Shown one piece after another: positions 1-64,000 of a DNA stretch of 64,000 nucleotides. The notes below the pieces were generated by a model, which worked only from the letters and a program-made list of their open reading frames with translations, did no database searches and was not told the origin of the DNA. Source of the DNA: Aristaeella lactis (GTDB taxonomy: Bacteria > Bacillota > Clostridia > Christensenellales > Aristaeellaceae). Numbering within the stretch: the stretch's first letter is position 1; each line of letters starts with the position of its first letter. Location: contig NZ_CP069421.1 of NCBI RefSeq assembly GCF_018118585.1, positions 2,542,001 through 2,606,000 of the forward strand, written 5' to 3'. The translations under genes and the position numbers were made by a program.

Positions 1-135
1 GAATCCTCCCACATCGGAGAAGACACCGGGGGTCTCTGTTTTCCGGATATGCTTTTTCATCAGTTCGACCGACTTGTAGCCGGCAGTGATATCAACGCCA
101 GCGGCGGCGTAGGCTTCGGATTTGGAATTCAGCAT
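1..135 (-). CDS. purM: Phosphoribosylformylglycinamidine cyclo-ligase, N-terminal fragment
   Basis: The first 45 codons are visible before the gene runs off the left edge of the window. The start (MLNSKSEAYAAAGVDITAGY) matches the conserved PurM N-terminus, where the Ser-Glu-Ala-Tyr and Gly-Val-Asp residues begin the ATP-dependent ring-closing enzyme that makes aminoimidazole ribonucleotide in purine synthesis. The ATG follows an AAAGGAA ribosome binding site with normal spacing. It lies 144 bases downstream of the purF-like gene on the same strand, so it should belong to the purE-purF-purM transcription unit. The spacer between them holds a copy of the structured repeat described at 20.2-20.8 kb. 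The catalytic core is outside the window and its integrity cannot be judged. Confidence 0.9.
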   Translation of the reverse strand, partial: MLNSKSEAYAAAGVDITAGYKSVELMKKHIRKTETPGVFSDVGGF

Positions 136-162
136 GGTGTTATTCCTTTCATCTCATGGTTG

Positions 163-281
163 TGTTTATTCTTTCCCGCAACCTCAATCGTCGCATCTCG
201 CCCTTGGAGCGGGCTCACTGCTCGTTTCGGTTGACTCGGTCGGCTCATTTCCGCCTTCGACGGACAGCCCACTGGGCTGTC
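163..281 (-). repeat. Isolated copy of the structured repeat, between purF and purM
   Basis: Read on the minus strand, this spacer contains the same elements as the array at 20.24-20.79 kb. There is a hairpin with loop CACTG on the plus strand (CAGTG on the minus strand; arms GACAGCC/GGCTGTC, 263-281), a second small hairpin with a GAA loop, and the core running from the GAGTCAACCGAAACGAGCAG block to CGACGATTGAGG (about 177-246). The CAGTG-loop hairpin covers the purF stop codon. Similarity is by eye. It is the only copy I found away from the tRNA-Asn locus. Confidence 0.75.
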
Positions 282-1710
282 ATTCGCCTTCCTCCCCATT
301 CCAGCAGTAAGTGCACAGCTCGCAGGGATCAATACCGATGGCCTTGATCACGCCCTCGAGGGTCTGGAACTCCAGGGAAGCGAAGTTGAACTTCTTGCAG
401 ATGCATTCCCGGAGGTTCTTGCCGCGCTCGGTGCTGCCGTCGGCATATTCATCGATGTGCTCGAAACCTTCCTCCCCTTCCAGCTCCAGGATCACCCGGC
501 GGGCGATCAGCTCCAGGTCGCTGTTGGAGCGGGAGAAGTTCAGGTATTTGCAGGCGTACATAATGGGCGGGCAGGCACTGCGCATATGCACGGACTTGGC
601 ACCGCTCTCGTACAGGAACTCAACGGTTTCCCTCAGCTGGGTACCCCGGACGATGGAGTCATCCACAAACAGCAGGTTCTTGTCCTTGATCAGTTCGTTC
701 ACGGGAATCTGCTTCATCTTGGCAATCTTGTCCCGGTCCGTCTGGTTGGCCGGCATGAAGCTGCGGCTCCAGGTAGGGGTGTATTTAATGAAGGCACGGG
801 CAAAGGGAACGCCGCTGCGGTTCGCGTAGCCAATGGCATGGGGCGTACCGGAATCCGGAACACCGCCGATGTAGTCGATCGGATCATTCCGGCCGGCGGC
901 CTTGTCATTGTCCGCCATGATCGCGCCGTTGCGGTAGCGCATCTCTTCCACGTTCACCCCTTCATAGGTGGAGGTGGGATAGCCGTAATAGCTCCAGAGG
1001 AAGGAGCAGATCTTCTTTTTCTTTCCCGGAGGCACCAACTGGGTCATCTTGCTGGGGGTCAGTTCCACGATCTCCCCGGGGCCCAGTTCACGAACGTCTT
1101 CGTATCCGGTCTTATGGAAGGCAAAGGATTCAAAGGCCACGGCGTAGCTGTCATCCCGCTTGCCGATCGCCACGGGCAGGCGGCCCATGCGGTCCCGGGC
1201 GGCAATGATGGAACCCTTGTCCGTCAGGATCAGGATGGAAGCAGTGCCGATGATGGACTTCTGGGCGAACCGGATGCCCTCGGCAAAATTGCTCTTCTGG
1301 TTGATCAGCGCGCTGAGCAGCTCTGTCTGGTTGATCTTGCCGCCGGTCATGGAATCAAAATGACCGCCGCTGAAGCTGAGGTACTGATCGATCAGTTCAT
1401 CCGCGTTGTTGATCACACCGGTCATGCAGATGGCATAGGTGCCAAGATTGGACCTGATCAGCAGGGGCTGGGGATCCGCGTCGGAAATACATCCGATGGC
1501 GGAAGTGCCGCGCATTTCCTCAAAAATATGCTCAAACTTGGTCCGGAAAGGAGCGTTGCAGATATTATGAATCTTCCGCTGCAGACCGATCTCCTCATCC
1601 CACGCGGCCATACCGGCACGGCGTGTGCCCAGGTGGCTGTGGTAGTCTACACCGAAAAACACATCCAGCATGCAGTCCTTTTTGGATGTAATCCCGAAAA
1701 AACCGCCCAT
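280..1710 (-). CDS. purF: Amidophosphoribosyltransferase-like protein lacking the N-terminal catalytic Cys
   Basis: This 476-residue protein has the PurF layout: an N-terminal class II glutamine amidotransferase fold (LGTRRAGM at 27-34), the GGVPDSGTPHAIGYA block (282-296) and the PRPP-binding loop LLFVDDSIVRGTQL (346-359). PurF makes phosphoribosylamine, the first committed step of purine synthesis. The family normally begins Met-Cys-Gly, with Cys as the glutaminase nucleophile. Here the start is MGGFFGI, so Gly replaces that Cys. The phosphoribosyltransferase half looks intact, and the C-terminus has a CELCTYC cluster. Start choice: GGAGGT about nine bases before the ATG. It sits downstream of purE and upstream of purM in the same orientation. 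I recall similar MGGFFG proteins annotated as PurF in other clostridia. Whether it uses free ammonia, or a partner glutaminase, is inference. Confidence 0.85.
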   Translation of the reverse strand: MGGFFGITSKKDCMLDVFFGVDYHSHLGTRRAGMAAWDEEIGLQRKIHNICNAPFRTKFEHIFEEMRGTSAIGCISDADPQPLLIRSNLGTYAICMTGVINNADELIDQYLSFSGGHFDSMTGGKINQTELLSALINQKSNFAEGIRFAQKSIIGTASILILTDKGSIIAARDRMGRLPVAIGKRDDSYAVAFESFAFHKTGYEDVRELGPGEIVELTPSKMTQLVPPGKKKKICSFLWSYYGYPTSTYEGVNVEEMRYRNGAIMADNDKAAGRNDPIDYIGGVPDSGTPHAIGYANRSGVPFARAFIKYTPTWSRSFMPANQTDRDKIAKMKQIPVNELIKDKNLLFVDDSIVRGTQLRETVEFLYESGAKSVHMRSACPPIMYACKYLNFSRSNSDLELIARRVILELEGEEGFEHIDEYADGSTERGKNLRECICKKFNFASLEFQTLEGVIKAIGIDPCELCTYCWNGEEGE

Positions 1711-1740
1711 AGTTATTGAACCTCCGGTTTTATATCAATT

Positions 1741-1859
1741 CATAATTCATCATTCACAATTCATAATTCGGACCACTTTGCCGTTTCTGTCCTGTGAAAG
1801 ATGTTCCTGATTACGTTTAAGTAATCATAATTCTGAATTCTTAATTCTGAATTCTGAAT
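1741..1859. repeat. AT-rich tandem heptamer-like repeat in the purE-purF spacer
   Basis: Two clusters of the degenerate units AATTCATA/AATTCTG lie here: 1741-1769 (AATTCATAATTC type) and about 1829-1859 (AATTCTGAATTC type). Similar tracts recur in at least nine other gaps of the window. No promoter or terminator is evident in this spacer. Confidence 0.7.
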
Positions 1860-2347
1860 TAAAGCCGTTCGGCAATCCCGGCGTCCTTTGCCAGGACCGC
1901 TTCCGCGTCGGCTTTGCGCTTCGCGTCCAGCTTCGCAGCCAGGTCCGCGTCTTCCACGGCCAGGATCTGCGCCGCCAGCAGGGCCGCGTTCGCCCCGCCG
2001 TTCACCGCCACGGTCGCCACCGGGATACCGGTGGGCATCTGAACCGTGGAAAGAAGGGCGTCCAGTCCCTCCAGGCAGGGTCCCTGGCAGGGAATCCCGA
2101 TCACCGGCAGGGTCGTGTTCGCCGCGATGGCACCGGCCAGATGGGCCGCCATACCGGCCGCCGCGATCAGCGCCCCGAAGCCGTTCTTCCGCGCATTGAC
2201 TGCAAAAGCCCGGGCCTCCTCCGGTGTGCGGTGTGCTGAATAGACATGCACCTCGAAGGGAATACCCAGGCTTTTGAGCTGATCCGTTGCTTTTTTAATC
2301 ACGGGCAGGTCGCTGTCGCTGCCCATGATGATACCTACTTTTCTCAC
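1859..2347 (-). CDS. purE: N5-carboxyaminoimidazole ribonucleotide mutase
   Basis: This 162-residue protein is a class I PurE, which moves the carboxyl group from N5-CAIR to C4 to give CAIR in purine synthesis. Diagnostic motifs are GSDSD (9-13), SAHRTPEEA (38-46), AAGMAAHLAGA (63-73) and the C-terminal STVQMPTGIPVATVAVNGGA block. Length is typical. The start codon is GTG, chosen because a perfect AGGAGG (2356-2361) lies eight bases upstream. It is the first gene of the purE-purF-purM unit and has its own promoter at 2386-2414. A separate PurK would be needed to make N5-CAIR and is not seen here. Confidence 0.96.
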   Translation of the reverse strand: MRKVGIIMGSDSDLPVIKKATDQLKSLGIPFEVHVYSAHRTPEEARAFAVNARKNGFGALIAAAGMAAHLAGAIAANTTLPVIGIPCQGPCLEGLDALLSTVQMPTGIPVATVAVNGGANAALLAAQILAVEDADLAAKLDAKRKADAEAVLAKDAGIAERL

Positions 2348-2385
2348 AATAGGATCCTCCTGACTTCTCCATTGAAACCGTTCCC

Positions 2386-2414
2386 ACTATACTTCAAAAC
2401 ACGAACATTGTCAA
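2386..2414 (-). promoter_or_regulatory. Sigma-A promoter of the purE operon
   Basis: On the minus strand, TTGACA (2409-2414) and TATAGT (2386-2391) are separated by exactly 17 bases and lie about 40 bases upstream of the purE ribosome binding site. No purine riboswitch-like structure is visible in the short leader. Confidence 0.85.
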
Positions 2415-2450
2415 TTGAAAACAAAGGAAATTCATAATAATTTAATCAAA

Positions 2451-2483
2451 AACCCGAACGTTCGGAAATAAACGTTCGGGTTT
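2451..2483 (-). terminator. Intrinsic terminator after pyrI
   Basis: A 12-base-pair stem (AACCCGAACGTT / AACGTTCGGGTT) with a loop of about eight bases is followed on the minus strand by a T-run (GGGTTTTTG). It lies 53 bases past the pyrI stop and ends the pyrimidine operon just before the purE promoter. Confidence 0.85.
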
Positions 2484-2535
2484 CTTCGGATTTTGTGCTT
2501 TCTGGTGCAGTTCTTGCTATTTTCTCTATCTCCGG

Positions 2536-2958
2536 TCAGAGGCTGGAGGCTTTTGCTTCACAGTAAGCGCACCTGTATTCTTTCTTTTCCCGGTCTGTCA
2601 GGTGGAAAACCTGGTCCAGTTCCTGCTCACAGGAGGAAATGCACCGGGGGTTTTTGCAGAAGATCACGTTCACCAGTTTTTCCGGCATTTCGATACGCTT
2701 TTTCTCTTTCAGCTCACCGTTCCGGATAATGTTGACCGTGGCGCCCGGATCCACATAGCCGATGATATCCAGATCCACATCGATCGCCGCGTCGACCTTG
2801 ATGATATCCTTCCTGCCCAGTTTGCGGGAAACCACATTGGTGATCATGGCGACCGGCGCCTCCAGGCTTTCCAGGCCCAGCAGGCGATAAAGCTTCATAC
2901 CGCAGCCCGCGGCGATGTGATCGATCACGATCCCGTCCCGGATGGAATCCACGTTCAT
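2536..2958 (-). CDS. pyrI: Aspartate carbamoyltransferase regulatory subunit
   Basis: This 140-residue PyrI is the zinc-binding regulatory chain of the ATCase holoenzyme, which binds nucleotide effectors. The N-terminal allosteric domain is followed by a zinc domain with ligands in CKNPRC and CAYC near the C-terminus. Its ATG overlaps the pyrB stop by four bases (ATGA), implying translational coupling to the catalytic chain. Presence of PyrI predicts an enterobacterial-type, allosterically controlled ATCase rather than the bare PyrB trimer of Bacillus. It is the last gene of the operon and is followed by a terminator. Confidence 0.95.
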
Positions 2959-3935
2959 ATCGTTCCCCCCTCCATCTCGTGCGCGGTGCGTGAGACGCTT
3001 GCGTCCGCGGTGCGCGCGCGACTCAAATTCAACAGTTTCAGGATGAGTGCCATGCGCATATATTTTCCGTTCAGCACCTGCTTGAAATAGCAGGCCCGGG
3101 GATCCTCGTCCACCGCGACGCTGATCTCATTCACGCGGGGCAGGGGATGCATCACGCACAGGTCCGGCTTTGCTTTCTTCATCTTTTCCGGCGTCAGGAT
3201 GTAGCTGTCCCGCAGGCGCAGGTAGTCTTCCTCGTTGAAGAAGCGTTCCCGCTGCACCCGGGTCATATACAGGATATCCAGGTCCCCGATGACTTCCTCC
3301 AGGTCCGTGGTCTGGACATAGGGAATGTTCTTTTTCTTCAGGGCGTCGTTTTTCACATAGCTGGGAACTTTCAGTTCCTCGGGGCTGATGAGTACGAAGT
3401 TCAGTCCTTCATAGCGGGACATGGCATTGAGCAGGGAATGCACCGTACGGCCGAACTTCAGGTCGCCGCACAGACCCACAGTCATGCTGCCCAGTCTTCC
3501 CTTTTCCCTGCGGATGGTCAGCAGGTCCGCCAGCGTCTGGGTGGGATGGCAGTGACCGCCGTCTCCGGCATTGATCACCGGTACGGAAGCGTTCCGTGCC
3601 GCGACCAGTGCCGCGCCTTCCTTCGGATGACGCATGGCAATGATATCCGCGTAGCAGGAAACCGTCTTGGCTGTATCCGCCACGCTTTCCCCTTTGGCGG
3701 CGGAGCTGGTGCCCGCGCCGGTCACGCTGAGTACATTACCGCCCAGCTCATACATGGCAGCCTCAAAGCTCAGGCGCGTACGGGTGCTGGGTTCAAAGAA
3801 GAGGGTCGCCAGTTTTTTCCTCCGGCAGGCATCGGCATAATCGTCCGGATGGGCGATAATGTCTTCCGCCGTATCCATGAGCTGGTCCAGCTCCTCCGGG
3901 GTCAGATCCGGAACATCAATAATGCTTCGTTTCAT
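2955..3935 (-). CDS. pyrB: Aspartate carbamoyltransferase catalytic subunit
   Basis: This 326-residue ATCase catalytic chain condenses carbamoyl phosphate and aspartate in the first committed pyrimidine step. It carries the carbamoyl-phosphate loop FEPSTRTR, the conserved [17 protein letters not shown] block and HPLPRVNE near the C-terminus. The last roughly 20 residues (after LKLLNL) are an Arg/Ala/Ser-rich tail beyond the normal end of the family. They are encoded by a GC-rich, palindromic stretch (about 2,965-3,025), which suggests a late insertion or run-on. It overlaps pyrI by four bases. Confidence 0.96.
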
Positions 3936-3999
3936 CTTATCCTCCGCGTTTATTAATGAAGCGACCGTCCGGGGGACAGATCGCCTGTTTCAGAAGTTA

Positions 4000-4656
4000 T
4001 CAGAGCCGGGCCCAGGATTCATCAGACGGATTATTCCGGAACCGGATCAGCCGGGAAATATCCTCGGGCCGGATATAACCTTCCTTAGCGGCTTCTTCCG
4101 CAATGACGTCAAAGTTCGTCAGGGACACATTCTTCACATTGGCAGCCGCCAGCCGGTCCAGGCCCTTCTGCATGCCGTAGGTGAAAATGCTCACGATGCC
4201 AAGTACTTCCGCGCCTGCCTGGCGCAGCACATCCACAACTTCCAGCACGCTGCCGCCGGTGGAGATCAGGTCTTCCACAACCACGACCTTCTGGCCGGGC
4301 TCCAGCCTGCCTTCAATCTGGTTCTGCCGGCCGTGGTCCTTGGCACCGGAACGCACATAACCCATGGGCAGGCCCATGATATGCGCCGTGATCGCCGCGT
4401 GGGCAATTCCGGCGGTGGAGGTACCCATCAGCACTTCCACAGAAGGATATTCCTCCCCGATCAGCTTCGCCAGTCCTTTTTCCACGTCCGTGCGGACCTC
4501 CGGCGCCGTCAGGGTGAGCCGGTTGTCGCAGTAAACCGGGCTTTTGATCCCGCTGGCCCAGGTAAAGGGTTCCTCCGGGCGGAAGAAGACCGCCTTGATC
4601 TTCAGCAGGTCCCGCGCGATCTGCTGGTTCAGTTCTTCCCGTGTCATAAGTTTCAC
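4000..4656 (-). CDS. pyrE: Orotate phosphoribosyltransferase
   Basis: This 218-residue protein transfers ribose-5-phosphate from PRPP to orotate to form OMP. The type I PRTase signature VVVVEDLISTGGS binds PRPP, and FTWASGIKSPVYCDNR is the N-terminal orotate-side motif. It lies between pyrF and pyrB in the pyrimidine operon, 64 bases upstream of pyrB. The upstream gap to pyrF carries AT-rich repeats rather than an obvious promoter. Start chosen at MKLMTREELN; the preceding AAGTGAGTGAAA gives a modest ribosome binding site, and a second ATG three codons in is an alternative. Confidence 0.95.
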   Translation of the reverse strand: MKLMTREELNQQIARDLLKIKAVFFRPEEPFTWASGIKSPVYCDNRLTLTAPEVRTDVEKGLAKLIGEEYPSVEVLMGTSTAGIAHAAITAHIMGLPMGYVRSGAKDHGRQNQIEGRLEPGQKVVVVEDLISTGGSVLEVVDVLRQAGAEVLGIVSIFTYGMQKGLDRLAAANVKNVSLTNFDVIAEEAAKEGYIRPEDISRLIRFRNNPSDESWARL

Positions 4657-4721
4657 TCACTTTCAATTCATCATGATTCAGTGTGCCGCTTCCCGTTCAG
4701 TATCCGGTTCACACCAACTAT

Positions 4722-4785
4722 CATTCTGCATTCTGAATTCTGAATTCTTCATTGTGAATTCATTGGATTTTATCCAATGAATTCA
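4722..4785. repeat. AT-rich repeat plus perfect hairpin at the pyrF stop codon
   Basis: Copies of the AATTCTG-type tract (4722-4750) run into a perfect inverted repeat. Its arms TGAATTCATTGGA and TCCAATGAATTCA (4755-4767 and 4773-4785) flank a five-base loop that includes part of the pyrF stop codon. No T-run follows on the minus strand, so it is more likely an mRNA processing or stabilising hairpin than a terminator. Confidence 0.65.
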
Positions 4786-5468
4786 GCGATGCAGCGCTCA
4801 TATGCCGCCACCGGGTCTTCCGCCGCGGTGATCGGGCGTCCCACCACAATGTAATCGCTGCCGATCCGGTTTGCCTCCGCAGGCGTCATCACCCGCTTCT
4901 GGTCTCCCACATCTCCATCCGCGAAACGCACGCCGGGTGTCACGGTCAGGAAATCCTTTCCGCAGGCCTCGTGCACCTTACCTGCTTCCAGCGGAGAGCA
5001 GACCACCCCGTCCAGTCCGGCTTTCCGGGCGTTCAGGGCATAATGCATAACCACTTCGTCTATGGGCCGTTCGATCAGGAGATCCTTTTCCAGGGCTTCC
5101 TGGTCCGTGCTGGTCAGCTGGGTCACAGCAATCAGCAGCGGCCTGCTGCCGTCCGGCCTGGTCAGGCCTTCCAGCGCGGCCTCCATCATCCGGATTGTAC
5201 CCGCAGCGTGCAGGTTGCAGATATCCACATCCAGATCCCTCAAGACCATCATCGCCTTTTTCACTGTGTTCGGAATGTCATGCAGCTTCAGATCCAGGAA
5301 GATCTTGTGTCCCCGTGCCTTAATCTGCCGGACGATGTCCGGACCCGCTCCGTAGAACAGCTCCATGCCGATCTTCACAAACGGCTTGCGTCCCTGGAAC
5401 CTGTCCAGGAAGGCCAGCGTCTGCTCAGCGTTCGGGAAATCGCAGGCTACGATCACGTCTTTACCCAT
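4770..5468 (-). CDS. pyrF: Orotidine 5'-phosphate decarboxylase
   Basis: This 232-residue protein catalyses the last step to UMP. The catalytic DxKxxD motif is seen in [13 protein letters not shown], with the phosphate-binding VTPGVRF and IVVGRPIT segments towards the C-terminus. Length fits the short bacterial type (about 230-240). It is 17 bases downstream of pyrD and upstream of pyrE. A GGAGGAGAAAC ribosome binding site precedes the ATG. Confidence 0.96.
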
Positions 5469-5485
5469 GTGTGTTTCTCCTCCCT

Positions 5486-6394
5486 TTATGCTTGTACCGC
5501 CAGTTCCTGCAGGCTCCGGATCCCGTATTTGTCCATTGCCGCAGGCAGGTCGTCAATAATCTTTTTGCAGGCGCAGGGGTCGGCCAGGTTCGCCGCGCCG
5601 ACCTCTACCGCGGACGCGCCGGCCATCATCATTTCCAGCACATCCTCCGCGGTTGTCACACCGCCCATGCCCACCACCGGGATTTTCACCGCCCGGCATA
5701 CCTGCCAGACCATCCGCAGCGCCACCGGGAAAACAGCCGGTCCGCTGACCCCGCCCATCACATTTTTGATCACGGGTTTCCGGGTCCGCAAGTCAATACG
5801 CATTCCCTGCAGGGTGTTGATCAGGGATACGCCGTCCGCGCCGGCATCCTCGCAGGCTTTCGCGATGGCGGTAATATCCGTCACATTCGGGCTCAGTTTC
5901 ATAATGACCGGCTTTGTCGTGACCCGCTTCACCGCCGCGGTTACCTCCGCTGCCGCTTTCGGATCCGTACCGAAGGACATCCCGCCTCCGTGTACATTCG
6001 GGCAGGAGATGTTGACCTCCAGCCAGCCGACCTGTTCCTCTTGATCCAGCCGTTCGCAGGTATAGGCGTAATCCGCCACGCTGAAACCGCTGACATTTGC
6101 CATAACCGGCTTATGGAAAACTTCCTTCAGCTTCGGCAGTTCCTCCGCGATCACTTTTTCCACCCCGGGGTTCTGCAGACCGACGGCATTGATCATGCCG
6201 GCCGGGCATTCCGCAATGCGGGGCGTCGGATTCCCGAAGCGGGGATCCTTCGTCGTTCCCTTGAAGGAGAAGGTTCCCAGGCAGTTGATGTCATACCACT
6301 GGGCAAACTCATATCCGAAACCAAAGGTACCGCTGGCGGGGATTACGGGATTATCCAGATCAATACCGCACAGGTTTGTTGTCAGGCGTCCCAA
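5486..6394 (-). CDS. pyrD: Dihydroorotate dehydrogenase, class 1B catalytic subunit
   Basis: This 302-residue FMN enzyme oxidises dihydroorotate to orotate. The active-site Cys lies in [17 protein letters not shown], as in class 1B enzymes, which pair with PyrK and use [14 protein letters not shown] and [13 protein letters not shown] are FMN barrel motifs. I place the start at a TTG at 6394 (L-G-R-L-T-T-N) because GGAGG sits seven bases upstream and homologues begin here. This overlaps the end of pyrK by 13 bases. A longer reading with an upstream start would have an unrelated N-terminal extension. Confidence 0.93.
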
Positions 6395-7116
6395 ATGATC
6401 TCCTCCTTCTCCAGCACCGGACCTTCCCGGCAAATGCGCTTGTATCCGGTAATGGTTTTGCAGCTGCAGCCCATACAGGCGCCGAAGCCACAGCCCATCC
6501 GTTCCTCAAAGGAGAACTGGCCTGAGGTTTTTGCTGCCCGGTATACCGCCCGGAGCATGGGTTCCGGTCCGCAGGTGTAGAAGTAGCTGTACTCTTCCGG
6601 CAGGGCGTCGGTCACAAACCCTTTGACGCCGTAACTGCCGTCCGCCGTGGTCACCGTCACACCGCAGCCAAGCGCCCTGAACTCTTCTTCCCCGAACACT
6701 TCTCCTGCCGTGTTGAATCCCAGCACTGCCTGCGGTTTTTTCCCTTCGGCGATCAGCTTCTTTGCCAGCAGGTACAGAGGCGGAACGCCCACGCCGCCGC
6801 CCAGCAGCAGCGGAGTATCACCAGCCTTTGTCAGGTCATATCCGTTCCCTAGTCCCGTCAGCACGTCCAGGGTTTCGCCGGGCATCATCCCGGCCATCTG
6901 TTCCGTACCTTTCCCTACCACCTTATACAGGATGGTCAGTGAACCGGGTTCGGAATCGTAGACGGAGATAGGCCGGCGCAGGAACAGGCCCTCCAGGCGG
7001 ATATTCACAAATCCGCCCGGCTTCTGGGCCTCCAGCTCCGCGCCTTCCAGCCGCATCCGGTAAACACAGCCTGTCACCGGCACATTCTCCCTGATAGTCA
7101 GAATCTCTTGCTTCAT
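6382..7116 (-). CDS. pyrK: Dihydroorotate dehydrogenase electron transfer subunit
   Basis: This 244-residue ferredoxin-reductase-like protein carries FAD and a 2Fe-2S cluster and passes electrons from PyrD to NAD. LRRPISVYD is the FAD-binding motif, LLGGGVGVPPLY the NAD-site glycine loop, and the cluster cysteines are in GCGFGACMGCSCK plus a later Cys (RICREG). It precedes and overlaps pyrD, which fits a PyrD2PyrK2 complex. Start is the ATG of MKQEILTIREN. Confidence 0.95.
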   Translation of the reverse strand: MKQEILTIRENVPVTGCVYRMRLEGAELEAQKPGGFVNIRLEGLFLRRPISVYDSEPGSLTILYKVVGKGTEQMAGMMPGETLDVLTGLGNGYDLTKAGDTPLLLGGGVGVPPLYLLAKKLIAEGKKPQAVLGFNTAGEVFGEEEFRALGCGVTVTTADGSYGVKGFVTDALPEEYSYFYTCGPEPMLRAVYRAAKTSGQFSFEERMGCGFGACMGCSCKTITGYKRICREGPVLEKEEIIWDA

Positions 7117-7138
7117 ACTGCCCTTTCAGTTTAACTAA

Positions 7139-7172
7139 TAATTCTGAATTCTGAATTCTTAATTCTGAATTG
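7139..7172. repeat. AT-rich tandem repeat between carB and pyrK
   Basis: Four head-to-tail AATTCTG-type units (one variant AATTCTT) fill most of the 59-base gap between the carB stop and the pyrK start. They match the tracts at 1.8, 4.7, 37.6 and 56.1 kb. Confidence 0.75.
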
Positions 7173-7175
7173 GTT

Positions 7176-10100
7176 TTATGCATCAATCGTAGAGATCGTC
7201 AGCGTGGTTTCCTCCAGCACGTCCAGCAGCACCCGGACGGTATCCAGGCTGGTAAAGATCGTGGCGTTGTTCTCCGTGGCGCAGCGGCGGATCTGCAGGC
7301 CGTCGCTCTCGCTCTCCGCCTCGCCGATCTCCCGGGTGTTGATGATGTAAGCCACATGACCCTGACGGATGCTGTTCAGGATCTCATCGGATCCCTGACT
7401 CAGTTTCAGCATGGCGTGGGTGCGGATACCGTTTTCCTTCAGGAAACGGGCAGTGCCCCGGGTCGCCTCAATGTTGAAGCCCAGGTTGTAGAAGCGGCGG
7501 ATCAGCGGCAGCGCCTCGTCCTTGTCCCGGTCGGCGATGGTGGCCAGCACCGTGCCGTAGTTCTGCAGCCGGGTTCCGCCGGCCTGCAGCGCCTTGTACA
7601 GCGCGCGGTTCAGCTTGTCATCGTATCCGATGGCTTCACCGGTGGACTTCATTTCGGGGCTCAGGTAAGCGTCCAGGCCCTTGATCTTGTTGAAGGAGAA
7701 AACCGGCACCTTCACATAGTAGCGTTTCTTTTCTTCCGGATAGAGATCGAAGATTCCCTGCTCCTTCAGGCTCTTGCCCAGGATGACCTCGGTGGCGATG
7801 TCCGCCAGGGAGTAGCCTGTGGACTTGCTCAGGAAGGGCACGGTCCGGCTGGAGCGGGGGTTCACCTCGATGATGTAGACGTTCTCATTCTGATCCACAA
7901 TGAACTGGATGTTGAACAGGCCGATGATGCCGATGCCCAGACCCAGCTTCTTCGCGTACTGCAGGATGATACCCTTCACCTTGTTGCTGATGGAGAAGGT
8001 GGGATAGACGGAGATGGAGTCGCCGCTGTGGATACCGGTGCGTTCCACCAGTTCCATGATGCCCGGCACAAAGACGTCCCGGCCGTCGCAGATGGCGTCC
8101 ACCTCAACCTCTTTACCGCGGATGTATTTGTCCACCAGCACCGGCTTGTCAGCGTCGATTTCCACAGCCGTGCGCAGGTAATGGCGCAGCTGATCCTCAT
8201 CGCCGACGATCTGCATGGCCCGGCCGCCCAGCACGAAGCTCGGACGGACCAGCACCGGATAGCCGATCTCCTCAGCTGCCTTCACGCCGTCCTCAATCCG
8301 GGTAACCGCCCGGCCCTGGGGCTGCGGGATTCCCAGTTCCTCCAGGATCTTTTCGAAGCTGTCCCGGTTTTCCGCCCGCTCAATGGCATCGCAGTCGGTA
8401 CCGATGATCTTCACGCCGCGCTTCATCAGCGGCTCCGCCAGGTTGATGGCCGTCTGGCCGCCCAGGGAGGCGATGACGCCTTCCGGCTTTTCAAAGTCGA
8501 TGATCGCCATGACGTCTTCGGGCGTCAGGGGCTCAAAGTACAGCTTGTCCGCGGTGGTATAGTCCGTGGAAACCGTCTCGGGGTTGTTGTTGATGATGAT
8601 GGCTTCATAGCCCGCGCGGCGGATGGTCTGCACCGCGTGCACGGTGGAGTAGTCGAACTCAACGCCCTGGCCGATACGGATCGGGCCGGCGCCGAGCACC
8701 ACAATCTTTTTCTTGTCCGTGAGGATGGAGTCGTTCTTTCCGCTGTAGCTGGAGTAGAGGTAGGCAATGTACTTGCCGGTGTGCAGGGTATCCACCATGC
8801 GGAAGATCGGGACGATTCCCTTCTCCTTGCGCAGGGTGTAGATATCCGTTTCCTTCATATTCCAGAGGATGGAGAGCTCCTGGTCGCCGAAGCCCATCTC
8901 CTTTGCTTCCTTCAGCAGGGCCACATCTCCGGGGGCCGCCTTCAGGCGCTTTTCCATTTCGGTGATCTTTTTGATGCTCTCCAGGAACAGCTCCGTGATC
9001 ATGGTCCGTTCATGGATCGCGTCGATCGCCACATCCCTGCGCAGCAGTTCCGTGACCGCGAAGAGCGTATCAGCCCGGAACTCCTTCACATACTCCAGCA
9101 GGTCTTCTGTGCTCATGCTGTCGAACTTCGCCAGGTGCAGGTGGCACACACCGGTCTCCAGGCTGCGCACGCTCTTGAGCATGCACTCTTCCAGGTTGCT
9201 GCCGATGCCCATCACTTCGCCGGTGGCCTTCATCTGGGTGCCCAGCTGGTTGCTGGCGGAGGTGAACTTGTCGAAGGGGAAGCGGGGGAACTTCGCCACA
9301 ATGTACTCCAGGGAGGGTTCCATGGCCGCGTTGCCGCCGGCCACCGGGATCTCTTCCAGCGCCATGCCCAGGGCGATCTTCGCGGTCACCCGGGCAATGG
9401 GATAGCCGCTGGCCTTGCTGGCCAGGGCGGAAGACCGGCTGACCCGCGGGTTAACCTCGATCAGGTAGTATTTGCTGCTGTTCGGGTCCAGCGCGAACTG
9501 CACGTTGCAGCCGCCCTCGACCTTCAGTTCCCGGATGATCTTGATCGCGCTGTCATTGAGCATCTTCAGGTCATGATCAGACAGGCTCAGGATCGGCGCC
9601 ACAACCACGCTGTCGCCGGTGTGTACGCCTACGGGGTCCACGTTCTCCATGCCGCAGATCGTAATTGCTTTGTCATTGCTGTCCCGCATAACCTCGAACT
9701 CGATTTCCTTGAAGCCGCGGACGCTCTTTTCAACCAGCACCTGGTGCACAGGGCTCAGGCGGAAGGCGTTGGTGCCGATCTCGATCAGCTCTTCCTCATT
9801 GTTGGCAAAACCGCCGCCGGTGCCGCCCAGGGTAAAGGCAGGACGCAGCACCACCGGGTAGCCGATGTCCAGTGCCGCTTTTTTGGCTTCTTCCAGGTTA
9901 TAGGTAATTTCGCTCGGGATGACCGGCTCGCCGATGGACTCGCACATTTCCTTGAACAGTTCCCGGTCTTCAGCCCGCTCAATGCTCCGGCTGCTGGTGC
10001 CCAGCAGTTCCACGCCGCATTCCTTCAGCACGCCTTTTCGTTCCAGCTGCACTGCCAGGTTCAGGCCGGTCTGGCCGCCGATACCGGGCACGATGGCGTC

Positions 10101-10349
10101 CGGACGTTCATACCGCAGGATCTTCGCGATATATTCCAGCGTCAGGGGCTCCATGTAAACCTTATCCGCGATGGAGGTGTCCGTCATGATCGTTGCCGGG
10201 TTGGAGTTGCACAGCACCACCTCATACCCTTCTTCTTTCAGGGCAAGGCAGGCCTGCGTTCCGGCATAGTCAAACTCCGCCGCCTGACCGATCACGATGG
10301 GGCCGCTGCCGATGATCAGTACTTTTTTGATGTCTGTCCGTTTCGCCAT
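7176..10349 (-). CDS. carB: Carbamoyl-phosphate synthase large subunit
   Basis: This 1057-residue protein makes carbamoyl phosphate from ammonia, bicarbonate and two ATP. The two ATP-grasp halves are visible as repeated motifs. The first half has KKVLIIGSGPIVIGQAAEFD and PVVLRPAFTLGGTGGG; the second has KKKIVVLGAGPIRIGQGVEFD and PVLVRPSFVLGGRAM. A C-terminal MGS-like allosteric domain follows. I start at MAKRTDIKK (10,349) because GGGAGG lies just upstream; an in-frame reading from further upstream has no ribosome binding site. It follows pyrC by 20 bases. The usual partner carA (glutaminase subunit) is absent from the operon and the window. Confidence 0.96.
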   Translation of the reverse strand: MAKRTDIKKVLIIGSGPIVIGQAAEFDYAGTQACLALKEEGYEVVLCNSNPATIMTDTSIADKVYMEPLTLEYIAKILRYERPDAIVPGIGGQTGLNLAVQLERKGVLKECGVELLGTSSRSIERAEDRELFKEMCESIGEPVIPSEITYNLEEAKKAALDIGYPVVLRPAFTLGGTGGGFANNEEELIEIGTNAFRLSPVHQVLVEKSVRGFKEIEFEVMRDSNDKAITICGMENVDPVGVHTGDSVVVAPILSLSDHDLKMLNDSAIKIIRELKVEGGCNVQFALDPNSSKYYLIEVNPRVSRSSALASKASGYPIARVTAKIALGMALEEIPVAGGNAAMEPSLEYIVAKFPRFPFDKFTSASNQLGTQMKATGEVMGIGSNLEECMLKSVRSLETGVCHLHLAKFDSMSTEDLLEYVKEFRADTLFAVTELLRRDVAIDAIHERTMITELFLESIKKITEMEKRLKAAPGDVALLKEAKEMGFGDQELSILWNMKETDIYTLRKEKGIVPIFRMVDTLHTGKYIAYLYSSYSGKNDSILTDKKKIVVLGAGPIRIGQGVEFDYSTVHAVQTIRRAGYEAIIINNNPETVSTDYTTADKLYFEPLTPEDVMAIIDFEKPEGVIASLGGQTAINLAEPLMKRGVKIIGTDCDAIERAENRDSFEKILEELGIPQPQGRAVTRIEDGVKAAEEIGYPVLVRPSFVLGGRAMQIVGDEDQLRHYLRTAVEIDADKPVLVDKYIRGKEVEVDAICDGRDVFVPGIMELVERTGIHSGDSISVYPTFSISNKVKGIILQYAKKLGLGIGIIGLFNIQFIVDQNENVYIIEVNPRSSRTVPFLSKSTGYSLADIATEVILGKSLKEQGIFDLYPEEKKRYYVKVPVFSFNKIKGLDAYLSPEMKSTGEAIGYDDKLNRALYKALQAGGTRLQNYGTVLATIADRDKDEALPLIRRFYNLGFNIEATRGTARFLKENGIRTHAMLKLSQGSDEILNSIRQGHVAYIINTREIGEAESESDGLQIRRCATENNATIFTSLDTVRVLLDVLEETTLTISTIDA

Positions 10350-10369
10350 GTTCTTTTTCCTCCCGCTTC

Positions 10370-11551
10370 TTATCCTATATATACTGTCCTGCCTGCGTGC
10401 ACTGTTTTCAGGCACCGGCCGTAAACACTCTGTCCGGCAAAGGGCGTTGCCTTCCCCATGCTCTCAAACTCTTCCGGATTGATCGTGTACTGTGCTTCCA
10501 GATCCCACTCGCACAGGTCATCCTCCCGCAGCGGGATCCCGAACCGCTCCCGCGGGGCAACCGCCATCAGCTGAACCAGCCTTTCCAGCGGCAGGATGCC
10601 GGTCCTGACCAGTCCGGTATACAGTACCGGGAAGGCACATTCCAGTCCCACCACCCCGAAGGCACTTCCCGCGAGCCCCCGGCTTTTCTCCTCCGCGCTG
10701 TGAGGTGCGTGGTCCGTGGCAATCATGTCGATCGTACCATCCAGCAGCGCTTCCAGCAGGGCCTCCCGGTCCTCTTTCGACCGCAGGGGCGGATTCATCC
10801 GGAAGCGGCCGTCCTCCTGCAGGTCATTCTCGTCCAGCAGCAGGTAGTGCGGTCCGGTCTCACAGGTCACATTCACGCCGTCCCGTTTGGCCTGCCGGAT
10901 CAGGTCCGCGCTTTCCTTGCAGCTGATATGGCACACATGGTACGCGCAGCCGGTTTCCTTCGCCAGCTTCAGGTCCCGGGCGATCGGGCCCCACTCGCTT
11001 TCGGAGCAGATTCCCCTGTGTCCGTAGGCCGCGGCGTATACACCGTCATGAATGTATCCGCCCTTCACCAGCGTTTCATCCTCACAGTGAGCCGCCAGTA
11101 CCTTTCCCAGTTTCCTGCACCGTTCCATCAGGGACCGCATCATGCTTTCGGACTGAACACCCTTTCCGTCATCAGAGAAGGCGATCACACCCGGCGCCAG
11201 CTCTTCCAGCGCCGCGGCTTCCGCTCCCTTTTCCCCTACGGTCAGCGCCGCATAAGGATAAATGTCCACCAGGTCCCCTGCCGCCCGGATCAGGTCTTCC
11301 TCTTCTTTCAGGTGTTCCACACTGTCCGGCACCGGATTCAGGTTCGGCATGGCGCATACAGCCGTATAACCGCCCCGCGCTGCTGCCCGGCTTCCGGTAA
11401 CCATGGTTTCCTTATAAGAAAAACCCGGCTCCCTGAAGTGAACGTGCACATCACAGAAGCCGGGAAAAGTAAAGACATTATCTTTTTTGCTGATAAGAAG
11501 GCCCTGGGCCGCCTGGAGCGGGATCCGGTTCATTTCCTGTCTCGCCGTCAT
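10370..11551 (-). CDS. pyrC: Dihydroorotase
   Basis: This 393-residue amidohydrolase cyclises carbamoyl-aspartate to dihydroorotate. Metal ligands are seen in GFCDVHVHFREPG (the HxH motif), and in downstream His motifs (AAHCED, CHISC) and the ATDHAPHS motif with its catalytic Asp. The start at 11,551 (MTARQEMNR) is supported by AAGGAGGG eight bases upstream, immediately after the leader terminator hairpin. The same frame is open for another 52 codons through the leader, but that would translate the attenuator and gives no family similarity. It is the first gene of the pyrimidine operon. Confidence 0.94.
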   Translation of the reverse strand: MTARQEMNRIPLQAAQGLLISKKDNVFTFPGFCDVHVHFREPGFSYKETMVTGSRAAARGGYTAVCAMPNLNPVPDSVEHLKEEEDLIRAAGDLVDIYPYAALTVGEKGAEAAALEELAPGVIAFSDDGKGVQSESMMRSLMERCRKLGKVLAAHCEDETLVKGGYIHDGVYAAAYGHRGICSESEWGPIARDLKLAKETGCAYHVCHISCKESADLIRQAKRDGVNVTCETGPHYLLLDENDLQEDGRFRMNPPLRSKEDREALLEALLDGTIDMIATDHAPHSAEEKSRGLAGSAFGVVGLECAFPVLYTGLVRTGILPLERLVQLMAVAPRERFGIPLREDDLCEWDLEAQYTINPEEFESMGKATPFAGQSVYGRCLKTVHAGRTVYIG

Positions 11552-11568
11552 CACGCAACCCTCCTTAC

Positions 11569-11641
11569 AAAAAAACTCTGCCGGAGAATCGGCAGAGTCT
11601 GGATCGCATGCATACAGCGTCTGCCGCACAGCGGCATACGC
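11569..11641 (-). promoter_or_regulatory. Attenuator-like leader of the pyr operon
   Basis: On the minus strand a terminator hairpin (arms ACTCTGCCG / CGGCAGAGT, 11,575-11,598) is followed by seven T (11,569-11,575) directly before the pyrC ribosome binding site. Upstream lies a second hairpin (GCGTATGCCGC / GCGGCAGACGC, 11,617-11,641). Its downstream arm contains CGGCAGA, which can instead pair with TCTGCCG of the terminator's first arm. That is the classic anti-antiterminator, antiterminator, terminator set. A further small hairpin (about 11,659-11,674) has a CAGAGA loop that partly resembles the PyrR-binding loop; the match is incomplete. Confidence 0.75.
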
Positions 11642-11697
11642 GCTCATCCAATCTTGCCGATATCTCTGTATCGTCTTAAAGATCGGTACCGGTATAT

Positions 11698-11726
11698 CTT
11701 TTATCATACAGCCGGACAGTTGTCAA
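11698..11726 (-). promoter_or_regulatory. Probable promoter of the pyr operon
   Basis: A perfect TTGACA (11,721-11,726) is followed after 17 bases by TAAAAG (11,698-11,703), a 4 of 6 match to the -10 consensus. It would give a leader of roughly 140 bases, long enough to hold the attenuator structures. Confidence 0.55.
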
Positions 11727-11734
11727 GGGGCGAT

Positions 11735-12952
11735 TTATCCCTCTTTTTGTTCTTTCGCGGAATCGCTTTCTTCTGCAGCGTCATCCTCCGCGCCGTTGTT
11801 CATCGCCGTGTTCAGCATTTCCCTTCGTTTTTCCGGGGACATGGTTTCCCAGTCTCCGGTACCGCCTTCATCCCTCCGGCCGCGCACCCAGTCGATCATG
11901 TTGCCGAAGCCCAGGGATACGGCCTGGCCCACCAGGCGGGTGAATACTTTCCGTGTTTCCGGATCCACTTCCTTGCGGCTGCCCACCATGGTCAGGATGC
12001 TCCTGAGTTTTTCACTCGTCAGATCGCTGATCCGGGTGGCTTTTGTGCTTTCCACCATGCTGAACAGGGTATCCACAAAGGCCGCCCGCTGTTCCGGCGT
12101 GCTGTTCTGCAGCCACTCGTGCAGCGTATCCCGGACAACCACCGCCGTTTTGTCCACAGCCTTCATAGTCCTGAACTGCGGGCCGTAAACTCCCCAGCTC
12201 ATGGGGTCATGCTGGCTGATGCCGCTGGCCGTGGAACGCACCACCGTGTAGGGTTCATAATAGTCCATCAGCAGGCCGATAATACTGGTCTGGGGAATAT
12301 AGGAATGGATTTTTTCCTTAATCCGCTGGAAGCCCTCCGTCTGGGAGGTCTCCCGGTTCATGCCCGGTCCGTCATAGCTCCAGATCCCTTCGATCCGTTT
12401 CTGTACCTTTGCCGGCGCCATGGCGGCGGCATACACCGCGAGGTTTCCGCCCTTGCTGTGTCCCACCAGCCTCAGCGGCCGCTTTGAGAGGGCCGCGGCC
12501 CGGACCAGGTACAGCGCGGCGGCTTCCTGCGCCGGTACCCGGGTGGTATAGGCCATGTCAAAATCTTCCCGCCAGCCTATCACCGTGTTGTCCGTTCCGC
12601 GGAAAGCCACGCAGGTGGTTCCGTCCGGCAGGTCCAGGCACAGGGCGGAAAACTGCATTCCGATCTCAGGATCCGTCAGGGCAATGGCATGGTGGAGCCT
12701 GCTGCTGTGAAAGCGTTCGCAGGCCGCCATTTTTTCAAAGGCGGTTTTCCGGCCCGGGAAAGCGGAGCTTGTCCCCGGCCTGATCAGGTCAATACGGGCC
12801 ATCTCCTCCAGCATCCAGCCATTGGGATCCCGTCCGCCGTTAAAGTCCAGATAGCTGATGGTGGCGATCAGCAGACCGTCAATCTCGTTCCATGGCGAGG
12901 TTTCCAGATGCAGGTCCCCGCGCCAGGCCAGATAGTCCACCATGTTCGCCAT
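11735..12952 (-). CDS. DUF2974 (Mbeg1-like) alpha/beta-hydrolase
   Basis: This 405-residue protein has the nucleophile elbow GHSKGGNLAVYAAA and a preceding VAFRGTDNTVIGWREDFDMA segment, typical of DUF2974 lipase-like proteins of Gram-positive bacteria. The substrate is unknown. No signal peptide or membrane segment is visible, so it is likely cytoplasmic. The C-terminal tail is acidic and low in complexity. Its start lies three bases after the ftsK stop, and its ribosome binding site (GGAAGGA) is inside the ftsK end, so the two are probably co-transcribed. MANMVDYLAW is the chosen start; the Met three codons later is equally possible. Confidence 0.85.
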   Translation of the reverse strand: MANMVDYLAWRGDLHLETSPWNEIDGLLIATISYLDFNGGRDPNGWMLEEMARIDLIRPGTSSAFPGRKTAFEKMAACERFHSSRLHHAIALTDPEIGMQFSALCLDLPDGTTCVAFRGTDNTVIGWREDFDMAYTTRVPAQEAAALYLVRAAALSKRPLRLVGHSKGGNLAVYAAAMAPAKVQKRIEGIWSYDGPGMNRETSQTEGFQRIKEKIHSYIPQTSIIGLLMDYYEPYTVVRSTASGISQHDPMSWGVYGPQFRTMKAVDKTAVVVRDTLHEWLQNSTPEQRAAFVDTLFSMVESTKATRISDLTSEKLRSILTMVGSRKEVDPETRKVFTRLVGQAVSLGFGNMIDWVRGRRDEGGTGDWETMSPEKRREMLNTAMNNGAEDDAAEESDSAKEQKEG

Positions 12953-12955
12953 GCT

Positions 12956-15877
12956 TTATCTCATTCCTTCCGTTGACTTCTTCATTTCTTCCCATTCTTC
13001 CCGGGTGATCAGGCACTTGCGGGGTTTGCTGCCATCCTTGGCCGCCACAATGCCCCGTTCCTCCATTTCATCCGTCAGCCGCCCCGCCCGGGCATAGCCG
13101 ATCTTCAGCCGCCGCTGCAGCGTGCTGGTGGAGATCTGTCCGTCCTGGATGGCGAATTCCACCGCCTGCTCAAACAGGCCGCCGTCTCCGCCGCTCATAT
13201 CGGAACTGTTGATGATGATATCCGCCCCGCCGGATTCCCCGCCATTGGCGATCTCATCCAGTTTTTCCAGGATATCCGGATCATACGTGCTGGGATTGGC
13301 ATCCTTCACATGCTTCGCGATCCTGTTGACTTCATCATCGCTCAGGAAGCAGCCCTGCACACGGGTAGGCGCGAAGGAACCGGTGGGGGCATACAGCATG
13401 TCGCCCCAGCCCAGGAGCTGTTCCGAACCGTTCCGGTCCAGGATCGTGCGGCTGTCCACCGAGCTGGCCGTTTTGAAAGCGATCCGGCTCGGGATATTCG
13501 CTTTGATCAGGCCGGTGATGACGTCCACCGAAGGCCGCTGGGTCGCGACGATCAGATGGATGCCAGCCGCGCGCGCCAGCTGGGTCAGCCGGCAGATATA
13601 TTCTTCAACGTCCTTCTTGCAGACCATCATCAGGTCCGCAAGTTCATCGATAATGATGACGATCCGGGCCATGGGCTTTTCACCGGTCCGTTCAACCAGC
13701 TGGTTGTAGCCTTCCAGGTTCCGGACCTTCTTTTCGGCAAACCGGTCGTAGCGTTCCATCATTTCCGCCACAGCCCAGGCCAGTGCCGCCGCGGCCTTGC
13801 GCGGATCATTCACCACCGGGATCAGCAGGTGCGGGATCCCGTTGTAGCACTGCAGTTCAACCACCTTCGGGTCAACCAGGATCAGCTTGACCTCATCCGG
13901 GCTTGCCCTGTACAGGAGGCTGTTGATGATCGCGTTGATACATACGGATTTACCGCTGCCGGTCTGTCCGGCGATCAGCATATGGGGCATCTTCGCCAGG
14001 TCGCACACGATCGGCGTACCGGCAATATCCTTGCCCAGCGCCACCGTCAGAATCGACTTCGCGTTCTGCATCGGTTCGCTTTCCATGACTTCCCGCAGCG
14101 TTACGGTGGTCACTTTCCGGTTGGGAACCTCCACGCCGACCAGGCGCTTGCCCGGGATCGGCGCTTCAATGCGGACCGATGTGGCGGACATGCCGTAGGC
14201 GATATCTTTTTCCAGTTCAGAAACCTTGTTGACCTTGGTACCCGCTTCCAGCTCCAGTTCGAAACGGGAAATGGCGGGGCCGTGGGTCACATGGACCACC
14301 CTGGCCGGTACCCTGAAGCTCGCCAGGGTTTCCTCCAGTTTCCGGGACCGTGTTTCATCCTCCCCCCGGGTATCCTCAAAACCCTGCTGGGGCCTGGCCA
14401 GGTCCGTGATAGGCGGATAGTTGTAGGGCGTGGGCATCCAGGGACCTTCGTCCTCTGTTTCTGTTTTCTTCCTCTCCGGAACCTTGATCTTCGGCCGGTA
14501 GGCTTCCTCCCCGATGGTCTGCTGCACCACCGGTACAGCTGCCTGGACCTGCGGTTTTTCCTCCGGTTTCGGTTCTGCCGTGGAAGGCCTGCGGTAATTC
14601 GTGTTGTCCCGGACAGGTTCCTTTTCCTGTACCGGTTTTCTCTCCCGGACCGGCTCCGGACGAACCGTTTCCGGACGGACAGGAATCTGTTCCTCCGGGA
14701 TTTCCATCGTCGTCTGCTGTGCCGGCTGAGTCCGGCGCCGCCGCCCGGTTTCCATTTCTTCAGGAATCTCCGGTTTCCAGTGGGTCTCCGGCGGGGTGAT
14801 CTCGGTTCCTACGGCAGTCCTCCGGGCAGGCCTTGCTGCCTGTCCCGCGTTCCTTCCGGCTGCTTCCGCCTCTGCGGCTTCGGATCTGTCTACCAGGCCG
14901 TCATATTCTTCTTTCCTGCCCCGTCCGAAAATGCGGCTCACAAAGGACTTGTCAGCAGATGCGGGTTTATCCTGTTTTTTACCGAAGATCCGGCTCTGGT
15001 GACCGGTGGCTGCCATCTGTCCGGCAGCGGCCTGTTCCTGCCAGTCACGGACACTGCCGTCATCCTGTCTCGGCCACTGCTGGACCGGCTGCTGGGCAGG
15101 CTGCTGCGGATAAGCCTGTCCCTGGGAATAGGGCGGCTGTGTGTTTTGCTGCATCTGCGCCTGCTGCATCTGGTACTGCTGCTGTTCAAGGATCTGCTGC
15201 TGTTGCTGCTGCCAGAGCGCCTGTTGCTGCTGCCAGGCCAGCTGCTGCTGTTCCATCCGCTGCCGCTCCAGTTTCTGCTGTTCCCGGCGCGCCCCGGCCT
15301 GGCCCGTGAAAATATCGCGGATCCGTGCGGGAGTCAGGTTAAACATAAGCAGGATACAAAGGGCAGTCAGCACAAAAACGATAAAGGTTCCAAGCACCGG
15401 CCCGAGATACCTCCACAGCGGCCAGGCGAGGATTGTTCCGATCGCGCCGCCGCCTGTAGGCTTCAGCCGGGCCGCGGTTTCCGCATATGTACCGTTTATG
15501 ACGGCACCCCAGTCCCCGCCGTAAGTCGTGTTCAGGTACTGCATGGCGCCGGTGATCATTAAGAAGGCGCACAGTCCAAAGAAGGCCAGGAAAGCGAACA
15601 GCCACGGCCGCACAGGCGCGCGGCGCTGGGTGGACCAGATCACCAGTACACCTGCCCACACAGGCAGTACCGGCAGCACATAGGCCATAATTCCGCACAG
15701 GCCGAAACAGAGCCTGCGCAGGCCCTCGAAGATATTCCCCGACAGTCCCAGTTCCACCGCCATAAAGATCAGTACACCAAGCGCGATCAGCACCAGTCCG
15801 GCCATATACCGGATGGCCATCGCGTCCGCGGAATACGCGGGGGCCTGTTTCCTTTTGCCGCTCCCTCTCTGAGCCAT
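12956..15877 (-). CDS. ftsK: FtsK/SpoIIIE DNA translocase
   Basis: This 973-residue chromosome-pumping ATPase has several hydrophobic segments (about residues 20-190) and then a glutamine-rich linker (about 200-270, several runs of Q) and a Pro/Glu/Arg-rich linker. The RecA-like motor follows, with Walker A GQTGSGKS near residue 637, Walker B-like IVIIIDELADLMM and LIVATQRPSVDVITG. A C-terminal winged-helix gamma domain (IGYARAGRLTDEMEERGIV) reads orientation sequences. Whether it works in vegetative division or sporulation cannot be told from sequence. It is followed directly by the DUF2974 gene and preceded at 20 bases by a secreted-protein gene. Confidence 0.96.
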   Translation of the reverse strand: MAQRGSGKRKQAPAYSADAMAIRYMAGLVLIALGVLIFMAVELGLSGNIFEGLRRLCFGLCGIMAYVLPVLPVWAGVLVIWSTQRRAPVRPWLFAFLAFFGLCAFLMITGAMQYLNTTYGGDWGAVINGTYAETAARLKPTGGGAIGTILAWPLWRYLGPVLGTFIVFVLTALCILLMFNLTPARIRDIFTGQAGARREQQKLERQRMEQQQLAWQQQQALWQQQQQQILEQQQYQMQQAQMQQNTQPPYSQGQAYPQQPAQQPVQQWPRQDDGSVRDWQEQAAAGQMAATGHQSRIFGKKQDKPASADKSFVSRIFGRGRKEEYDGLVDRSEAAEAEAAGRNAGQAARPARRTAVGTEITPPETHWKPEIPEEMETGRRRRTQPAQQTTMEIPEEQIPVRPETVRPEPVRERKPVQEKEPVRDNTNYRRPSTAEPKPEEKPQVQAAVPVVQQTIGEEAYRPKIKVPERKKTETEDEGPWMPTPYNYPPITDLARPQQGFEDTRGEDETRSRKLEETLASFRVPARVVHVTHGPAISRFELELEAGTKVNKVSELEKDIAYGMSATSVRIEAPIPGKRLVGVEVPNRKVTTVTLREVMESEPMQNAKSILTVALGKDIAGTPIVCDLAKMPHMLIAGQTGSGKSVCINAIINSLLYRASPDEVKLILVDPKVVELQCYNGIPHLLIPVVNDPRKAAAALAWAVAEMMERYDRFAEKKVRNLEGYNQLVERTGEKPMARIVIIIDELADLMMVCKKDVEEYICRLTQLARAAGIHLIVATQRPSVDVITGLIKANIPSRIAFKTASSVDSRTILDRNGSEQLLGWGDMLYAPTGSFAPTRVQGCFLSDDEVNRIAKHVKDANPSTYDPDILEKLDEIANGGESGGADIIINSSDMSGGDGGLFEQAVEFAIQDGQISTSTLQRRLKIGYARAGRLTDEMEERGIVAAKDGSKPRKCLITREEWEEMKKSTEGMR

Positions 15878-15897
15878 TCTTTCCTCCGTATCTCTGT

Positions 15898-17061
15898 TTA
15901 TTCTGCCAGGACCACACTGATCAGGATCCCGGACTCATCGCTGTACAGCCGCAGCTGATACTCTCCGCAGCTGTAATAATCGCAGGTGCCCGGTTCAATC
16001 CGGTTTGCCTCCGCTTTTTCCTCATTCACTTCCGCCGAACCATCCGGCTCTCCCAGGATAGAAATCCAGCTGTCCCGCGGCGTTTCGCTGATACACAGTC
16101 CCCACAGGCAGCCCTGGTCCATCCTGATTCCCTGCACCTTGCTGTTCTCCCAGCTTCGGGTCAGGTCATCGGTCATCAGGTATACGCCCCGGAAACAACC
16201 GCCCTCCAGGGCAAACAGACGTCCGCCTTCAAAACCGTCCGGATCCGTCAGCAGGTGGTACCTGTCTGTCAGCTCCTGTACGCTGTCCCCGATCTTCGCG
16301 GGGATCCCGGTCAGCGAGCCTTCCGCTGATGCTGTCCGGAGCTGTTCCGCGCTTTCTTCGGACAGCTCAATCATCTCTTTGACACCGATCCGGGAAAGCA
16401 AGCTGTCTTCTCCCAGGTCCAGCACATCCTTCAGGACATGCCAGCCGATCCGGATATCTCCGGCCCGGTCTCCCAGTGTGCTCAGCTGCCTGACCGGATA
16501 CAGCAGGGTCAGGCCGGAACGTTCCAGGAAGAACGTTTCCGGAAGGGGTTCCAGTTCACTGTTTTCCAGGTGGGCGCTGAGATCAGGCAGCACATCCTCC
16601 GCCAGGTAATTCACGATCAGTTCCCGGGCCGTTTCCTCATCCGTAAACAGCTCCGAAAGGATGATCTTCCGGCCGTCCCGCAGATCCGCCGTGCAGGCGG
16701 TCCACACATGGGTAGGCCTGTTGTTCTCCACCGCCCCGGCCGCGGAAACCGCGCAGCTGAACACATCATTCAGCAGGCCGCCTTTCCATTCAACCGTCAG
16801 GCTTCCGCCGGACATCAGCTGGGCCGCGCGGGACAGATAAGCCTTGATGCCGCACTCTTCCCGGATCAGATCGTTGATCTGCTGCGTCAGCTCTTCATTC
16901 TCCCCTCCGGTCAGTGCGGGGTAATGAACACTGAGCGTCTCCGCCAGATCCAGTCCTGTGTCTTCAACCGCAAACGCTTCCTCCGCCGGACAGGTGCCTG
17001 CGGAAAACAGCAGAGCCATCATCAGACCGGCTGTCAGAAGGATCCTTGGAATAAGCTTCAT
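15898..17061 (-). CDS. Secreted protein of unknown function, RsiV/DUF3298-like region
   Basis: The 387-residue product starts with a clear signal peptide (MKLIPRILLTAGLMMALLFS, cleavage probably after GTCPA). A segment with a DGRKIILSELF motif and alternating hydrophobic/charged helices resembles the DUF3298 module found in RsiV and PdaC, but this is a weak match by eye. The start is the ATG at 17,061, seven bases after GGAGG; an ATG two codons earlier is too close to that site. The gene sits 20 bases upstream of ftsK and is divergent from the gene at 17,236. A lipobox-like Cys (SAGTC) is present but not in a standard context. Function unknown. Confidence 0.7.
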   Translation of the reverse strand: MKLIPRILLTAGLMMALLFSAGTCPAEEAFAVEDTGLDLAETLSVHYPALTGGENEELTQQINDLIREECGIKAYLSRAAQLMSGGSLTVEWKGGLLNDVFSCAVSAAGAVENNRPTHVWTACTADLRDGRKIILSELFTDEETARELIVNYLAEDVLPDLSAHLENSELEPLPETFFLERSGLTLLYPVRQLSTLGDRAGDIRIGWHVLKDVLDLGEDSLLSRIGVKEMIELSEESAEQLRTASAEGSLTGIPAKIGDSVQELTDRYHLLTDPDGFEGGRLFALEGGCFRGVYLMTDDLTRSWENSKVQGIRMDQGCLWGLCISETPRDSWISILGEPDGSAEVNEEKAEANRIEPGTCDYYSCGEYQLRLYSDESGILISVVLAE

Positions 17062-17145
17062 TTTCATCCCTCCGTGAACTAATATTTTACAACCTTTTGG
17101 GTTTCGGAGCAAGTCAACCCCCATTCCATCGTGCTTTACGCCAAT

Positions 17146-17175
17146 TTGACAGTCTCATTCAGCCCCGTATATAAT
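17146..17175 (+). promoter_or_regulatory. Sigma-A promoter for the 17,236 gene and rubrerythrin
   Basis: TTGACA (17,146-17,151) and TATAAT (17,170-17,175) are both perfect and separated by 18 bases. Transcription should start about 50 bases before the TTG start codon at 17,236. Confidence 0.85.
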
Positions 17176-17235
17176 GAACGAAACAGCGGGGCAAAAACCT
17201 GCCGTTTCACACCTGGAGCGAAGGAGGTAACCGCC

Positions 17236-17868
17236 TTGAACAACGGAAAAAATCTGCGGAAGATCCTGTTCAGGGTTCTCCAGATCCTGTTTTCCGTTGC
17301 CCTGATGGCGCTGCTCACCGCCTCCCTGATCCTGGCCAAACCCCAGGAGGATAAAACCGATAAACCTGCTGCCGCCGCTTCTTCCGAAGCCGTTCCGGCT
17401 GTTACCATTGAACAGGAGACCGACATTCCCCAGCTGATGACCACCTTTCCGGCACACCTGATGAGCTTTTTGAGCGGATCCGGAATGGATTTTGTTTCCG
17501 CCTCCGCCTACGATGTGACGATCCCGGGCGGTTTCGGCCGGGTTGTTGATCAGTCCTGGCTGACCGCGGAAGGAGAACCGGTCACCATTCGCAGCATCTG
17601 GCCCGCCACGGCCCTTAACCTGCTGGAAGACGGATTCCATTTCATGCCCTACGGCGGTCCGTCGCTTTTCGGCAACGCGTCCCCCTCCGTGAGAATGGAA
17701 AACGACAGCATGATCCGGCTTCACGCTTCCACAGACGAGGCGCTTTATGTCGTGCTCCTGCCCCGCTCCCTCAGCGGCCAGGTCAGTTCCATCTGCAGTT
17801 CCCTTCAGCTGTATTACACCGGCGGTTCCAAGGCTGAAGATGAAGATAGCAACCAGAATAATCAATAA
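17236..17868 (+). CDS. Membrane-anchored protein of unknown function
   Basis: This 210-residue product starts at TTG, chosen because AAGGAGG lies eight bases upstream and the promoter rules out earlier starts. A positively charged N-terminus (NNGKNLRKILFR) leads into one transmembrane helix (about 10-35), then an Ala/Ser-rich linker and an exported domain (about 60-195) with no motif I recognise. The tail is acidic and Asn/Gln-rich. It is 15 bases upstream of rubrerythrin and should share its transcript, which hints at an envelope or oxidative-stress role, but that is inference from position only. Confidence 0.7.
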   Translation: MNNGKNLRKILFRVLQILFSVALMALLTASLILAKPQEDKTDKPAAAASSEAVPAVTIEQETDIPQLMTTFPAHLMSFLSGSGMDFVSASAYDVTIPGGFGRVVDQSWLTAEGEPVTIRSIWPATALNLLEDGFHFMPYGGPSLFGNASPSVRMENDSMIRLHASTDEALYVVLLPRSLSGQVSSICSSLQLYYTGGSKAEDEDSNQNNQ

Positions 17869-17883
17869 AAGGAGGAAAAAGTC

Positions 17884-18423
17884 ATGTCAAATCCCTATGC
17901 CGGAACACAAACCGAAAAGAACCTTGAAGCTGCTTTCGCGGGCGAATCCCAGGCCCGGAACAAGTACACCTATTTTGCCTCTGTGGCGAAAAAAGAAGGC
18001 TATGAGCAGATCTCTGCCCTGTTCCTGAAAACAGCCGAGAACGAAAAAGAACACGCCAAGATGTGGTTCAAGGAACTCAAGGGCATCGGTTCCACCACGG
18101 ACAACCTGGCCGCCGCGGCCGACGGTGAAAACTACGAGTGGACCGATATGTACGAATCCTTCGCCAAAACAGCGGAAGAGGAAGGATTCCCGGAACTCGC
18201 CGCGAAGTTCCGCGGTGTTGCCGCGATCGAAAAGCATCATGAGGAACGCTACCGGGCCCTGCTGAAAAACATCGAAATGCAGCAGGTGTTCGAAAAGAGC
18301 GAGGTCAAAATCTGGGAATGCCGCAACTGCGGCCATATTGTGGTCGGCACCAAGGCTCCCGAAGTCTGCCCCGTCTGCAATCACCCCCAGAGCTATTTCG
18401 AAATCGCCGCTGAAAACTACTGA
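17884..18423 (+). CDS. rbr: Rubrerythrin
   Basis: This 179-residue non-heme iron peroxidase protects anaerobes against hydrogen peroxide. The ferritin-like diiron domain has Glu ligands in [27 protein letters not shown] and [10 protein letters not shown]. The C-terminal rubredoxin-like domain has two Cys pairs (CRNCG and CPVCNHP) for the FeS4 centre. Length and order match classical rubrerythrin. A strong AAAGGAGG ribosome binding site precedes the ATG, and a bidirectional terminator follows. Confidence 0.97.
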
Positions 18424-18436
18424 TTTCCGGAATAAC

Positions 18437-18466
18437 AAAAGCCTGTTCATTACGAACAGGCTTTTT
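18437..18466. terminator. Bidirectional intrinsic terminator
   Basis: An AAGCCTGTTC / GAACAGGCTT stem with a five-base loop is flanked by A-rich sequence on the left and TTTTT on the right. It lies between convergent rubrerythrin (+) and the HD-domain gene (-) and can serve both. Confidence 0.85.
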
Positions 18467-18480
18467 GTTTTGTGTCCGGC

Positions 18481-19053
18481 TTATGCTTCCGCGCCGGTTC
18501 CCTCCAGGCCGATCTCCGCCGAGTGCGGTTTCATGCCCTCAATACAGATTTCCGCCACTTCCCGGACTTCCATTCCCAGCAGGTCACAGCCCTGCTGGAT
18601 CAGATCCCGGTTGCATTTGGCCGCGAACTTTTTGTCCTTATACTTCTTCATGAAGCTCTTGATCTCCAGATCCTGGATCCCGTTCGGACGCATGCGTGCG
18701 CAGGCCTGGATGATTCCCGTCAGTTCATCCACCGTAAACAGGCTCTTTTCCATGTTGGTTTCCGGTTTCACGTCCGTGCAGATCCCCCAGCCGTGGCTCA
18801 TGATCGCCCGCACGTCCTCTTCGTCCACACCTGCGGCCAGCAGCGGTTCCTTTGTATGCTGAAGGTGTTCCTCCGGATATTTTTCATAATCATAGTCATG
18901 CAGCAGGCCCACAGCCTCCCAGTGTTCCCGGTTCTCCCCGAAGTGTTCCGCCATGGCCCCCATGGCATAGCTCACATTCTTCGCGTGAATGATCAGGTGT
19001 TCTTCCTTTACCATTGTGCCGTTCAGTTCGGCAGCTCTTTCCAGGGTCAGCAT
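18481..19053 (-). CDS. HD-domain protein
   Basis: This 190-residue protein has an HD phosphohydrolase core: an early His in EHLIIHAKNVSYAM, and the HD pair in VGLLHDYDYEKYPEEH. This family hydrolyses phosphomonoesters or nucleotides; the substrate here is unknown. The start is set at MLTLERAAEL because GGAGG lies eight bases before that ATG and after an earlier in-frame ATG. It lies 18 bases downstream of the DUF2804 gene on the same strand. Confidence 0.8.
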   Translation of the reverse strand: MLTLERAAELNGTMVKEEHLIIHAKNVSYAMGAMAEHFGENREHWEAVGLLHDYDYEKYPEEHLQHTKEPLLAAGVDEEDVRAIMSHGWGICTDVKPETNMEKSLFTVDELTGIIQACARMRPNGIQDLEIKSFMKKYKDKKFAAKCNRDLIQQGCDLLGMEVREVAEICIEGMKPHSAEIGLEGTGAEA

Positions 19054-19071
19054 TTTTCTTTCCTCCATTGC

Positions 19072-20103
19072 TTACCATTTATTCCGGACTTTTTCGGCGA
19101 ATCCGGTCAGGTTTTCGATCTTCAGTTCCCTGCCGTCATCCAGGACAGCTTTCCCGGAGAACCGTCCGAAAACCTGGTGCTGGTCGGAACAGATGACCAG
19201 CAGGTCGGTTTTCATGCATCTGTCCATGATCGGTTCAAAGGTCAGCTCCAGACGGCCTTCACTGTCTTTGATCGTCCAGGGAGACAGGTAATCCTCTTTC
19301 CCGTCCTTCACCGGAATCTCAAACTGAACCTGCTCCAGCTTGTGGATCTTTCCCTCATACACCAGCACATTCTCACTGGCAGCGGACGTGTCCCCAAAGC
19401 CATATCCAAGGTTAAATCCAAAGGGTTTTCCTTCCGCCAGTCCAGATACGGAACCCCAGTACCAGGTATTGTCATAGGTCCATACGCCGCGGCCCCAGTC
19501 CAGCACCGCAAAGGTGTCCGCCGGATCACATTTGTATTCCCGTCCTCCAAGCGTGATGGTTCCTTCCACACGCATGCAGTTGATCTTCTGGTTATAGTAG
19601 AAGGCTTCCGGATGGTCTTTATAGGGTGTAACGATCACCATGGATTCCTTCGGTTCATCCGTCAGCATCAGGTCGAACACGATCGTGTCTTCCCCGCTGA
19701 ACTTGTTCATGAAACCGGTCAGCCGACGGCTGATCCCGTCATTTTCAAAAGAAAGCATATAGCCTTTCCCGGTCACCCGGATGCTGCCGTTCTTGCTGCT
19801 GGACGGCAGGTTCCGCGGAGCGAAAATGGGCAGGTTCATGGCGGATTTTGTAATCTGGCTTTTCCGTTCAAAATCCATCAGGGAAATGCTGTCCATGGTC
19901 ATATAGCCGTTATGGTCGATGGTCAGTGCCAGGGCAAAGCGGTCACAGCAGACCGCATAGTAATCCCATTCCTTGATTCTCGACCGTCCCGTACAGATCC
20001 GGGATCTGTCATAGGTCTTAATGAGTTCTGTGGCGTATCCGGTTTCAACCAGCCGTCCGTTCCCATCATGAAGCGGACCGGGTGTTATGATTCGGCGCTG
20101 CAT
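19072..20103 (-). CDS. DUF2804 family protein
   Basis: The 343-residue product carries the family hallmark DWGRGVWTYDNTWYWGSVSG and GFNLGYGFGD, typical of DUF2804 proteins, whose biochemical role is unknown. No signal peptide or membrane helix. The start at MQRRIITPGP is supported by GGAGG eight bases upstream; an earlier in-frame ATG lacks a site. It is the upstream member of a two-gene unit with the HD protein. Confidence 0.85.
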   Translation of the reverse strand: MQRRIITPGPLHDGNGRLVETGYATELIKTYDRSRICTGRSRIKEWDYYAVCCDRFALALTIDHNGYMTMDSISLMDFERKSQITKSAMNLPIFAPRNLPSSSKNGSIRVTGKGYMLSFENDGISRRLTGFMNKFSGEDTIVFDLMLTDEPKESMVIVTPYKDHPEAFYYNQKINCMRVEGTITLGGREYKCDPADTFAVLDWGRGVWTYDNTWYWGSVSGLAEGKPFGFNLGYGFGDTSAASENVLVYEGKIHKLEQVQFEIPVKDGKEDYLSPWTIKDSEGRLELTFEPIMDRCMKTDLLVICSDQHQVFGRFSGKAVLDDGRELKIENLTGFAEKVRNKW

Positions 20104-20199
20104 ATTTCCCGCCTCCGTTATACAGATTGTTTTGCCCATTATACTTCATAGATACACTGAATACAATGATACATATATAAAAGGCCCAAAGTAATTCAG
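20104..20199. promoter_or_regulatory. AT-rich upstream region of the DUF2804 gene
   Basis: This gap between the DUF2804 start and the repeat array is AT-rich and should hold the minus-strand promoter of the DUF2804/HD unit. No convincing -35/-10 pair with correct spacing could be picked by eye. Confidence 0.35.
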
Positions 20200-20235
20200 C
20201 CTGATCTTTCGATCAGGCTTTTTCTGCTCCCCAGG
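20200..20235. repeat. Left copy of a 36-base direct repeat (tRNA-Asn 3' end plus terminator)
   Basis: The 36 bases beginning CCTGATCTTTCGATCAGG and ending CTGCTCCCCAGG are identical to 20,814-20,849. In the right copy the last bases are the true 3' end of the tRNA-Asn gene and the rest is its terminator. The left copy is therefore a duplicated tRNA tail on the far side of the repeat array, as at an attachment site. It also forms a plus-strand hairpin followed by T5. Confidence 0.8.
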
Positions 20236-20811
20236 GGGGGGAGCGATCCGAGTGGCAGCCCGGTGGGCTGTCCATCGAAGATGGAAACGAGGTGAGCGAG
20301 TCAATCGAAACGAGCAGAGAATCGAAGCGTCCCCGCGAGATTCTCTGCGACGATTGAGATTGCGGAAAGGGAAGCGGTGCCACAGTGTGGCATTTGACGA
20401 AGTCAAAAGCGACCCGAGCGAGTCAATCGAAACGAGCAGAGGACCGAAGCGTCCTCGCAAGGTTCTCTGCGACGATTGAGATTGCGGAGAGGGAGTGGTG
20501 CCCCAGTGGGGCATTCGCCGCAGGCGAAAACGAGGTGGGGTTCGGAACGCCCGGAAAACGAGCCAGTGTGCTCGTTTTCAGTGGAGAACGGGCGGCAGCC
20601 CCGGGCAGGTCAACCGAAACGAGCAGAGAGCCGAAGCGTCCCCGCGAGGTTCTCTGCGACGATTGAGATTCGGAAGGGGCGAACCTCTTTCGACTGCCAG
20701 TGGCAGAAGTATCGAAAGAGGTGAGGTCATTCGAAAGGAAGCAATCTCCACAGTGTGGAGTTGCGACCATTGAGAATGCGGGAGTTATCTACCTCCTGGG
20801 GAGCAGAAAAA
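20219..20811. repeat. Array of structured repeats bounded by inverted repeats
   Basis: The array has 17-base terminal inverted repeats (TTTTTCTGCTCCCCAGG, 20,219-20,235; its complement at 20,795-20,811). It holds three good copies and one degenerate copy of a roughly 70-base core: 20,294-20,365, 20,416-20,487, 20,605-20,673 and about 20,721-20,781. The core folds as TCAATCG ... CGATTGA enclosing GCAGAGAATC ... GATTCTCTGC. Between cores are small hairpins whose loops are constant (CAGTG or close variants; GAA or GCA) but whose stems differ and remain complementary: GCCA/TGGC, GCCC/GGGC, CTCCA/TGGAG, GAAAACGAGC/GCTCGTTTTC, TTTGAC/GTCAAA, TTCGCC/GGCGAA. No credible open reading frame was found inside. 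Confidence 0.8.
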
Positions 20812-20831
20812 AACCTGATCTTTCGATCAGG
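20807..20831 (-). terminator. Terminator of the rRNA operon
   Basis: On the minus strand, CCTGATC GAAA GATCAGG is followed by seven T, a few bases after the tRNA-Asn gene. The surrounding GGGGAGCAGAAAAA / TTTTTCTGCTCCCC arms make a larger palindrome that includes the tRNA end. Confidence 0.85.
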
Positions 20832-20839
20832 CTTTTTCT

Positions 20840-20913
<74 letters not shown>

Positions 20914-20919
20914 TATGGA

Positions 20920-21037
20920 ATCCGGCGGCGACCTACTCTCCCGGACCGTTGCCAGTCAAGTACCATCGGCACTGAAGAGCTTAACTTCTGTGTTCGGTAT
21001 GGGAACAGGTGGAACCTCTTCGTCATAGCCACCGGAA
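20920..21037 (-). rRNA. rrf: 5S ribosomal RNA
   Basis: About 118 bases with the conserved blocks CCATACCGAACACAGAAGTT and GGGAGAGTAGGTC on the minus strand and complementary ends (TCCGGTGGC / GCCGCCGGA). It lies about 200 bases downstream of 23S. Ends are estimated to within a few bases. Confidence 0.95.
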
Positions 21038-21235
21038 ATTGTGAGCTATTTAGGAAATCACTTTCGTGATTTCTTCGTCCCTTTAGCGGAACGATTGGCC
21101 CTTTCCGTCGTTCTTTTCTTCCTCTTCCAGGGCCCTTCGGATTGCCTTACGCAACCCTGACAACTGCACAGCCATAAGATTCAGGAATTAGTTGACCTGT
21201 TTTTCTGTTCTAATTGATCTCAAGATCTTCTGAAA

Positions 21236-24125
<2,890 letters not shown>

Positions 24126-24262
24126 TTCTCGTCGTTCTGATCCTGAGACCAATCGGTTTGGTAAAATCTTCATTTTACCCTCAAACTGGTCTTTCCTGAA
24201 TCTTTTTCTTTGCTGTGCAGTTGTCAAGGTGCGCGTGCCATTCTTTCATTTCTGAAAGAAGG

Positions 24263-24339
24263 TGGTGGGTCGCAGTGGACTCGAACCACCGACCTCCCGC
24301 TTATCAGGCGGGTGCTCTAACCAGCTGAGCTAGCGACCC
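24263..24339 (-). tRNA. tRNA-Ile (anticodon GAT)
   Basis: Acceptor GGGTCGC pairs with GCGACCC; D arm TAGCTCAGCTGGTTAGAGCA, anticodon loop CTGATAA and T arm GGTTCGAGTCC. CCA is encoded at 24,263-24,265, unlike the other two tRNAs. Located in the 16S-23S spacer. Confidence 0.96.
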
Positions 24340-24346
24340 ATGTGAG

Positions 24347-24419
24347 TGGAGATTAGCGGGATCGAACCGCTGACCTCCTGCTTGCAAGGCAGGCGCTCTC
24401 CCAGCTGAGCTAAACCCCC
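24347..24419 (-). tRNA. tRNA-Ala (anticodon TGC)
   Basis: Acceptor GGGGGTT pairs with AATCTCC with two wobble pairs; anticodon loop CTTGCAA and T arm GGTTCGATCCC. CCA is not encoded. It lies between 16S and tRNA-Ile, so the spacer order is Ala then Ile, the reverse of the common Ile-Ala order. Confidence 0.95.
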
Positions 24420-24622
24420 ACATAATCGGCACTATATAAGCTCGAAACAGTGCGAGCCCTGAAGACGATACAGAGTTTCGCGCGCTATTAAGGATTAGCG
24501 ACTATTCTTTTCGAACGTTCGTTGACGTTCCGTTTTGCTTCTTTGAAGCTTTTAATGATACGGACTTTCGTCCGCAATCGACCTCGGTTTCGGCGTCCAC
24601 CTTTCGGCTTCTGCTTTCTCCC

Positions 24623-26171
<1,549 letters not shown>

Positions 26172-26455
26172 TAATCCTGTTAACATCTTTCGATGCTTCA
26201 CTCTTTGGAATCTTCGCTAGTCTTTCCTTAATGTTTGCGCGTTTCTTCTCTGTATCGTTTTCAAGGTTCGCTCTGCATCATTCCCTCGCTTTCGCTCGGG
26301 CGAGCTTGACTATAATACCAAAGCCACTACTACTTGTCAAGCAGTTTTTTGAAATTTCTTTGACCCAAAAATGTCTTTCTTTTCCTGCATTCTCAAGGGG
26401 TTTCGGACGTCTCCATATCTTGTGGTGAACACCCGGTTTCCCCTTCTATATTTGG
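26172..26455. promoter_or_regulatory. rRNA leader and divergent intergenic region
   Basis: This roughly 280-base gap holds the 16S leader, the rrn promoter (26,312-26,340) and then about 115 bases before the plus-strand promoter of the methyltransferase gene. I see no coding potential. Confidence 0.6.
26312..26340 (-). promoter_or_regulatory. rRNA operon promoter
   Basis: On the minus strand a perfect TTGACA (26,335-26,340) and TATTAT (26,312-26,317) are separated by 17 bases. It is about 145 bases upstream of the mature 16S 5' end. A second tandem promoter was not found by eye. Confidence 0.85.
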
Positions 26456-26484
26456 TGGACACTTCAGATAACCCCTGTTATAAT
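26456..26484 (+). promoter_or_regulatory. Promoter of the rRNA methyltransferase gene
   Basis: TGGACA (26,456-26,461) and a perfect TATAAT (26,479-26,484) are 17 bases apart. Its position makes the ATG at 26,499 nearly leaderless, which favours the later start at 26,517. Confidence 0.8.
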
Positions 26485-26516
26485 AGGAAGAAATCAAAAT
26501 GAAAGGAACGAACAGG

Positions 26517-27863
26517 ATGAAAAAGAACGAATGCTTTCCCATGACCGCGGACCGTCTGGGCGCGGACCTGGAGGGTATCTGCATCCATGAAGGTATGCCC
26601 GTGTTCGTTCCAGGCCTGCTGCCCGGTGAAGGCGCCGGTATCAAAATCGTAAAAGCTGAAAAACGCTACGCCTTCGGCCGGATGGAATCAAAACCCGATC
26701 CCGTTTCCCCGGATCGGCGGACTCCGGATTGTGCTTCCTATCCCCGCTGCGGCGGATGTACAGGCCGCCATATGAGTTATGAAGCCACCCTGGCTGCCAA
26801 GCGGCAGCAGGTGGAAGACTGTTTTCGCCGTATTGCCGGTATTGAGACGGAAGTCCCGCCGGTTCTCGGAATGGATTCCCCTTACGGCTACCGGAACAAG
26901 ACTTCCCTGCCCGCCGGCGGAACCGCCGAACAACCGGTGCTTGGCTTTTACGCGCCACGGAGCCACGCGGTCATTCCCGCGGAAACCTGCCCGAACGCCA
27001 TGCCGCCCGCCAATGACCTGGCCGAGGCCTTCCTGGGCTGGATGAAACAGTTCCATGTGGAACCCTATCACGAAGAAACCCGCAGGGGACTGATCCGCCA
27101 CCTGGTGATCCGCGTAAACCGGAAGGGGGAGAGCATGGTCACGGTCGCGGCCAACGGCAGCACCCTGCCCCATCAGCAGGAACTGACCGATGCCCTTGTG
27201 AAGCTGGGTACTGTCAGTCTCTGGCTGAATGAGAACCGTGCCGCCACCAATGTGATCCTTTCAGACCGGTTCCATCTTATATATGGAAGGGAAACCTTCA
27301 CCGGAACCCTCTTTGACCTGCAGTTTGAGCTGTCTCCCGCTTCCTTTTTCCAGGTGAATCCTGTCCAGACGGAAAAGCTTTACCAGACAGCGGTGGATTT
27401 CGCGCAGCTGAAGCCGGCGGATCTCCTCTGTGATGTCTACTGCGGTGCCGGCACTATTACCCTGACCATGGCCCGGCACTGCCGGGAAGCCATCGGTATC
27501 GAAATCGTGGAAGCTGCCGTGGAAAACGCGAAGCGGAACGCGGTCCTGAACGGGATCAGCAACGTCTCCTTCCGGGCCGGAAAAGCGGAAGAGCTGCTGC
27601 CGCAGATGGTGGCAGGCGGCCTCCGGCCGGACGTGATCTGTGTGGATCCGCCCCGGAAGGGACTGGATCCGGCAGTCATTCACGCCATGGCACAGGCGGG
27701 GCCGGACCGGATCGTCTATGTTTCCTGCAATCCCGCCACCCTGGCCCGGGACGCCGGTCTCCTGCGGGATGAAGGATACCTCGTCCGCAAAGTCCAGCCG
27801 GTGGATATGTTCTGCTGGACCTCCGGCGTTGAGACCGTCTGCCTCCTGTCCAGGGATTCCTGA
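26517..27863 (+). CDS. rlmCD: 23S rRNA (uracil-5-)-methyltransferase, RlmCD/RumA family
   Basis: This 448-residue SAM-dependent enzyme methylates uracil in 23S rRNA. It has a short TRAM-like N-terminus, the iron-sulfur cysteines (CASYPRCGGC plus an earlier or later Cys), the Rossmann motif CDVYCGAGTITLTMA, the DPPRKGLD loop and the catalytic Cys in VYVSCNPATLARD. Gram-positive bacteria usually have RlmCD acting at two sites; which site is used cannot be told here. Start chosen at MKKNECFPMT, eight bases after AAAGGAA; six more N-terminal residues are possible. It is divergent from the rRNA operon. Confidence 0.92.
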   Translation: MKKNECFPMTADRLGADLEGICIHEGMPVFVPGLLPGEGAGIKIVKAEKRYAFGRMESKPDPVSPDRRTPDCASYPRCGGCTGRHMSYEATLAAKRQQVEDCFRRIAGIETEVPPVLGMDSPYGYRNKTSLPAGGTAEQPVLGFYAPRSHAVIPAETCPNAMPPANDLAEAFLGWMKQFHVEPYHEETRRGLIRHLVIRVNRKGESMVTVAANGSTLPHQQELTDALVKLGTVSLWLNENRAATNVILSDRFHLIYGRETFTGTLFDLQFELSPASFFQVNPVQTEKLYQTAVDFAQLKPADLLCDVYCGAGTITLTMARHCREAIGIEIVEAAVENAKRNAVLNGISNVSFRAGKAEELLPQMVAGGLRPDVICVDPPRKGLDPAVIHAMAQAGPDRIVYVSCNPATLARDAGLLRDEGYLVRKVQPVDMFCWTSGVETVCLLSRDS

Positions 27864-27894
27864 CATAACTGCTTCATCAATAAGAGGAAAACAT

Positions 27895-28272
27895 ATGTAC
27901 ATCATTCATGTTGCCAATAAGGAAGAATACGAAAAAGAGATCCGCACCGGTTTCTACGGAAGAAGAAGCGTGGAAAGGTGCGGTTTCATCCATTGCTCCG
28001 ACCTGGACACCTATTACCTTGTGGCTCCGAATTTCAGGAACGATACCGATGAGAAAGTGATCCTGGTGATCGACACGGACAAGACCGAACCGGAGATCCG
28101 CTGGGAGGACGGCGGCGGGCTTGATTTTCCCCACATCTACGGTCTGCTGAACAAAGAGGCCGTCATCGCCGTATTCCCCCATCTGTGGAGTGCTGACCGG
28201 GTATGGATCCCGAATGAGGAACTGAAACCTTACGCGGTCAACGGATTTGAACGGGAATACCACGGCGAATGA
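27895..28272 (+). CDS. DUF952 family protein
   Basis: This 125-residue protein has the DUF952 features: an early YGRRSVERCGFIHCSD block with conserved Cys/His, and a later DFPHIYG followed by a hydrophobic strand. The family adopts an ADP-ribosyltransferase-like fold, but no activity is established. It follows the methyltransferase by 31 bases with an AGAGGAAAA ribosome binding site and probably shares its transcript. Confidence 0.85.
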   Translation: MYIIHVANKEEYEKEIRTGFYGRRSVERCGFIHCSDLDTYYLVAPNFRNDTDEKVILVIDTDKTEPEIRWEDGGGLDFPHIYGLLNKEAVIAVFPHLWSADRVWIPNEELKPYAVNGFEREYHGE

Positions 28273-28300
28273 TCCTGTTTCCTGAAGTTTATCCTTTTCG

Positions 28301-28329
28301 TTGACAACCTGTTCCCCCGGCGTTATACT
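28301..28329 (+). promoter_or_regulatory. Promoter of the small-ORF unit
   Basis: A perfect TTGACA (28,301-28,306) and TATACT (28,324-28,329) are separated by 17 bases, 32 bases before the ATG of the small ORF. Confidence 0.85.
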
Positions 28330-28360
28330 TTGCACAATTTACAGGGAAAGGAGTTTGCTC

Positions 28361-28471
28361 ATGAACACCTGCACCGTCAGAAAGTCTTATGTACGAGATA
28401 TGGTCATGCGTATGGATTACACGCACGATTCTGATCGCGTATATTCTTTTATGACCCGCAGGGAAGAGTAA
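28361..28471 (+). CDS. 36-residue small ORF with its own promoter and terminator
   Basis: ATG at 28,361 follows an AAAGGAG ribosome binding site seven bases away. The peptide (begins MNTCTVRKSYVRDM) is rich in Arg, Met, Asp and Tyr, lacks a membrane helix and resembles nothing I know. A consensus promoter lies just upstream and a strong terminator 31 bases downstream. It could be a genuine small protein, an attenuation leader peptide for the phosphodiesterase gene at 28,560, or incidental within a small RNA. Confidence 0.6.
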   Translation: MNTCTVRKSYVRDMVMRMDYTHDSDRVYSFMTRREE

Positions 28472-28502
28472 ACCCCGCCAGTTTATCATTATGCTGATAA
28501 AA

Positions 28503-28536
28503 GGCCGCTCATCCTTGCAGGATGAACGGCCTTTTT
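28503..28536 (+). terminator. Intrinsic terminator or attenuator after the small ORF
   Basis: A 12-base stem with one mismatch (GGCCGCTCATCC / GGATGAACGGCC) is followed by five T. It ends 23 bases before the start of the next gene, whose ribosome binding site comes directly after, so it could work as an attenuator. Confidence 0.85.
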
Positions 28537-28559
28537 CCATATCGGAAGGAGGAAACCCC

Positions 28560-29675
28560 ATGAATCAGAAACTGGTATGGCCTGACTACAAAAACTGCAT
28601 CGCGAACCTGCCCAACTCCATTCTCCGGAAATTCGGCGTCACTCCCGCCGGAGACACTCTTCCGCTGCTTGACCGGTATCTGGAAAAGGATTACCGGAAT
28701 ATCGTTGTCATCCTGCTGGACGGCATGGGTAAAAGCATCCTGGAAAAACACCTGGATAAGGACGGGGCTTTTCGTTCCCGCCTGGCCGGTATCTATCAGT
28801 CTGTGTTCCTTTCCACCACGGTTGCCGCAACCACCTCGGTCATGTCCGGACTGCAGCCCTGTGAGCACAGCTGGCTGGGCTGGGAATGCTATTATCCCCG
28901 GGTGGACCAGAACGTGACCGTTTTCTTCAGCACGATCCAGGGGATCGATATCCAGGCCGCCGATTATAACGTACCGAGAACCGTCACCCCCTATGTCAGC
29001 GTCTTTGACCGGCTGAACAGCGCCGGCATCCGTGCCGCCATGCTTTCCCCCTTCACGGAACCGTATCCGGCAGATTTCAGCGCGCTTTGCGACACGATCA
29101 GGGCGTATTGCCGGAAGCCCGGCAAACAATATATCTATGCCTACTGGAACCAGCCGGACGGGCTGATGCACAGGCTCGGCTGTGCCGCTGATCCTGTTCA
29201 TGAGGCAATCCGGGAAATGGAAACCGCTGTCGAAAAGCTGGCCGGTGACCTGGAAGATACCCTGGTCATCGTTACCGCTGACCACGGGCACATCGACACG
29301 GACCACGTCATGCTGCAGGACTATCCGGAACTCCTTGACTGCCTTGTTCGCCTGCCCTCCCTGGAGCCGCGCGTTCTCAACCTGTTTGTGAAAGATGGCA
29401 GAAAAGCGTTTTTTGAAAAAGAGTTCAACCGGCTGTTCGGCGATAAGTTCCTGCTGCTTCCTATGGAGGAAGTCCTCGCGCGGAAGCTTCTCGGAACCGG
29501 GAAACCCCATCAGGAGTTCCGGGGAATGCTGGGAGATTATCTCGCCCTTGCCCTGGACAACCTGACCATCTATTTCAAAAATGAGCCGGAAGACCACCGG
29601 TGGTTATCCACCCACGGCAGCGTAACGGAGGATGAAATGCTGATTCCGCTCATCCTGTTTGACAGGAGTAAATAA
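28560..29675 (+). CDS. Alkaline phosphatase superfamily / type I phosphodiesterase-like protein
   Basis: This 371-residue protein has the superfamily metal-site pattern: an early Asp in VVILLDGMGKS (Asp54), a Thr/Ser-rich nucleophile region in STTVAATTSVMSG, and VTADHGHIDTDH later with a final His in STHGS. It probably hydrolyses phosphate mono- or diesters; the substrate is unknown. There is no signal peptide, so it is cytoplasmic. Start at MNQKLVWPDY follows GGAAGGAGG; the frame is open further upstream through the terminator but that has no support. It precedes the P-loop gene by 12 bases. Confidence 0.85.
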   Translation: MNQKLVWPDYKNCIANLPNSILRKFGVTPAGDTLPLLDRYLEKDYRNIVVILLDGMGKSILEKHLDKDGAFRSRLAGIYQSVFLSTTVAATTSVMSGLQPCEHSWLGWECYYPRVDQNVTVFFSTIQGIDIQAADYNVPRTVTPYVSVFDRLNSAGIRAAMLSPFTEPYPADFSALCDTIRAYCRKPGKQYIYAYWNQPDGLMHRLGCAADPVHEAIREMETAVEKLAGDLEDTLVIVTADHGHIDTDHVMLQDYPELLDCLVRLPSLEPRVLNLFVKDGRKAFFEKEFNRLFGDKFLLLPMEEVLARKLLGTGKPHQEFRGMLGDYLALALDNLTIYFKNEPEDHRWLSTHGSVTEDEMLIPLILFDRSK

Positions 29676-29687
29676 GGAGGAAAACAG

Positions 29688-30239
29688 ATGGACCTGATCG
29701 TGCTGATCGGCAGCGGCGCTGTCGGTAAAATGACCGTAGGCCAGGAACTGATGAAGATTACTGATTTCCGTCTCTTCCATAATCATATGATGATCGAACC
29801 CGTCATAGAGGTTTTCGGGGATTACTGCGGCCCGGTTGTCGGCCGGCTCCGGGAGGTGATCTTTGAGGAATTCCTGAAGACAAAGTACCGGGGGATGATT
29901 TTTACCTATATGTGGGCTTTTGATATGCAGGAAGACTGGGATTATATCCGTTCTGTGGCAGAGCGGTTCGAAGCAACCGGCGGAAATGTGTATTATGTGG
30001 AACTTATCGCCGACCAGGCGGTGCGCCTGGAAAGAAACCGGACAGAGAACCGTCTGAGAAACAAGGCATCCAAACGGGACCTCGCTGTATCACAGGAAAG
30101 GCTCCTGCGGGAGGATTCCCGCTACCGCCTTGTGAGCCGGGAGGGCGAGATTCCCTTTGAAAACTATATCCGGATCGACAATACCCGCATGGAACCGCAG
30201 GAAGCTGCACGGTTGATCAAAGACAAATTCGCCCTCTGA
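29688..30239 (+). CDS. P-loop nucleotide kinase-like protein
   Basis: This 183-residue protein starts with a strand and Walker A loop LIGSGAVGKMTVGQEL (about 7-22). The GKMTVG variant, with Met where Ser/Thr usually follows Lys, occurs in some shikimate-kinase-like proteins. An Arg-rich lid segment (LERNRTENRLRNKASKRD) supports a kinase fold. The substrate is unknown. It is downstream of the phosphodiesterase-like gene with a GGAGG site, so probably in the same operon. Confidence 0.75.
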   Translation: MDLIVLIGSGAVGKMTVGQELMKITDFRLFHNHMMIEPVIEVFGDYCGPVVGRLREVIFEEFLKTKYRGMIFTYMWAFDMQEDWDYIRSVAERFEATGGNVYYVELIADQAVRLERNRTENRLRNKASKRDLAVSQERLLREDSRYRLVSREGEIPFENYIRIDNTRMEPQEAARLIKDKFAL

Positions 30240-30331
30240 CAAACGATAAAAATACTGGAACTGCGGGCAAAAAAAGGTATAATCACTCCTTGAAATATGT
30301 TTTAGGCACCAAGGATGTGCCCGGAGGAACG

Positions 30332-31411
30332 ATGAAAGAGTTTTTAAAGAGGAAAAACATTGAAATCTCCCTGAAGCGCTACGGAATTGACGCGCTGGGT
30401 GCCATGGCGCAGGGCCTGTTCTGCTCCCTGCTGATCGGCACGATCCTCAACACCTTTGCCCAGCAGCTGCATATCGACTTCCTGAATCAGACCGTGGCAA
30501 CGATCGGTACAAGAGTCTTCACCATTGCCAGCCTGCCCCAGGCCATGAGCGGGGCCGCCATGGCTATCGCCATCGGCTATGCGCTGAAATGTCCTCCGCT
30601 GGTCCTCTTCTCCATGACGACTGTCGGCTTTGCGGCTGATACGCTCGGCGGAGCAGGCGGTCCGCTGGCCGTGCTTTTCATCGCCATCATCGCGGCTGAA
30701 TTCGGCAAGGCTGTATCCAAGGAAACCAAGGTTGATATCCTGGTGACTCCCCTTGTGACCATTGCCATCGGTGTGCTCCTGTCCTGGTGGATCGCTCCCG
30801 CGCTGGGAAAAGCCGCCATGTACATCGGAGACGTTATCAAATGGGCAACTGAACTCCAGCCCTTCCTGATGGGCATCCTGGTATCCGTCATTGTGGGCGT
30901 GGCCCTGACCCTCCCCATCTCCTCCGCGGCGATCTGCGCGGCCCTGCTGCTGACCGGACTTGCCGGCGGCGCTGCCGTGGCCGGCTGCTGCGCGCAGATG
31001 GTGGGCTTCGCTGTGATCTCCTTCCGGGAAAACAAAGTCGGCGGCCTGGTTTCCCAGGGACTCGGCACCTCCATGCTCCAGATGGGCAACATCATCAAGA
31101 ATCCCCGGGTGTGGATCGCTCCCACCCTTGCTTCCGCCATTACCGGTCCCATCGCCACCTGCGTGTTCCGGATGGAAATGAACGGTGCCCCCATCTCCTC
31201 CGGCATGGGCACCTGCGGACTGGTCGGTCCTCTGGGCGTCTATACCGGCTGGCTCAATGACATCGCCGCCGGCGCAAAGGAAGCCATCACCGGGATGGAC
31301 TGGCTGGGTCTTGTCCTGATCTGCTTCGTGCTTCCCGCGGTGCTGTCGCTGATCATTCATTCCTTCGTCCAGAAGGCCGGCTGGGTCAAGGACGGAGACC
31401 TGAAGATCTGA
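30332..31411 (+). CDS. PTS-EIIC-like membrane permease (PTS_EIIC_2 type)
   Basis: This 359-residue integral membrane protein has about nine or ten hydrophobic segments and Gly/Ala-rich re-entrant stretches (FAADTLGGAGGPLAVLFIA, PISSGMGTCGLVGPLG). It resembles the stand-alone IIC-like permeases of PF13303, which lack the IIA and IIB phosphotransfer domains and have no proven substrate. No PTS partner gene lies nearby. The start at MKEFLKRKNI follows GGAGGAAC. An earlier ATG at 30,290 overlaps a TATAAT (about 30,278) and is rejected. Confidence 0.8.
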   Translation: MKEFLKRKNIEISLKRYGIDALGAMAQGLFCSLLIGTILNTFAQQLHIDFLNQTVATIGTRVFTIASLPQAMSGAAMAIAIGYALKCPPLVLFSMTTVGFAADTLGGAGGPLAVLFIAIIAAEFGKAVSKETKVDILVTPLVTIAIGVLLSWWIAPALGKAAMYIGDVIKWATELQPFLMGILVSVIVGVALTLPISSAAICAALLLTGLAGGAAVAGCCAQMVGFAVISFRENKVGGLVSQGLGTSMLQMGNIIKNPRVWIAPTLASAITGPIATCVFRMEMNGAPISSGMGTCGLVGPLGVYTGWLNDIAAGAKEAITGMDWLGLVLICFVLPAVLSLIIHSFVQKAGWVKDGDLKI

Positions 31412-31438
31412 TAAAAACCACACTGAAAGGACAGGGAT

Positions 31439-31984
31439 ATGGACCAGAACACCCTTCCGGAAAGACTGGACAGAACCGTCATCTACGAAAGTGACTATGT
31501 ATGCCTTTACGCGGATAAGGTCAGGCTTCCCAGCGGATATATCATTGAAAAGTACCACCAGGTACATTATCCCAGAGAAGCCGTCAGCATCGTTATCTTC
31601 AATGAAAAGAACGAGATCCTGATGATCCGCGAAAAACGGTATACTGTCGGCAGGCTGGAATGGGAAATCCCCGCCGGCAAGATCGAAGAGGGCGAAAGCC
31701 GGGAAGAAGCCGCCCGAAGGGAAGCCATGGAAGAGACCGGCTGCACCCTGAAGGACCTGACCTTCCTCTGCTCCCAGAATCCGGCGAACGGCATGTCCGA
31801 CTGCCTGTGTCACGTGTTTGCAGCCCGTGTCGGTTCCGAAGGCAGTATCGGGGACACGGATGAAGTGGCGTCCAAAGTGTGGATGCCCGTGGAAAAAGTC
31901 AGGGAACTTCTCCGGAAAAATGAAACCAGGGACGGCGTCTCCATGCTGGCCATCCTGTTTGCCCTGGAATTTTACCGGCGGTAA
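31439..31984 (+). CDS. Nudix hydrolase, ADP-ribose pyrophosphatase-like
   Basis: This 181-residue protein contains a complete Nudix box, G80-x5-E-x7-REAMEETGC (80-102), preceded by EWEIPAG, which is typical of ADP-ribose/ADP-sugar pyrophosphatases. The N-terminal strand domain (to about residue 45) matches that group too. It follows the permease by 27 bases with an AAAGGACAGGG site. Substrate assignment is by family only. Confidence 0.88.
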   Translation: MDQNTLPERLDRTVIYESDYVCLYADKVRLPSGYIIEKYHQVHYPREAVSIVIFNEKNEILMIREKRYTVGRLEWEIPAGKIEEGESREEAARREAMEETGCTLKDLTFLCSQNPANGMSDCLCHVFAARVGSEGSIGDTDEVASKVWMPVEKVRELLRKNETRDGVSMLAILFALEFYRR

Positions 31985-32021
31985 CAGCAGGATCATCTCC
32001 CGTCACATGAAAGGATCGAAT

Positions 32022-32714
32022 ATGAAAGCCGTAAGCCTCCTGAAGACCACACGAAACACAAGGGACCTGGGCGGCCATCCGGCAGCCGGCGGCCGGGTTA
32101 CCGTCCCGGACCGGATCTGGCGGAGCGATCGCCAGGAAAACCCCGATCCGGAGGACATTGCCCTTCTGCGCTCCAAAGGGATCACCACCATCATTGACAT
32201 GCGGACTGAGGAGGACAACCTCACCAAGCCAAGCTTCTTTCGATCGCTGGAAGGCTTTACTTTCCTGAATTATCCAATCATAGAAGGAGATACGATCCCG
32301 GAATCCGTTGAGGCTGTTCCCGGAAGCTATATGAACATCGCCTGTTCGGAAAACATGCCCCGGATCCTCAAAGCCATCGCGGACGCCGATACCGGCGTAA
32401 TGTACAACTGCGCTGCCGGCAAGGACCGGACCGGCGTTGTCACCGCCATCCTGCTGATGCTTTGCGGCGTCAGCGATGAGGAGATCACCGCCGACTACAT
32501 GCTGACCAAGGAATGCAACCGGGAGCGGTTTGAACTTCTCCGGAAACGCCGCCCGGACCTGGATATGAATATCGTCATTCCAAGGGAATCCTTTATCCGG
32601 GATTTCATGGATCTGTTCCGGGAGCGCTTCGGGAGTGTTGACGGCTACTTTGCCTGTATCGGACTATCAGAGGAAACAAAACAAAAACTCCTTGCCCGCC
32701 TGCTGGATGTCTGA
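32022..32714 (+). CDS. Tyrosine/serine protein phosphatase (Y_phosphatase3 family)
   Basis: This 230-residue protein has the family N-terminus (TRNTRDLGGHPAAGGRV), WRSDR and the P-loop Cys130-AAGKD-Arg136-TG. The general acid is probably an Asp in IDMRTEEDN or a nearby segment. Such enzymes dephosphorylate tyrosine or phosphoinositide substrates. Start at MKAVSLLKTT follows GAAAGGA. It is 37 bases downstream of the Nudix gene. Confidence 0.88.
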   Translation: MKAVSLLKTTRNTRDLGGHPAAGGRVTVPDRIWRSDRQENPDPEDIALLRSKGITTIIDMRTEEDNLTKPSFFRSLEGFTFLNYPIIEGDTIPESVEAVPGSYMNIACSENMPRILKAIADADTGVMYNCAAGKDRTGVVTAILLMLCGVSDEEITADYMLTKECNRERFELLRKRRPDLDMNIVIPRESFIRDFMDLFRERFGSVDGYFACIGLSEETKQKLLARLLDV

Positions 32715-32745
32715 CTCCGGGGGGGGCAGGAGAAAGGAATAGCCT

Positions 32746-33882
32746 ATGATTTACTGGGTTAAAACACAGCCGCAGGCCGACATAGACCACAGCGAGTACA
32801 AACCCTTCATCCGGAATGACTGGTTCCGGAATCACTATATGTTTTTCGCCTATGGACTGATGGCGCTGCTGACTGTCCTGTTCTTCGCTACCGGTGCGGT
32901 GAAAGCAATCCACAGCCTGCTCCGGCTGCCGGTTTTTGTGCTGGTTTTCCTGGTGCATGAGTCACTGCATATGCTGGTTGTTTACCGGATCGGGGATATT
33001 TACCTTTCCCATTCCGGGCTCTTTTTCTGGATGCAGCCTCATGCCAGAATGTCCAAAGGCCGGTTTTTCCTGTTCATGACCCTGCCCCTTTTCACGCTGA
33101 CCGTTGTGCCGGCGGTTCTTCTGCTGCCGGATACCGGAGCCCTCCGGCCTTATCTCCTGTATATTGCCTGGAGCAACGCGATCATTGCGTCCTCAGACAT
33201 CATCAATGCCGTGCTGATCCCGCTGAAACCAAATGATTCCGTGTTTTACAGGGGATATTACAAAACCGGCTCCGGGGCGGCGGAGAAAAATGTGTCAGGA
33301 GAACCGTCCCCTTGTCACACTGCGGTGATCTTTGTACGGCACGCGCAGGCGGTATACGGAAACGATGACCGGAACCGGCCGCTTTCAGAGGCGGGCATGG
33401 AAGACAGGAAAATCGTGGCGGAAGCCCTGAAAGACCGGAAGATTGACGCTTTCCTGAGCAGCCCCTACAGAAGGAGCATGGAAACCATCCGGCCCGCCGC
33501 GGAGCTTCGGGGAATGGAAATCCTGACGGATGAACGTTTCCGCGAACGGAAGTGCGGGGATTTCAGCTCCGACTCCCTGGCAAAGCGCTGGACAGACTTC
33601 TCCTGGGCGGAAGAAAACGGCGAAAGCCTCCGTTCCGTGCAGGACAGGAATATGGAAGCCCTGCGGGATGTCCTGCGGAATTATGCCGGCCGGACAGTTG
33701 TCATCGGCACCCACGGAACCGCGCTCAGTACCATCCTGAATTTCTATAACCCGGACTTCGGCCTGCAGGACTTTCTCCGGATCGTCAGCTGGATGCCGTA
33801 CATCACGGAACTGTCTTTCGATGGAGACCGGCTGTCCGGTATCAAAGAGCTGGACCACGTTGAAAAAGATATTCCCCAATAA
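32746..33882 (+). CDS. Fusion of DUF3267-type membrane zincin and histidine phosphatase
   Basis: This 378-residue protein joins two domains. Residues 1 to about 165 carry four hydrophobic segments and HESLH (71-75), the HExxH zinc motif seen in DUF3267 membrane proteins. Residues about 192-378 are a histidine phosphatase: FVRHAQAVYG (Arg198, His199), SSPYRRSMET, an acidic FRERKCGDF and GTHGTALS (His323). The link (about 170-191) is short and polar. The frame is continuous, and the GC content and codon use match neighbours, so a frameshift fusion is unlikely. A phosphatase facing the cytoplasm next to an intramembrane protease-like domain is unusual. Confidence 0.82.
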   Translation: MIYWVKTQPQADIDHSEYKPFIRNDWFRNHYMFFAYGLMALLTVLFFATGAVKAIHSLLRLPVFVLVFLVHESLHMLVVYRIGDIYLSHSGLFFWMQPHARMSKGRFFLFMTLPLFTLTVVPAVLLLPDTGALRPYLLYIAWSNAIIASSDIINAVLIPLKPNDSVFYRGYYKTGSGAAEKNVSGEPSPCHTAVIFVRHAQAVYGNDDRNRPLSEAGMEDRKIVAEALKDRKIDAFLSSPYRRSMETIRPAAELRGMEILTDERFRERKCGDFSSDSLAKRWTDFSWAEENGESLRSVQDRNMEALRDVLRNYAGRTVVIGTHGTALSTILNFYNPDFGLQDFLRIVSWMPYITELSFDGDRLSGIKELDHVEKDIPQ

Positions 33883-33916
33883 AAGCCATTATTCAATAAA
33901 AAGGAGGAAAACCACC

Positions 33917-34147
33917 ATGCCGCATGTTGAAATCAACTGCTTTCCCGGAAGAACTGAGGAAGTAAAGCAGAAATGTGCCAAAAAAATCGCGGAAGATATC
34001 GCCGCCACCCTGGGCTGTAACCTGTCCAGCGTTTCCGTGACGATCCATGAGGTAGCCGAGGAAGACTGGAAAGAAAAAGTATGGGATTCCAGGATCACTC
34101 CCGCCGGTCAGGAACTGTATGTGAAGCCCGGCTATACCTGTGACTGA
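33917..34147 (+). CDS. 4-oxalocrotonate tautomerase family protein
   Basis: This 76-residue protein starts Met-Pro, so Pro becomes the N-terminal catalytic base after Met removal (PHVEINCFPGRTEEVKQK). The conserved SVTIHEV strand follows. Length is slightly above the 62-residue classical enzymes. Start fixed by AAAGGAGG and by the requirement for Pro in position two; the frame is open upstream but without function. It is 35 bases after the fusion gene. Confidence 0.88.
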   Translation: MPHVEINCFPGRTEEVKQKCAKKIAEDIAATLGCNLSSVSVTIHEVAEEDWKEKVWDSRITPAGQELYVKPGYTCD

Positions 34148-34166
34148 CAATTCACTCCGCACATCC

Positions 34167-34195
34167 TTGACCCCTCCCTGTTAGAGCTGTATAAT
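34167..34195 (+). promoter_or_regulatory. Promoter of the flavoprotein gene
   Basis: TTGACC (34,167-34,172) and a perfect TATAAT (34,190-34,195) are 17 bases apart, about 55 bases before the start codon. Confidence 0.85.
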
Positions 34196-34249
34196 TCATA
34201 TATGGTATCAACTATATAGGAACTGTCTGCGGACAAGGAGGAAAACTTC

Positions 34250-36130
34250 ATGAAAAAAAGGCTGCTGGCCCTGCTGACCGCGCTGGCCATGATTTTGGGC
34301 TGCGCGTCTGTCATGGCTGAAACCACCACTGCCGTCACCGGAACCGCTACGGTTCAGGGTTTCGGCGGAGACATTACCGTAACCGTCACCCTGGATGGTG
34401 ATAACATCAAGGATGTTACCATCACCGGCGATGGTGAGACCGAAGGCATCGGCAAAAAGATCATTGATGAGTGGCCCAATGCCTTCATCGAGTACAACGG
34501 CATCGTTGACACCTATACCGGCGCCACTTTCGCCGGCATCACCCGGGAAGCGGTCATTGCCGCCATGCGCCAGGCGCTGGAAAACGCCGGTGTGAACCCG
34601 GATGACTTCATGCGCGAGATGGAAACGGAAGAAGCCCTGGACGTGGTCATTGATTCCGATATCGTGATCATCGGTGCCGGCGGCGCCGGCATGACCGCCG
34701 CCCTGACCGCTTCCGACGCCGGAAAGAACGTGCTGGTGCTTGAAAGCCAGCCCGCTGTCGGCGGTAACTCTGTCAAATCCACCGGCGGTATGAACGCTGC
34801 CAAGACGACCTACCAGGACAACAACACCTTTGACGAGGCTGCCGGCATTGAAAAGACCCTGAAGGCCGCCGAAGCCTATGCGGACAACGAGGCGATCACT
34901 GCCCTGGCCGCCACCGTAAAGGAACAGTGGGAAGCCTGGCAGGCCAATCCCGAAGGCTATTTTGACTCCACCGAGCTCTTTGCCCTGGATACCCTGATCG
35001 GCGGCAAAGGACTGAACGATCCGGAGCTGGTCAGCACGCTGGTCAATAACAGCGCCGCTGCCATTGACTACCTCGATTCCATCGGCATCCACCTGAACAA
35101 CGTGGCTGCCTTCGGCGGTGCCTCCGTGAAACGTATTCACCGCCCTGTCAATGCTGAAGGCAAGACCGTTTCCGTCGGCGCCTACACCGTGCCGCTGCTG
35201 GAGGCTGCCTGCCAGAGCCGGGACAACCTGGCGCTGCTGACCGATGTGACCGCCACCAAACTCCTGACGGATGAAAACGGCGCTGTGTGCGGCGTGGAAG
35301 CCCAGGGCAAGGCCGGTAACAAGATCACCGTGAACGCAAAGGCCGTCATCCTGGCGACCGGCGGTTTCGGTGCGAACCTGGACATGGTTGTGCAGTACAA
35401 GCCTGAACTGGCCGGTTTCATGACCACCAACGCTGCCGGCATCCAGGGCCAGGGCATCCTGATGGCCACCGAGATCGGCGCTGCCACCGTGGACATGGAG
35501 CAGATCCAGATCCATCCCACCGTACAGGCTGATACCGCTTCCCTCATCACCGAAGGCCTGCGCGGCGACGGTGCGATCCTGGTGAACGCCAACGGCGAAC
35601 GCTTCATCGACGAAGTCGGTACCCGTGACGTGGTCTCCGCCGCTGAGATCGCCCAGCCTGATTCCTTCAGCTGGCTGGTGGTCGACCAGAAGATGGTGGA
35701 CGCTTCCTCCGTCATCCAGGGCTATATCTCCCGCGGCCTGATGCTGCAGGGCGATACCTGTGAAGCGCTGGCTGCCGAACTCGGCATCCCTGCTGACACC
35801 TTTGCCGCAACCATGGATAAGTGGAACAGCTATGTGGCTGAAAAGAACGATCCCGACTTCGGCCGCACCAGCTTCGCCCAGCCGCTGGATACCGCGCCTT
35901 TCTACGCGGTTAAGGTGACTGCCGGTATCCACCACACCATGGGCGGTCTGAAGATCGATACCCAGACCCATGTGCTGAACACCGAAGGCCAGATCATCCC
36001 CGGCCTCTTTGCCGCGGGTGAAGTGACCGGCGGTGTCCACGGCGGAAACCGCCTGGGCGGCAATGCCGTGGCTGACTTCGTTGTCTTTGGCCGTATCGCC
36101 GGCCAGACTGCGGCGGATTCCATCAAATAA
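34250..36130 (+). CDS. Secreted FMN-binding/FAD flavoprotein reductase (fumarate reductase-like)
   Basis: This 626-residue protein has a signal sequence (MKKRLLALLTALAMILGCAS) with a Cys at 18 that could be lipidated, or cleavage after VMA. Next is an FMN_bind domain whose DTYTGAT motif (87-93) is the signature for covalent FMN on the final Thr by ApbE. A fumarate reductase/succinate dehydrogenase-type FAD domain follows from IVIIGAGGAGMTAAL (139-153) to HGGNRLGGNAVADF. There are no heme-binding CxxCH motifs. Such proteins act outside the membrane as reductases for fumarate, urocanate or similar acceptors. The ApbE and electron-donor genes are not in the window. Confidence 0.9.
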   Translation: MKKRLLALLTALAMILGCASVMAETTTAVTGTATVQGFGGDITVTVTLDGDNIKDVTITGDGETEGIGKKIIDEWPNAFIEYNGIVDTYTGATFAGITREAVIAAMRQALENAGVNPDDFMREMETEEALDVVIDSDIVIIGAGGAGMTAALTASDAGKNVLVLESQPAVGGNSVKSTGGMNAAKTTYQDNNTFDEAAGIEKTLKAAEAYADNEAITALAATVKEQWEAWQANPEGYFDSTELFALDTLIGGKGLNDPELVSTLVNNSAAAIDYLDSIGIHLNNVAAFGGASVKRIHRPVNAEGKTVSVGAYTVPLLEAACQSRDNLALLTDVTATKLLTDENGAVCGVEAQGKAGNKITVNAKAVILATGGFGANLDMVVQYKPELAGFMTTNAAGIQGQGILMATEIGAATVDMEQIQIHPTVQADTASLITEGLRGDGAILVNANGERFIDEVGTRDVVSAAEIAQPDSFSWLVVDQKMVDASSVIQGYISRGLMLQGDTCEALAAELGIPADTFAATMDKWNSYVAEKNDPDFGRTSFAQPLDTAPFYAVKVTAGIHHTMGGLKIDTQTHVLNTEGQIIPGLFAAGEVTGGVHGGNRLGGNAVADFVVFGRIAGQTAADSIK

Positions 36131-36148
36131 TCCTTACAGACGAGTCTT

Positions 36149-36175
36149 GCGGCTGCCGGCAGGCAGCCGCTTTTT
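36149..36175 (+). terminator. Intrinsic terminator after the flavoprotein gene
   Basis: GCGGCTGCC / GGCAGCCGC stem with a four-base loop is followed by five T, 18 bases past the stop codon. Confidence 0.9.
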
Positions 36176-36267
36176 AAATGAAAACAAAGTAAAAGCATCT
36201 GTGGTATAATCCGTTACAGTATAATACGGTCTGTCTGATAACATTCTGACCTGAAAGGAAGAAGACC

Positions 36268-37524
36268 ATGTCCTTTGAACGAATCGGAATCCGTCCCGCG
36301 CAGATCCTCCTCCCGGCTCCCGGCGTCAAACCGGAAACCTGGGCCTGCATTGCCTGTGACCAGTACACCTCCGAACCGGAATACTGGGAAAAGGCCTTTG
36401 CTGTCGCGGGAGACGCTCCTTCCGCCATCCGGCTGATCCTGCCGGAATATAACCTGAAAAACAGTGATACCCTGATCCCGCAGATCCACCGCACCATGGC
36501 GGACTACCTGGCCAAAGGCCTCCTGGCTCCCGCTGTGGACCCCGGTTTCATCCTGTGTGAGCGCACCATTGCCTCCGGTTCCCGCCTGGGCCTGGTCTGC
36601 GCCGTGGACCTGGAGCAGTATTCCTTCGAGAAGGGGTCCCTGCCACTGATCCGCCCGACCGAGCAGACGATCACCGACCGCCTGCCTCCGCGGCTGAAGA
36701 TCCGCCGCGGCGCGCCTGTTGAACTGACCCATATCATGATCCTGATCGACGATCCGGACCGTACCGTCCTGGAGCCCCTGCAGGCCGCGAAAGCCTCCCT
36801 GCGGAAGGTCTATGATTTTGACCTGATGATGAACGGCGGACACCTCGCCGGCTGGGCCGTGGAAGGCGATGCCCTGCTGGAACAGGTGGACCGCAGCCTG
36901 AACGCGCTGATGGATACAAAAGGAGAGCATCCGCTGCTCCTGGCCGTGGGTGACGGCAACCACAGCCTCGCCACCGCCAAGGCCTACTGGAATGAGATCC
37001 GTGAAGGACTGTCCGAGGCGGAACGTGAAAACCATCCTGCCCGCTTTGCCCTGTGTGAGATCGTCAACATCCATGACGAGGCCCTCCTGTTTGAGCCGAT
37101 CTACCGCATCGTGACCGGCACCACCCGCGCCGCGGTGATGGCGGACTGGAAGGCCTATGCCGAAGCAAAGGGAATGACCCTGGCCGCTGAAGGCTCCGAC
37201 CACCGGTTTACCGTTGTTTCCGCTGACGGGGAAGAAACGGTTTCCGTGCTGAACCCCGAAGGCGCGATCCCCTGCGAAACCATCCAGAAGTTCCTGGACG
37301 ATTTCCTGTCCAGGCATCCGGAAGCCGGAATCGACTTCATCCACGGGGAAGGTTCCCTGCGGACTCTGGCCGCCAAACCGGAAACCGTCGGCTTCCTGCT
37401 GCCGGAAATCGATAAGCATACTTTCTTCAAAGATGTGGAAAAGCTCGGCGTGCTGCCCCGGAAAACCTTCTCCATGGGCGAAGCGGACGAAAAGCGGTTC
37501 TATATGGAAGCGAAGAGAATCTGA
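36268..37524 (+). CDS. DUF1015 family protein
   Basis: This 418-residue protein matches DUF1015 from its N-terminus (ILLPAPGVKPETWACIACDQ) through LLLAVGDGNHSLATAKAYW to the C-terminal NRIEP-like FIHGEGS region. The family is widespread in anaerobes, often near serine/phosphoglycerate genes, but its reaction is unknown. It stands alone between terminators. An AAAGGAAG site precedes the ATG, and two TATAAT hexamers (36,205 and 36,220) lie upstream without clear -35 boxes. Confidence 0.88.
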   Translation: MSFERIGIRPAQILLPAPGVKPETWACIACDQYTSEPEYWEKAFAVAGDAPSAIRLILPEYNLKNSDTLIPQIHRTMADYLAKGLLAPAVDPGFILCERTIASGSRLGLVCAVDLEQYSFEKGSLPLIRPTEQTITDRLPPRLKIRRGAPVELTHIMILIDDPDRTVLEPLQAAKASLRKVYDFDLMMNGGHLAGWAVEGDALLEQVDRSLNALMDTKGEHPLLLAVGDGNHSLATAKAYWNEIREGLSEAERENHPARFALCEIVNIHDEALLFEPIYRIVTGTTRAAVMADWKAYAEAKGMTLAAEGSDHRFTVVSADGEETVSVLNPEGAIPCETIQKFLDDFLSRHPEAGIDFIHGEGSLRTLAAKPETVGFLLPEIDKHTFFKDVEKLGVLPRKTFSMGEADEKRFYMEAKRI

Positions 37525-37542
37525 AATATCATTTCAGATTCT

Positions 37543-37627
37543 CAATGCATAATGCATAATGCATAATGATTATTTGTTTTGGCCTTACCATATATAATTC
37601 TGAATTCTGAATTCTGAATTCTGAATT
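37543..37627. repeat. AT-rich tandem repeats (two types)
   Basis: Three GCATAAT-type units (about 37,543-37,568) and four AATTCTG units (about 37,600-37,626) lie in the gap between the DUF1015 gene and the XRE regulator. They are the same classes as seen at 1.8, 7.1, 56.1 and 56.2 kb. Confidence 0.75.
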
Positions 37628-37633
37628 AGTACA

Positions 37634-37660
37634 AGATCCCTCGACTTCGCTCGGGATGAC
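37634..37660. repeat. Dispersed imperfect palindrome, copy 1
   Basis: The sequence contains TCCCTCGACTTCGCTCGGGA, an imperfect hairpin. An inverted copy, differing at one base, lies at 59,097-59,123 after gap. Confidence 0.75.
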
Positions 37661-37669
37661 TGAAACAAT

Positions 37670-37700
37670 AAGGCTTCGGCATTGCCGAAGCCTTTTGTTT
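37670..37700. terminator. Intrinsic terminator between convergent genes
   Basis: AAGGCTTCGGC / GCCGAAGCCTT stem with a three-base loop and TTTTG on the plus strand. It can end DUF1015 transcripts and touches the stop codon of the XRE regulator. Confidence 0.8.
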
Positions 37701-38434
37701 TATGTCAGTTCAAATGTCACCTTGACGCACCGTGCGATAAACCCGATCTCATTGATCGGCACGGTTTCCGCCTCATACTGCCGGTCATAGGACTGGAGCA
37801 GCACGTTCCGGTCATCCAGGAGCTTGATCTTGCGCAGGTACCGGTGCTCATTGTAAGTCATGAGCATAACCGCCCCGTCCACCGGGCTGTTCGCCGGCAC
37901 TGTCAGTACAATGTCGCCTTTATGGATCCGGAACCCGCGCATACTGTCATCCGGTGCGAGATAGAAGAACACCTTATCCGGATTGGCTCCTTCGATCCGG
38001 CCGTTTTCCACCGGTACCAGCTGGTAGCTCACCGGCTTCATCACCGCGTTCATCACCGGTACCCGCTTCAGCACGCTCTGCAGCGCGTCCAGCCAGACGC
38101 TTCCGGCCACGCCTTCCTCGTCCTCCGTGGAAGCCGCCAGCTCCGCTTCTTTCCTCACAGGCTTCTTCGCCTGCACCGCCGCGGCCATCTTCGGCTGTAC
38201 CTGCACCAGGTCTACGGTGGCCGCGATATCGTCCAGTGTAAACTCTGCTTCATTCTGCTGCTTCAGGCCGATGCTCTTCAGGATCCGCCGCGCCTGGTCA
38301 TCCGCGATGATCCGTGTGCCCGCCTCCACTGCCAGGAGATAGCTCTCGCTGACACCGCACTTTCTCGCCACCTGTTTCGGCGTCAGTTTCTGCCGGATCC
38401 GCTCGGTCCGGATCAGGTCTCCCAGTCTGCTCAT
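37700..38434 (-). CDS. XRE-family regulator with LexA/S24-type C-terminal domain
   Basis: This 244-residue protein has an N-terminal helix-turn-helix (about 1-55, LTPKQVARKCGVSESYLLAVE). A linker with Ala-Gly (110-111) follows, and then a LexA-like fold with Ser164 in PDDSMRG and Lys202/204 in YLRKIK. These are the residues needed for self-cleavage in LexA and phage repressors, so regulated cleavage is plausible. Start at MSRLGDLIRT follows AGGAGAG. Target genes are unknown; it is convergent with DUF1015 and downstream of the liv operon terminator. Confidence 0.8.
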   Translation of the reverse strand: MSRLGDLIRTERIRQKLTPKQVARKCGVSESYLLAVEAGTRIIADDQARRILKSIGLKQQNEAEFTLDDIAATVDLVQVQPKMAAAVQAKKPVRKEAELAASTEDEEGVAGSVWLDALQSVLKRVPVMNAVMKPVSYQLVPVENGRIEGANPDKVFFYLAPDDSMRGFRIHKGDIVLTVPANSPVDGAVMLMTYNEHRYLRKIKLLDDRNVLLQSYDRQYEAETVPINEIGFIARCVKVTFELT

Positions 38435-38487
38435 ATCCTCATCTCTCCTGTCTGGATTCAGTGCACCCAGTATAGCCGTCAGCCGGG

Positions 38488-38521
38488 CAAAAAGCAAGGG
38501 CGGTTCCTGCTGGGACCGCCC
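38488..38521 (-). terminator. Terminator of the liv operon
   Basis: GGGCGGTCCCAGC / GCAGGAACCGCCC-type hairpin (38,498-38,521) is followed on the minus strand by TTGCTTTTT, seven bases after the livF stop. Confidence 0.75.
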
Positions 38522-38527
38522 GCCTTT

Positions 38528-39247
38528 TTATTTGCTTGTCTTCCCGAGATAGGCTTCCTGGATCGCCTCGCTGGCCAGCAGTTCCTCGCCGGTACCGCTG
38601 GTCGTGATCCTGCCCGTCTCCATGACGTAGGCATAATCGCAGGCGTGCAGGGCGGCGTTGGCGTTCTGCTCGATCAGGAGCACTGTCATGCCGGTGCCCT
38701 TAAGGGTCTGGATAATCTTGAAGATATCCTTGACCACGAGGGGCGCCAAGCCCAGGCTGGGCTCATCCATCATGATCAGCTTCGGCCTTGTCATCACCGC
38801 GCGGCCTACCGCCAGCATCTGCTGTTCACCGCCGGAAAGCGTACCGGCCAGCTGCCAGGAGCGCTCCTTCAGCCGGGGGAACAGGTCATATACATAGCGG
38901 ATATCCTCTTCAATGGCTTCCTTGTCCTTGCGCAGATACGCGCCGATCCGCAGGTTTTCCAGCACCGTCAGGTTGGCAAAAACCCGCCGTCCTTCCGGTA
39001 CCATGGCAATACCGATTTCCACGATCTTCTGGGTATTCAGGTCGGTAATATCCCGGCCTTCAAAGTAGATCCGTCCGTCCTTGGGAGGCACCAGGCCGGA
39101 AATGGTCCGGAGGGTGGTGCTCTTGCCCGCGCCGTTGGCGCCGATCAGCGTCACAATCTGTCCCTGTTCCACCTCAAAGGAGATCCCTTTCAGGGCTTCA
39201 ATGCCGCCGTAGGAAACCACAAGGTCCGTTACTTTCAGCATGCTCAT
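38528..39247 (-). CDS. livF: Branched-chain amino acid ABC transporter ATPase
   Basis: This 239-residue ATPase has Walker A GANGAGKST, signature LSGGEQQM, Walker B LIMMDEPSLGLAP and H-loop LLIEQNA. The GLAP extension after Walker B is typical of LivF. It powers the LivHM permease together with LivG. Its start overlaps the livG stop by four bases. Confidence 0.95.
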   Translation of the reverse strand: MSMLKVTDLVVSYGGIEALKGISFEVEQGQIVTLIGANGAGKSTTLRTISGLVPPKDGRIYFEGRDITDLNTQKIVEIGIAMVPEGRRVFANLTVLENLRIGAYLRKDKEAIEEDIRYVYDLFPRLKERSWQLAGTLSGGEQQMLAVGRAVMTRPKLIMMDEPSLGLAPLVVKDIFKIIQTLKGTGMTVLLIEQNANAALHACDYAYVMETGRITTSGTGEELLASEAIQEAYLGKTSK

Positions 39248-40101
39248 TCTTCATCCACCCCCAGATAAGCCGCGATCACGACAGGGTTTTTCTGGATCTC
39301 TTCCGGGGTGCCCTCGGCGATCTGCTTTCCGAAGTCCAGCACATAGATCCGGTCCGAGATATCCATGACCAGGTTCATATGGTGCTCGATCATAAAGACT
39401 GTCAGGTTGAACCGGTTCTTGATATCCACAATGAACTCACCCAGCTCGTCTGTTTCCTGGGGGTTCATGCCGGCCGCCGGTTCATCCAGCAGCAGCAGCG
39501 TCGGATCCGTAGCCAACGCACGGGCAATTTCCAGTCGGCGCTGTTTACCGTAGGGAAGAGACGTGGCCAGCTCGTTCGCCACATCCGCCAGGCCGACAAT
39601 TTCCAGCAGGCGGTATGCCTTTTCCCGGTTGGCTTTCTCTTCCTTCGCGTTGATCCGGAAGGTTGCGGTCAGCATATTGCTTGTGCGGCGCAGATGGGTG
39701 CCGATGAGCACGTTTTCAAAAGCCGTCTGGCTCTTGAAAAGCCGGATGTTCTGGAAAGTACGGGCAATACCCATATGTGTGATCTTATCCGGCGTATGGA
39801 CAACGGGTTTCTTATCTTTGTACAGGTCGCCGTTGATCCCGCCGTACTGTTTGATCATCTTGCCCTGGGGATGGTTGACCACGATGGGCTTTCCATGGAA
39901 ATACACCATGCCGTTCGTGGGTTCATACACGCCGGTAATGCAGTTGAAAGCGGTTGTCTTGCCGGCGCCGTTCGGGCCGATCAGGGCCACGATCTCGCCC
40001 TGGTTCACTTCCAGGGACAGGTTATTGATTGCCACCACGCCGCCAAACTGCATGGTGATGTTTTCCATTTTCAGGACGCTGTTGTTCACTGCTTCACTCA
40101 T
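39244..40101 (-). CDS. livG: Branched-chain amino acid ABC transporter ATPase
   Basis: This 285-residue ATPase has Walker A GPNGAGKTT, the LivG-type insert between Walker A and the signature, LPYGKQRRLEIARAL and Walker B LLLLDEPAAGMNPQET. It is about 45 residues longer than LivF, as usual for LivG. The ATG overlaps the livM stop. Confidence 0.95.
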   Translation of the reverse strand: MSEAVNNSVLKMENITMQFGGVVAINNLSLEVNQGEIVALIGPNGAGKTTAFNCITGVYEPTNGMVYFHGKPIVVNHPQGKMIKQYGGINGDLYKDKKPVVHTPDKITHMGIARTFQNIRLFKSQTAFENVLIGTHLRRTSNMLTATFRINAKEEKANREKAYRLLEIVGLADVANELATSLPYGKQRRLEIARALATDPTLLLLDEPAAGMNPQETDELGEFIVDIKNRFNLTVFMIEHHMNLVMDISDRIYVLDFGKQIAEGTPEEIQKNPVVIAAYLGVDEE

Positions 40102-41207
40102 TTGGCCGCCCTCCCTTTCGTTTTGATCTTACGGGAGAGCAGATCCGGCAGCTCCTTGTCTCCCATGATCCCGCGGCGGAAGAACAGCACCACGATCATG
40201 ATGATCACGGAGAAGACCACCATCCGGAATCCGGTCCTGAGCAGCGGCACCTCAAAGTCGCCGATGATCTGCTTTTCATCCAGGAAACGCAGCCACCATT
40301 CGCTGCAGGCCACAAACAGGAAAGAGCTGAATACGCTGCCCGATACCGAGCCGATACCGCCGATCACGACGATCAGCAGGATCTCATACGTCATGGCCGA
40401 GGTGAAGGATTTCGCCTGCACCGTGGTCTGGTACATGGCCAGCATGGCACCGCCCACTCCGGCAAAGAAGGAGGAGATGCAGAAAGCCAGCCGCTTATGG
40501 TGCGCCAGGTTGATGCCCATGGCTTCCGCGGCGACTTCGTCATCCCGGACCGCCTTAAGGGCACGGCCGTAGCTGGAGTTGATCAGCAGCACGATCAGCG
40601 CGATACACACGCCCGCAATGATGAACGGGATCAGCGTGGACAGATAGATCGTCACATTTCCCTGGGCATCTTTGATATTGAAATCGTTGAAGTTCGGGAA
40701 GGCCCGCAGCATGTTGGAACCGTTGGTCACCGGGCCCAGTCCGTTCCACTGGAAGATGGCGCGGATGATCTCCGCAAAACCCAGTGTCGCGATGGCCAGG
40801 TAGTCGCTCTTCAGCCGCAGCACCGGCAGGCCGATCAGGAAGGCGAAGAACGCCGCCGCCAGGCCCGCCATGATCAGCGCGATGACAACCGGCACCGTAA
40901 ACTGTACAATACCGCCGTCAAAGTACTGGTAAACAGAAGCCCTCTGGGCAACAGGAATGGTGAAAATACCGTAAACATAGGCACCTACCAGCATGAAGCC
41001 CGCCTGGCCGAGGGAGAAGATTCCCGTGAAGCCGTTGAGCAGGTTCATGGATACTGCCACCAGCGCGTAGGTCGCGCCTTTTTTCAGCACCGTGAAAAGC
41101 ATGGAAGTCGCCGGCAGCGTCTGCTCCGCAATAAAGACCGCGGCATAGATCGCCAGGACCAGCGCAAAAGTGATGATCATCGGTGCTTTTGACTTCTTCT
41201 GGTTCAT
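40098..41207 (-). CDS. livM: Branched-chain amino acid ABC transporter permease
   Basis: This 369-residue protein has about nine hydrophobic segments, the permease motif LNGFTGIFSLGQAGFMLVGA, and the EAA-like loop DEVAAEAMGINLAHHKRLAF. The ATG at 41,207 is preferred because GAGGTG lies six bases upstream; a GTG three codons earlier is possible. A charged C-terminal tail follows the last helix. Confidence 0.93.
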   Translation of the reverse strand: MNQKKSKAPMIITFALVLAIYAAVFIAEQTLPATSMLFTVLKKGATYALVAVSMNLLNGFTGIFSLGQAGFMLVGAYVYGIFTIPVAQRASVYQYFDGGIVQFTVPVVIALIMAGLAAAFFAFLIGLPVLRLKSDYLAIATLGFAEIIRAIFQWNGLGPVTNGSNMLRAFPNFNDFNIKDAQGNVTIYLSTLIPFIIAGVCIALIVLLINSSYGRALKAVRDDEVAAEAMGINLAHHKRLAFCISSFFAGVGGAMLAMYQTTVQAKSFTSAMTYEILLIVVIGGIGSVSGSVFSSFLFVACSEWWLRFLDEKQIIGDFEVPLLRTGFRMVVFSVIIMIVVLFFRRGIMGDKELPDLLSRKIKTKGRAAK

Positions 41208-41217
41208 TCTGCTCACC

Positions 41218-42141
41218 TCACACCTTATCCGTCACTTTTTCGCCGAACAGTCCGGTCGGCTTCACAATAAGAATGATGATCAGCAGTGCAAACGTGAAGG
41301 CATCGGAGAAGGTCGCCAGGCCCATCGGGGCCTTGATCAGGCCAAGCTTGAACAGGATCACGTCCAGGCCCTTGATGATATTCTCCATGATACCGATGAT
41401 GAACGCGCCGATCACCGCTCCCGGAATGGAGCCGATGCCGCCGAACACCGCCGCCACAAAAGCCTTCAGGCCCGGCATGGCACCGGAGGTCTGGATGACG
41501 GTGGGATAGTTGGTAAAGAACAGGATCGAGCCAACGCCCGCCAGGAAAGAACCGATAATGAACGTGGCGGAAATAACGTTGTTGATCTTGATACCCATCA
41601 GCTGGCTGGTTTCAAAATCCTTTGAAACAGCCCGCATGGCCATACCGATCTTGGTTTTATTGATCAGCAGCACCAGGGCGACCACCAGGACGATCACAAG
41701 GATCGGGGTTACCACCGTAACCACCTTGGTCTTGGCCGCTCCGATCTGCATGGTTTCGGATATCAGAGGAATCGTCGGGTACTGTTTGTTCAGGCCGCCG
41801 GTAATATAAAGCACCAGGTTCTGCAGGGTATAGCTGACGCCGATAGCGGAGATCATTACCGACATCCGCGGCGCGGAACGCAGGGGCTTGTAAGCTGCCC
41901 GCTCGATCAGGAAACCCACCGCCACAGTAATCAGCAGGACCAGCGGAATGCACAGCCACAGCGGCAGTCCGGACGCGGCCACATACACCATGATGATGCC
42001 CGCCACCATGAACACATCGCCGTGGGCAAAGTTAATCAGGCGCAGGATGCCGTAGACCATCGTATAGCCGATGGCGATCAGCGCGTACTGCCCGCCGACG
42101 GAGACGCCGGAAAGCAGATAGGGGAAAATGGTATCCCACAT
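41218..42141 (-). CDS. livH: Branched-chain amino acid ABC transporter permease
   Basis: This 307-residue permease has the LivH N-terminus (LLSGVSVGGQYALIAIGYTM, LRLINFAHGDVFMV) and eight hydrophobic segments, with the coupling-loop segment MAMRAVSKDFETSQLMGI. The ATG at 42,141 follows GGAGTG by seven bases; an upstream TTG has no ribosome binding site. Confidence 0.93.
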   Translation of the reverse strand: MWDTIFPYLLSGVSVGGQYALIAIGYTMVYGILRLINFAHGDVFMVAGIIMVYVAASGLPLWLCIPLVLLITVAVGFLIERAAYKPLRSAPRMSVMISAIGVSYTLQNLVLYITGGLNKQYPTIPLISETMQIGAAKTKVVTVVTPILVIVLVVALVLLINKTKIGMAMRAVSKDFETSQLMGIKINNVISATFIIGSFLAGVGSILFFTNYPTVIQTSGAMPGLKAFVAAVFGGIGSIPGAVIGAFIIGIMENIIKGLDVILFKLGLIKAPMGLATFSDAFTFALLIIILIVKPTGLFGEKVTDKV

Positions 42142-42182
42142 ATTCGGACACTCCAATCACATCGTATTCATTCATACGAAAC

Positions 42183-42210
42183 GCGGCGGAGGCATGCATG
42201 CCTCCGCCGC
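42183..42210. promoter_or_regulatory. Perfect 28-base hairpin between livK and livH
   Basis: Arms GCGGCGGAGGCATG and its exact complement abut to form a 14-base-pair palindrome 30 bases past the livK stop. No T-run follows on the minus strand. It probably protects the livK message from decay and lowers downstream expression, as often seen after binding-protein genes. Confidence 0.7.
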
Positions 42211-42240
42211 ATGAAAAATCATTCAGATTTGTTTCCCGGA

Positions 42241-43392
42241 TTATTCAACCGTCTGTTCGGCGACGAATTCCCAGGCGCCGGTCTCGTTGTTGATGGTCTT
42301 CACGAAAGCGGAGGTGCGGATCGCGTCGCCCGTCTCATCGAACTTGATGTGTCCGGATACACCGTCGATCTCGGTTGTCGGCAGGGCAGCCATCACAGCG
42401 GCACCGTCGGGAGAACCGGCAGCCTGCAGGGCAGCCAGCGCCATGTAGTATCCGTCATAACCCATCACGGAAACCGCAGCGATCATGTCGTTGCCGCCGT
42501 TGTTGGTCAGCATTTCGGGATTCGCGTTCAGCCAGGCCTTGAAGCCTTCGTCGAACTGGGCATTCGCGCCTTCCTGATAGAAGGTGGTGATGATGACCTT
42601 GATGTTGGTGCCGGTGGCCGCTTCAGCAACCTTGTTGCTGTCCAGGGTGTCACCGCCCAGGATCGGGATTTCCAGGCCCTGCGCGCTGGCGGTCTGGATG
42701 ATCAGCGTGGAGTATTCAATGGACACGGGGCAGAAGAACACTTCAGCACCATAGGCAACAGCATTGCTGATGTAGGAGTTGAAGTCCTGGGTCTTGGAGG
42801 GGAAGTCTTCCTTGAAGACCACGCCGCCCAGGCCTTCGAACGCCTGCTTGAAGTACTCGATCAGGCCCTGGTCATAGTCATTGCCCAGCTCGCCCAGGCA
42901 GTATGCGGTCTTCACGCCCAGCGTGTTGAAAGCGTAGTTCGCCAGAACCGTGCCCTGGAAGGGATCCAGGAAGCAGACACGGAAGTAGTGGCTGTTGCCG
43001 GCGGTCACCTGCGGGTTGGTGCAGGTCAGGCCGATCACCGGGATGTTCGCATTCTTGAAGTATTCGGAACCGGCAATGGAAACGCCGGAGCCGTAGGAAC
43101 CCAGCGCCACGCTGGCACCGGCAGAGATGATCTGCTGGGCGGCGGAAGGAGCCTTGTCGTTTTCGGAACCGTTGTCCGCGATCACCAGTTCCACTTTGTA
43201 CTCTTCATCACCGATCTTGACGGTGGGGGTTTCCGCGTTGGCGTACTGAACGCCCAGGGTTTCCTGCTTGCCGCCGGCACCGTTGGAACCGGAAGCAGGC
43301 TCATAAACGCCGATTTTGATCACATTATCCGCCATTGCAAAGGCGGGAACGAGCAGCATCACGGCCAAAAACAGGGCAACAAATTTCTTCAT
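42241..43392 (-). CDS. livK: Branched-chain amino acid ABC transporter substrate-binding protein
   Basis: This 383-residue periplasmic-binding-protein type I (Leu/Ile/Val-binding) has a signal peptide MKKFVALFLAVMLLVPAFAM with an A-x-A type cleavage site and no lipobox Cys. Ligand-site segments include ALGSYGSGVSIAGSEYF and VIGLTCTNPQVT. It is first in the livKHMGF operon. A soluble rather than lipidated binding protein is odd for a one-membrane bacterium. GGAGG precedes the ATG. Confidence 0.93.
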   Translation of the reverse strand: MKKFVALFLAVMLLVPAFAMADNVIKIGVYEPASGSNGAGGKQETLGVQYANAETPTVKIGDEEYKVELVIADNGSENDKAPSAAQQIISAGASVALGSYGSGVSIAGSEYFKNANIPVIGLTCTNPQVTAGNSHYFRVCFLDPFQGTVLANYAFNTLGVKTAYCLGELGNDYDQGLIEYFKQAFEGLGGVVFKEDFPSKTQDFNSYISNAVAYGAEVFFCPVSIEYSTLIIQTASAQGLEIPILGGDTLDSNKVAEAATGTNIKVIITTFYQEGANAQFDEGFKAWLNANPEMLTNNGGNDMIAAVSVMGYDGYYMALAALQAAGSPDGAAVMAALPTTEIDGVSGHIKFDETGDAIRTSAFVKTINNETGAWEFVAEQTVE

Positions 43393-43442
43393 GGGACTTC
43401 CTCCTTAGTGTATGTAGTTGACACCCTTGTCTAAGTTATTTC

Positions 43443-43471
43443 AGTATACCCACCGCACTGCCAAAAAACAA
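43443..43471 (-). promoter_or_regulatory. Probable liv operon promoter
   Basis: TATACT (plus-strand AGTATA at 43,443-43,448) lies about 50 bases upstream of livK. A weak TTGTTT is 17 bases further upstream, so only the -10 is convincing. Confidence 0.5.
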
Positions 43472-43501
43472 TCTAAGTACAAAGGAAAGACAATACCTGT
43501 A

Positions 43502-43536
43502 CAAAAAAGACGGGATATGAAAATTCATATCCCGTC
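43502..43536 (-). terminator. Intrinsic terminator after the FakA-like gene
   Basis: GACGGGATATGAA / TTCATATCCCGTC stem with a short AA loop is followed on the minus strand by six T. Confidence 0.9.
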
Positions 43537-43555
43537 GGTATTTTCCGTTGATTTA

Positions 43556-43807
43556 TCAGCCCTTCAGGCCCTGTTCCTGGCGTTCCATGTTCTCCACAAC
43601 GATGTCGTAGATCTCACCAAGGCTGGCGCAGTATTCCAGCACCTGCCAGGGTTCATTGGTATGGAAATGAATCTTGATCAGTTCATCATCGCCGACAGCC
43701 AGCAGGCAGTCACCCTTGAAATGGCTGGTGAAATAATCGTTGATCGCGTCTTCGTCCAGGTCTTTTCCCTCGATCAGCAGCTGGGTATCGAATTTAAACT
43801 CAAGCAT
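43556..43807 (-). CDS. Small stand-alone protein resembling part of the FakA (YloV) C-terminal region
   Basis: This 83-residue protein resembles the segment of fatty acid kinase FakA that follows its DhaL domain, where similar GDCLLAVGDDELIKIHFHTNEP and VLEYCASLGEIYDIVVENM segments occur. There is no kinase domain and no neighbouring fakB. It has its own promoter and terminator, so it is expressed alone. Small proteins of this type are sometimes annotated 'kinase to dihydroxyacetone kinase'. A regulatory or lipid-linked role is inference. Confidence 0.75.
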   Translation of the reverse strand: MLEFKFDTQLLIEGKDLDEDAINDYFTSHFKGDCLLAVGDDELIKIHFHTNEPWQVLEYCASLGEIYDIVVENMERQEQGLKG

Positions 43808-43858
43808 TTTCCTGCGTCTCCTTCCTTACTTACCCGGAACTCATCCGGAACGGAACAC

Positions 43859-43887
43859 AATGTATCATCTTTACCCTAAAATGTCAA
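43859..43887 (-). promoter_or_regulatory. Promoter of the FakA-like gene
   Basis: TTGACA (43,882-43,887) and TACATT (43,859-43,864) on the minus strand, spacing 17. It lies between polA and the small gene, about 50 bases before the ATG. Confidence 0.8.
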
Positions 43888-43906
43888 TTCTTTCAAGGGA
43901 TTCAGC

Positions 43907-46471
43907 TTATTTTGCGCAAGCCCAGTTCTGTCCCTGATGGACCTCCGCCACCAGCGGAACCTCCAGCCTGATCGCGTCTTCCATCGCGTCCCTCAGCAGG
44001 ACCGCGGCCTGTTCAGCTTCCTCCGGCGGGCATTCCAGCAGCAGTTCGTCGTGTACCTGCAGGATCAGGCGGCTCTGAAGCCCCGCCTCCCGCAGCGCTT
44101 TGTCAATCCGGACCATAGCCAGCTTGATGATATCCGCCGCCGTTCCCTGGACCGGGGTATTCATTGCCGCCCGCTTTCCGAATTCCCGGATAGGTGCCTT
44201 GGGGGAGCGCAGCTCCGGCAGGTACCGCCGCCGACCCATCAGTGTTTCGGCATAGCCCCTGTCAGCGCCTTCCGCCGCTGTCCGGTCCATAAAACGCTTC
44301 ACCCCGGGATAGGTGGCGAAATATTTTTCAATAAACGCCGCCGCTTCCTTCCGGCTGACGCCAGTATTGCGGCTCAGGCCGAATCCGCTGATTCCGTAGA
44401 TCAGGCCGAAATTGACTGCCTTGGCCCGGCTGCGCAGTTCCGGTGTTACCCATTCCGGCGGTACGTCAAAGATCTCGCTCGCTGTCCGGGCGTGGATATC
44501 TTCTCCTTTCCGGAAGGCGTCGATCAGCGCGGGATCCCCGGAGAAGTGCGCCATGAGCCGCAGTTCGATCTGGCTGTAGTCTGCGTCCAGCAGGATCCAG
44601 CCCTCCCGGGGCAGGAAAGCTTCCCGGATTTCCTTACCTTCCTCTGTCCGCACAGGGATGTTCTGGAGATTCGGTTCCGAGGAAGAAATCCGTCCCGTGG
44701 CGGTGGCAGTCTGGTCAAAGGTGGAATGCACCCGTCCCTTGCTGTCCACCAGCCGCAGCAAGCCTTCCACGTAGGTACTGTTCAGCTTGGTCAGCTGGCG
44801 GTAGCGCAGCAGCGGTTCAATGATCTCCGGCGCGTCAAAGCGCAGGCCTTCCAGTACCTCCACCGAGGTGGAATATCCCTTGGAGGTCTTTTTGCCGTGG
44901 GGGAGGTTCATTTCCTCAAAAAGGACTTCCCCGAGCTGCTGCGTGCTGTTCAGGTTAAAGGGATGACCGGCGGCCGCGATAACCTGCTCCCGCTTTTCCT
45001 CAATCTCCGCCGTGTATTTTCCGCCCAGGTCCCGCAGGAATTCCGTGTTCACCGTAAAGCCTGCCTGTTCCATCCGGAACAGTACGAAACTCAGCGGCTG
45101 TTCGATTTCCTTCATCAGCCGCGTCATACCGTCCTCTTCCACCCGGTTTTTCTGCCAGGCAGCCAGGGAACAGAGCGTTCCGGCGTCCTCCGGCAGATCC
45201 GGACACAAGGCACCAAGCCGGTAACTCTTTTCCTGCGGATTCAGCAGGTAAGCCGCCAGCATCGTATCCCAGCCGAAGCTTTCCGGTGTTTCCAGTCCGC
45301 TGCGGTCCAGCATATGCAGAAGCGCCTTGCCGTTATGAACAACCGCGTCGCCCTTCTTCAGCTCCGCCGTCAGGCAGCCCAGCACCTCCGCCGGATCCAG
45401 TCCCGGATTCAGCAGATCGCCGCCCAGGGTGATCTCCGCCCGTTTCCCGCCTTCCCGGGCAAGGGAAACAGCCGTTTCCGAAAGGTATACACACAGGGGA
45501 CCGGCATCCTTTGTCTGATCAAGCCATGAAGCGATCTCCGAAGCGGTGGCAAGGGAAGCCGCCGGTTCAAATGTGATCTGTGCCGGACCGGGCCGGGCCG
45601 CGGATTCCCCGCTGTCCTCCCCGTCATCCAGCCGGCGGATAATACTGTTCAGCTTCAGCTTTGCCAGTGCCGGAATACCTTTTTTCAGGTCTGGCAGGAT
45701 GCATGAGCTGAGGGTAAACTCCACCGGAGCGTCCCGGCGGATGGTCGCCAGTTCCTTGCTGAAACGGGCCTGGTCCGCGTAAGTGACCAGCTTTTCGCCC
45801 AGTTTTCCTTTTACCTGTCCGGCGTTTTCCAGCACCTTTTCCAGGGTGCCGTATTCCTGCAGCAGTTTGACCGCCGTTTTGTCGCCGACACCGGGAACAC
45901 CGGGGATATTATCGCTGGAATCACCGGCCAGGCCTTTCCAGTCCGTAACCTGTTCCGGAGTGAAACCGTACTCCTCATAGATCTTTGAGGGGGTAAAGCG
46001 GATCGTTTCGGTGATTCCCTTCCTGGTAAACATCAGTTCCGTACCGCCGCCTACCAGCTGCAGGGCATCCCGGTCCCCGGTCAGCAGCAGGGGAGCCGCA
46101 CCGGCCGCCGCGCCTTTCAGGCTCAGTGTACCAAGCAGGTCATCCGCTTCCCATCCCTGCAGGGAGAAACGCCGGATTCCCATATCATCCAGCAGGGTCA
46201 GGATGGTCCCGAACTGCTGCCGGAGCTCAGGCGGTGTTTCCTTCCGCCCGGCTTTGTAATCCGCGTAGACCGTATGGCGGAATGTAGGTCCGTGTTCATC
46301 AAAACAGACCGCCAGGTACTGGACGTTTTCCTCTTTGATGACTTTTAAAAGCATGCTCAGAAAGCCGTACACCGCATTGGTGTAAATGCCGTCCGCGTCC
46401 ATCACAGGCAGGGCGTGGAACGCGCGGTGCATCAGGCTGTTGCCGTCTACGATCAGGAAGATATCCTTCAA
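43907..46471 (-). CDS. polA: DNA polymerase I
   Basis: This 854-residue polymerase used in repair and Okazaki fragment processing has an N-terminal 5'-3' exonuclease (KDIFLIVDGNSLMHRAFHAL, GWEADDLLGTL, DWKGLAGDSSDNIPGVPG). A middle 3'-5' exonuclease-like domain lacks the DxE and the later Asp, so proofreading is probably lost, as in Taq and Bacillus enzymes. The polymerase domain has DYSQIELRLMAHFSGDP, RSRAKAVNFGLIYGISGFG and LQVHDELLLECP. The start is TTG at 46,471, seven bases after GGAGG and in register with homologues; the frame is open much further upstream, across rimO, without meaning. Confidence 0.95.
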   Translation of the reverse strand: MKDIFLIVDGNSLMHRAFHALPVMDADGIYTNAVYGFLSMLLKVIKEENVQYLAVCFDEHGPTFRHTVYADYKAGRKETPPELRQQFGTILTLLDDMGIRRFSLQGWEADDLLGTLSLKGAAAGAAPLLLTGDRDALQLVGGGTELMFTRKGITETIRFTPSKIYEEYGFTPEQVTDWKGLAGDSSDNIPGVPGVGDKTAVKLLQEYGTLEKVLENAGQVKGKLGEKLVTYADQARFSKELATIRRDAPVEFTLSSCILPDLKKGIPALAKLKLNSIIRRLDDGEDSGESAARPGPAQITFEPAASLATASEIASWLDQTKDAGPLCVYLSETAVSLAREGGKRAEITLGGDLLNPGLDPAEVLGCLTAELKKGDAVVHNGKALLHMLDRSGLETPESFGWDTMLAAYLLNPQEKSYRLGALCPDLPEDAGTLCSLAAWQKNRVEEDGMTRLMKEIEQPLSFVLFRMEQAGFTVNTEFLRDLGGKYTAEIEEKREQVIAAAGHPFNLNSTQQLGEVLFEEMNLPHGKKTSKGYSTSVEVLEGLRFDAPEIIEPLLRYRQLTKLNSTYVEGLLRLVDSKGRVHSTFDQTATATGRISSSEPNLQNIPVRTEEGKEIREAFLPREGWILLDADYSQIELRLMAHFSGDPALIDAFRKGEDIHARTASEIFDVPPEWVTPELRSRAKAVNFGLIYGISGFGLSRNTGVSRKEAAAFIEKYFATYPGVKRFMDRTAAEGADRGYAETLMGRRRYLPELRSPKAPIREFGKRAAMNTPVQGTAADIIKLAMVRIDKALREAGLQSRLILQVHDELLLECPPEEAEQAAVLLRDAMEDAIRLEVPLVAEVHQGQNWACAK

Positions 46472-46507
46472 GGAAGTCCCTCCGTTTCTCTCTCTTTCAG
46501 TTTCTTC

Positions 46508-46537
46508 ATTATATAGGATGCCGCTCTTTCCTGTCCA
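46508..46537 (-). promoter_or_regulatory. polA promoter
   Basis: On the minus strand TGGACA (46,532-46,537) and a perfect TATAAT (46,508-46,513) are separated by 18 bases, about 35 bases before the TTG start. Confidence 0.75.
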
Positions 46538-46615
46538 TTCCTTTTCAAACCGGAGGAAACATGATATACTTCCATTTGTATATACAGAACCGGTTATGAG
46601 AAGAAAGGATACCCC

Positions 46616-47932
46616 ATGGCATATACTGTCGGAGCGGTCTCCCTGGGCTGCAACAAAAACCGGGTCGATACCGAAACGGCACTCGGCCTGCTGAAGGAAA
46701 AAGGATTCCTGCTGACGGATGATCCTGCCAAAGCGGACATCCTGCTGGTCAACACCTGCGGGTTTATTGATCCTGCCAAGGAGGAATCCGTCAATACCAT
46801 TCTTGAAATGGCCCAGTATAAGATATCCGGCCGCTGCAAGGTGCTTGTCGTGACCGGCTGTCTCAGCCAGCGGTATTCCGGGGACCTGATGGAAGAAATT
46901 CCCGAGATCGATGTACTGCTCGGGGTGAACCAGTATGCGGAACTGCCTGCCGCCATTAACAAGGCGCTCGGCGCGGAACGTCCCTGCCTGTGTTCTGATG
47001 ACTACGGATACTATGAACATGACCGGGTGCTGACTACCCCGTCTTATTCAGCCTATATCCGGATCGGCGAAGGCTGCTCCAACCGCTGCACCTTCTGTGC
47101 CATTCCGATGATCCGCGGACCATACCGCAGCCGGAATGAAGAGGCCATTCTCCGGGAAATCCGGTCCCTTGCCTGCTCCGGTGTCCGGGAGCATATCCTG
47201 GTCGCCCAGGATACCACCCGCTACGGTACGGAAGATCATCCCCACACCACCCTGCCGGATCTGATGAAAAAAGCCGCCGCCATTGACGGTGTAGACTGGC
47301 TCAGGGTTCTGTACTGCTATCCCGATGAAACAAACGATGCCCTGCTGGACGTGCTGGCGGATGTGGATAATGTCTGTCCCTATCTGGATATTCCTGTTCA
47401 GCATATCAACGCTGAAATGCTCAAACGTATGCACCGTCGGGGTACAAGGGAAGATATCCTTCGCTGTGTCCGCGGCGCGCGGGAAAGAGGTCTCACCCTG
47501 CGGACCACCCTGATCGTCGGCTTCCCCGGAGAAACAGAGGACCAGTTCCGTGAACTGATGGACTTTGTGGAAAAAACTGAATTTGACCGGCTCGGCGCCT
47601 TTGCCTATTCACCGGAAGAAGGAACCCCTGCCGCGAAAATGCCTGATCAGATTCCCGATGAGATCAAACAGGAGCGGCTGGACCGCCTGATGACCCTCCA
47701 GCAGAAAATATCCCTGAAACGAAACAAGGCCAGGATCGGTTCCGTGGAACAGGTACTGGTTACCGATACAGACGGAAAAGGAAACATTCTCGGCCGCAGC
47801 TGCCGGGAAGCTCCTGAAACAGACGGAGAGATCTATGTATCCTGCGGGGATGCCCGTCCGCAGCCCGGACAGTTCATCCCGGTACAGATTCTTTCCGCCG
47901 AAGAATATGACTTGCGAGGTAAGATGCTGTGA
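46616..47932 (+). CDS. rimO: Ribosomal protein S12 methylthiotransferase
   Basis: This 438-residue radical-SAM enzyme thiomethylates Asp of ribosomal protein S12. N-terminal UPF0004 cysteines are in SLGCNKNRVDTE, NTCGFI and VTGCLSQR. The radical-SAM cluster is GCSNRCTFCAIP, and a C-terminal TRAM domain follows. The RimO-specific IRGPYRSR follows the cluster. It is divergent from polA and overlaps pgsA by four bases. Confidence 0.95.
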   Translation: MAYTVGAVSLGCNKNRVDTETALGLLKEKGFLLTDDPAKADILLVNTCGFIDPAKEESVNTILEMAQYKISGRCKVLVVTGCLSQRYSGDLMEEIPEIDVLLGVNQYAELPAAINKALGAERPCLCSDDYGYYEHDRVLTTPSYSAYIRIGEGCSNRCTFCAIPMIRGPYRSRNEEAILREIRSLACSGVREHILVAQDTTRYGTEDHPHTTLPDLMKKAAAIDGVDWLRVLYCYPDETNDALLDVLADVDNVCPYLDIPVQHINAEMLKRMHRRGTREDILRCVRGARERGLTLRTTLIVGFPGETEDQFRELMDFVEKTEFDRLGAFAYSPEEGTPAAKMPDQIPDEIKQERLDRLMTLQQKISLKRNKARIGSVEQVLVTDTDGKGNILGRSCREAPETDGEIYVSCGDARPQPGQFIPVQILSAEEYDLRGKML

Positions 47933-48462
47933 ATCTTCCCAATAAACTGAGTGTGGCGCGGGTACTTTGTATTCCCGCTATTGTGACCCTGCTTCATTTT
48001 CCTTCCGATACCTGCCGGCTGATCGCGGCTGCGCTGTTCATCATCGGATGCCTGACAGACTTTCTTGACGGTAAGATTGCCCGTAAAAGAAACCTGGTGA
48101 CCGACTTCGGAAAGTTTATTGATCCCGTTGCGGATAAGCTCCTTGTCCTGACAACCCTGATCATGCTGGTGCGGCTTCAGATGATGCCTGCCTGGATCGT
48201 GATCATCATCCTCTGCCGCGAACTTGCTGTGGACGGACTGCGGATGGTGGCTGTCACCAAAGGACAGGTTATTGCAGCCGGCCCCCTCGGCAAATGGAAA
48301 ACCGCCTGCCAGATGATCCTCATCAGTGCCATGCTGATCCTGAACCTTTCGGTTTATCAGTGCTGGCCGCTGGCGGTTCTTGCCGGCATTGTCGTTCTGC
48401 TTACACTGATCTCCGGTGTGGATTATTTTGTCCGGAATATCTCTGTGATTTCCGAAAAATAA
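47929..48462 (+). CDS. pgsA: CDP-diacylglycerol-glycerol-3-phosphate 3-phosphatidyltransferase
   Basis: This 177-residue membrane enzyme makes phosphatidylglycerol phosphate. The CDP-alcohol transferase motif is complete: DFLDGKIARKRNLVTDFGKF then DPVADK. Four or five hydrophobic segments. The GTG start overlaps the rimO stop (GTGA), with GAGG upstream. Next comes the AT-rich region before dnaN. Confidence 0.93.
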   Translation: MNLPNKLSVARVLCIPAIVTLLHFPSDTCRLIAAALFIIGCLTDFLDGKIARKRNLVTDFGKFIDPVADKLLVLTTLIMLVRLQMMPAWIVIIILCRELAVDGLRMVAVTKGQVIAAGPLGKWKTACQMILISAMLILNLSVYQCWPLAVLAGIVVLLTLISGVDYFVRNISVISEK

Positions 48463-48812
48463 AGGATTGGCCCTTTTCACAGGGGCTTTTCCACAGCCCG
48501 GTGAATTCACTGAAAACAGTGGATAAATGATCCTGTTTTTACCTTCCTTTAACCTGGCGAATGACGGTTTCCCTTTTCCAATCTCTCCTTTCTCCTTCCC
48601 AAAAGAAGGATTTAGGCAGGCTGATAGGGAATAGTTACAGGAAACTGTTAATTTTCACCCAATGTAATCACATATTATTCACACCGAAAGTGACGGCATA
48701 CATGCCCTCACCCCGCTTTTCCACAGAATCAACAGATTCTATTACTACAACGAATTGATCTTATATATATAAGATCATTCCGCGTTTTCAAAACGAAAGA
48801 GGTTGAACCGAC
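48463..48812. other. Candidate replication origin segment upstream of dnaN
   Basis: This 350-base AT-rich gap has four sites one mismatch from the DnaA box TTATCCACA: TTTTCCACA at 48,487-48,495 and 48,717-48,725, TTATTCACA at 48,675-48,683, and the reverse-strand AGTGGATAA at 48,518-48,526. A perfect palindrome GATCTTATATATATAAGATC (48,757-48,776) could be a melting element or promoter. In most bacteria dnaA would lie here; it is absent. Confidence 0.55.
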
Positions 48813-49928
48813 ATGATCCTATCCATGAATTCCCAGGACCTGCTCGAAGGACTCAATATTGTTACGAGAGCGCTTTCCCCCCGTCCTGCCAAACAGATTC
48901 TGGAAGGCGTCCTGATTTCCGCTGAGGAAAACAGGGTGCTGATGACCTGCTCTGACGGATCCCTTACGATTGAGTACACGAATGCCGCTTCCGTACAGGA
49001 AGAGGGTCAGACGGTCCTGCCCGGAAGGATCTTTACAGAGATGATCCGTAAGATGCCTGCGGGAACTGTTACAATCACAGAACAGGATCACAGGTCCGCG
49101 ACGATCCGCTGCATGAAGAACCGCAGTTCCCTTGCGGTCATGAATCCTGCGGAATATCCTGAAATCAATCCGATGAAAACAGGTTCTGTTGTGAAGATCC
49201 AGCAGAACAAGTTTAAGGAAATGATTTCCCATGTGGTTTTTGCCATTGCAACGGATGAAAGCCGCCAGATCCTGACAGGCAGCCTGCTGGAAGTCAATCA
49301 CAGCGAGGCGAGACTGGTCGCCCTGGACGGTTTCCGCCTGGCAATGTTCAAGCTTTTCCAGCCTTTCGAACTGCCGGCGGGTGTTGACATGGTCAGTGCC
49401 GTGATTCCCGGTAAGGTGCTCAGTGAACTGTCCAAGATTCTGCCCGATGACGATGCTTTCTGCAGCATGCTGGTGGATAAGGGCAGGATGCAGTGCAGTT
49501 TCGGAAATATCCGTCTGTCCAGTGTGCTGCTGGCTGGCGAGTATATCGATTACCGCCGGATTCTTCCCGCAGACTTCAAGACAGAAGCGCTGGCTGACAA
49601 GAACAGCGTCCAGGATGCTATTGAACGTGCCAGTCTGATGGCCAGGGAAGGCAAGAACAATCTGATCAAGATGAGCTTCCGGAATGACACGCTGAAGATT
49701 TCATCCAATGCTGAACTGGGCGATGTTGAAGAAGAGATGGAAGCTTCGCTGAACGGTGAACCGATTGATATTGCTTTCAATGCCCGTTATATTACAGACG
49801 TGATCCGTAATGTGCCGGACACAGAACTGTGCATGAAGTTCAATTCCAGTGTAAGCCCCTGTGTTGTTGTCCCGCAGAAGGGCGATGATTATCTCTACCT
49901 GATTCTGCCGGTACGTGTTTTCCAGTAA
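48813..49928 (+). CDS. dnaN: DNA polymerase III beta subunit (sliding clamp)
   Basis: This 371-residue clamp has the three-fold beta architecture by length and conserved blocks (MNSQDLLEGLNIVTRALSPR, FAIATDESRQILTGSLLEV, DGFRLAM) and ends with the family C-terminus LPVRVF. It holds the polymerase on DNA as a dimeric ring. It follows the candidate origin segment and is upstream of recF, as in the common dnaA-dnaN-recF order, but without dnaA. Confidence 0.96.
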   Translation: MILSMNSQDLLEGLNIVTRALSPRPAKQILEGVLISAEENRVLMTCSDGSLTIEYTNAASVQEEGQTVLPGRIFTEMIRKMPAGTVTITEQDHRSATIRCMKNRSSLAVMNPAEYPEINPMKTGSVVKIQQNKFKEMISHVVFAIATDESRQILTGSLLEVNHSEARLVALDGFRLAMFKLFQPFELPAGVDMVSAVIPGKVLSELSKILPDDDAFCSMLVDKGRMQCSFGNIRLSSVLLAGEYIDYRRILPADFKTEALADKNSVQDAIERASLMAREGKNNLIKMSFRNDTLKISSNAELGDVEEEMEASLNGEPIDIAFNARYITDVIRNVPDTELCMKFNSSVSPCVVVPQKGDDYLYLILPVRVFQ

Positions 49929-49946
49929 TATAAAGGATACTGTCAG

Positions 49947-49982
49947 AAAACGGCTGTCCGGATCACCGGATCATGCCGTTTT
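49947..49982. promoter_or_regulatory. Nested hairpin between dnaN and recF
   Basis: Outer arms AAAACGGC / GCCGTTTT enclose an inner TCCGG ATCA CCGGA stem, followed on the plus strand by TCTCTTTT. It may partly terminate dnaN transcripts so that recF is expressed at a lower level. Confidence 0.65.
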
Positions 49983-49997
49983 CTCTTTTGAGAAGAA

Positions 49998-51116
49998 ATG
50001 CAGATAGAAGAACTGAAACTGAAGAACTTCAGGAATTACCGGGAGCTGACGCTATGTCCGCATCCCGGTGTCAATTTGTTTTTCGGAAGGAACGGTTCCG
50101 GAAAAACAAACCTGCTTGAGGCAATTCATTATTGTTCACTGGGACGTTCCCACCGTGTGACCAATGACATCAATGTGGTTAAAAACAATGAATCTTTTGC
50201 CCTTTCTTCTGTTTCAATCCTGAACTCACTGGGACACAGAAAAATAGATGTCAGGTTTCATCCTGATGAAGTTCAGAAAAAAGCGATCCTGATTGATGAT
50301 AAAAAGATTGCCAGGTTTTCCGATATGATGGGATGCCTGTGCTGTGTGATCTTTTCACCGGAAGATCTTGGACTGATCAAGGAAGGTCCTTCCCAGCGGA
50401 GAAGATACCTGGACATGATGATCAGCCAGATCAGCAGGCCGTATTTTGTTGCCCTGCAGCAATACAGGACCGGTATGGAACAGCGGAATGCCATGATCCG
50501 GAATTATCGTGCAACGGGTACCGGAAACATGTCGCTTCTGTCTGCTTTTGAGGAAACAATGGCATCACCTGCGGCGGTGATCATAAAGGAAAGACGACGT
50601 ATTGTCGGTATGCTTTCCGATATCGCGCGGGATACCTATCAGAGAATATCCGATACTGATGAAGTGTTCAGACTGGTATATCATTCTTCCGTAAAAGAAG
50701 AAACCAATATTGAGGAAATCCTGTGCCGCCTGTTCAGGGAAAACAGGGAAGACGATATCCGGATGGGATTCACCTCTGTCGGACCGCACCGTGATGACCT
50801 GATCCTGACACTGAACAAAAACCAGATGAAGCAATTTGCGAGTCAGGGACAGATCCGGACAGCGGCGCTTAGCATGAAGCTCTCACAGATGAAAATCCTG
50901 AAGGATCTCAGCGGTGAGGATCCTGTTCTGTTACTGGATGACGTAATGAGTGAACTGGATCGGAAACGGAGGGCTAGCCTGATCGGGGAGATCAGCTCCT
51001 ATCAGACTTTCATCACCTGCGCCGACAGGAATGACGTGGACTGTGATAAAGTACAGGCTGTATGGCAGGTAAGAGCCAGCGACGGCGAAGCCAGTGTGGA
51101 ACAAATTCAGAACTAA
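49998..51116 (+). CDS. recF: DNA replication and repair protein RecF
   Basis: This 372-residue SMC-like ATPase loads RecA at gaps with RecO and RecR. Walker A is GRNGSGKTNLLEAI (near 30-43), the signature-like FASQGQIRTAALSMKL and Walker B DPVLLLDDVMSELD are present, and length is typical. The ribosome binding site is weak (GAGAAG), consistent with low expression. Confidence 0.95.
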   Translation: MQIEELKLKNFRNYRELTLCPHPGVNLFFGRNGSGKTNLLEAIHYCSLGRSHRVTNDINVVKNNESFALSSVSILNSLGHRKIDVRFHPDEVQKKAILIDDKKIARFSDMMGCLCCVIFSPEDLGLIKEGPSQRRRYLDMMISQISRPYFVALQQYRTGMEQRNAMIRNYRATGTGNMSLLSAFEETMASPAAVIIKERRRIVGMLSDIARDTYQRISDTDEVFRLVYHSSVKEETNIEEILCRLFRENREDDIRMGFTSVGPHRDDLILTLNKNQMKQFASQGQIRTAALSMKLSQMKILKDLSGEDPVLLLDDVMSELDRKRRASLIGEISSYQTFITCADRNDVDCDKVQAVWQVRASDGEASVEQIQN

Positions 51117-51158
51117 TATTCATTACCTGCAATATATTGATTATTCAATACCTTCAGA

Positions 51159-51180
51159 AATTGTTTCACGTGAAACAATT
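51159..51180. promoter_or_regulatory. parS centromere site
   Basis: The 16-base core TGTTTCACGTGAAACA (51,162-51,177) is a canonical parS sequence recognised by chromosomal ParB (Spo0J), here within a perfect 22-base palindrome. Such sites cluster around the replication origin and recruit SMC. No parA/parB genes are in the window. Confidence 0.92.
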
Positions 51181-51231
51181 GATCTGGAAATCAGATTCAT
51201 CAGGATATCAATAGGTGTTGAGTATATATAA

Positions 51232-51266
51232 TTGTTCATTTTTCATTGTTAATTGTTCATTCATAA
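51232..51266. repeat. AT-rich repeat upstream of addA
   Basis: ATTGTTCATT-type units, a variant of the dispersed AT-rich tandem tracts, lie between parS and the addA ribosome binding site. Confidence 0.6.
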
Positions 51267-51287
51267 TGAAACCGGAGGTTTTTTTAC

Positions 51288-54200
51288 ATGCCGCAGTGGA
51301 CAAAGGATCAGCAAAGGGTAATCGGGTCTTCTTCCGGAAGACTCATTTGTTCTGCTGCGGCCGGAAGCGGTAAAACAACGGTCATGATCGAAAGGATTGT
51401 GCGCCTGATTCGGGAAGGGGCAGATCCTTTTTCTTTTCTGGTGATCACTTTTACCAACGCCGCGGCGGCTGAAATGAAAGAGAAGATCCGGAAACGTCTT
51501 CTGTCTGAACGGAAGGATCCGGTGATAGCCGCAGCTGCGGAAAAAGCGGGCGTCATGGAGATCTGTACGATCCATGCATTCTGCCAGCACCTGATCCGTC
51601 AGGAGTTCCAGCTTGCTGGGGTTGATCCTGTTTTCGGAATCTGTACGGGAGCCCAGCGGGAGCAGCTTTTTGCGGATGCCTTCCGCCAGGCATGCAATAC
51701 CCTTCGTGAAAACGAGGATCCGGATTATCTGTCTTTTATCCGGCAGTATGAACCGGCAGCGGCTCAGGAGATTGTCACGGCGGTATGGCAGTTTATCATG
51801 AGCCTTCCGGATCCCTTTGGCTGGCTGCGGGAAAAAACAGAAGACGTGCCTGTTGAAATCAATAAAGATCATCCCTGGTTCCGGACTGTGTCCCGCATGG
51901 TTGATGAAAAAATCCTGTCACTCCGGGTGATCCTGCGTCAGCAGGCGGATATGTTTGACGATTATGAAAAGCAGGAGGCATACCGGCCTGTTTTTAAGGA
52001 AGACCAGGCGATTGTGGATGCGATATGCAGGTGGAGGGACGGAGAAGAAGTCAGCAGTGAGGATCTGAAAAAGGATTTTATCAGGGTGCCTCCGCTGAAA
52101 AACCTGAACGATCATGAGATTGCGTGGAAAGAACGCTATCAGGAACTTCGGAAGGAACTGAAAGATACCTGCGCAAGCCTGAAATCATGGATCTTTCCGG
52201 AGCAGGACCGGATGAAAAAGGAATTTTCAGGAATCCGGGATACGCTGCGGGGCCTGGCAAAGATTACGGAAGAAACTCATATCGCATACGAAAAAAATAA
52301 AGCAAGGATCTGCTGCCTTGATTTTTCGGACCTGGAGCATAAGGCTCTGGGGATCCTGAAGGATGAGGCCGGCCGGGCCGCGGTCAGGAACCGGTGGCAG
52401 CGTATTTTTGTGGATGAATGTCAGGATATATCCTCTGTGCAGGATGCGCTGATCCAGGCGCTGGCAGGGGAGGATTCCTCCCTGTTTATGGTGGGAGACG
52501 TTAAACAGAGCATCTACCGTTTCCGGCTGGCCAATCCGAAACTCTTCCTGTCCAGGATTACAGACAGGGGACCAGACGCGGACGAGTGTATTTTCCTGCA
52601 GGAGAACTATCGTTCAAGGCCGGAAATCCTTGAAACGGCAAACACGATTTTCCGGGACGTCATGCGGAAGGAAGCCGCGGATCTGGAATACGCGCCGGAG
52701 GATGAACTGAAAACCGGCAGAACAGACTGTACGGGATATGAACCGGTGATGGTCGACCTGCTCGAGCCGGGAGAAGATCAGACTAAGCTGGAAGCTGTCG
52801 CGAATCATACAGCGAATGAGATCCTGGAGATGGTCGCGGATAAAAAGTGTCGTTTCCGGGATATCGTGATCCTGATGCCGGAAGTCAGCACGGATGGTCC
52901 GAAACTGACTGAAATGCTGAAAAGCAAGGGCATTCCTGTTTTCTTTGACGGGAAAGGTTCCTTTTTTGAACAGCAGGAAGTGGAGGTTTTCCGGAACCTG
53001 CTGATGCTGCTGGACAATCCGCATCAGGATCTGCCCCTGCTGACGGTGCTTGTGAATCCGCCCTTTGATTTTTCGGAGGAGGAGCTGAGCGCTGTCCGCC
53101 TGATGAAAACAGGAAGGGATATTCCTTTCTGGCAGGCTTTTGAGGCGGCCGCGGAACAGGACAGCCTGATCGGAAACAAAGTCCGGAAAGTGATCAAAAG
53201 GCTGGAGGAGTGGCGGTTCCAGTCCAGACGGATTCAGCTGCCGGTCTTTCTCTGGTATCTGGTGGAAGATTCAGACCTGTGCGCGATCTTCGGTGCTACA
53301 GATCATGGACTGTCCGCCCAGAAAAACCTGAGAAGCTTCTGCCTGCAGGCTGAAAAGGCGGCGGAACGGAATGTCTGCACGCTCCGGGAATTCCTTGGCT
53401 TCCTTTCGGAACAGGCTGCCGGCGGAGAACTGCAGGCGGCTTCGGCCCTGGGAAACGAGGACGACCTGGTCCGGATCATGACCATGCATAAATCCAAAGG
53501 ACTGCAGTTCCCGGTGGTATTCTGCCTGGGCCTGGAAAAAGGCCTGAAAGGAAAACCGGGCAGTATTGTTCAGCTGGATGAAGAACTGGGCGTCTGTCTG
53601 CGCTATAAAGTTCCGGAATGCCGTTTATCCCGGAAAACAGCGGCGGATGAGATTTTCGAATGGAAAAAGAATCATGATGTGAAGGCAGAAAAAATCTGCC
53701 TCCTGTATGTCGCTGTTACCCGTGCGCAGGAAAAACTCTTCCTTGTCGGGGCGGTACAGGACAGGTCGCTCTGGCACATGCCGTCAGGTGATCATCGGAC
53801 GCTTGCTGCGGCAGATTACCTTGATCTGATTATGCCTGCCCTGTACGATGAAGACAAGAAATCCACAACCTTTACACAGGGCTCAAAGCCTTGGAAAATA
53901 AGGATTCTTGACAGTATTCAACAGGAAAATGTGGAAAGTCCGAAAGTTTTCCACAACCTGCAGCCATGGGTTGAAACCTTGCTTTCTGCACCGCCTGTGG
54001 ATGAAATGTGGAAGACTGTTCCGGACAGAAATGAAGTCAGCAGGGCGGAAAACCAACTGAAAAAATACTCCGTAACGTCTGTGCTGCGGAAAGCGCGTAA
54101 CCGGATCTTTATGGAGGACACGGAACAGACTCCGGAAGAAAAACGGATTCCGGAATATGTGGAAAAGTTCCTGAACCGGTATCGCAGCGGCATAAGGCCG

Positions 54201-54725
54201 GATTTGTCCGGTATAACGGCTGAAGCGGACGGAGCGGCCAGGGGTACGGTCGTACACCGTTTCCTTTGCCTGGCGGATCTGGATGCAGTACGCCGGGAGG
54301 GCGGATCGGATCCGGAACAATTGAAAGCGCTTATTGATCACCTGGCAAAGGAACAGGTATTTACACCGGAGGAAGCGGAATGGATCCGCCCGGAAGCCAT
54401 CAGCCGCTTCTACACTTCCGATATAGGGCAGCGGATGCTGGCCAGTCCGGAAATACACAGGGAATGGGATTTTAACCTGTATGTTCAGGACCGCGGCATG
54501 ATCGTGCAGGGCATGATCGACTGTGCCTTCCGGGAGGGAGAAGGATGGATCCTGCTGGACTATAAAACGGACAGGATCCGGGATGAAAAAGCGTTTATGG
54601 AGGAATACCGCCCTCAGCTGGAATGGTATGCCCTGGCGCTGAAACAACTGACAGGCAGACCGGTTCTGGAAAGCTGGCTTTATGCACTGTCTGTGGATAA
54701 GGCGTACATGCTTTCAAAAGCATAA
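51288..54725 (+). CDS. addA: Helicase-nuclease AddA
   Basis: This 1145-residue UvrD-like protein has Walker A AAAGSGKTT (near 23-31), DEC-type Walker B FVDECQDIS, GDVKQSIYRFR, MTMHKSKGLQFPVVF and YVAVTRAQEKLFLVG. A C-terminal RecB-type nuclease with GMIDCAF and WILLDYKTDR follows. The nuclease domain separates it from PcrA/UvrD and identifies AddA, the double-strand-break resection motor that works with AddB. addB, usually adjacent upstream, is missing. GGAGG is nine bases before the ATG. Two TTTTCCACA-like sequences lie inside the 3' part. Confidence 0.93.
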   Translation: MPQWTKDQQRVIGSSSGRLICSAAAGSGKTTVMIERIVRLIREGADPFSFLVITFTNAAAAEMKEKIRKRLLSERKDPVIAAAAEKAGVMEICTIHAFCQHLIRQEFQLAGVDPVFGICTGAQREQLFADAFRQACNTLRENEDPDYLSFIRQYEPAAAQEIVTAVWQFIMSLPDPFGWLREKTEDVPVEINKDHPWFRTVSRMVDEKILSLRVILRQQADMFDDYEKQEAYRPVFKEDQAIVDAICRWRDGEEVSSEDLKKDFIRVPPLKNLNDHEIAWKERYQELRKELKDTCASLKSWIFPEQDRMKKEFSGIRDTLRGLAKITEETHIAYEKNKARICCLDFSDLEHKALGILKDEAGRAAVRNRWQRIFVDECQDISSVQDALIQALAGEDSSLFMVGDVKQSIYRFRLANPKLFLSRITDRGPDADECIFLQENYRSRPEILETANTIFRDVMRKEAADLEYAPEDELKTGRTDCTGYEPVMVDLLEPGEDQTKLEAVANHTANEILEMVADKKCRFRDIVILMPEVSTDGPKLTEMLKSKGIPVFFDGKGSFFEQQEVEVFRNLLMLLDNPHQDLPLLTVLVNPPFDFSEEELSAVRLMKTGRDIPFWQAFEAAAEQDSLIGNKVRKVIKRLEEWRFQSRRIQLPVFLWYLVEDSDLCAIFGATDHGLSAQKNLRSFCLQAEKAAERNVCTLREFLGFLSEQAAGGELQAASALGNEDDLVRIMTMHKSKGLQFPVVFCLGLEKGLKGKPGSIVQLDEELGVCLRYKVPECRLSRKTAADEIFEWKKNHDVKAEKICLLYVAVTRAQEKLFLVGAVQDRSLWHMPSGDHRTLAAADYLDLIMPALYDEDKKSTTFTQGSKPWKIRILDSIQQENVESPKVFHNLQPWVETLLSAPPVDEMWKTVPDRNEVSRAENQLKKYSVTSVLRKARNRIFMEDTEQTPEEKRIPEYVEKFLNRYRSGIRPDLSGITAEADGAARGTVVHRFLCLADLDAVRREGGSDPEQLKALIDHLAKEQVFTPEEAEWIRPEAISRFYTSDIGQRMLASPEIHREWDFNLYVQDRGMIVQGMIDCAFREGEGWILLDYKTDRIRDEKAFMEEYRPQLEWYALALKQLTGRPVLESWLYALSVDKAYMLSKA

Positions 54726-54920
54726 TCCGGAGGGTTTTTCCCCTGTAATTCCCCTTAAAAAAACTCACAGGTTATCCACAACCTGTGAAGCCTTACAATA
54801 TAAGCAGTTATAAAAAGACGATCCACGGAAGTGAGGAAAATCAACGCTTCCGTGGATCGTTTATAATTCTGAAACGCTTGTGCAAAACTGTGGATAACTT
54901 GTGGATAATGTCTGAAACCG
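54726..54920. other. DnaA-box cluster between addA and the MBL gene
   Basis: Three perfect DnaA boxes occur here: TTATCCACA at 54,772-54,780, within a TCACAGGTT / AACCTGTGA hairpin, and reverse-strand TGTGGATAA at 54,889-54,897 and 54,900-54,908. A 12-base stem (GATCCACGGAAG / CTTCCGTGGATC, about 54,820-54,858) lies between them and may serve as the addA terminator. Confidence 0.7.
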
Positions 54921-55853
54921 TCATGAATCACCGGATTCAGGGTTCTGGTCTTCCTCTTCCGCCAGGTAGGATACCGGGAGGTCGCTTTCAAGGAACGGGT
55001 CGTCTTCGGAAAGCAGGGTATCCTCATCGCCCGCAGGCAGGTCCGCGTCGCTGCCATACAGGCTGATGTCTTCCTCTTCAGGCTGTTCTTCGCCGTCTGA
55101 CGGGAAGGAGACATTCAGGTAGTGGTCTTCGTCCGACTGGATCCGGATCCTGTCTCCGTATCCGGGCATGGCAATGACTTCCGTGGTGCGGCAGCTTGCT
55201 GTACGCGCGTAATCCACAGCTGTATCGGCACGGTGGAAATAATGCATCGGAATCAGGATGCGGGGTTTGACACTAAGGATGAAATAATTGGCACCGGCTT
55301 CAAACATGGCACCCTGCCGGGGATCCACCGGGAAGAAGGCAACGTCAATCTGTTCTTTGGACAGCGGGAGGACTGCTTTGCGGAATTCAGCATCCGCTTC
55401 CTCAATTTCCTGCATGGTGGATTCTTCCCGCCAGTGCCAGAAGTTCAGGTCCCCGGCGTGGAAAATACGGATACCGCAGAAATCAGCCAGGAAGCTGACA
55501 CCCAGGTCTGTGGAATCAAACGCGGTGACTGTCAGTTCGTCTGAAAGCTTCAGGGTATCTCCCGGTGCCATTCGTTTACCCCGGGTGCCTACCGGCATAT
55601 CCGAGGAAACGATATAGGAAACATTCCCGGCTTCACCCCAGGTGAAGACGATCGGGTCCAGGTGGTCTATATGCTCATGGCTGATGAAAACAAATACATT
55701 TTCAAATGCTTTGAGTTTTTCAATGGTCAGCTGTTTGTCCGGAGGAAGTTCCGCTTTTTCACCCCGCCAGTAGTCAAAAACAACCAGCGTACGCTCGCTC
55801 GCGACTGAAAAACCACTGTGGTAATAATGAGTAATTAAGAGATCTTGCTCCAC
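54921..55853 (-). CDS. Metallo-beta-lactamase-fold hydrolase
   Basis: This 310-residue protein has the zinc motif SHEHIDHLD, a downstream FHAGDLNFWHW and PMHYFH, matching UlaG-like/MBL-fold hydrolases. The C-terminus (last roughly 60 residues) is strongly acidic and low in complexity. I start at a GTG (55,853) because GGAGGTG, a full match to the anti-SD, lies nine bases upstream and the product then begins EQDLLITHYYHSGF like relatives. An ATG at 55,928 in frame has no site. Substrate unknown. Confidence 0.75.
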   Translation of the reverse strand: MEQDLLITHYYHSGFSVASERTLVVFDYWRGEKAELPPDKQLTIEKLKAFENVFVFISHEHIDHLDPIVFTWGEAGNVSYIVSSDMPVGTRGKRMAPGDTLKLSDELTVTAFDSTDLGVSFLADFCGIRIFHAGDLNFWHWREESTMQEIEEADAEFRKAVLPLSKEQIDVAFFPVDPRQGAMFEAGANYFILSVKPRILIPMHYFHRADTAVDYARTASCRTTEVIAMPGYGDRIRIQSDEDHYLNVSFPSDGEEQPEEEDISLYGSDADLPAGDEDTLLSEDDPFLESDLPVSYLAEEEDQNPESGDS

Positions 55854-56251
55854 GCAGATGCGCACCTCCACGGCATCGTAAATAGCATCCTTTGTCTTTC
55901 CGGCCAAAGGGTGTACAAGACAAATCATCTATCTCAAAGCCGCCTGAAGGGAGAGGCAGCGAACCGTTTCATTGAACAGAAGTGTAACACTGTTTCCCAC
56001 TTTTGTCAAATTTTTGCCACATATTATCCACAGGAGCGACTGATTTTTGCAAGAAAATTCCATGATTTGATAATCAATCCCCACCGGAGGTTTAATTCAG
56101 AATTAAGAATTCAGAATTCAGAATGATCCATTCCCACCGCTGTAATATTTGAATACATACATGAGTCAGTATCATCCTTTGGATCTGTCCGCCAGGAAAA
56201 AGTATCTTTCATTGTGCATTATGCATTATGCATTGTGCATTTTCCAAAACG
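55854..56251. other. AT-rich intergenic region with DnaA box and tandem repeats
   Basis: This stretch, with no convincing gene, has a perfect DnaA box TTATCCACA (56,034-56,042), AATTCAGA-type repeats (about 56,093-56,124) and GCATTATGCATT-type repeats (about 56,209-56,240). Confidence 0.6.
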
Positions 56252-56278
56252 AAAAAGGACCGCCGAAGCGGTCTTTTT
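56252..56278 (-). terminator. Intrinsic terminator of the isomerase gene
   Basis: GACCGC / GCGGTC stem with a TTCG loop on the minus strand, followed by CTTTTTC, 10 bases past the stop. Confidence 0.85.
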
Positions 56279-56287
56279 GTTTGTGGA

Positions 56288-57775
56288 TTAAGCCCAGGGA
56301 TTTTCAGTGGGATAAGGCAGGTTCTTGGGCTGGTTCCAGGCGATATCCTTGACTCCCAGGTACTTGAACACTTCGAACAGGAGCTTGCCGCAGTGAGCGA
56401 ACGCAACAGCGCCGTGATGCGGATAGCGCTTCTGAACCAGCACGTGGCGGTAGAAGCGGCCCATTTCCTTGATGGCAAAGATACCGATGCCGCCGAAGGA
56501 CTGGGTGGCTACGGGCAGCACTTCGCCTTCAGCCAGGTAGGCACGAACATCGCCTTCGCTGTCGCACTGCAGGCGGTAGAAGGTGATGGGGCCGGCAGCG
56601 ATGTCGCCTTCCAGGGTGCCGCGGGTGAAGTCCGGTTCGCTTCCTTCGGGCTCGAGCAGGCGGTGCTGGATCAGCTGATACTTGATCGCGCGGTCAGCGC
56701 ACATCTTGCAGCTGGGGGTATTGCCGCAGTGGAAGCCCATGAAGGTGTCATGCAGCGTGTAGTCGAACTTGCCCTTGATGTCCTTGTCGTAGATGTACTC
56801 CGGAACGCTGTTGTTGATGTCCAGCAGGGTCACGGCATCACCGGTCAGGCAGGCGCCGATGTACTCGCTCAGGCAGCCGTAGATATCCACTTCGCAGGAT
56901 ACGGGCATGCCGCGGGAGGCCAGGCGGCTGTTAACGTAGCAGGGCTCGAAGCCAAACTGGGACGGGAAGGCGGGCCAGCACTTGTCGGCAAAGGCCACAT
57001 ACTTCCGGGCGCCCTTGTGGGCTTCTGCCCAGTCGAGCAGGGTCAGTTCAAACTGGGCCATACGCTCGAGCATATCGTCGTAGTACTTGCCCTCGCCCAT
57101 TTCCTTCTTCATGTCTTCGCAGACAGCAGGAATGCGCTTGTCGCCGGCATGTTCCTTGTAGCTGACCAGCAGGTCCAGCTCGCTGTTTTCTTCGATTTCG
57201 ATGCCCAGCTCATACAGACCCTTGATGGGGGCGTTGCAGGCGAAGAAGTCCTGGGGACGGGGCCCGAAGGTGATGATCTTCAGGTTCTTCAGTCCGACGA
57301 TAACGCGGGCGATCGGGATGAACTCGGCGATCTTGTCGGCCAGTTCTTCAGCGTTGCCCACGGGATATTCCGGGATATAGCCCTTCAGGTGGCGCATACC
57401 CAGGTTATAGGAGCAGTTCAGCATACCGCAGTACGCGTCGCCGCGGCCGTTGATCATGTCTCCGTCGCCTTCAGCGGCAGCCACGAACATCACGGGGCCG
57501 TCGAAGTAACGGGCGATCAGGGTTTCAGGGGTTTCAGGGCCGAAGTTGCCCAGGAACACACAGGCGGCGTTGCAGCCGGCGGCGTTGAGCTCTTCCACAG
57601 CCTTGAGCATGTCTTTTTCATTCTCAACGGTGGTTTTGATCTCAACGAAATCCAGTTTCTTCTGGCCGCACTTTTCAGCGATGGCGGCACGGCGCTTTTC
57701 GCTCAGCGCGATGGGGAAACAGTCGCGGCTGACGGCGACGAGTCCCAGCTTGATGACGGGGATGTTTTCCATCAT
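56288..57775 (-). CDS. L-fucose/L-arabinose isomerase-fold protein
   Basis: This 495-residue protein matches the L-fucose isomerase-like group: an N-terminal Rossmann-like region (VIKLGLVAVSRDCFP, CVFLGNFGPETP), CEVDIYGCLSEYIGA, LLDINNS and FHCGNTPSCKM in the metal-dependent C-terminal part. It likely interconverts an aldose and ketose, but the sugar is not predictable. The ATG-ATG start follows GGAGGT by eight bases; I use the first. It stands alone with its own promoter and terminator and no sugar operon nearby. Confidence 0.82.
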   Translation of the reverse strand: MMENIPVIKLGLVAVSRDCFPIALSEKRRAAIAEKCGQKKLDFVEIKTTVENEKDMLKAVEELNAAGCNAACVFLGNFGPETPETLIARYFDGPVMFVAAAEGDGDMINGRGDAYCGMLNCSYNLGMRHLKGYIPEYPVGNAEELADKIAEFIPIARVIVGLKNLKIITFGPRPQDFFACNAPIKGLYELGIEIEENSELDLLVSYKEHAGDKRIPAVCEDMKKEMGEGKYYDDMLERMAQFELTLLDWAEAHKGARKYVAFADKCWPAFPSQFGFEPCYVNSRLASRGMPVSCEVDIYGCLSEYIGACLTGDAVTLLDINNSVPEYIYDKDIKGKFDYTLHDTFMGFHCGNTPSCKMCADRAIKYQLIQHRLLEPEGSEPDFTRGTLEGDIAAGPITFYRLQCDSEGDVRAYLAEGEVLPVATQSFGGIGIFAIKEMGRFYRHVLVQKRYPHHGAVAFAHCGKLLFEVFKYLGVKDIAWNQPKNLPYPTENPWA

Positions 57776-57833
57776 GGGTATAGACCTCCTCCATAAAATA
57801 TCCATAATTATATACGGACTTACCGTAGTTTAC

Positions 57834-57862
57834 AGCATATCATTCTGATTCCTGTAAGTCAA
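57834..57862 (-). promoter_or_regulatory. Promoter of the isomerase gene
   Basis: TTGACT (57,857-57,862) and TATGCT (57,834-57,839) on the minus strand are 17 bases apart, about 55 bases before the start codon. Confidence 0.75.
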
Positions 57863-57973
57863 GGAATTTGAGCTTTTTTCAACGATTCGCGCCCATTTTG
57901 CACAAAAGCCGGAAGAGATTGAAAAAACAGGGCTGATCCGGAGCCGAAAAACCCGGAGCAGAACAAAAAACTG

Positions 57974-58002
57974 TTGCAAAACAAGGGAAAAACAGGTACA
58001 AT
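57974..58002 (+). promoter_or_regulatory. gap promoter
   Basis: TTGCAA (57,974-57,979) and TACAAT (57,997-58,002) are separated by 17 bases, about 50 bases before the ATG. The AGAGGAGGG site precedes the start. Confidence 0.75.
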
Positions 58003-58055
58003 ACCATGCGGACCTTATAAATGCGAAAGCGACTATTTAGAGGAGGGTTTTTTCC

Positions 58056-59087
58056 ATGGCAGTTAAAGTTGCGATTAATGGCTTTGGCCGTATCGGCCGT
58101 CTTGCGTTCCGTCAGATGTTCGGCGCTCCTGGTTATGATGTCGTTGCGATCAACGACCTGACCAGCCCCGCGATGCTGGCTCACCTGCTGAAGTATGACA
58201 CCGCTCAGAAGGGCTACTGCGGCGTGATCGGTGAGAACAAGCACACCGTCGAAGCGACCGAGAACTCCATCATCGTTGACGGCAAAGAGATCACCATCTA
58301 TGCCATCAAGGACGCTAAAGAGTGCCCCTGGGGCGAACTGGGCGTAGACGTCGTGCTCGAGTGCACCGGTTTCTACACCTCCAAGGAAAAGGCTTCTGCT
58401 CATATCGAAGCGGGCGCCAAGAAGGTTGTTATCTCCGCTCCTGCCGGTAACGACCTGCCCACCATCGTTTACAACGTAAACCACAAGACCCTGAAGCCCG
58501 AAGACACGGTCATCTCCGCTGCCAGCTGCACCACCAACTGCCTGGCTCCCATGACCAAGGCTCTGAACGATACCTTCCCGATCCAGGCTGGTATCATGAC
58601 CACCGTACACGCTTACACCGGCGACCAGATGATCCTGGATGGCCCGCAGCGCAAGGGTGACGTGCAGCGTGCCCGTGCCGGCGCCGCCAACATCGTGCCC
58701 AACAGCACCGGTGCTGCCAAGGCTATCGGCCTGGTTATCCCCGAACTGAACGGCAAGCTGATCGGCTCCGCCCAGCGTGTGCCCGTGCCCACCGGTTCCA
58801 CCACCATCCTGGTGGCCGTTGTTAAGGGCAAGGATGTGACCAAGGAAGCTATCAACGCCGCTATGAAGGCTCAGACTTCCGAATCCTTCGGCTACACCAC
58901 CGAGAAACTCGTTTCCTCCGATATCATCGGCATGACCTATGGCTCCCTGTTCGATGCCAACCAGACCATGGTCAACCAGATCGACGAAGACACCTATCAG
59001 GTGCAGGTCGTGTCCTGGTACGACAATGAGAACAGCTACACCAGCCAGATGGTCCGCACCATCAAGTACTTCGCTGAACTGAAGTGA
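58056..59087 (+). CDS. gap: Glyceraldehyde-3-phosphate dehydrogenase, type I
   Basis: This 343-residue glycolytic enzyme has the NAD motif [15 protein letters not shown] (8-22), the active site [12 protein letters not shown] with catalytic Cys, and [11 protein letters not shown]. Length is typical. Its third positions are strongly C/G with few codons used, consistent with high expression. It stands alone: pgk and tpi are not adjacent. Confidence 0.97.
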
Positions 59088-59096
59088 CACGTCAGT

Positions 59097-59123
59097 GTCA
59101 TCCCGAGCGCAGTCGAGGGATCT
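59097..59123. repeat. Dispersed imperfect palindrome, copy 2
   Basis: Inverted copy of the element at 37,634-37,660, with one base difference, just after the gap stop codon. Confidence 0.75.
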
Positions 59124-59206
59124 CTTGATACAGGCGTAAGCCTGATCTGAAAAGAATCCTTTGGTTGAACCCGGAACGACAAGCAAAGTACAAGTTGCGA
59201 AAATCA

Positions 59207-59242
59207 TGCCCGCTGTCGGAGAACCGACGGCGGGCAGTTTTT
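59207..59242 (+). terminator. gap terminator
   Basis: TGCCCGCTGTCGG / CCGACGGCGGGCA stem (one mismatch) with a four-base loop is followed by GTTTTT. Confidence 0.85.
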
Positions 59243-59302
59243 ATGCCATCCTTCGGGTCAGGGAAACGAAAAACCATAAACTGACTGCAAGGAGACATAT
59301 AT

Positions 59303-61186
59303 ATGGAAAATATTCAGACCAAGGATCATATTAAGCCCCGGAAGGGCCGGGGCAGACTGATCTGGCGGTTTTTAAAGGGCAGCAAAGCCTTATTCATTCT
59401 TTGTATGACCTGCTCAGCGCTGGTTTCGCTGGGCGAGATGATCGTTCCCCAGATAATCCGTATCACAATTGACAATATCATAGGCGGAGCATCAACGGAA
59501 AACCTGGCCCCTGTGGTGCAGAACATGATCACTTCCCTGGGCGGCGCGGAAGCGCTGCGCGGCCGGATGTGGATCATGGCGCTGGCTGTGCTTGTTGTGG
59601 CGGGGATCTGCGCCGTGGCCCGGTATTTATTCCGCGTTTCCGATGTGAAAGCCAGTGAGAGGCTGGTCAAAAACATGCGGGATACCCTTTTTGGCCACAT
59701 TGAGCGGCTCCCCTTCCAGTGGCATATGAGCAACCACACCGGGGATATCATCCAGCGGTGTACCAGTGATATTGAAACAACCCGGAATTTCATTTCCGAG
59801 CAGATGACAAACCTCATCCGAATCGGAATCCTGCTGGTCATGAGCATGAGCTTCATGTTTTCCATGAACAGCTCCCTGACGCTGATCGCCATGGCTCCCC
59901 TGCCGGTGATCATCTGGTATTCCCTGTTTTTCCACCGGAAGTTCCGCAAAGGATTTGAGGAATGTGATGAAAACGAGGGAAAGCTCTCCGCCATGGCCCA
60001 GGAAAACCTGACCGGCGTGCGGGTGGTGCGGGCCTTCGGCCGGGAACGCTATGAGCGGGACCGGTTTGAAAAGCATAATGAGTATTACACCTCCCTGTGG
60101 GTGAAGCTGGGCCGGCTGATGAGCTTCTTCTGGTCCTCTTCCGATATCCTTTCCGGCATCCAGATCATGCTGGTTGTGATTTTCGGTGTGCTTTTCTGCC
60201 TGCGGGGCAGCATGACCAGCGGCGAGTATATCGCCTTTATCAGCTATAATGGCATGCTGGTCTGGCCGGTACGCCAGCTGGGCCGGATGCTGAGCGAGAT
60301 GTCCAAGGCCGGCGTCGGTATTGACCGTATCGGCTATATCATGGACGCGGAGGAAGAGAAAGATCCGGAAGGCGCGCTGACGCCGCCGATGGACGGGGAT
60401 ATCTGCTTCGATCATGTGACCTTTGCTTACGAAGGAAGCAAGGAAATGCTGCATGACGTGAACTTTACCATCCCGGCAGGAACAACGCTGGGAATCCTCG
60501 GTGGTACCGGCTCCGGAAAGAGCACGCTGATGTACCTGCTGGACCGGCTGTATCCCCTGCCCGCTGACTGCGGAAAGATCACCATCGGCGGCACGGATAT
60601 CTCAAAGATCGCGCTGGAACACCTGCGCGGTAATATTGGCATCGTTCTGCAGGAACCCTATCTGTTCTCCCGTACCCTGCGGGACAACCTGGGGATTGCT
60701 GTCCGTGATCTCGGGGACAAGGAGCTGGAAGCGGCGGTTCAGGCGGCGTGCCTGGATGAAACCATCCAGTCTTTCACCAAGGGATATGACACCTTTGTGG
60801 GTGAGCGGGGCGTAACCCTGTCCGGCGGCCAGAAGCAGCGGGCGGCGATTGCCCGGATGCTGACCCGGCCCACGCCCATTATGATCTTTGACGACTCCCT
60901 TTCCGCCGTGGATACGGAGACGGACGCGAAGATCCGCACGGCGCTGGAGAAGCGCTTTGGTTCAGCAACGATTATCCTGATCTCCCACCGGATCACGACC
61001 CTTTCCAAGGCGGACCAGGTCCTGGTCCTGGATCACGGAAAGGTCAGCCAGCTGGGTACTCCGGAAGAACTGTCCGGGCAGGACGGCCTGTACCGCCGGA
61101 TCATGGAGATACAGGGATACTCCGCTGAACCGGAAACAAAAGAAAAAGAATCTGCAGCTGATCTGAAGGAGGTGACTGCGGAATGA
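59303..61186 (+). CDS. Heterodimeric ABC exporter, subunit with Asp in Walker B
   Basis: This 627-residue half-transporter has six transmembrane helices and a nucleotide-binding domain: Walker A GGTGSGKST, signature LSGGQKQRAAIARML, Walker B IMIFDDSLSAVD and H-loop SHRITTL. The Walker B carries Asp where the catalytic Glu should be, marking the degenerate site. It overlaps the next gene by four bases. The pair resembles BmrCD or TM287/288 multidrug exporters; the substrate is unknown. Confidence 0.92.
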   Translation: MENIQTKDHIKPRKGRGRLIWRFLKGSKALFILCMTCSALVSLGEMIVPQIIRITIDNIIGGASTENLAPVVQNMITSLGGAEALRGRMWIMALAVLVVAGICAVARYLFRVSDVKASERLVKNMRDTLFGHIERLPFQWHMSNHTGDIIQRCTSDIETTRNFISEQMTNLIRIGILLVMSMSFMFSMNSSLTLIAMAPLPVIIWYSLFFHRKFRKGFEECDENEGKLSAMAQENLTGVRVVRAFGRERYERDRFEKHNEYYTSLWVKLGRLMSFFWSSSDILSGIQIMLVVIFGVLFCLRGSMTSGEYIAFISYNGMLVWPVRQLGRMLSEMSKAGVGIDRIGYIMDAEEEKDPEGALTPPMDGDICFDHVTFAYEGSKEMLHDVNFTIPAGTTLGILGGTGSGKSTLMYLLDRLYPLPADCGKITIGGTDISKIALEHLRGNIGIVLQEPYLFSRTLRDNLGIAVRDLGDKELEAAVQAACLDETIQSFTKGYDTFVGERGVTLSGGQKQRAAIARMLTRPTPIMIFDDSLSAVDTETDAKIRTALEKRFGSATIILISHRITTLSKADQVLVLDHGKVSQLGTPEELSGQDGLYRRIMEIQGYSAEPETKEKESAADLKEVTAE

Positions 61187-63006
61187 CGCAGATGACAGAC
61201 AGCATCAAAAAGGACGCGGTGTCCCTGCCGTTTTTCGGCATTCCGCGGATCCTTCCCTATGTGAAGAAATACAGAAAAACCCTGCTGGTTATGCTGATCG
61301 GCGGCCTGATCGGCACCGGTATGGATATCGGCCTGCCCCTTTTCCAGCGTTATGCCCTGGATCACTTTATTGCCCTTGGTACGCTGGATACCCTGCCGCT
61401 TTTCATTGTGATCTATGTGGCGGCAATCATCCTTGCCGGCGTAGCGACGTTTTTTGCCTGCAGGGGCGCCATGACAACGGAGGTCTCTGTCAACCGGGAC
61501 CTGCGGGCAGCGGCTTTCAGCCACCTGCAGACCCTGTCCTTTTCCTATTTCAACCAGAACAGCGTAGGGTGGATCCATTCCCGTGTCATGTCTGACACTT
61601 CCCGTATTGGCGGCCTCGTATCCTGGACCTTTATGGACAGTGTATGGCATACGAGCTACGTGATCGGTGCCGCGGTGGTCATGCTGGTGATCAATGCCAG
61701 GCTGGCCCTTATGGTACTGGTGATCCTGCCCCTGATCTTCGTGCTTTACTCCCTGTTCCAGAAGAAACTGATCCATGCCAACCGGCAGATCCGGGAGCTG
61801 AATTCAAGGATCACGGGAGACTTTAACGAGGCGATCACCGGGGCGAAGACGATCAAGACCCTGACGATTGAGGAACGCATGGAAAAGGACTTCGTGGGAG
61901 ACACGGAGGAATACCGCAGCACTTCGGTACGGGCGGCCCGCCTGCGCGGCGCTTTCGCCGTGACCATGCACCTGGCTTCCTCCATGGCCCTGGCTATTGT
62001 TCTGTGGAAGGGCGGCGTGATCGCCGCTTCGGAGGTGGGTACTTTCTCCATGTTCATGTCTTATGCACAGGGCATGATGGAGCCTGTCCGCTGGATCGTG
62101 GACGCGATCTCGGACGTGATCACCACCCAGGTGAACATCGAGCGCCTCACAAGGCTGCTCGGAACAAAATCCGACGTGACAGATACGCCGGAAGTGATTG
62201 AAAAATACGGTGATTCCTTCTCTCCGAAGAAGGAAAACTGGGAACCCATCCGCGGGGATATTGAGTTTGAGGACGTCACCTTCCGGTATCCGGACGGAGA
62301 CGAGAACGTGCTGGAGCACTTCAGCCTGAAGATCCCCTTTGGAAGCAATATTGCCATTGTAGGTGAAACCGGCGCCGGCAAAAGCACCCTGGTAAACCTG
62401 GTCTGCCGCTTCTTTGAGCCCACGGAGGGCAAAGTACTGATCGACGGACGGGATGCCAGGGAAAGGAGCCAGCTCTGGCTCCACAGCGCCATCGGCTATG
62501 TACTGCAGACGCCGCACCTGTTCTCCGGAACGATCCGGGAGAACCTGCTGTACGGCAACCCGAACGCATCGGAAGAAGACATCGAACGGGCTCTGAAGCT
62601 GGTCTCCGCCGACAAGGTGGTAGCCAAAATGGAAAAGGGTATCGATACAGACGTTGGTGAGGGCGGTGACCTGCTTTCCACCGGTGAGAAACAGCTGATC
62701 TCCTTCGCCCGGGCTATCCTGGCGGATCCCCGCATCCTGGTTCTGGACGAGGCGACCGCTTCCGTGGACACCCTGACTGAACAGCAGATCCAGTCCGCTA
62801 TCGATGAGGTAATCAAGGGGAGAACATCCCTGGTGATCGCCCACCGGCTGTCCACTGTAAAGAATGCCGACCTGATCCTGGTGGTCCGGGACGGCAAGAT
62901 CGTGGAGCAGGGCACCCATCAGGACCTGCTTGCCGCCAAAGGCGCGTACTACAGACTTTATACCAGGCAGTACGAGGACGAGGTGACAAACAGCATACTG
63001 CAATAA
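61183..63006 (+). CDS. Heterodimeric ABC exporter, subunit with canonical catalytic Glu
   Basis: This 607-residue half-transporter has Walker A GETGAGKST, Walker B ILVLDEATASVD with the catalytic Glu and H-loop IAHRLSTV. Its signature reads LSTGEKQL rather than LSGGQ. With the preceding subunit it forms one working ATP site (this Walker A/B with the partner LSGGQ) and one degenerate site. The start ATGA overlaps the upstream stop. Confidence 0.92.
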   Translation: MTQMTDSIKKDAVSLPFFGIPRILPYVKKYRKTLLVMLIGGLIGTGMDIGLPLFQRYALDHFIALGTLDTLPLFIVIYVAAIILAGVATFFACRGAMTTEVSVNRDLRAAAFSHLQTLSFSYFNQNSVGWIHSRVMSDTSRIGGLVSWTFMDSVWHTSYVIGAAVVMLVINARLALMVLVILPLIFVLYSLFQKKLIHANRQIRELNSRITGDFNEAITGAKTIKTLTIEERMEKDFVGDTEEYRSTSVRAARLRGAFAVTMHLASSMALAIVLWKGGVIAASEVGTFSMFMSYAQGMMEPVRWIVDAISDVITTQVNIERLTRLLGTKSDVTDTPEVIEKYGDSFSPKKENWEPIRGDIEFEDVTFRYPDGDENVLEHFSLKIPFGSNIAIVGETGAGKSTLVNLVCRFFEPTEGKVLIDGRDARERSQLWLHSAIGYVLQTPHLFSGTIRENLLYGNPNASEEDIERALKLVSADKVVAKMEKGIDTDVGEGGDLLSTGEKQLISFARAILADPRILVLDEATASVDTLTEQQIQSAIDEVIKGRTSLVIAHRLSTVKNADLILVVRDGKIVEQGTHQDLLAAKGAYYRLYTRQYEDEVTNSILQ

Positions 63007-63034
63007 AATAAGGCCGAAAGGCCTTATTTTATTG
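63001..63034 (+). terminator. Intrinsic terminator of the ABC exporter genes
   Basis: A perfect stem (AAAATAAGGCC / GGCCTTATTTT, extended outward to CAAT/ATTG) with a GAAA loop starts at the stop codon of the second subunit. Confidence 0.85.
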
Positions 63035-63175
63035 CAATTCATGATTCATAATTCACAATTCATAATTATGGATACTGCGCGAATAATAAAAGCAGCGTTT
63101 CATATCGAATCGCTGCCTTATGTGTGGGTGAAACAAAATCATTATGAATTATGAATTGTGAATTATGAATTAGTT
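63035..63175. repeat. AT-rich repeats flanking a terminator
   Basis: AATTCATAATTC-type repeats (63,036-63,068) and ATTATGAATT-type repeats (63,140-63,173) lie either side of the PIN-gene terminator. Confidence 0.7.
63081..63116 (-). terminator. Terminator of the PIN/TRAM gene
   Basis: On the minus strand GCAGCG / CGCTGC with a 13-base loop is followed by TTTTATTATT. Confidence 0.7.
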
Positions 63176-64000
63176 TTTCAGGCGGGCAAAGATCATGCGG
63201 CCGGCTGAGGTCTGCAGGACGCTGGTGACCAGGATGTCAGACTCTTCACCGACAAGGGATTTCGCGTTTTCCACAACGATCATGGTACCGTCATCCAGGT
63301 ACGCGACGCCCTGGCCGGCTTCCTTGCCTTCCCTGGTCAGGCGGACCCGCATTTCCATGCCCTGGACCACTGCCGGGCGGAAGGCTTCCGCCAGTTCGTT
63401 CACGTTCAGGCTTTTCACACCGCTGACAGCAGCGGCCTTCTGCAGGTTATAATCCACTGTAATCACGGTACCGCCGCAGTCCCGGGCCTGCCGAAGCAGC
63501 TTGACGTCCACATCCTGGATGTCTTCAATGTCGGCGGGATCGATCACCAGCTGTTTCAGGCTGTCCCGCATTTCCCGCAGGATTTCCAGTCCGCGCCTGC
63601 CCCGCTCACGCCGGGTATCATCGGAGGAATCGGCCACGTGCTGAAGCTCATCCACCACAAACTGGGGAATCACAAACTCTCCTTCGATAAAACCGGTTTT
63701 CGCGATCTCCAGGATCCGTCCGTCGATGATCGCGCTGGTGTCGATATATTTCCGGGAAGCATAGCCGTGTTTCCGGATCTTGCTCTTTTCCCGGGCACCG
63801 GACAGCCGCGTGATCATGGTGATGAATTCACGGCTCCGGCGTTTTCCGATGTTATATCCCAAAGCACCGAGGGTCAGGTACAGGATTGCGGTCAGGGCTG
63901 CGCCTGCGACGCCGTCACCGAGGAAGGAGACCATCTGCCGCAGCAGGGCCGCGACGATGAGCCCCAGGATCAGGCCGACAACCGCGCCGATCAGCTGGTT
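63170..64000 (-). CDS. PIN and TRAM domain membrane protein (YacL-like), 3' part
   Basis: At least 276 residues are visible and the frame is open to the window edge, so the N-terminus is missing. Two hydrophobic helices come first (the visible part begins NQLIGAVVGLILGLIVAALL). A PIN ribonuclease-like domain with acidic residues in YIDTSAIIDGRI, VVDELQ, VDVKLL and TVDYNLQ follows, and then a TRAM domain at the C-terminus. This is the domain order of Bacillus YacL, whose role is unclear. Confidence 0.88.
   Translation of the reverse strand, partial: NQLIGAVVGLILGLIVAALLRQMVSFLGDGVAGAALTAILYLTLGALGYNIGKRRSREFITMITRLSGAREKSKIRKHGYASRKYIDTSAIIDGRILEIAKTGFIEGEFVIPQFVVDELQHVADSSDDTRRERGRRGLEILREMRDSLKQLVIDPADIEDIQDVDVKLLRQARDCGGTVITVDYNLQKAAAVSGVKSLNVNELAEAFRPAVVQGMEMRVRLTREGKEAGQGVAYLDDGTMIVVENAKSLVGEESDILVTSVLQTSAGRMIFARLKN

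Follow-up and report, generated by a model that had tools for sequence, protein, structure and literature searches.

A tandem array of gene-less structured repeats in Aristaeella lactis and its probable nature as a cluster of miniature mobile elements

Organization of the array

The window, i.e. the whole analysed stretch of 64,000 nucleotides from Aristaeella lactis (contig NZ_CP069421.1, positions 2,542,001 to 2,606,000, in a genome of 3.45 Mb), contains an array of 593 bp that adjoins a tRNA-Asn and a 5S rRNA gene and in which a dispersed structured repeat occurs four times, head to tail, in the order A1, A2, A3 (with a C repeat inside it) and D. The A-type unit, of about 120-126 bp, runs from a GGAGCGA start through a hairpin with an NGT loop and a hairpin with an NNA loop to the core, and the D-type unit, of about 102 bp, comprises a single long arm with an AGT loop followed by a related core; neither type contains genes. 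The C repeat within the third unit forms a family of its own, and copies of it alone occur in the same genome, several of them within GTCAT-type repeats. These modules were read from 37 regions around the 56 matching pieces obtained when the genome was searched with the array. The features are:

20200-20240 (no strand): left copy of the tRNA end and terminator palindrome (41-nt direct repeat)
20240-20365 (+): A-type unit 1, with GGAGCGA start, NGT-loop and NNA-loop hairpins and core at 20300-20365
20366-20487 (+): A-type unit 2, with a shortened start and core at 20422-20487
20488-20673 (+): A-type unit 3, interrupted by the C repeat, with a weak core at 20609-20673
20537-20606 (+): C repeat (CCGGGGTTCGG...CAGCCCCGGGC) within unit 3; this part alone has copies elsewhere in the genome
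20679-20781 (+): D-type unit, with long arm, AGT loop and core at 20726-20781
20792-20854 (no strand): tRNA end in inverted orientation, together with the terminator palindrome and the right-hand one of the two 41-nt direct repeats
20840-20912 (-): tRNA-Asn, whose 3' end (CCCCAGG) borders the array
176-295 (-): fifth copy, of the A type, lying at the 3' terminus of a gene with a glutamine-amidotransferase domain (which we take to be PurF-like), whose stop codon it provides; the site is empty in relatives

The structured repeats proposed for this locus by an earlier, sequence-only reading are real: the covariance model R1 finds cores at all four positions and in the fifth copy, and the small hairpins named in that reading are present. 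The scores are 67.2 bits for 20300-20365(+), 48.2 bits for 20609-20673(+) and 64.0 bits for 176-235(-), together with 68.2 bits for 20422-20487(+) and 58.3 bits for 20726-20781(+), the last two not being independent, as both cores were among the 26 from which R1 was built. Of the expected three good copies and one degenerate copy, the supposedly degenerate one (20726-20781) belongs to a second subtype, D, which is common elsewhere; the weakest core is the third (20609-20673). The hairpin GAAAACGAGC/GCTCGTTTTC, formerly counted among those of the array, belongs to the separate C repeat.

On either strand, none of 100 dinucleotide-shuffled versions folds as well as the array itself (z -11.1 for the plus strand and -8.6 for the minus strand). 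A comparison of positions 19900-21100 with Rfam at a lax threshold returned no family at gathering score except 5S rRNA and tRNA, and seven matches below it, mostly microRNA-like, which bears out the earlier opinion that no named family fits. No description of this repeat family was found in a literature search of partial coverage.

Structure and covariation of the core

The core forms a rod in which a terminal stem that covaries and two tandem G·A motifs are capped by an apical hairpin. A pattern for the core gave 166 matches over the collected loci, 113 of them distinct. GAA, TGA and two of the five terminal pairs are prescribed by the pattern, which makes invariance there uninformative; the three inner terminal pairs are left free, except for one 3' base restricted to purine. 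Of the 113 distinct cores, 106 have Watson-Crick pairs throughout the terminal stem, with seven letter sets (CAACC/GGTTG, CAATC/GATTG, CAACT/AGTTG, CAAGC/GCTTG, CAGGC/GCCTG, CATTC/GAATG and CAGCC/GGCTG). This stem had been noticed before as TCAATCG/CGATTGA, in a register that does not stand, as the covariation supports pairing of CAxxC with the second GATTG. In the apical hairpin all letters differ between genomes and the pairing is retained.

Covariation was assessed against shuffles and slid registers. In an alignment of 26 cores, chosen for diversity and including two from the window, double changes are found in 15 of the 19 pairs, 85.0% of the cells pair (69.5% when shuffled), and the covariation score is 0.382, compared with 0.135 in shuffles (0 of 500) and at most 0.146 in slid registers. 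A set independent of the pattern was obtained by searching 58 loci with R1 at E 0.01, which yielded 96 hits, 86 of them distinct. Here double changes occur in 18 of the 19 pairs, the outer helix is paired to 98.0%, and the score is 0.475 (shuffled 0.181, 0 of 500; slid at most 0.143), a value that is favoured by the fitting of the alignment to R1. The mismatches are retained throughout the same 86 hits: G8·A59 is present in 83, A9·G58 in 84 and A15·G51 in 85, and at position 14/52 there are 46 G·A, 27 A·C, seven A·T, five A·A and one G·T. The covariation in both sets, the retained mismatches and the variation of the apical hairpin demonstrate that constant motifs with varying, complementary stems extend far beyond the array; the compensatory change that had been noticed within it is therefore genuine.

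Two other features were considered and rejected. A scarcity of G·T pairs, which would have pointed to DNA, is not supported by the upstream hairpins, in which such pairs are not rare (140 of 1093 pairs, false extensions included). An outer stem formed by the flanks is not a general part of the unit either, as at least eight consecutive complementary bases were found at 11 of 58 borders of the A type and at 0 of 38 of the D type, with a mean of 2.9 such cases in shuffled pairings of all 96 borders.

Distribution among genomes

The search of related genomes with a covariance model, which the sequence-only reading had suggested, revealed R1 matches in 43 of 45 genomes of the genus, including 72 cores in the genome of the array itself and between 0 and 59 in the 44 others. 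At least 10 of 297 genomes sampled from the order are positive, five of these belonging to the same genus, and at least one of 398 from the phylum, namely the source genome itself; both counts are lower bounds, as few candidates in each genome are scored in searches of this size. Named genomes scanned with a pattern gave at least 120 stretches, and the 80 listed among them are all from Clostridia, Clostridiales or Candidatus Limiplasma. In viral contigs, three and one stretches were found for two core patterns. One phage contig (L286:9134-9952) has an element core at 9613-9667(-), in frame and on the opposite strand within a gene that retains an intact peptidoglycan-binding domain as its C-terminal part, and the same gene is present in L287.

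Mobile families with drifting stems and a constant fold are easily missed, or filed as non-coding RNA. The elements can also rewrite the ends of genes: one provides the stop codon of a gene in the window, and one lies in frame within the phage gene mentioned above.

Empty sites and borders

The elements are mobile, and the same sites can be read with and without them. Behind a gene with AA_kinase and ACT domains (Pfam), a core is present in four of 25 readable relatives and absent from 21 (five of 30 were unreadable), and the flanks of a filled site (L233) and an empty one (L234) are nearly identical. At the site of the fifth copy of the window, seven of 27 readable loci have a core and 20 have none (three of 30 were unreadable), one of the 20 core-less loci (L266) retaining a core remnant. 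Of 30 loci at the tRNA-Asn site, 27 could be read, and in nine of these the element start directly follows a second CCCCAGG, i.e. the letters of the tRNA end; in the window a second copy of the tRNA end is followed by an element start in the same arrangement, further out.

The elements begin with GGAGCGA or N(C/T)GAA and end with GTTGCGG. The dinucleotide directly 5' of the unit is GG in 44 of 44 distinct left borders of the A type and in 34 of 36 of the D type, compared with a background of 8.3%, and the two D-type exceptions read GCGGAA. Among 150 distinct right borders, 96% have a purine directly 3' of the unit. Neither the left nor the right borders are all independent, and many insertions at the same site may be inherited. 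At the right border a few letters differ between empty and filled sites, so joining there may be inexact. As the family offers sites in both states, a dinucleotide that marks the target, generations of copies nested in one another and a covariance model, the spread of gene-less folded DNA elements becomes testable.

At L009:1513-1920, two A units in similar context, 280 bp apart, are each followed by 5S-rRNA-like sequence, a duplicated end of an rRNA operon.

Stacking and nesting of copies

Copies insert both in tandem and into the loops of other copies. Four identical 102-bp units follow one another at L204. L200 contains three copies of a 5' unit half, which extends to CCCGGT; the last belongs to a full unit, and the 3' remainders come after it. 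This pattern is repeated insertion after GGTGG in the loop, and the same pattern is seen at L206 with CAGTGG. At L240 the loop of a D unit contains an A unit after AGTGG, at L208 the loop of a C repeat contains a D unit after CAGTGG, and at L011 a D unit lies after AGTGG in another D unit and an A unit after TCTGG in an apical loop. These cases were read by eye; an automated scan for loop nesting gave three rows, one of which (L011) is at a real site, and missed L200, L206, L208 and L240. Neighbouring inverted pairs are few (L201, L202 and L203). Of the mobile cassette array that had been envisaged, the mobility is supported and the cassettes are not: the copies are dispersed, they stack and nest, and they carry no genes.

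Several further composites were observed. The D-in-D composite recurs at three places in the genome (L011, L032 and L033), hence composites can be copied as wholes. An A unit at L118 has a different hairpin (GTGGACACTGGGGACAGTCCCCAGTGTCCAC) within its second hairpin loop, so other repeat families enter these loops too. At L014 and L063 the hairpins next to an A unit occur again on its other side, and at L014 the apical hairpin of the neighbouring core resembles the flanking hairpin, as if hairpins of the host had been captured. The C repeats at L013, L016, L017, L022 and L208 lie within GTCATTCC...GGAATCC or GTCATCCT...AGGATC repeats, which resemble the TGTC- and CGTC-tagged REPs described in the available part of PMC3733652.

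Comparison with known mobile elements

The closest parallels are found among REPINs and GTAG REPs, which, in the available excerpts of PMC3116915 and PMC3733652, are likewise short, gene-less and mostly extragenic, present in many copies, with co-varying hairpin arms and tandem clusters. Compensatory changes, as in the stems studied here, are reported for the spacer hairpins of REPINs, which also form tandem clusters (excerpts of PMC3116915), and insertion within palindromes, another likeness, for some REPs (excerpts of PMC3733652). However, our elements lack the GTAG tag, their consensus and borders showing instead GAAACGAG, GATTGAG, GG and GCGG, and they do not form an inverted doublet, the array and the tandem loci being head to tail. 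In contrast to REPINs, they are asymmetric rods with two tandem G·A motifs and a GG start that nest in their own loops, and they flank none of the four Y1 transposase genes of the genome. The CGTC REPs, as described in the parts of PMC3733652 at hand, are also dispersed hairpins that have no known dedicated transposase and lie in some cases within palindromes, but they are single stems of 8-9 bp that begin with AT and have a CGTC tag and a CCA-like tail, whereas our elements are 100-126 bp long with another core. The reverse complement of the core does have CGTC before the apical stem, yet this stem begins with GC (80 of 86 distinct hits), which sets it apart from the CGTC REPs. As the defining features of both REPINs and CGTC REPs fail, we call the elements a novel variant within miniature structured mobile DNA.

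With classical bacterial MITEs, as defined in the excerpts of PMC3733652, they have in common a non-autonomous and structured nature and a size in the range of 70-300 bp, but MITEs possess terminal inverted repeats of 15-30 bp, and the ends of our elements are not inverted copies of each other, nor is there a long target duplication. IS607 transposons, according to the portion of PMC6188088 available, insert at (G)GG, have GG at their ends and make no further target duplication, much like our elements, which start after GG and end in GG; on the other hand, they carry genes and need no fold. Elements of the IS200/IS605 type resemble ours in insertion 3' of a short motif (here GG) without target duplication, with a few letters differing at the right border. 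In integrons, attC sites have the core-site motif GTTRRRY and accompany cassette genes in arrays, and their single-strand fold outweighs the letters of the stems. The weight of the fold and the arrays are shared with our elements, which differ in ending with GTTGCGG, without GTTRRRY, and in having no gene in the unit.

Interpretation and the search for a mover

We regard the array as most likely a cluster of non-autonomous, gene-less miniature mobile elements of REPIN-like behaviour, probably moved as a folded single strand. Recognition of such a strand is suggested by the retained G·A mismatches, which recognition of a duplex would not need and template-switch correction would erase. In the proposed mechanism, an enzyme acting in trans would recognise the folded single strand, which is more likely DNA than RNA, e.g. 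DNA exposed at the replication fork, and this recognition would maintain the fold. The enzyme would excise or copy the strand and join it 3' of GG, the NGTGG loops would serve as landing sites for later copies and give rise to stacked and nested arrays, and the letters of the stems could drift as long as both arms still pair. Against this reading stand the folding with DNA energies, in which both strands do equally well, the G·T pairs of the upstream hairpins and the weakness of the strand bias given below. The earlier suggestion of sites for a structure-reading protein fits this mechanism, the protein itself being deduced and not found: among 256 open reading frames near the cores, no recurrent mobilising gene was seen in the 25 largest clusters, which were read by eye. 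Only tentatively would we go further and propose a distinct class of mobile DNA, defined by a folded single strand with two tandem G·A motifs, an undescribed structure-reading enzyme and landing loops (NGTGG) of its own, by which copies nest in copies. With stem letters free to vary and only the shape retained, such a family would elude repeat searches that rely on sequence.

It is possible, though rather doubtful, that the elements are repeats of the REPIN or TIR type and owe their movement to IS200-like Y1 transposases (RAYT/TIRYT) that these genomes encode and that would act in trans. There are four Y1 genes in the genome of the array, Y1 is present in 28 of the 45 genomes of the genus, and its number correlates with that of the cores (rho 0.37); REPINs, too, keep their ends, vary their spacer stems and cluster in tandem (available text of PMC3116915). 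However, the partial rho after genome size is 0.08, so that genome size explains the co-occurrence. Besides, all four Y1 genes are flanked by different hairpins of their own (L046, L047, L048 and L049) and share with the array only chance-like matches of 18-22 nt, and in six genomes that have 10-31 cores there is no match to Y1 (at a completeness of 60-91%). The centres of the hairpins at L046-L049 share a GGGACGG-like motif while their stems differ, i.e. they follow the same logic of a constant centre and changing stems.

Another explanation, which we find unlikely, holds that the elements are transcribed RNA (terminators, stabilisers of mRNA or non-coding RNA) selected as such, and that their dispersion is secondary. 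It would account for the covariation, for the tandem G·A motifs, which are common in RNA, and for the frequent position of cores at gene ends, many of them 43-44 bp from a called gene. The orientation of the neighbouring genes, determined with a simple purpose-made gene caller, is nevertheless mixed: for the 29 cores of the genome flanked by called genes, the upstream and downstream genes are opposite/opposite in 11 cases, same/opposite in seven, opposite/same in seven and same/same in four, which speaks against a cis-regulatory RNA. None of 37 cores in this genome lies within a called gene. Positions 19900-21100 have no Rfam match for the elements, and most relatives have empty sites. As the same sites are empty in relatives and the gene orientation is mixed, the elements are not a fixed RNA gene. 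The new family of non-coding RNA put forward by the sequence-only reading, in the usual sense of the term, is likewise at odds with dispersed insertions, empty sites, inconsistent gene orientation and stacking and nesting.

We give still less credence to paired changes arising without selection, through template-switch correction of imperfect palindromes in replication. Whole stems have been replaced and G·T intermediates are few in the outer helix, as expected from such correction, which may add to the turnover of the apical stem. On the other hand, it predicts perfect palindromes and would have removed the G·A mismatches too, so their retention in 83-85 of the 86 distinct hits argues against it as the sole cause. 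Spread by GG-core recombination through an IS607-like serine transposase would agree with the start after GG and the GG at the end of the elements, but is the least credible explanation, as 0 of the 45 genus genomes have an IS607 TnpA above the cut-off, the weak matches in 26 of them do not track the number of cores (rho -0.01), and recombination of a duplex would not need the fold.

In our preferred reading, movement as single-stranded DNA would be expected to leave a bias to one strand with respect to replication. The preference observed is weak, 76 to 52 after collapse of clusters (p 0.04, from the 150 listed of 235 hits), and is absent in two of the four genomes, the origins of three of them having been placed by synteny, not by skew. 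A likely replication origin lies in the window at 48463-48812, where the GC skew changes sign near 49 kb. Reading frames beside it encode domains of DNA polymerase III beta and RecF/SMC, and the sole DnaA_N match is located about 1.28 Mb away.
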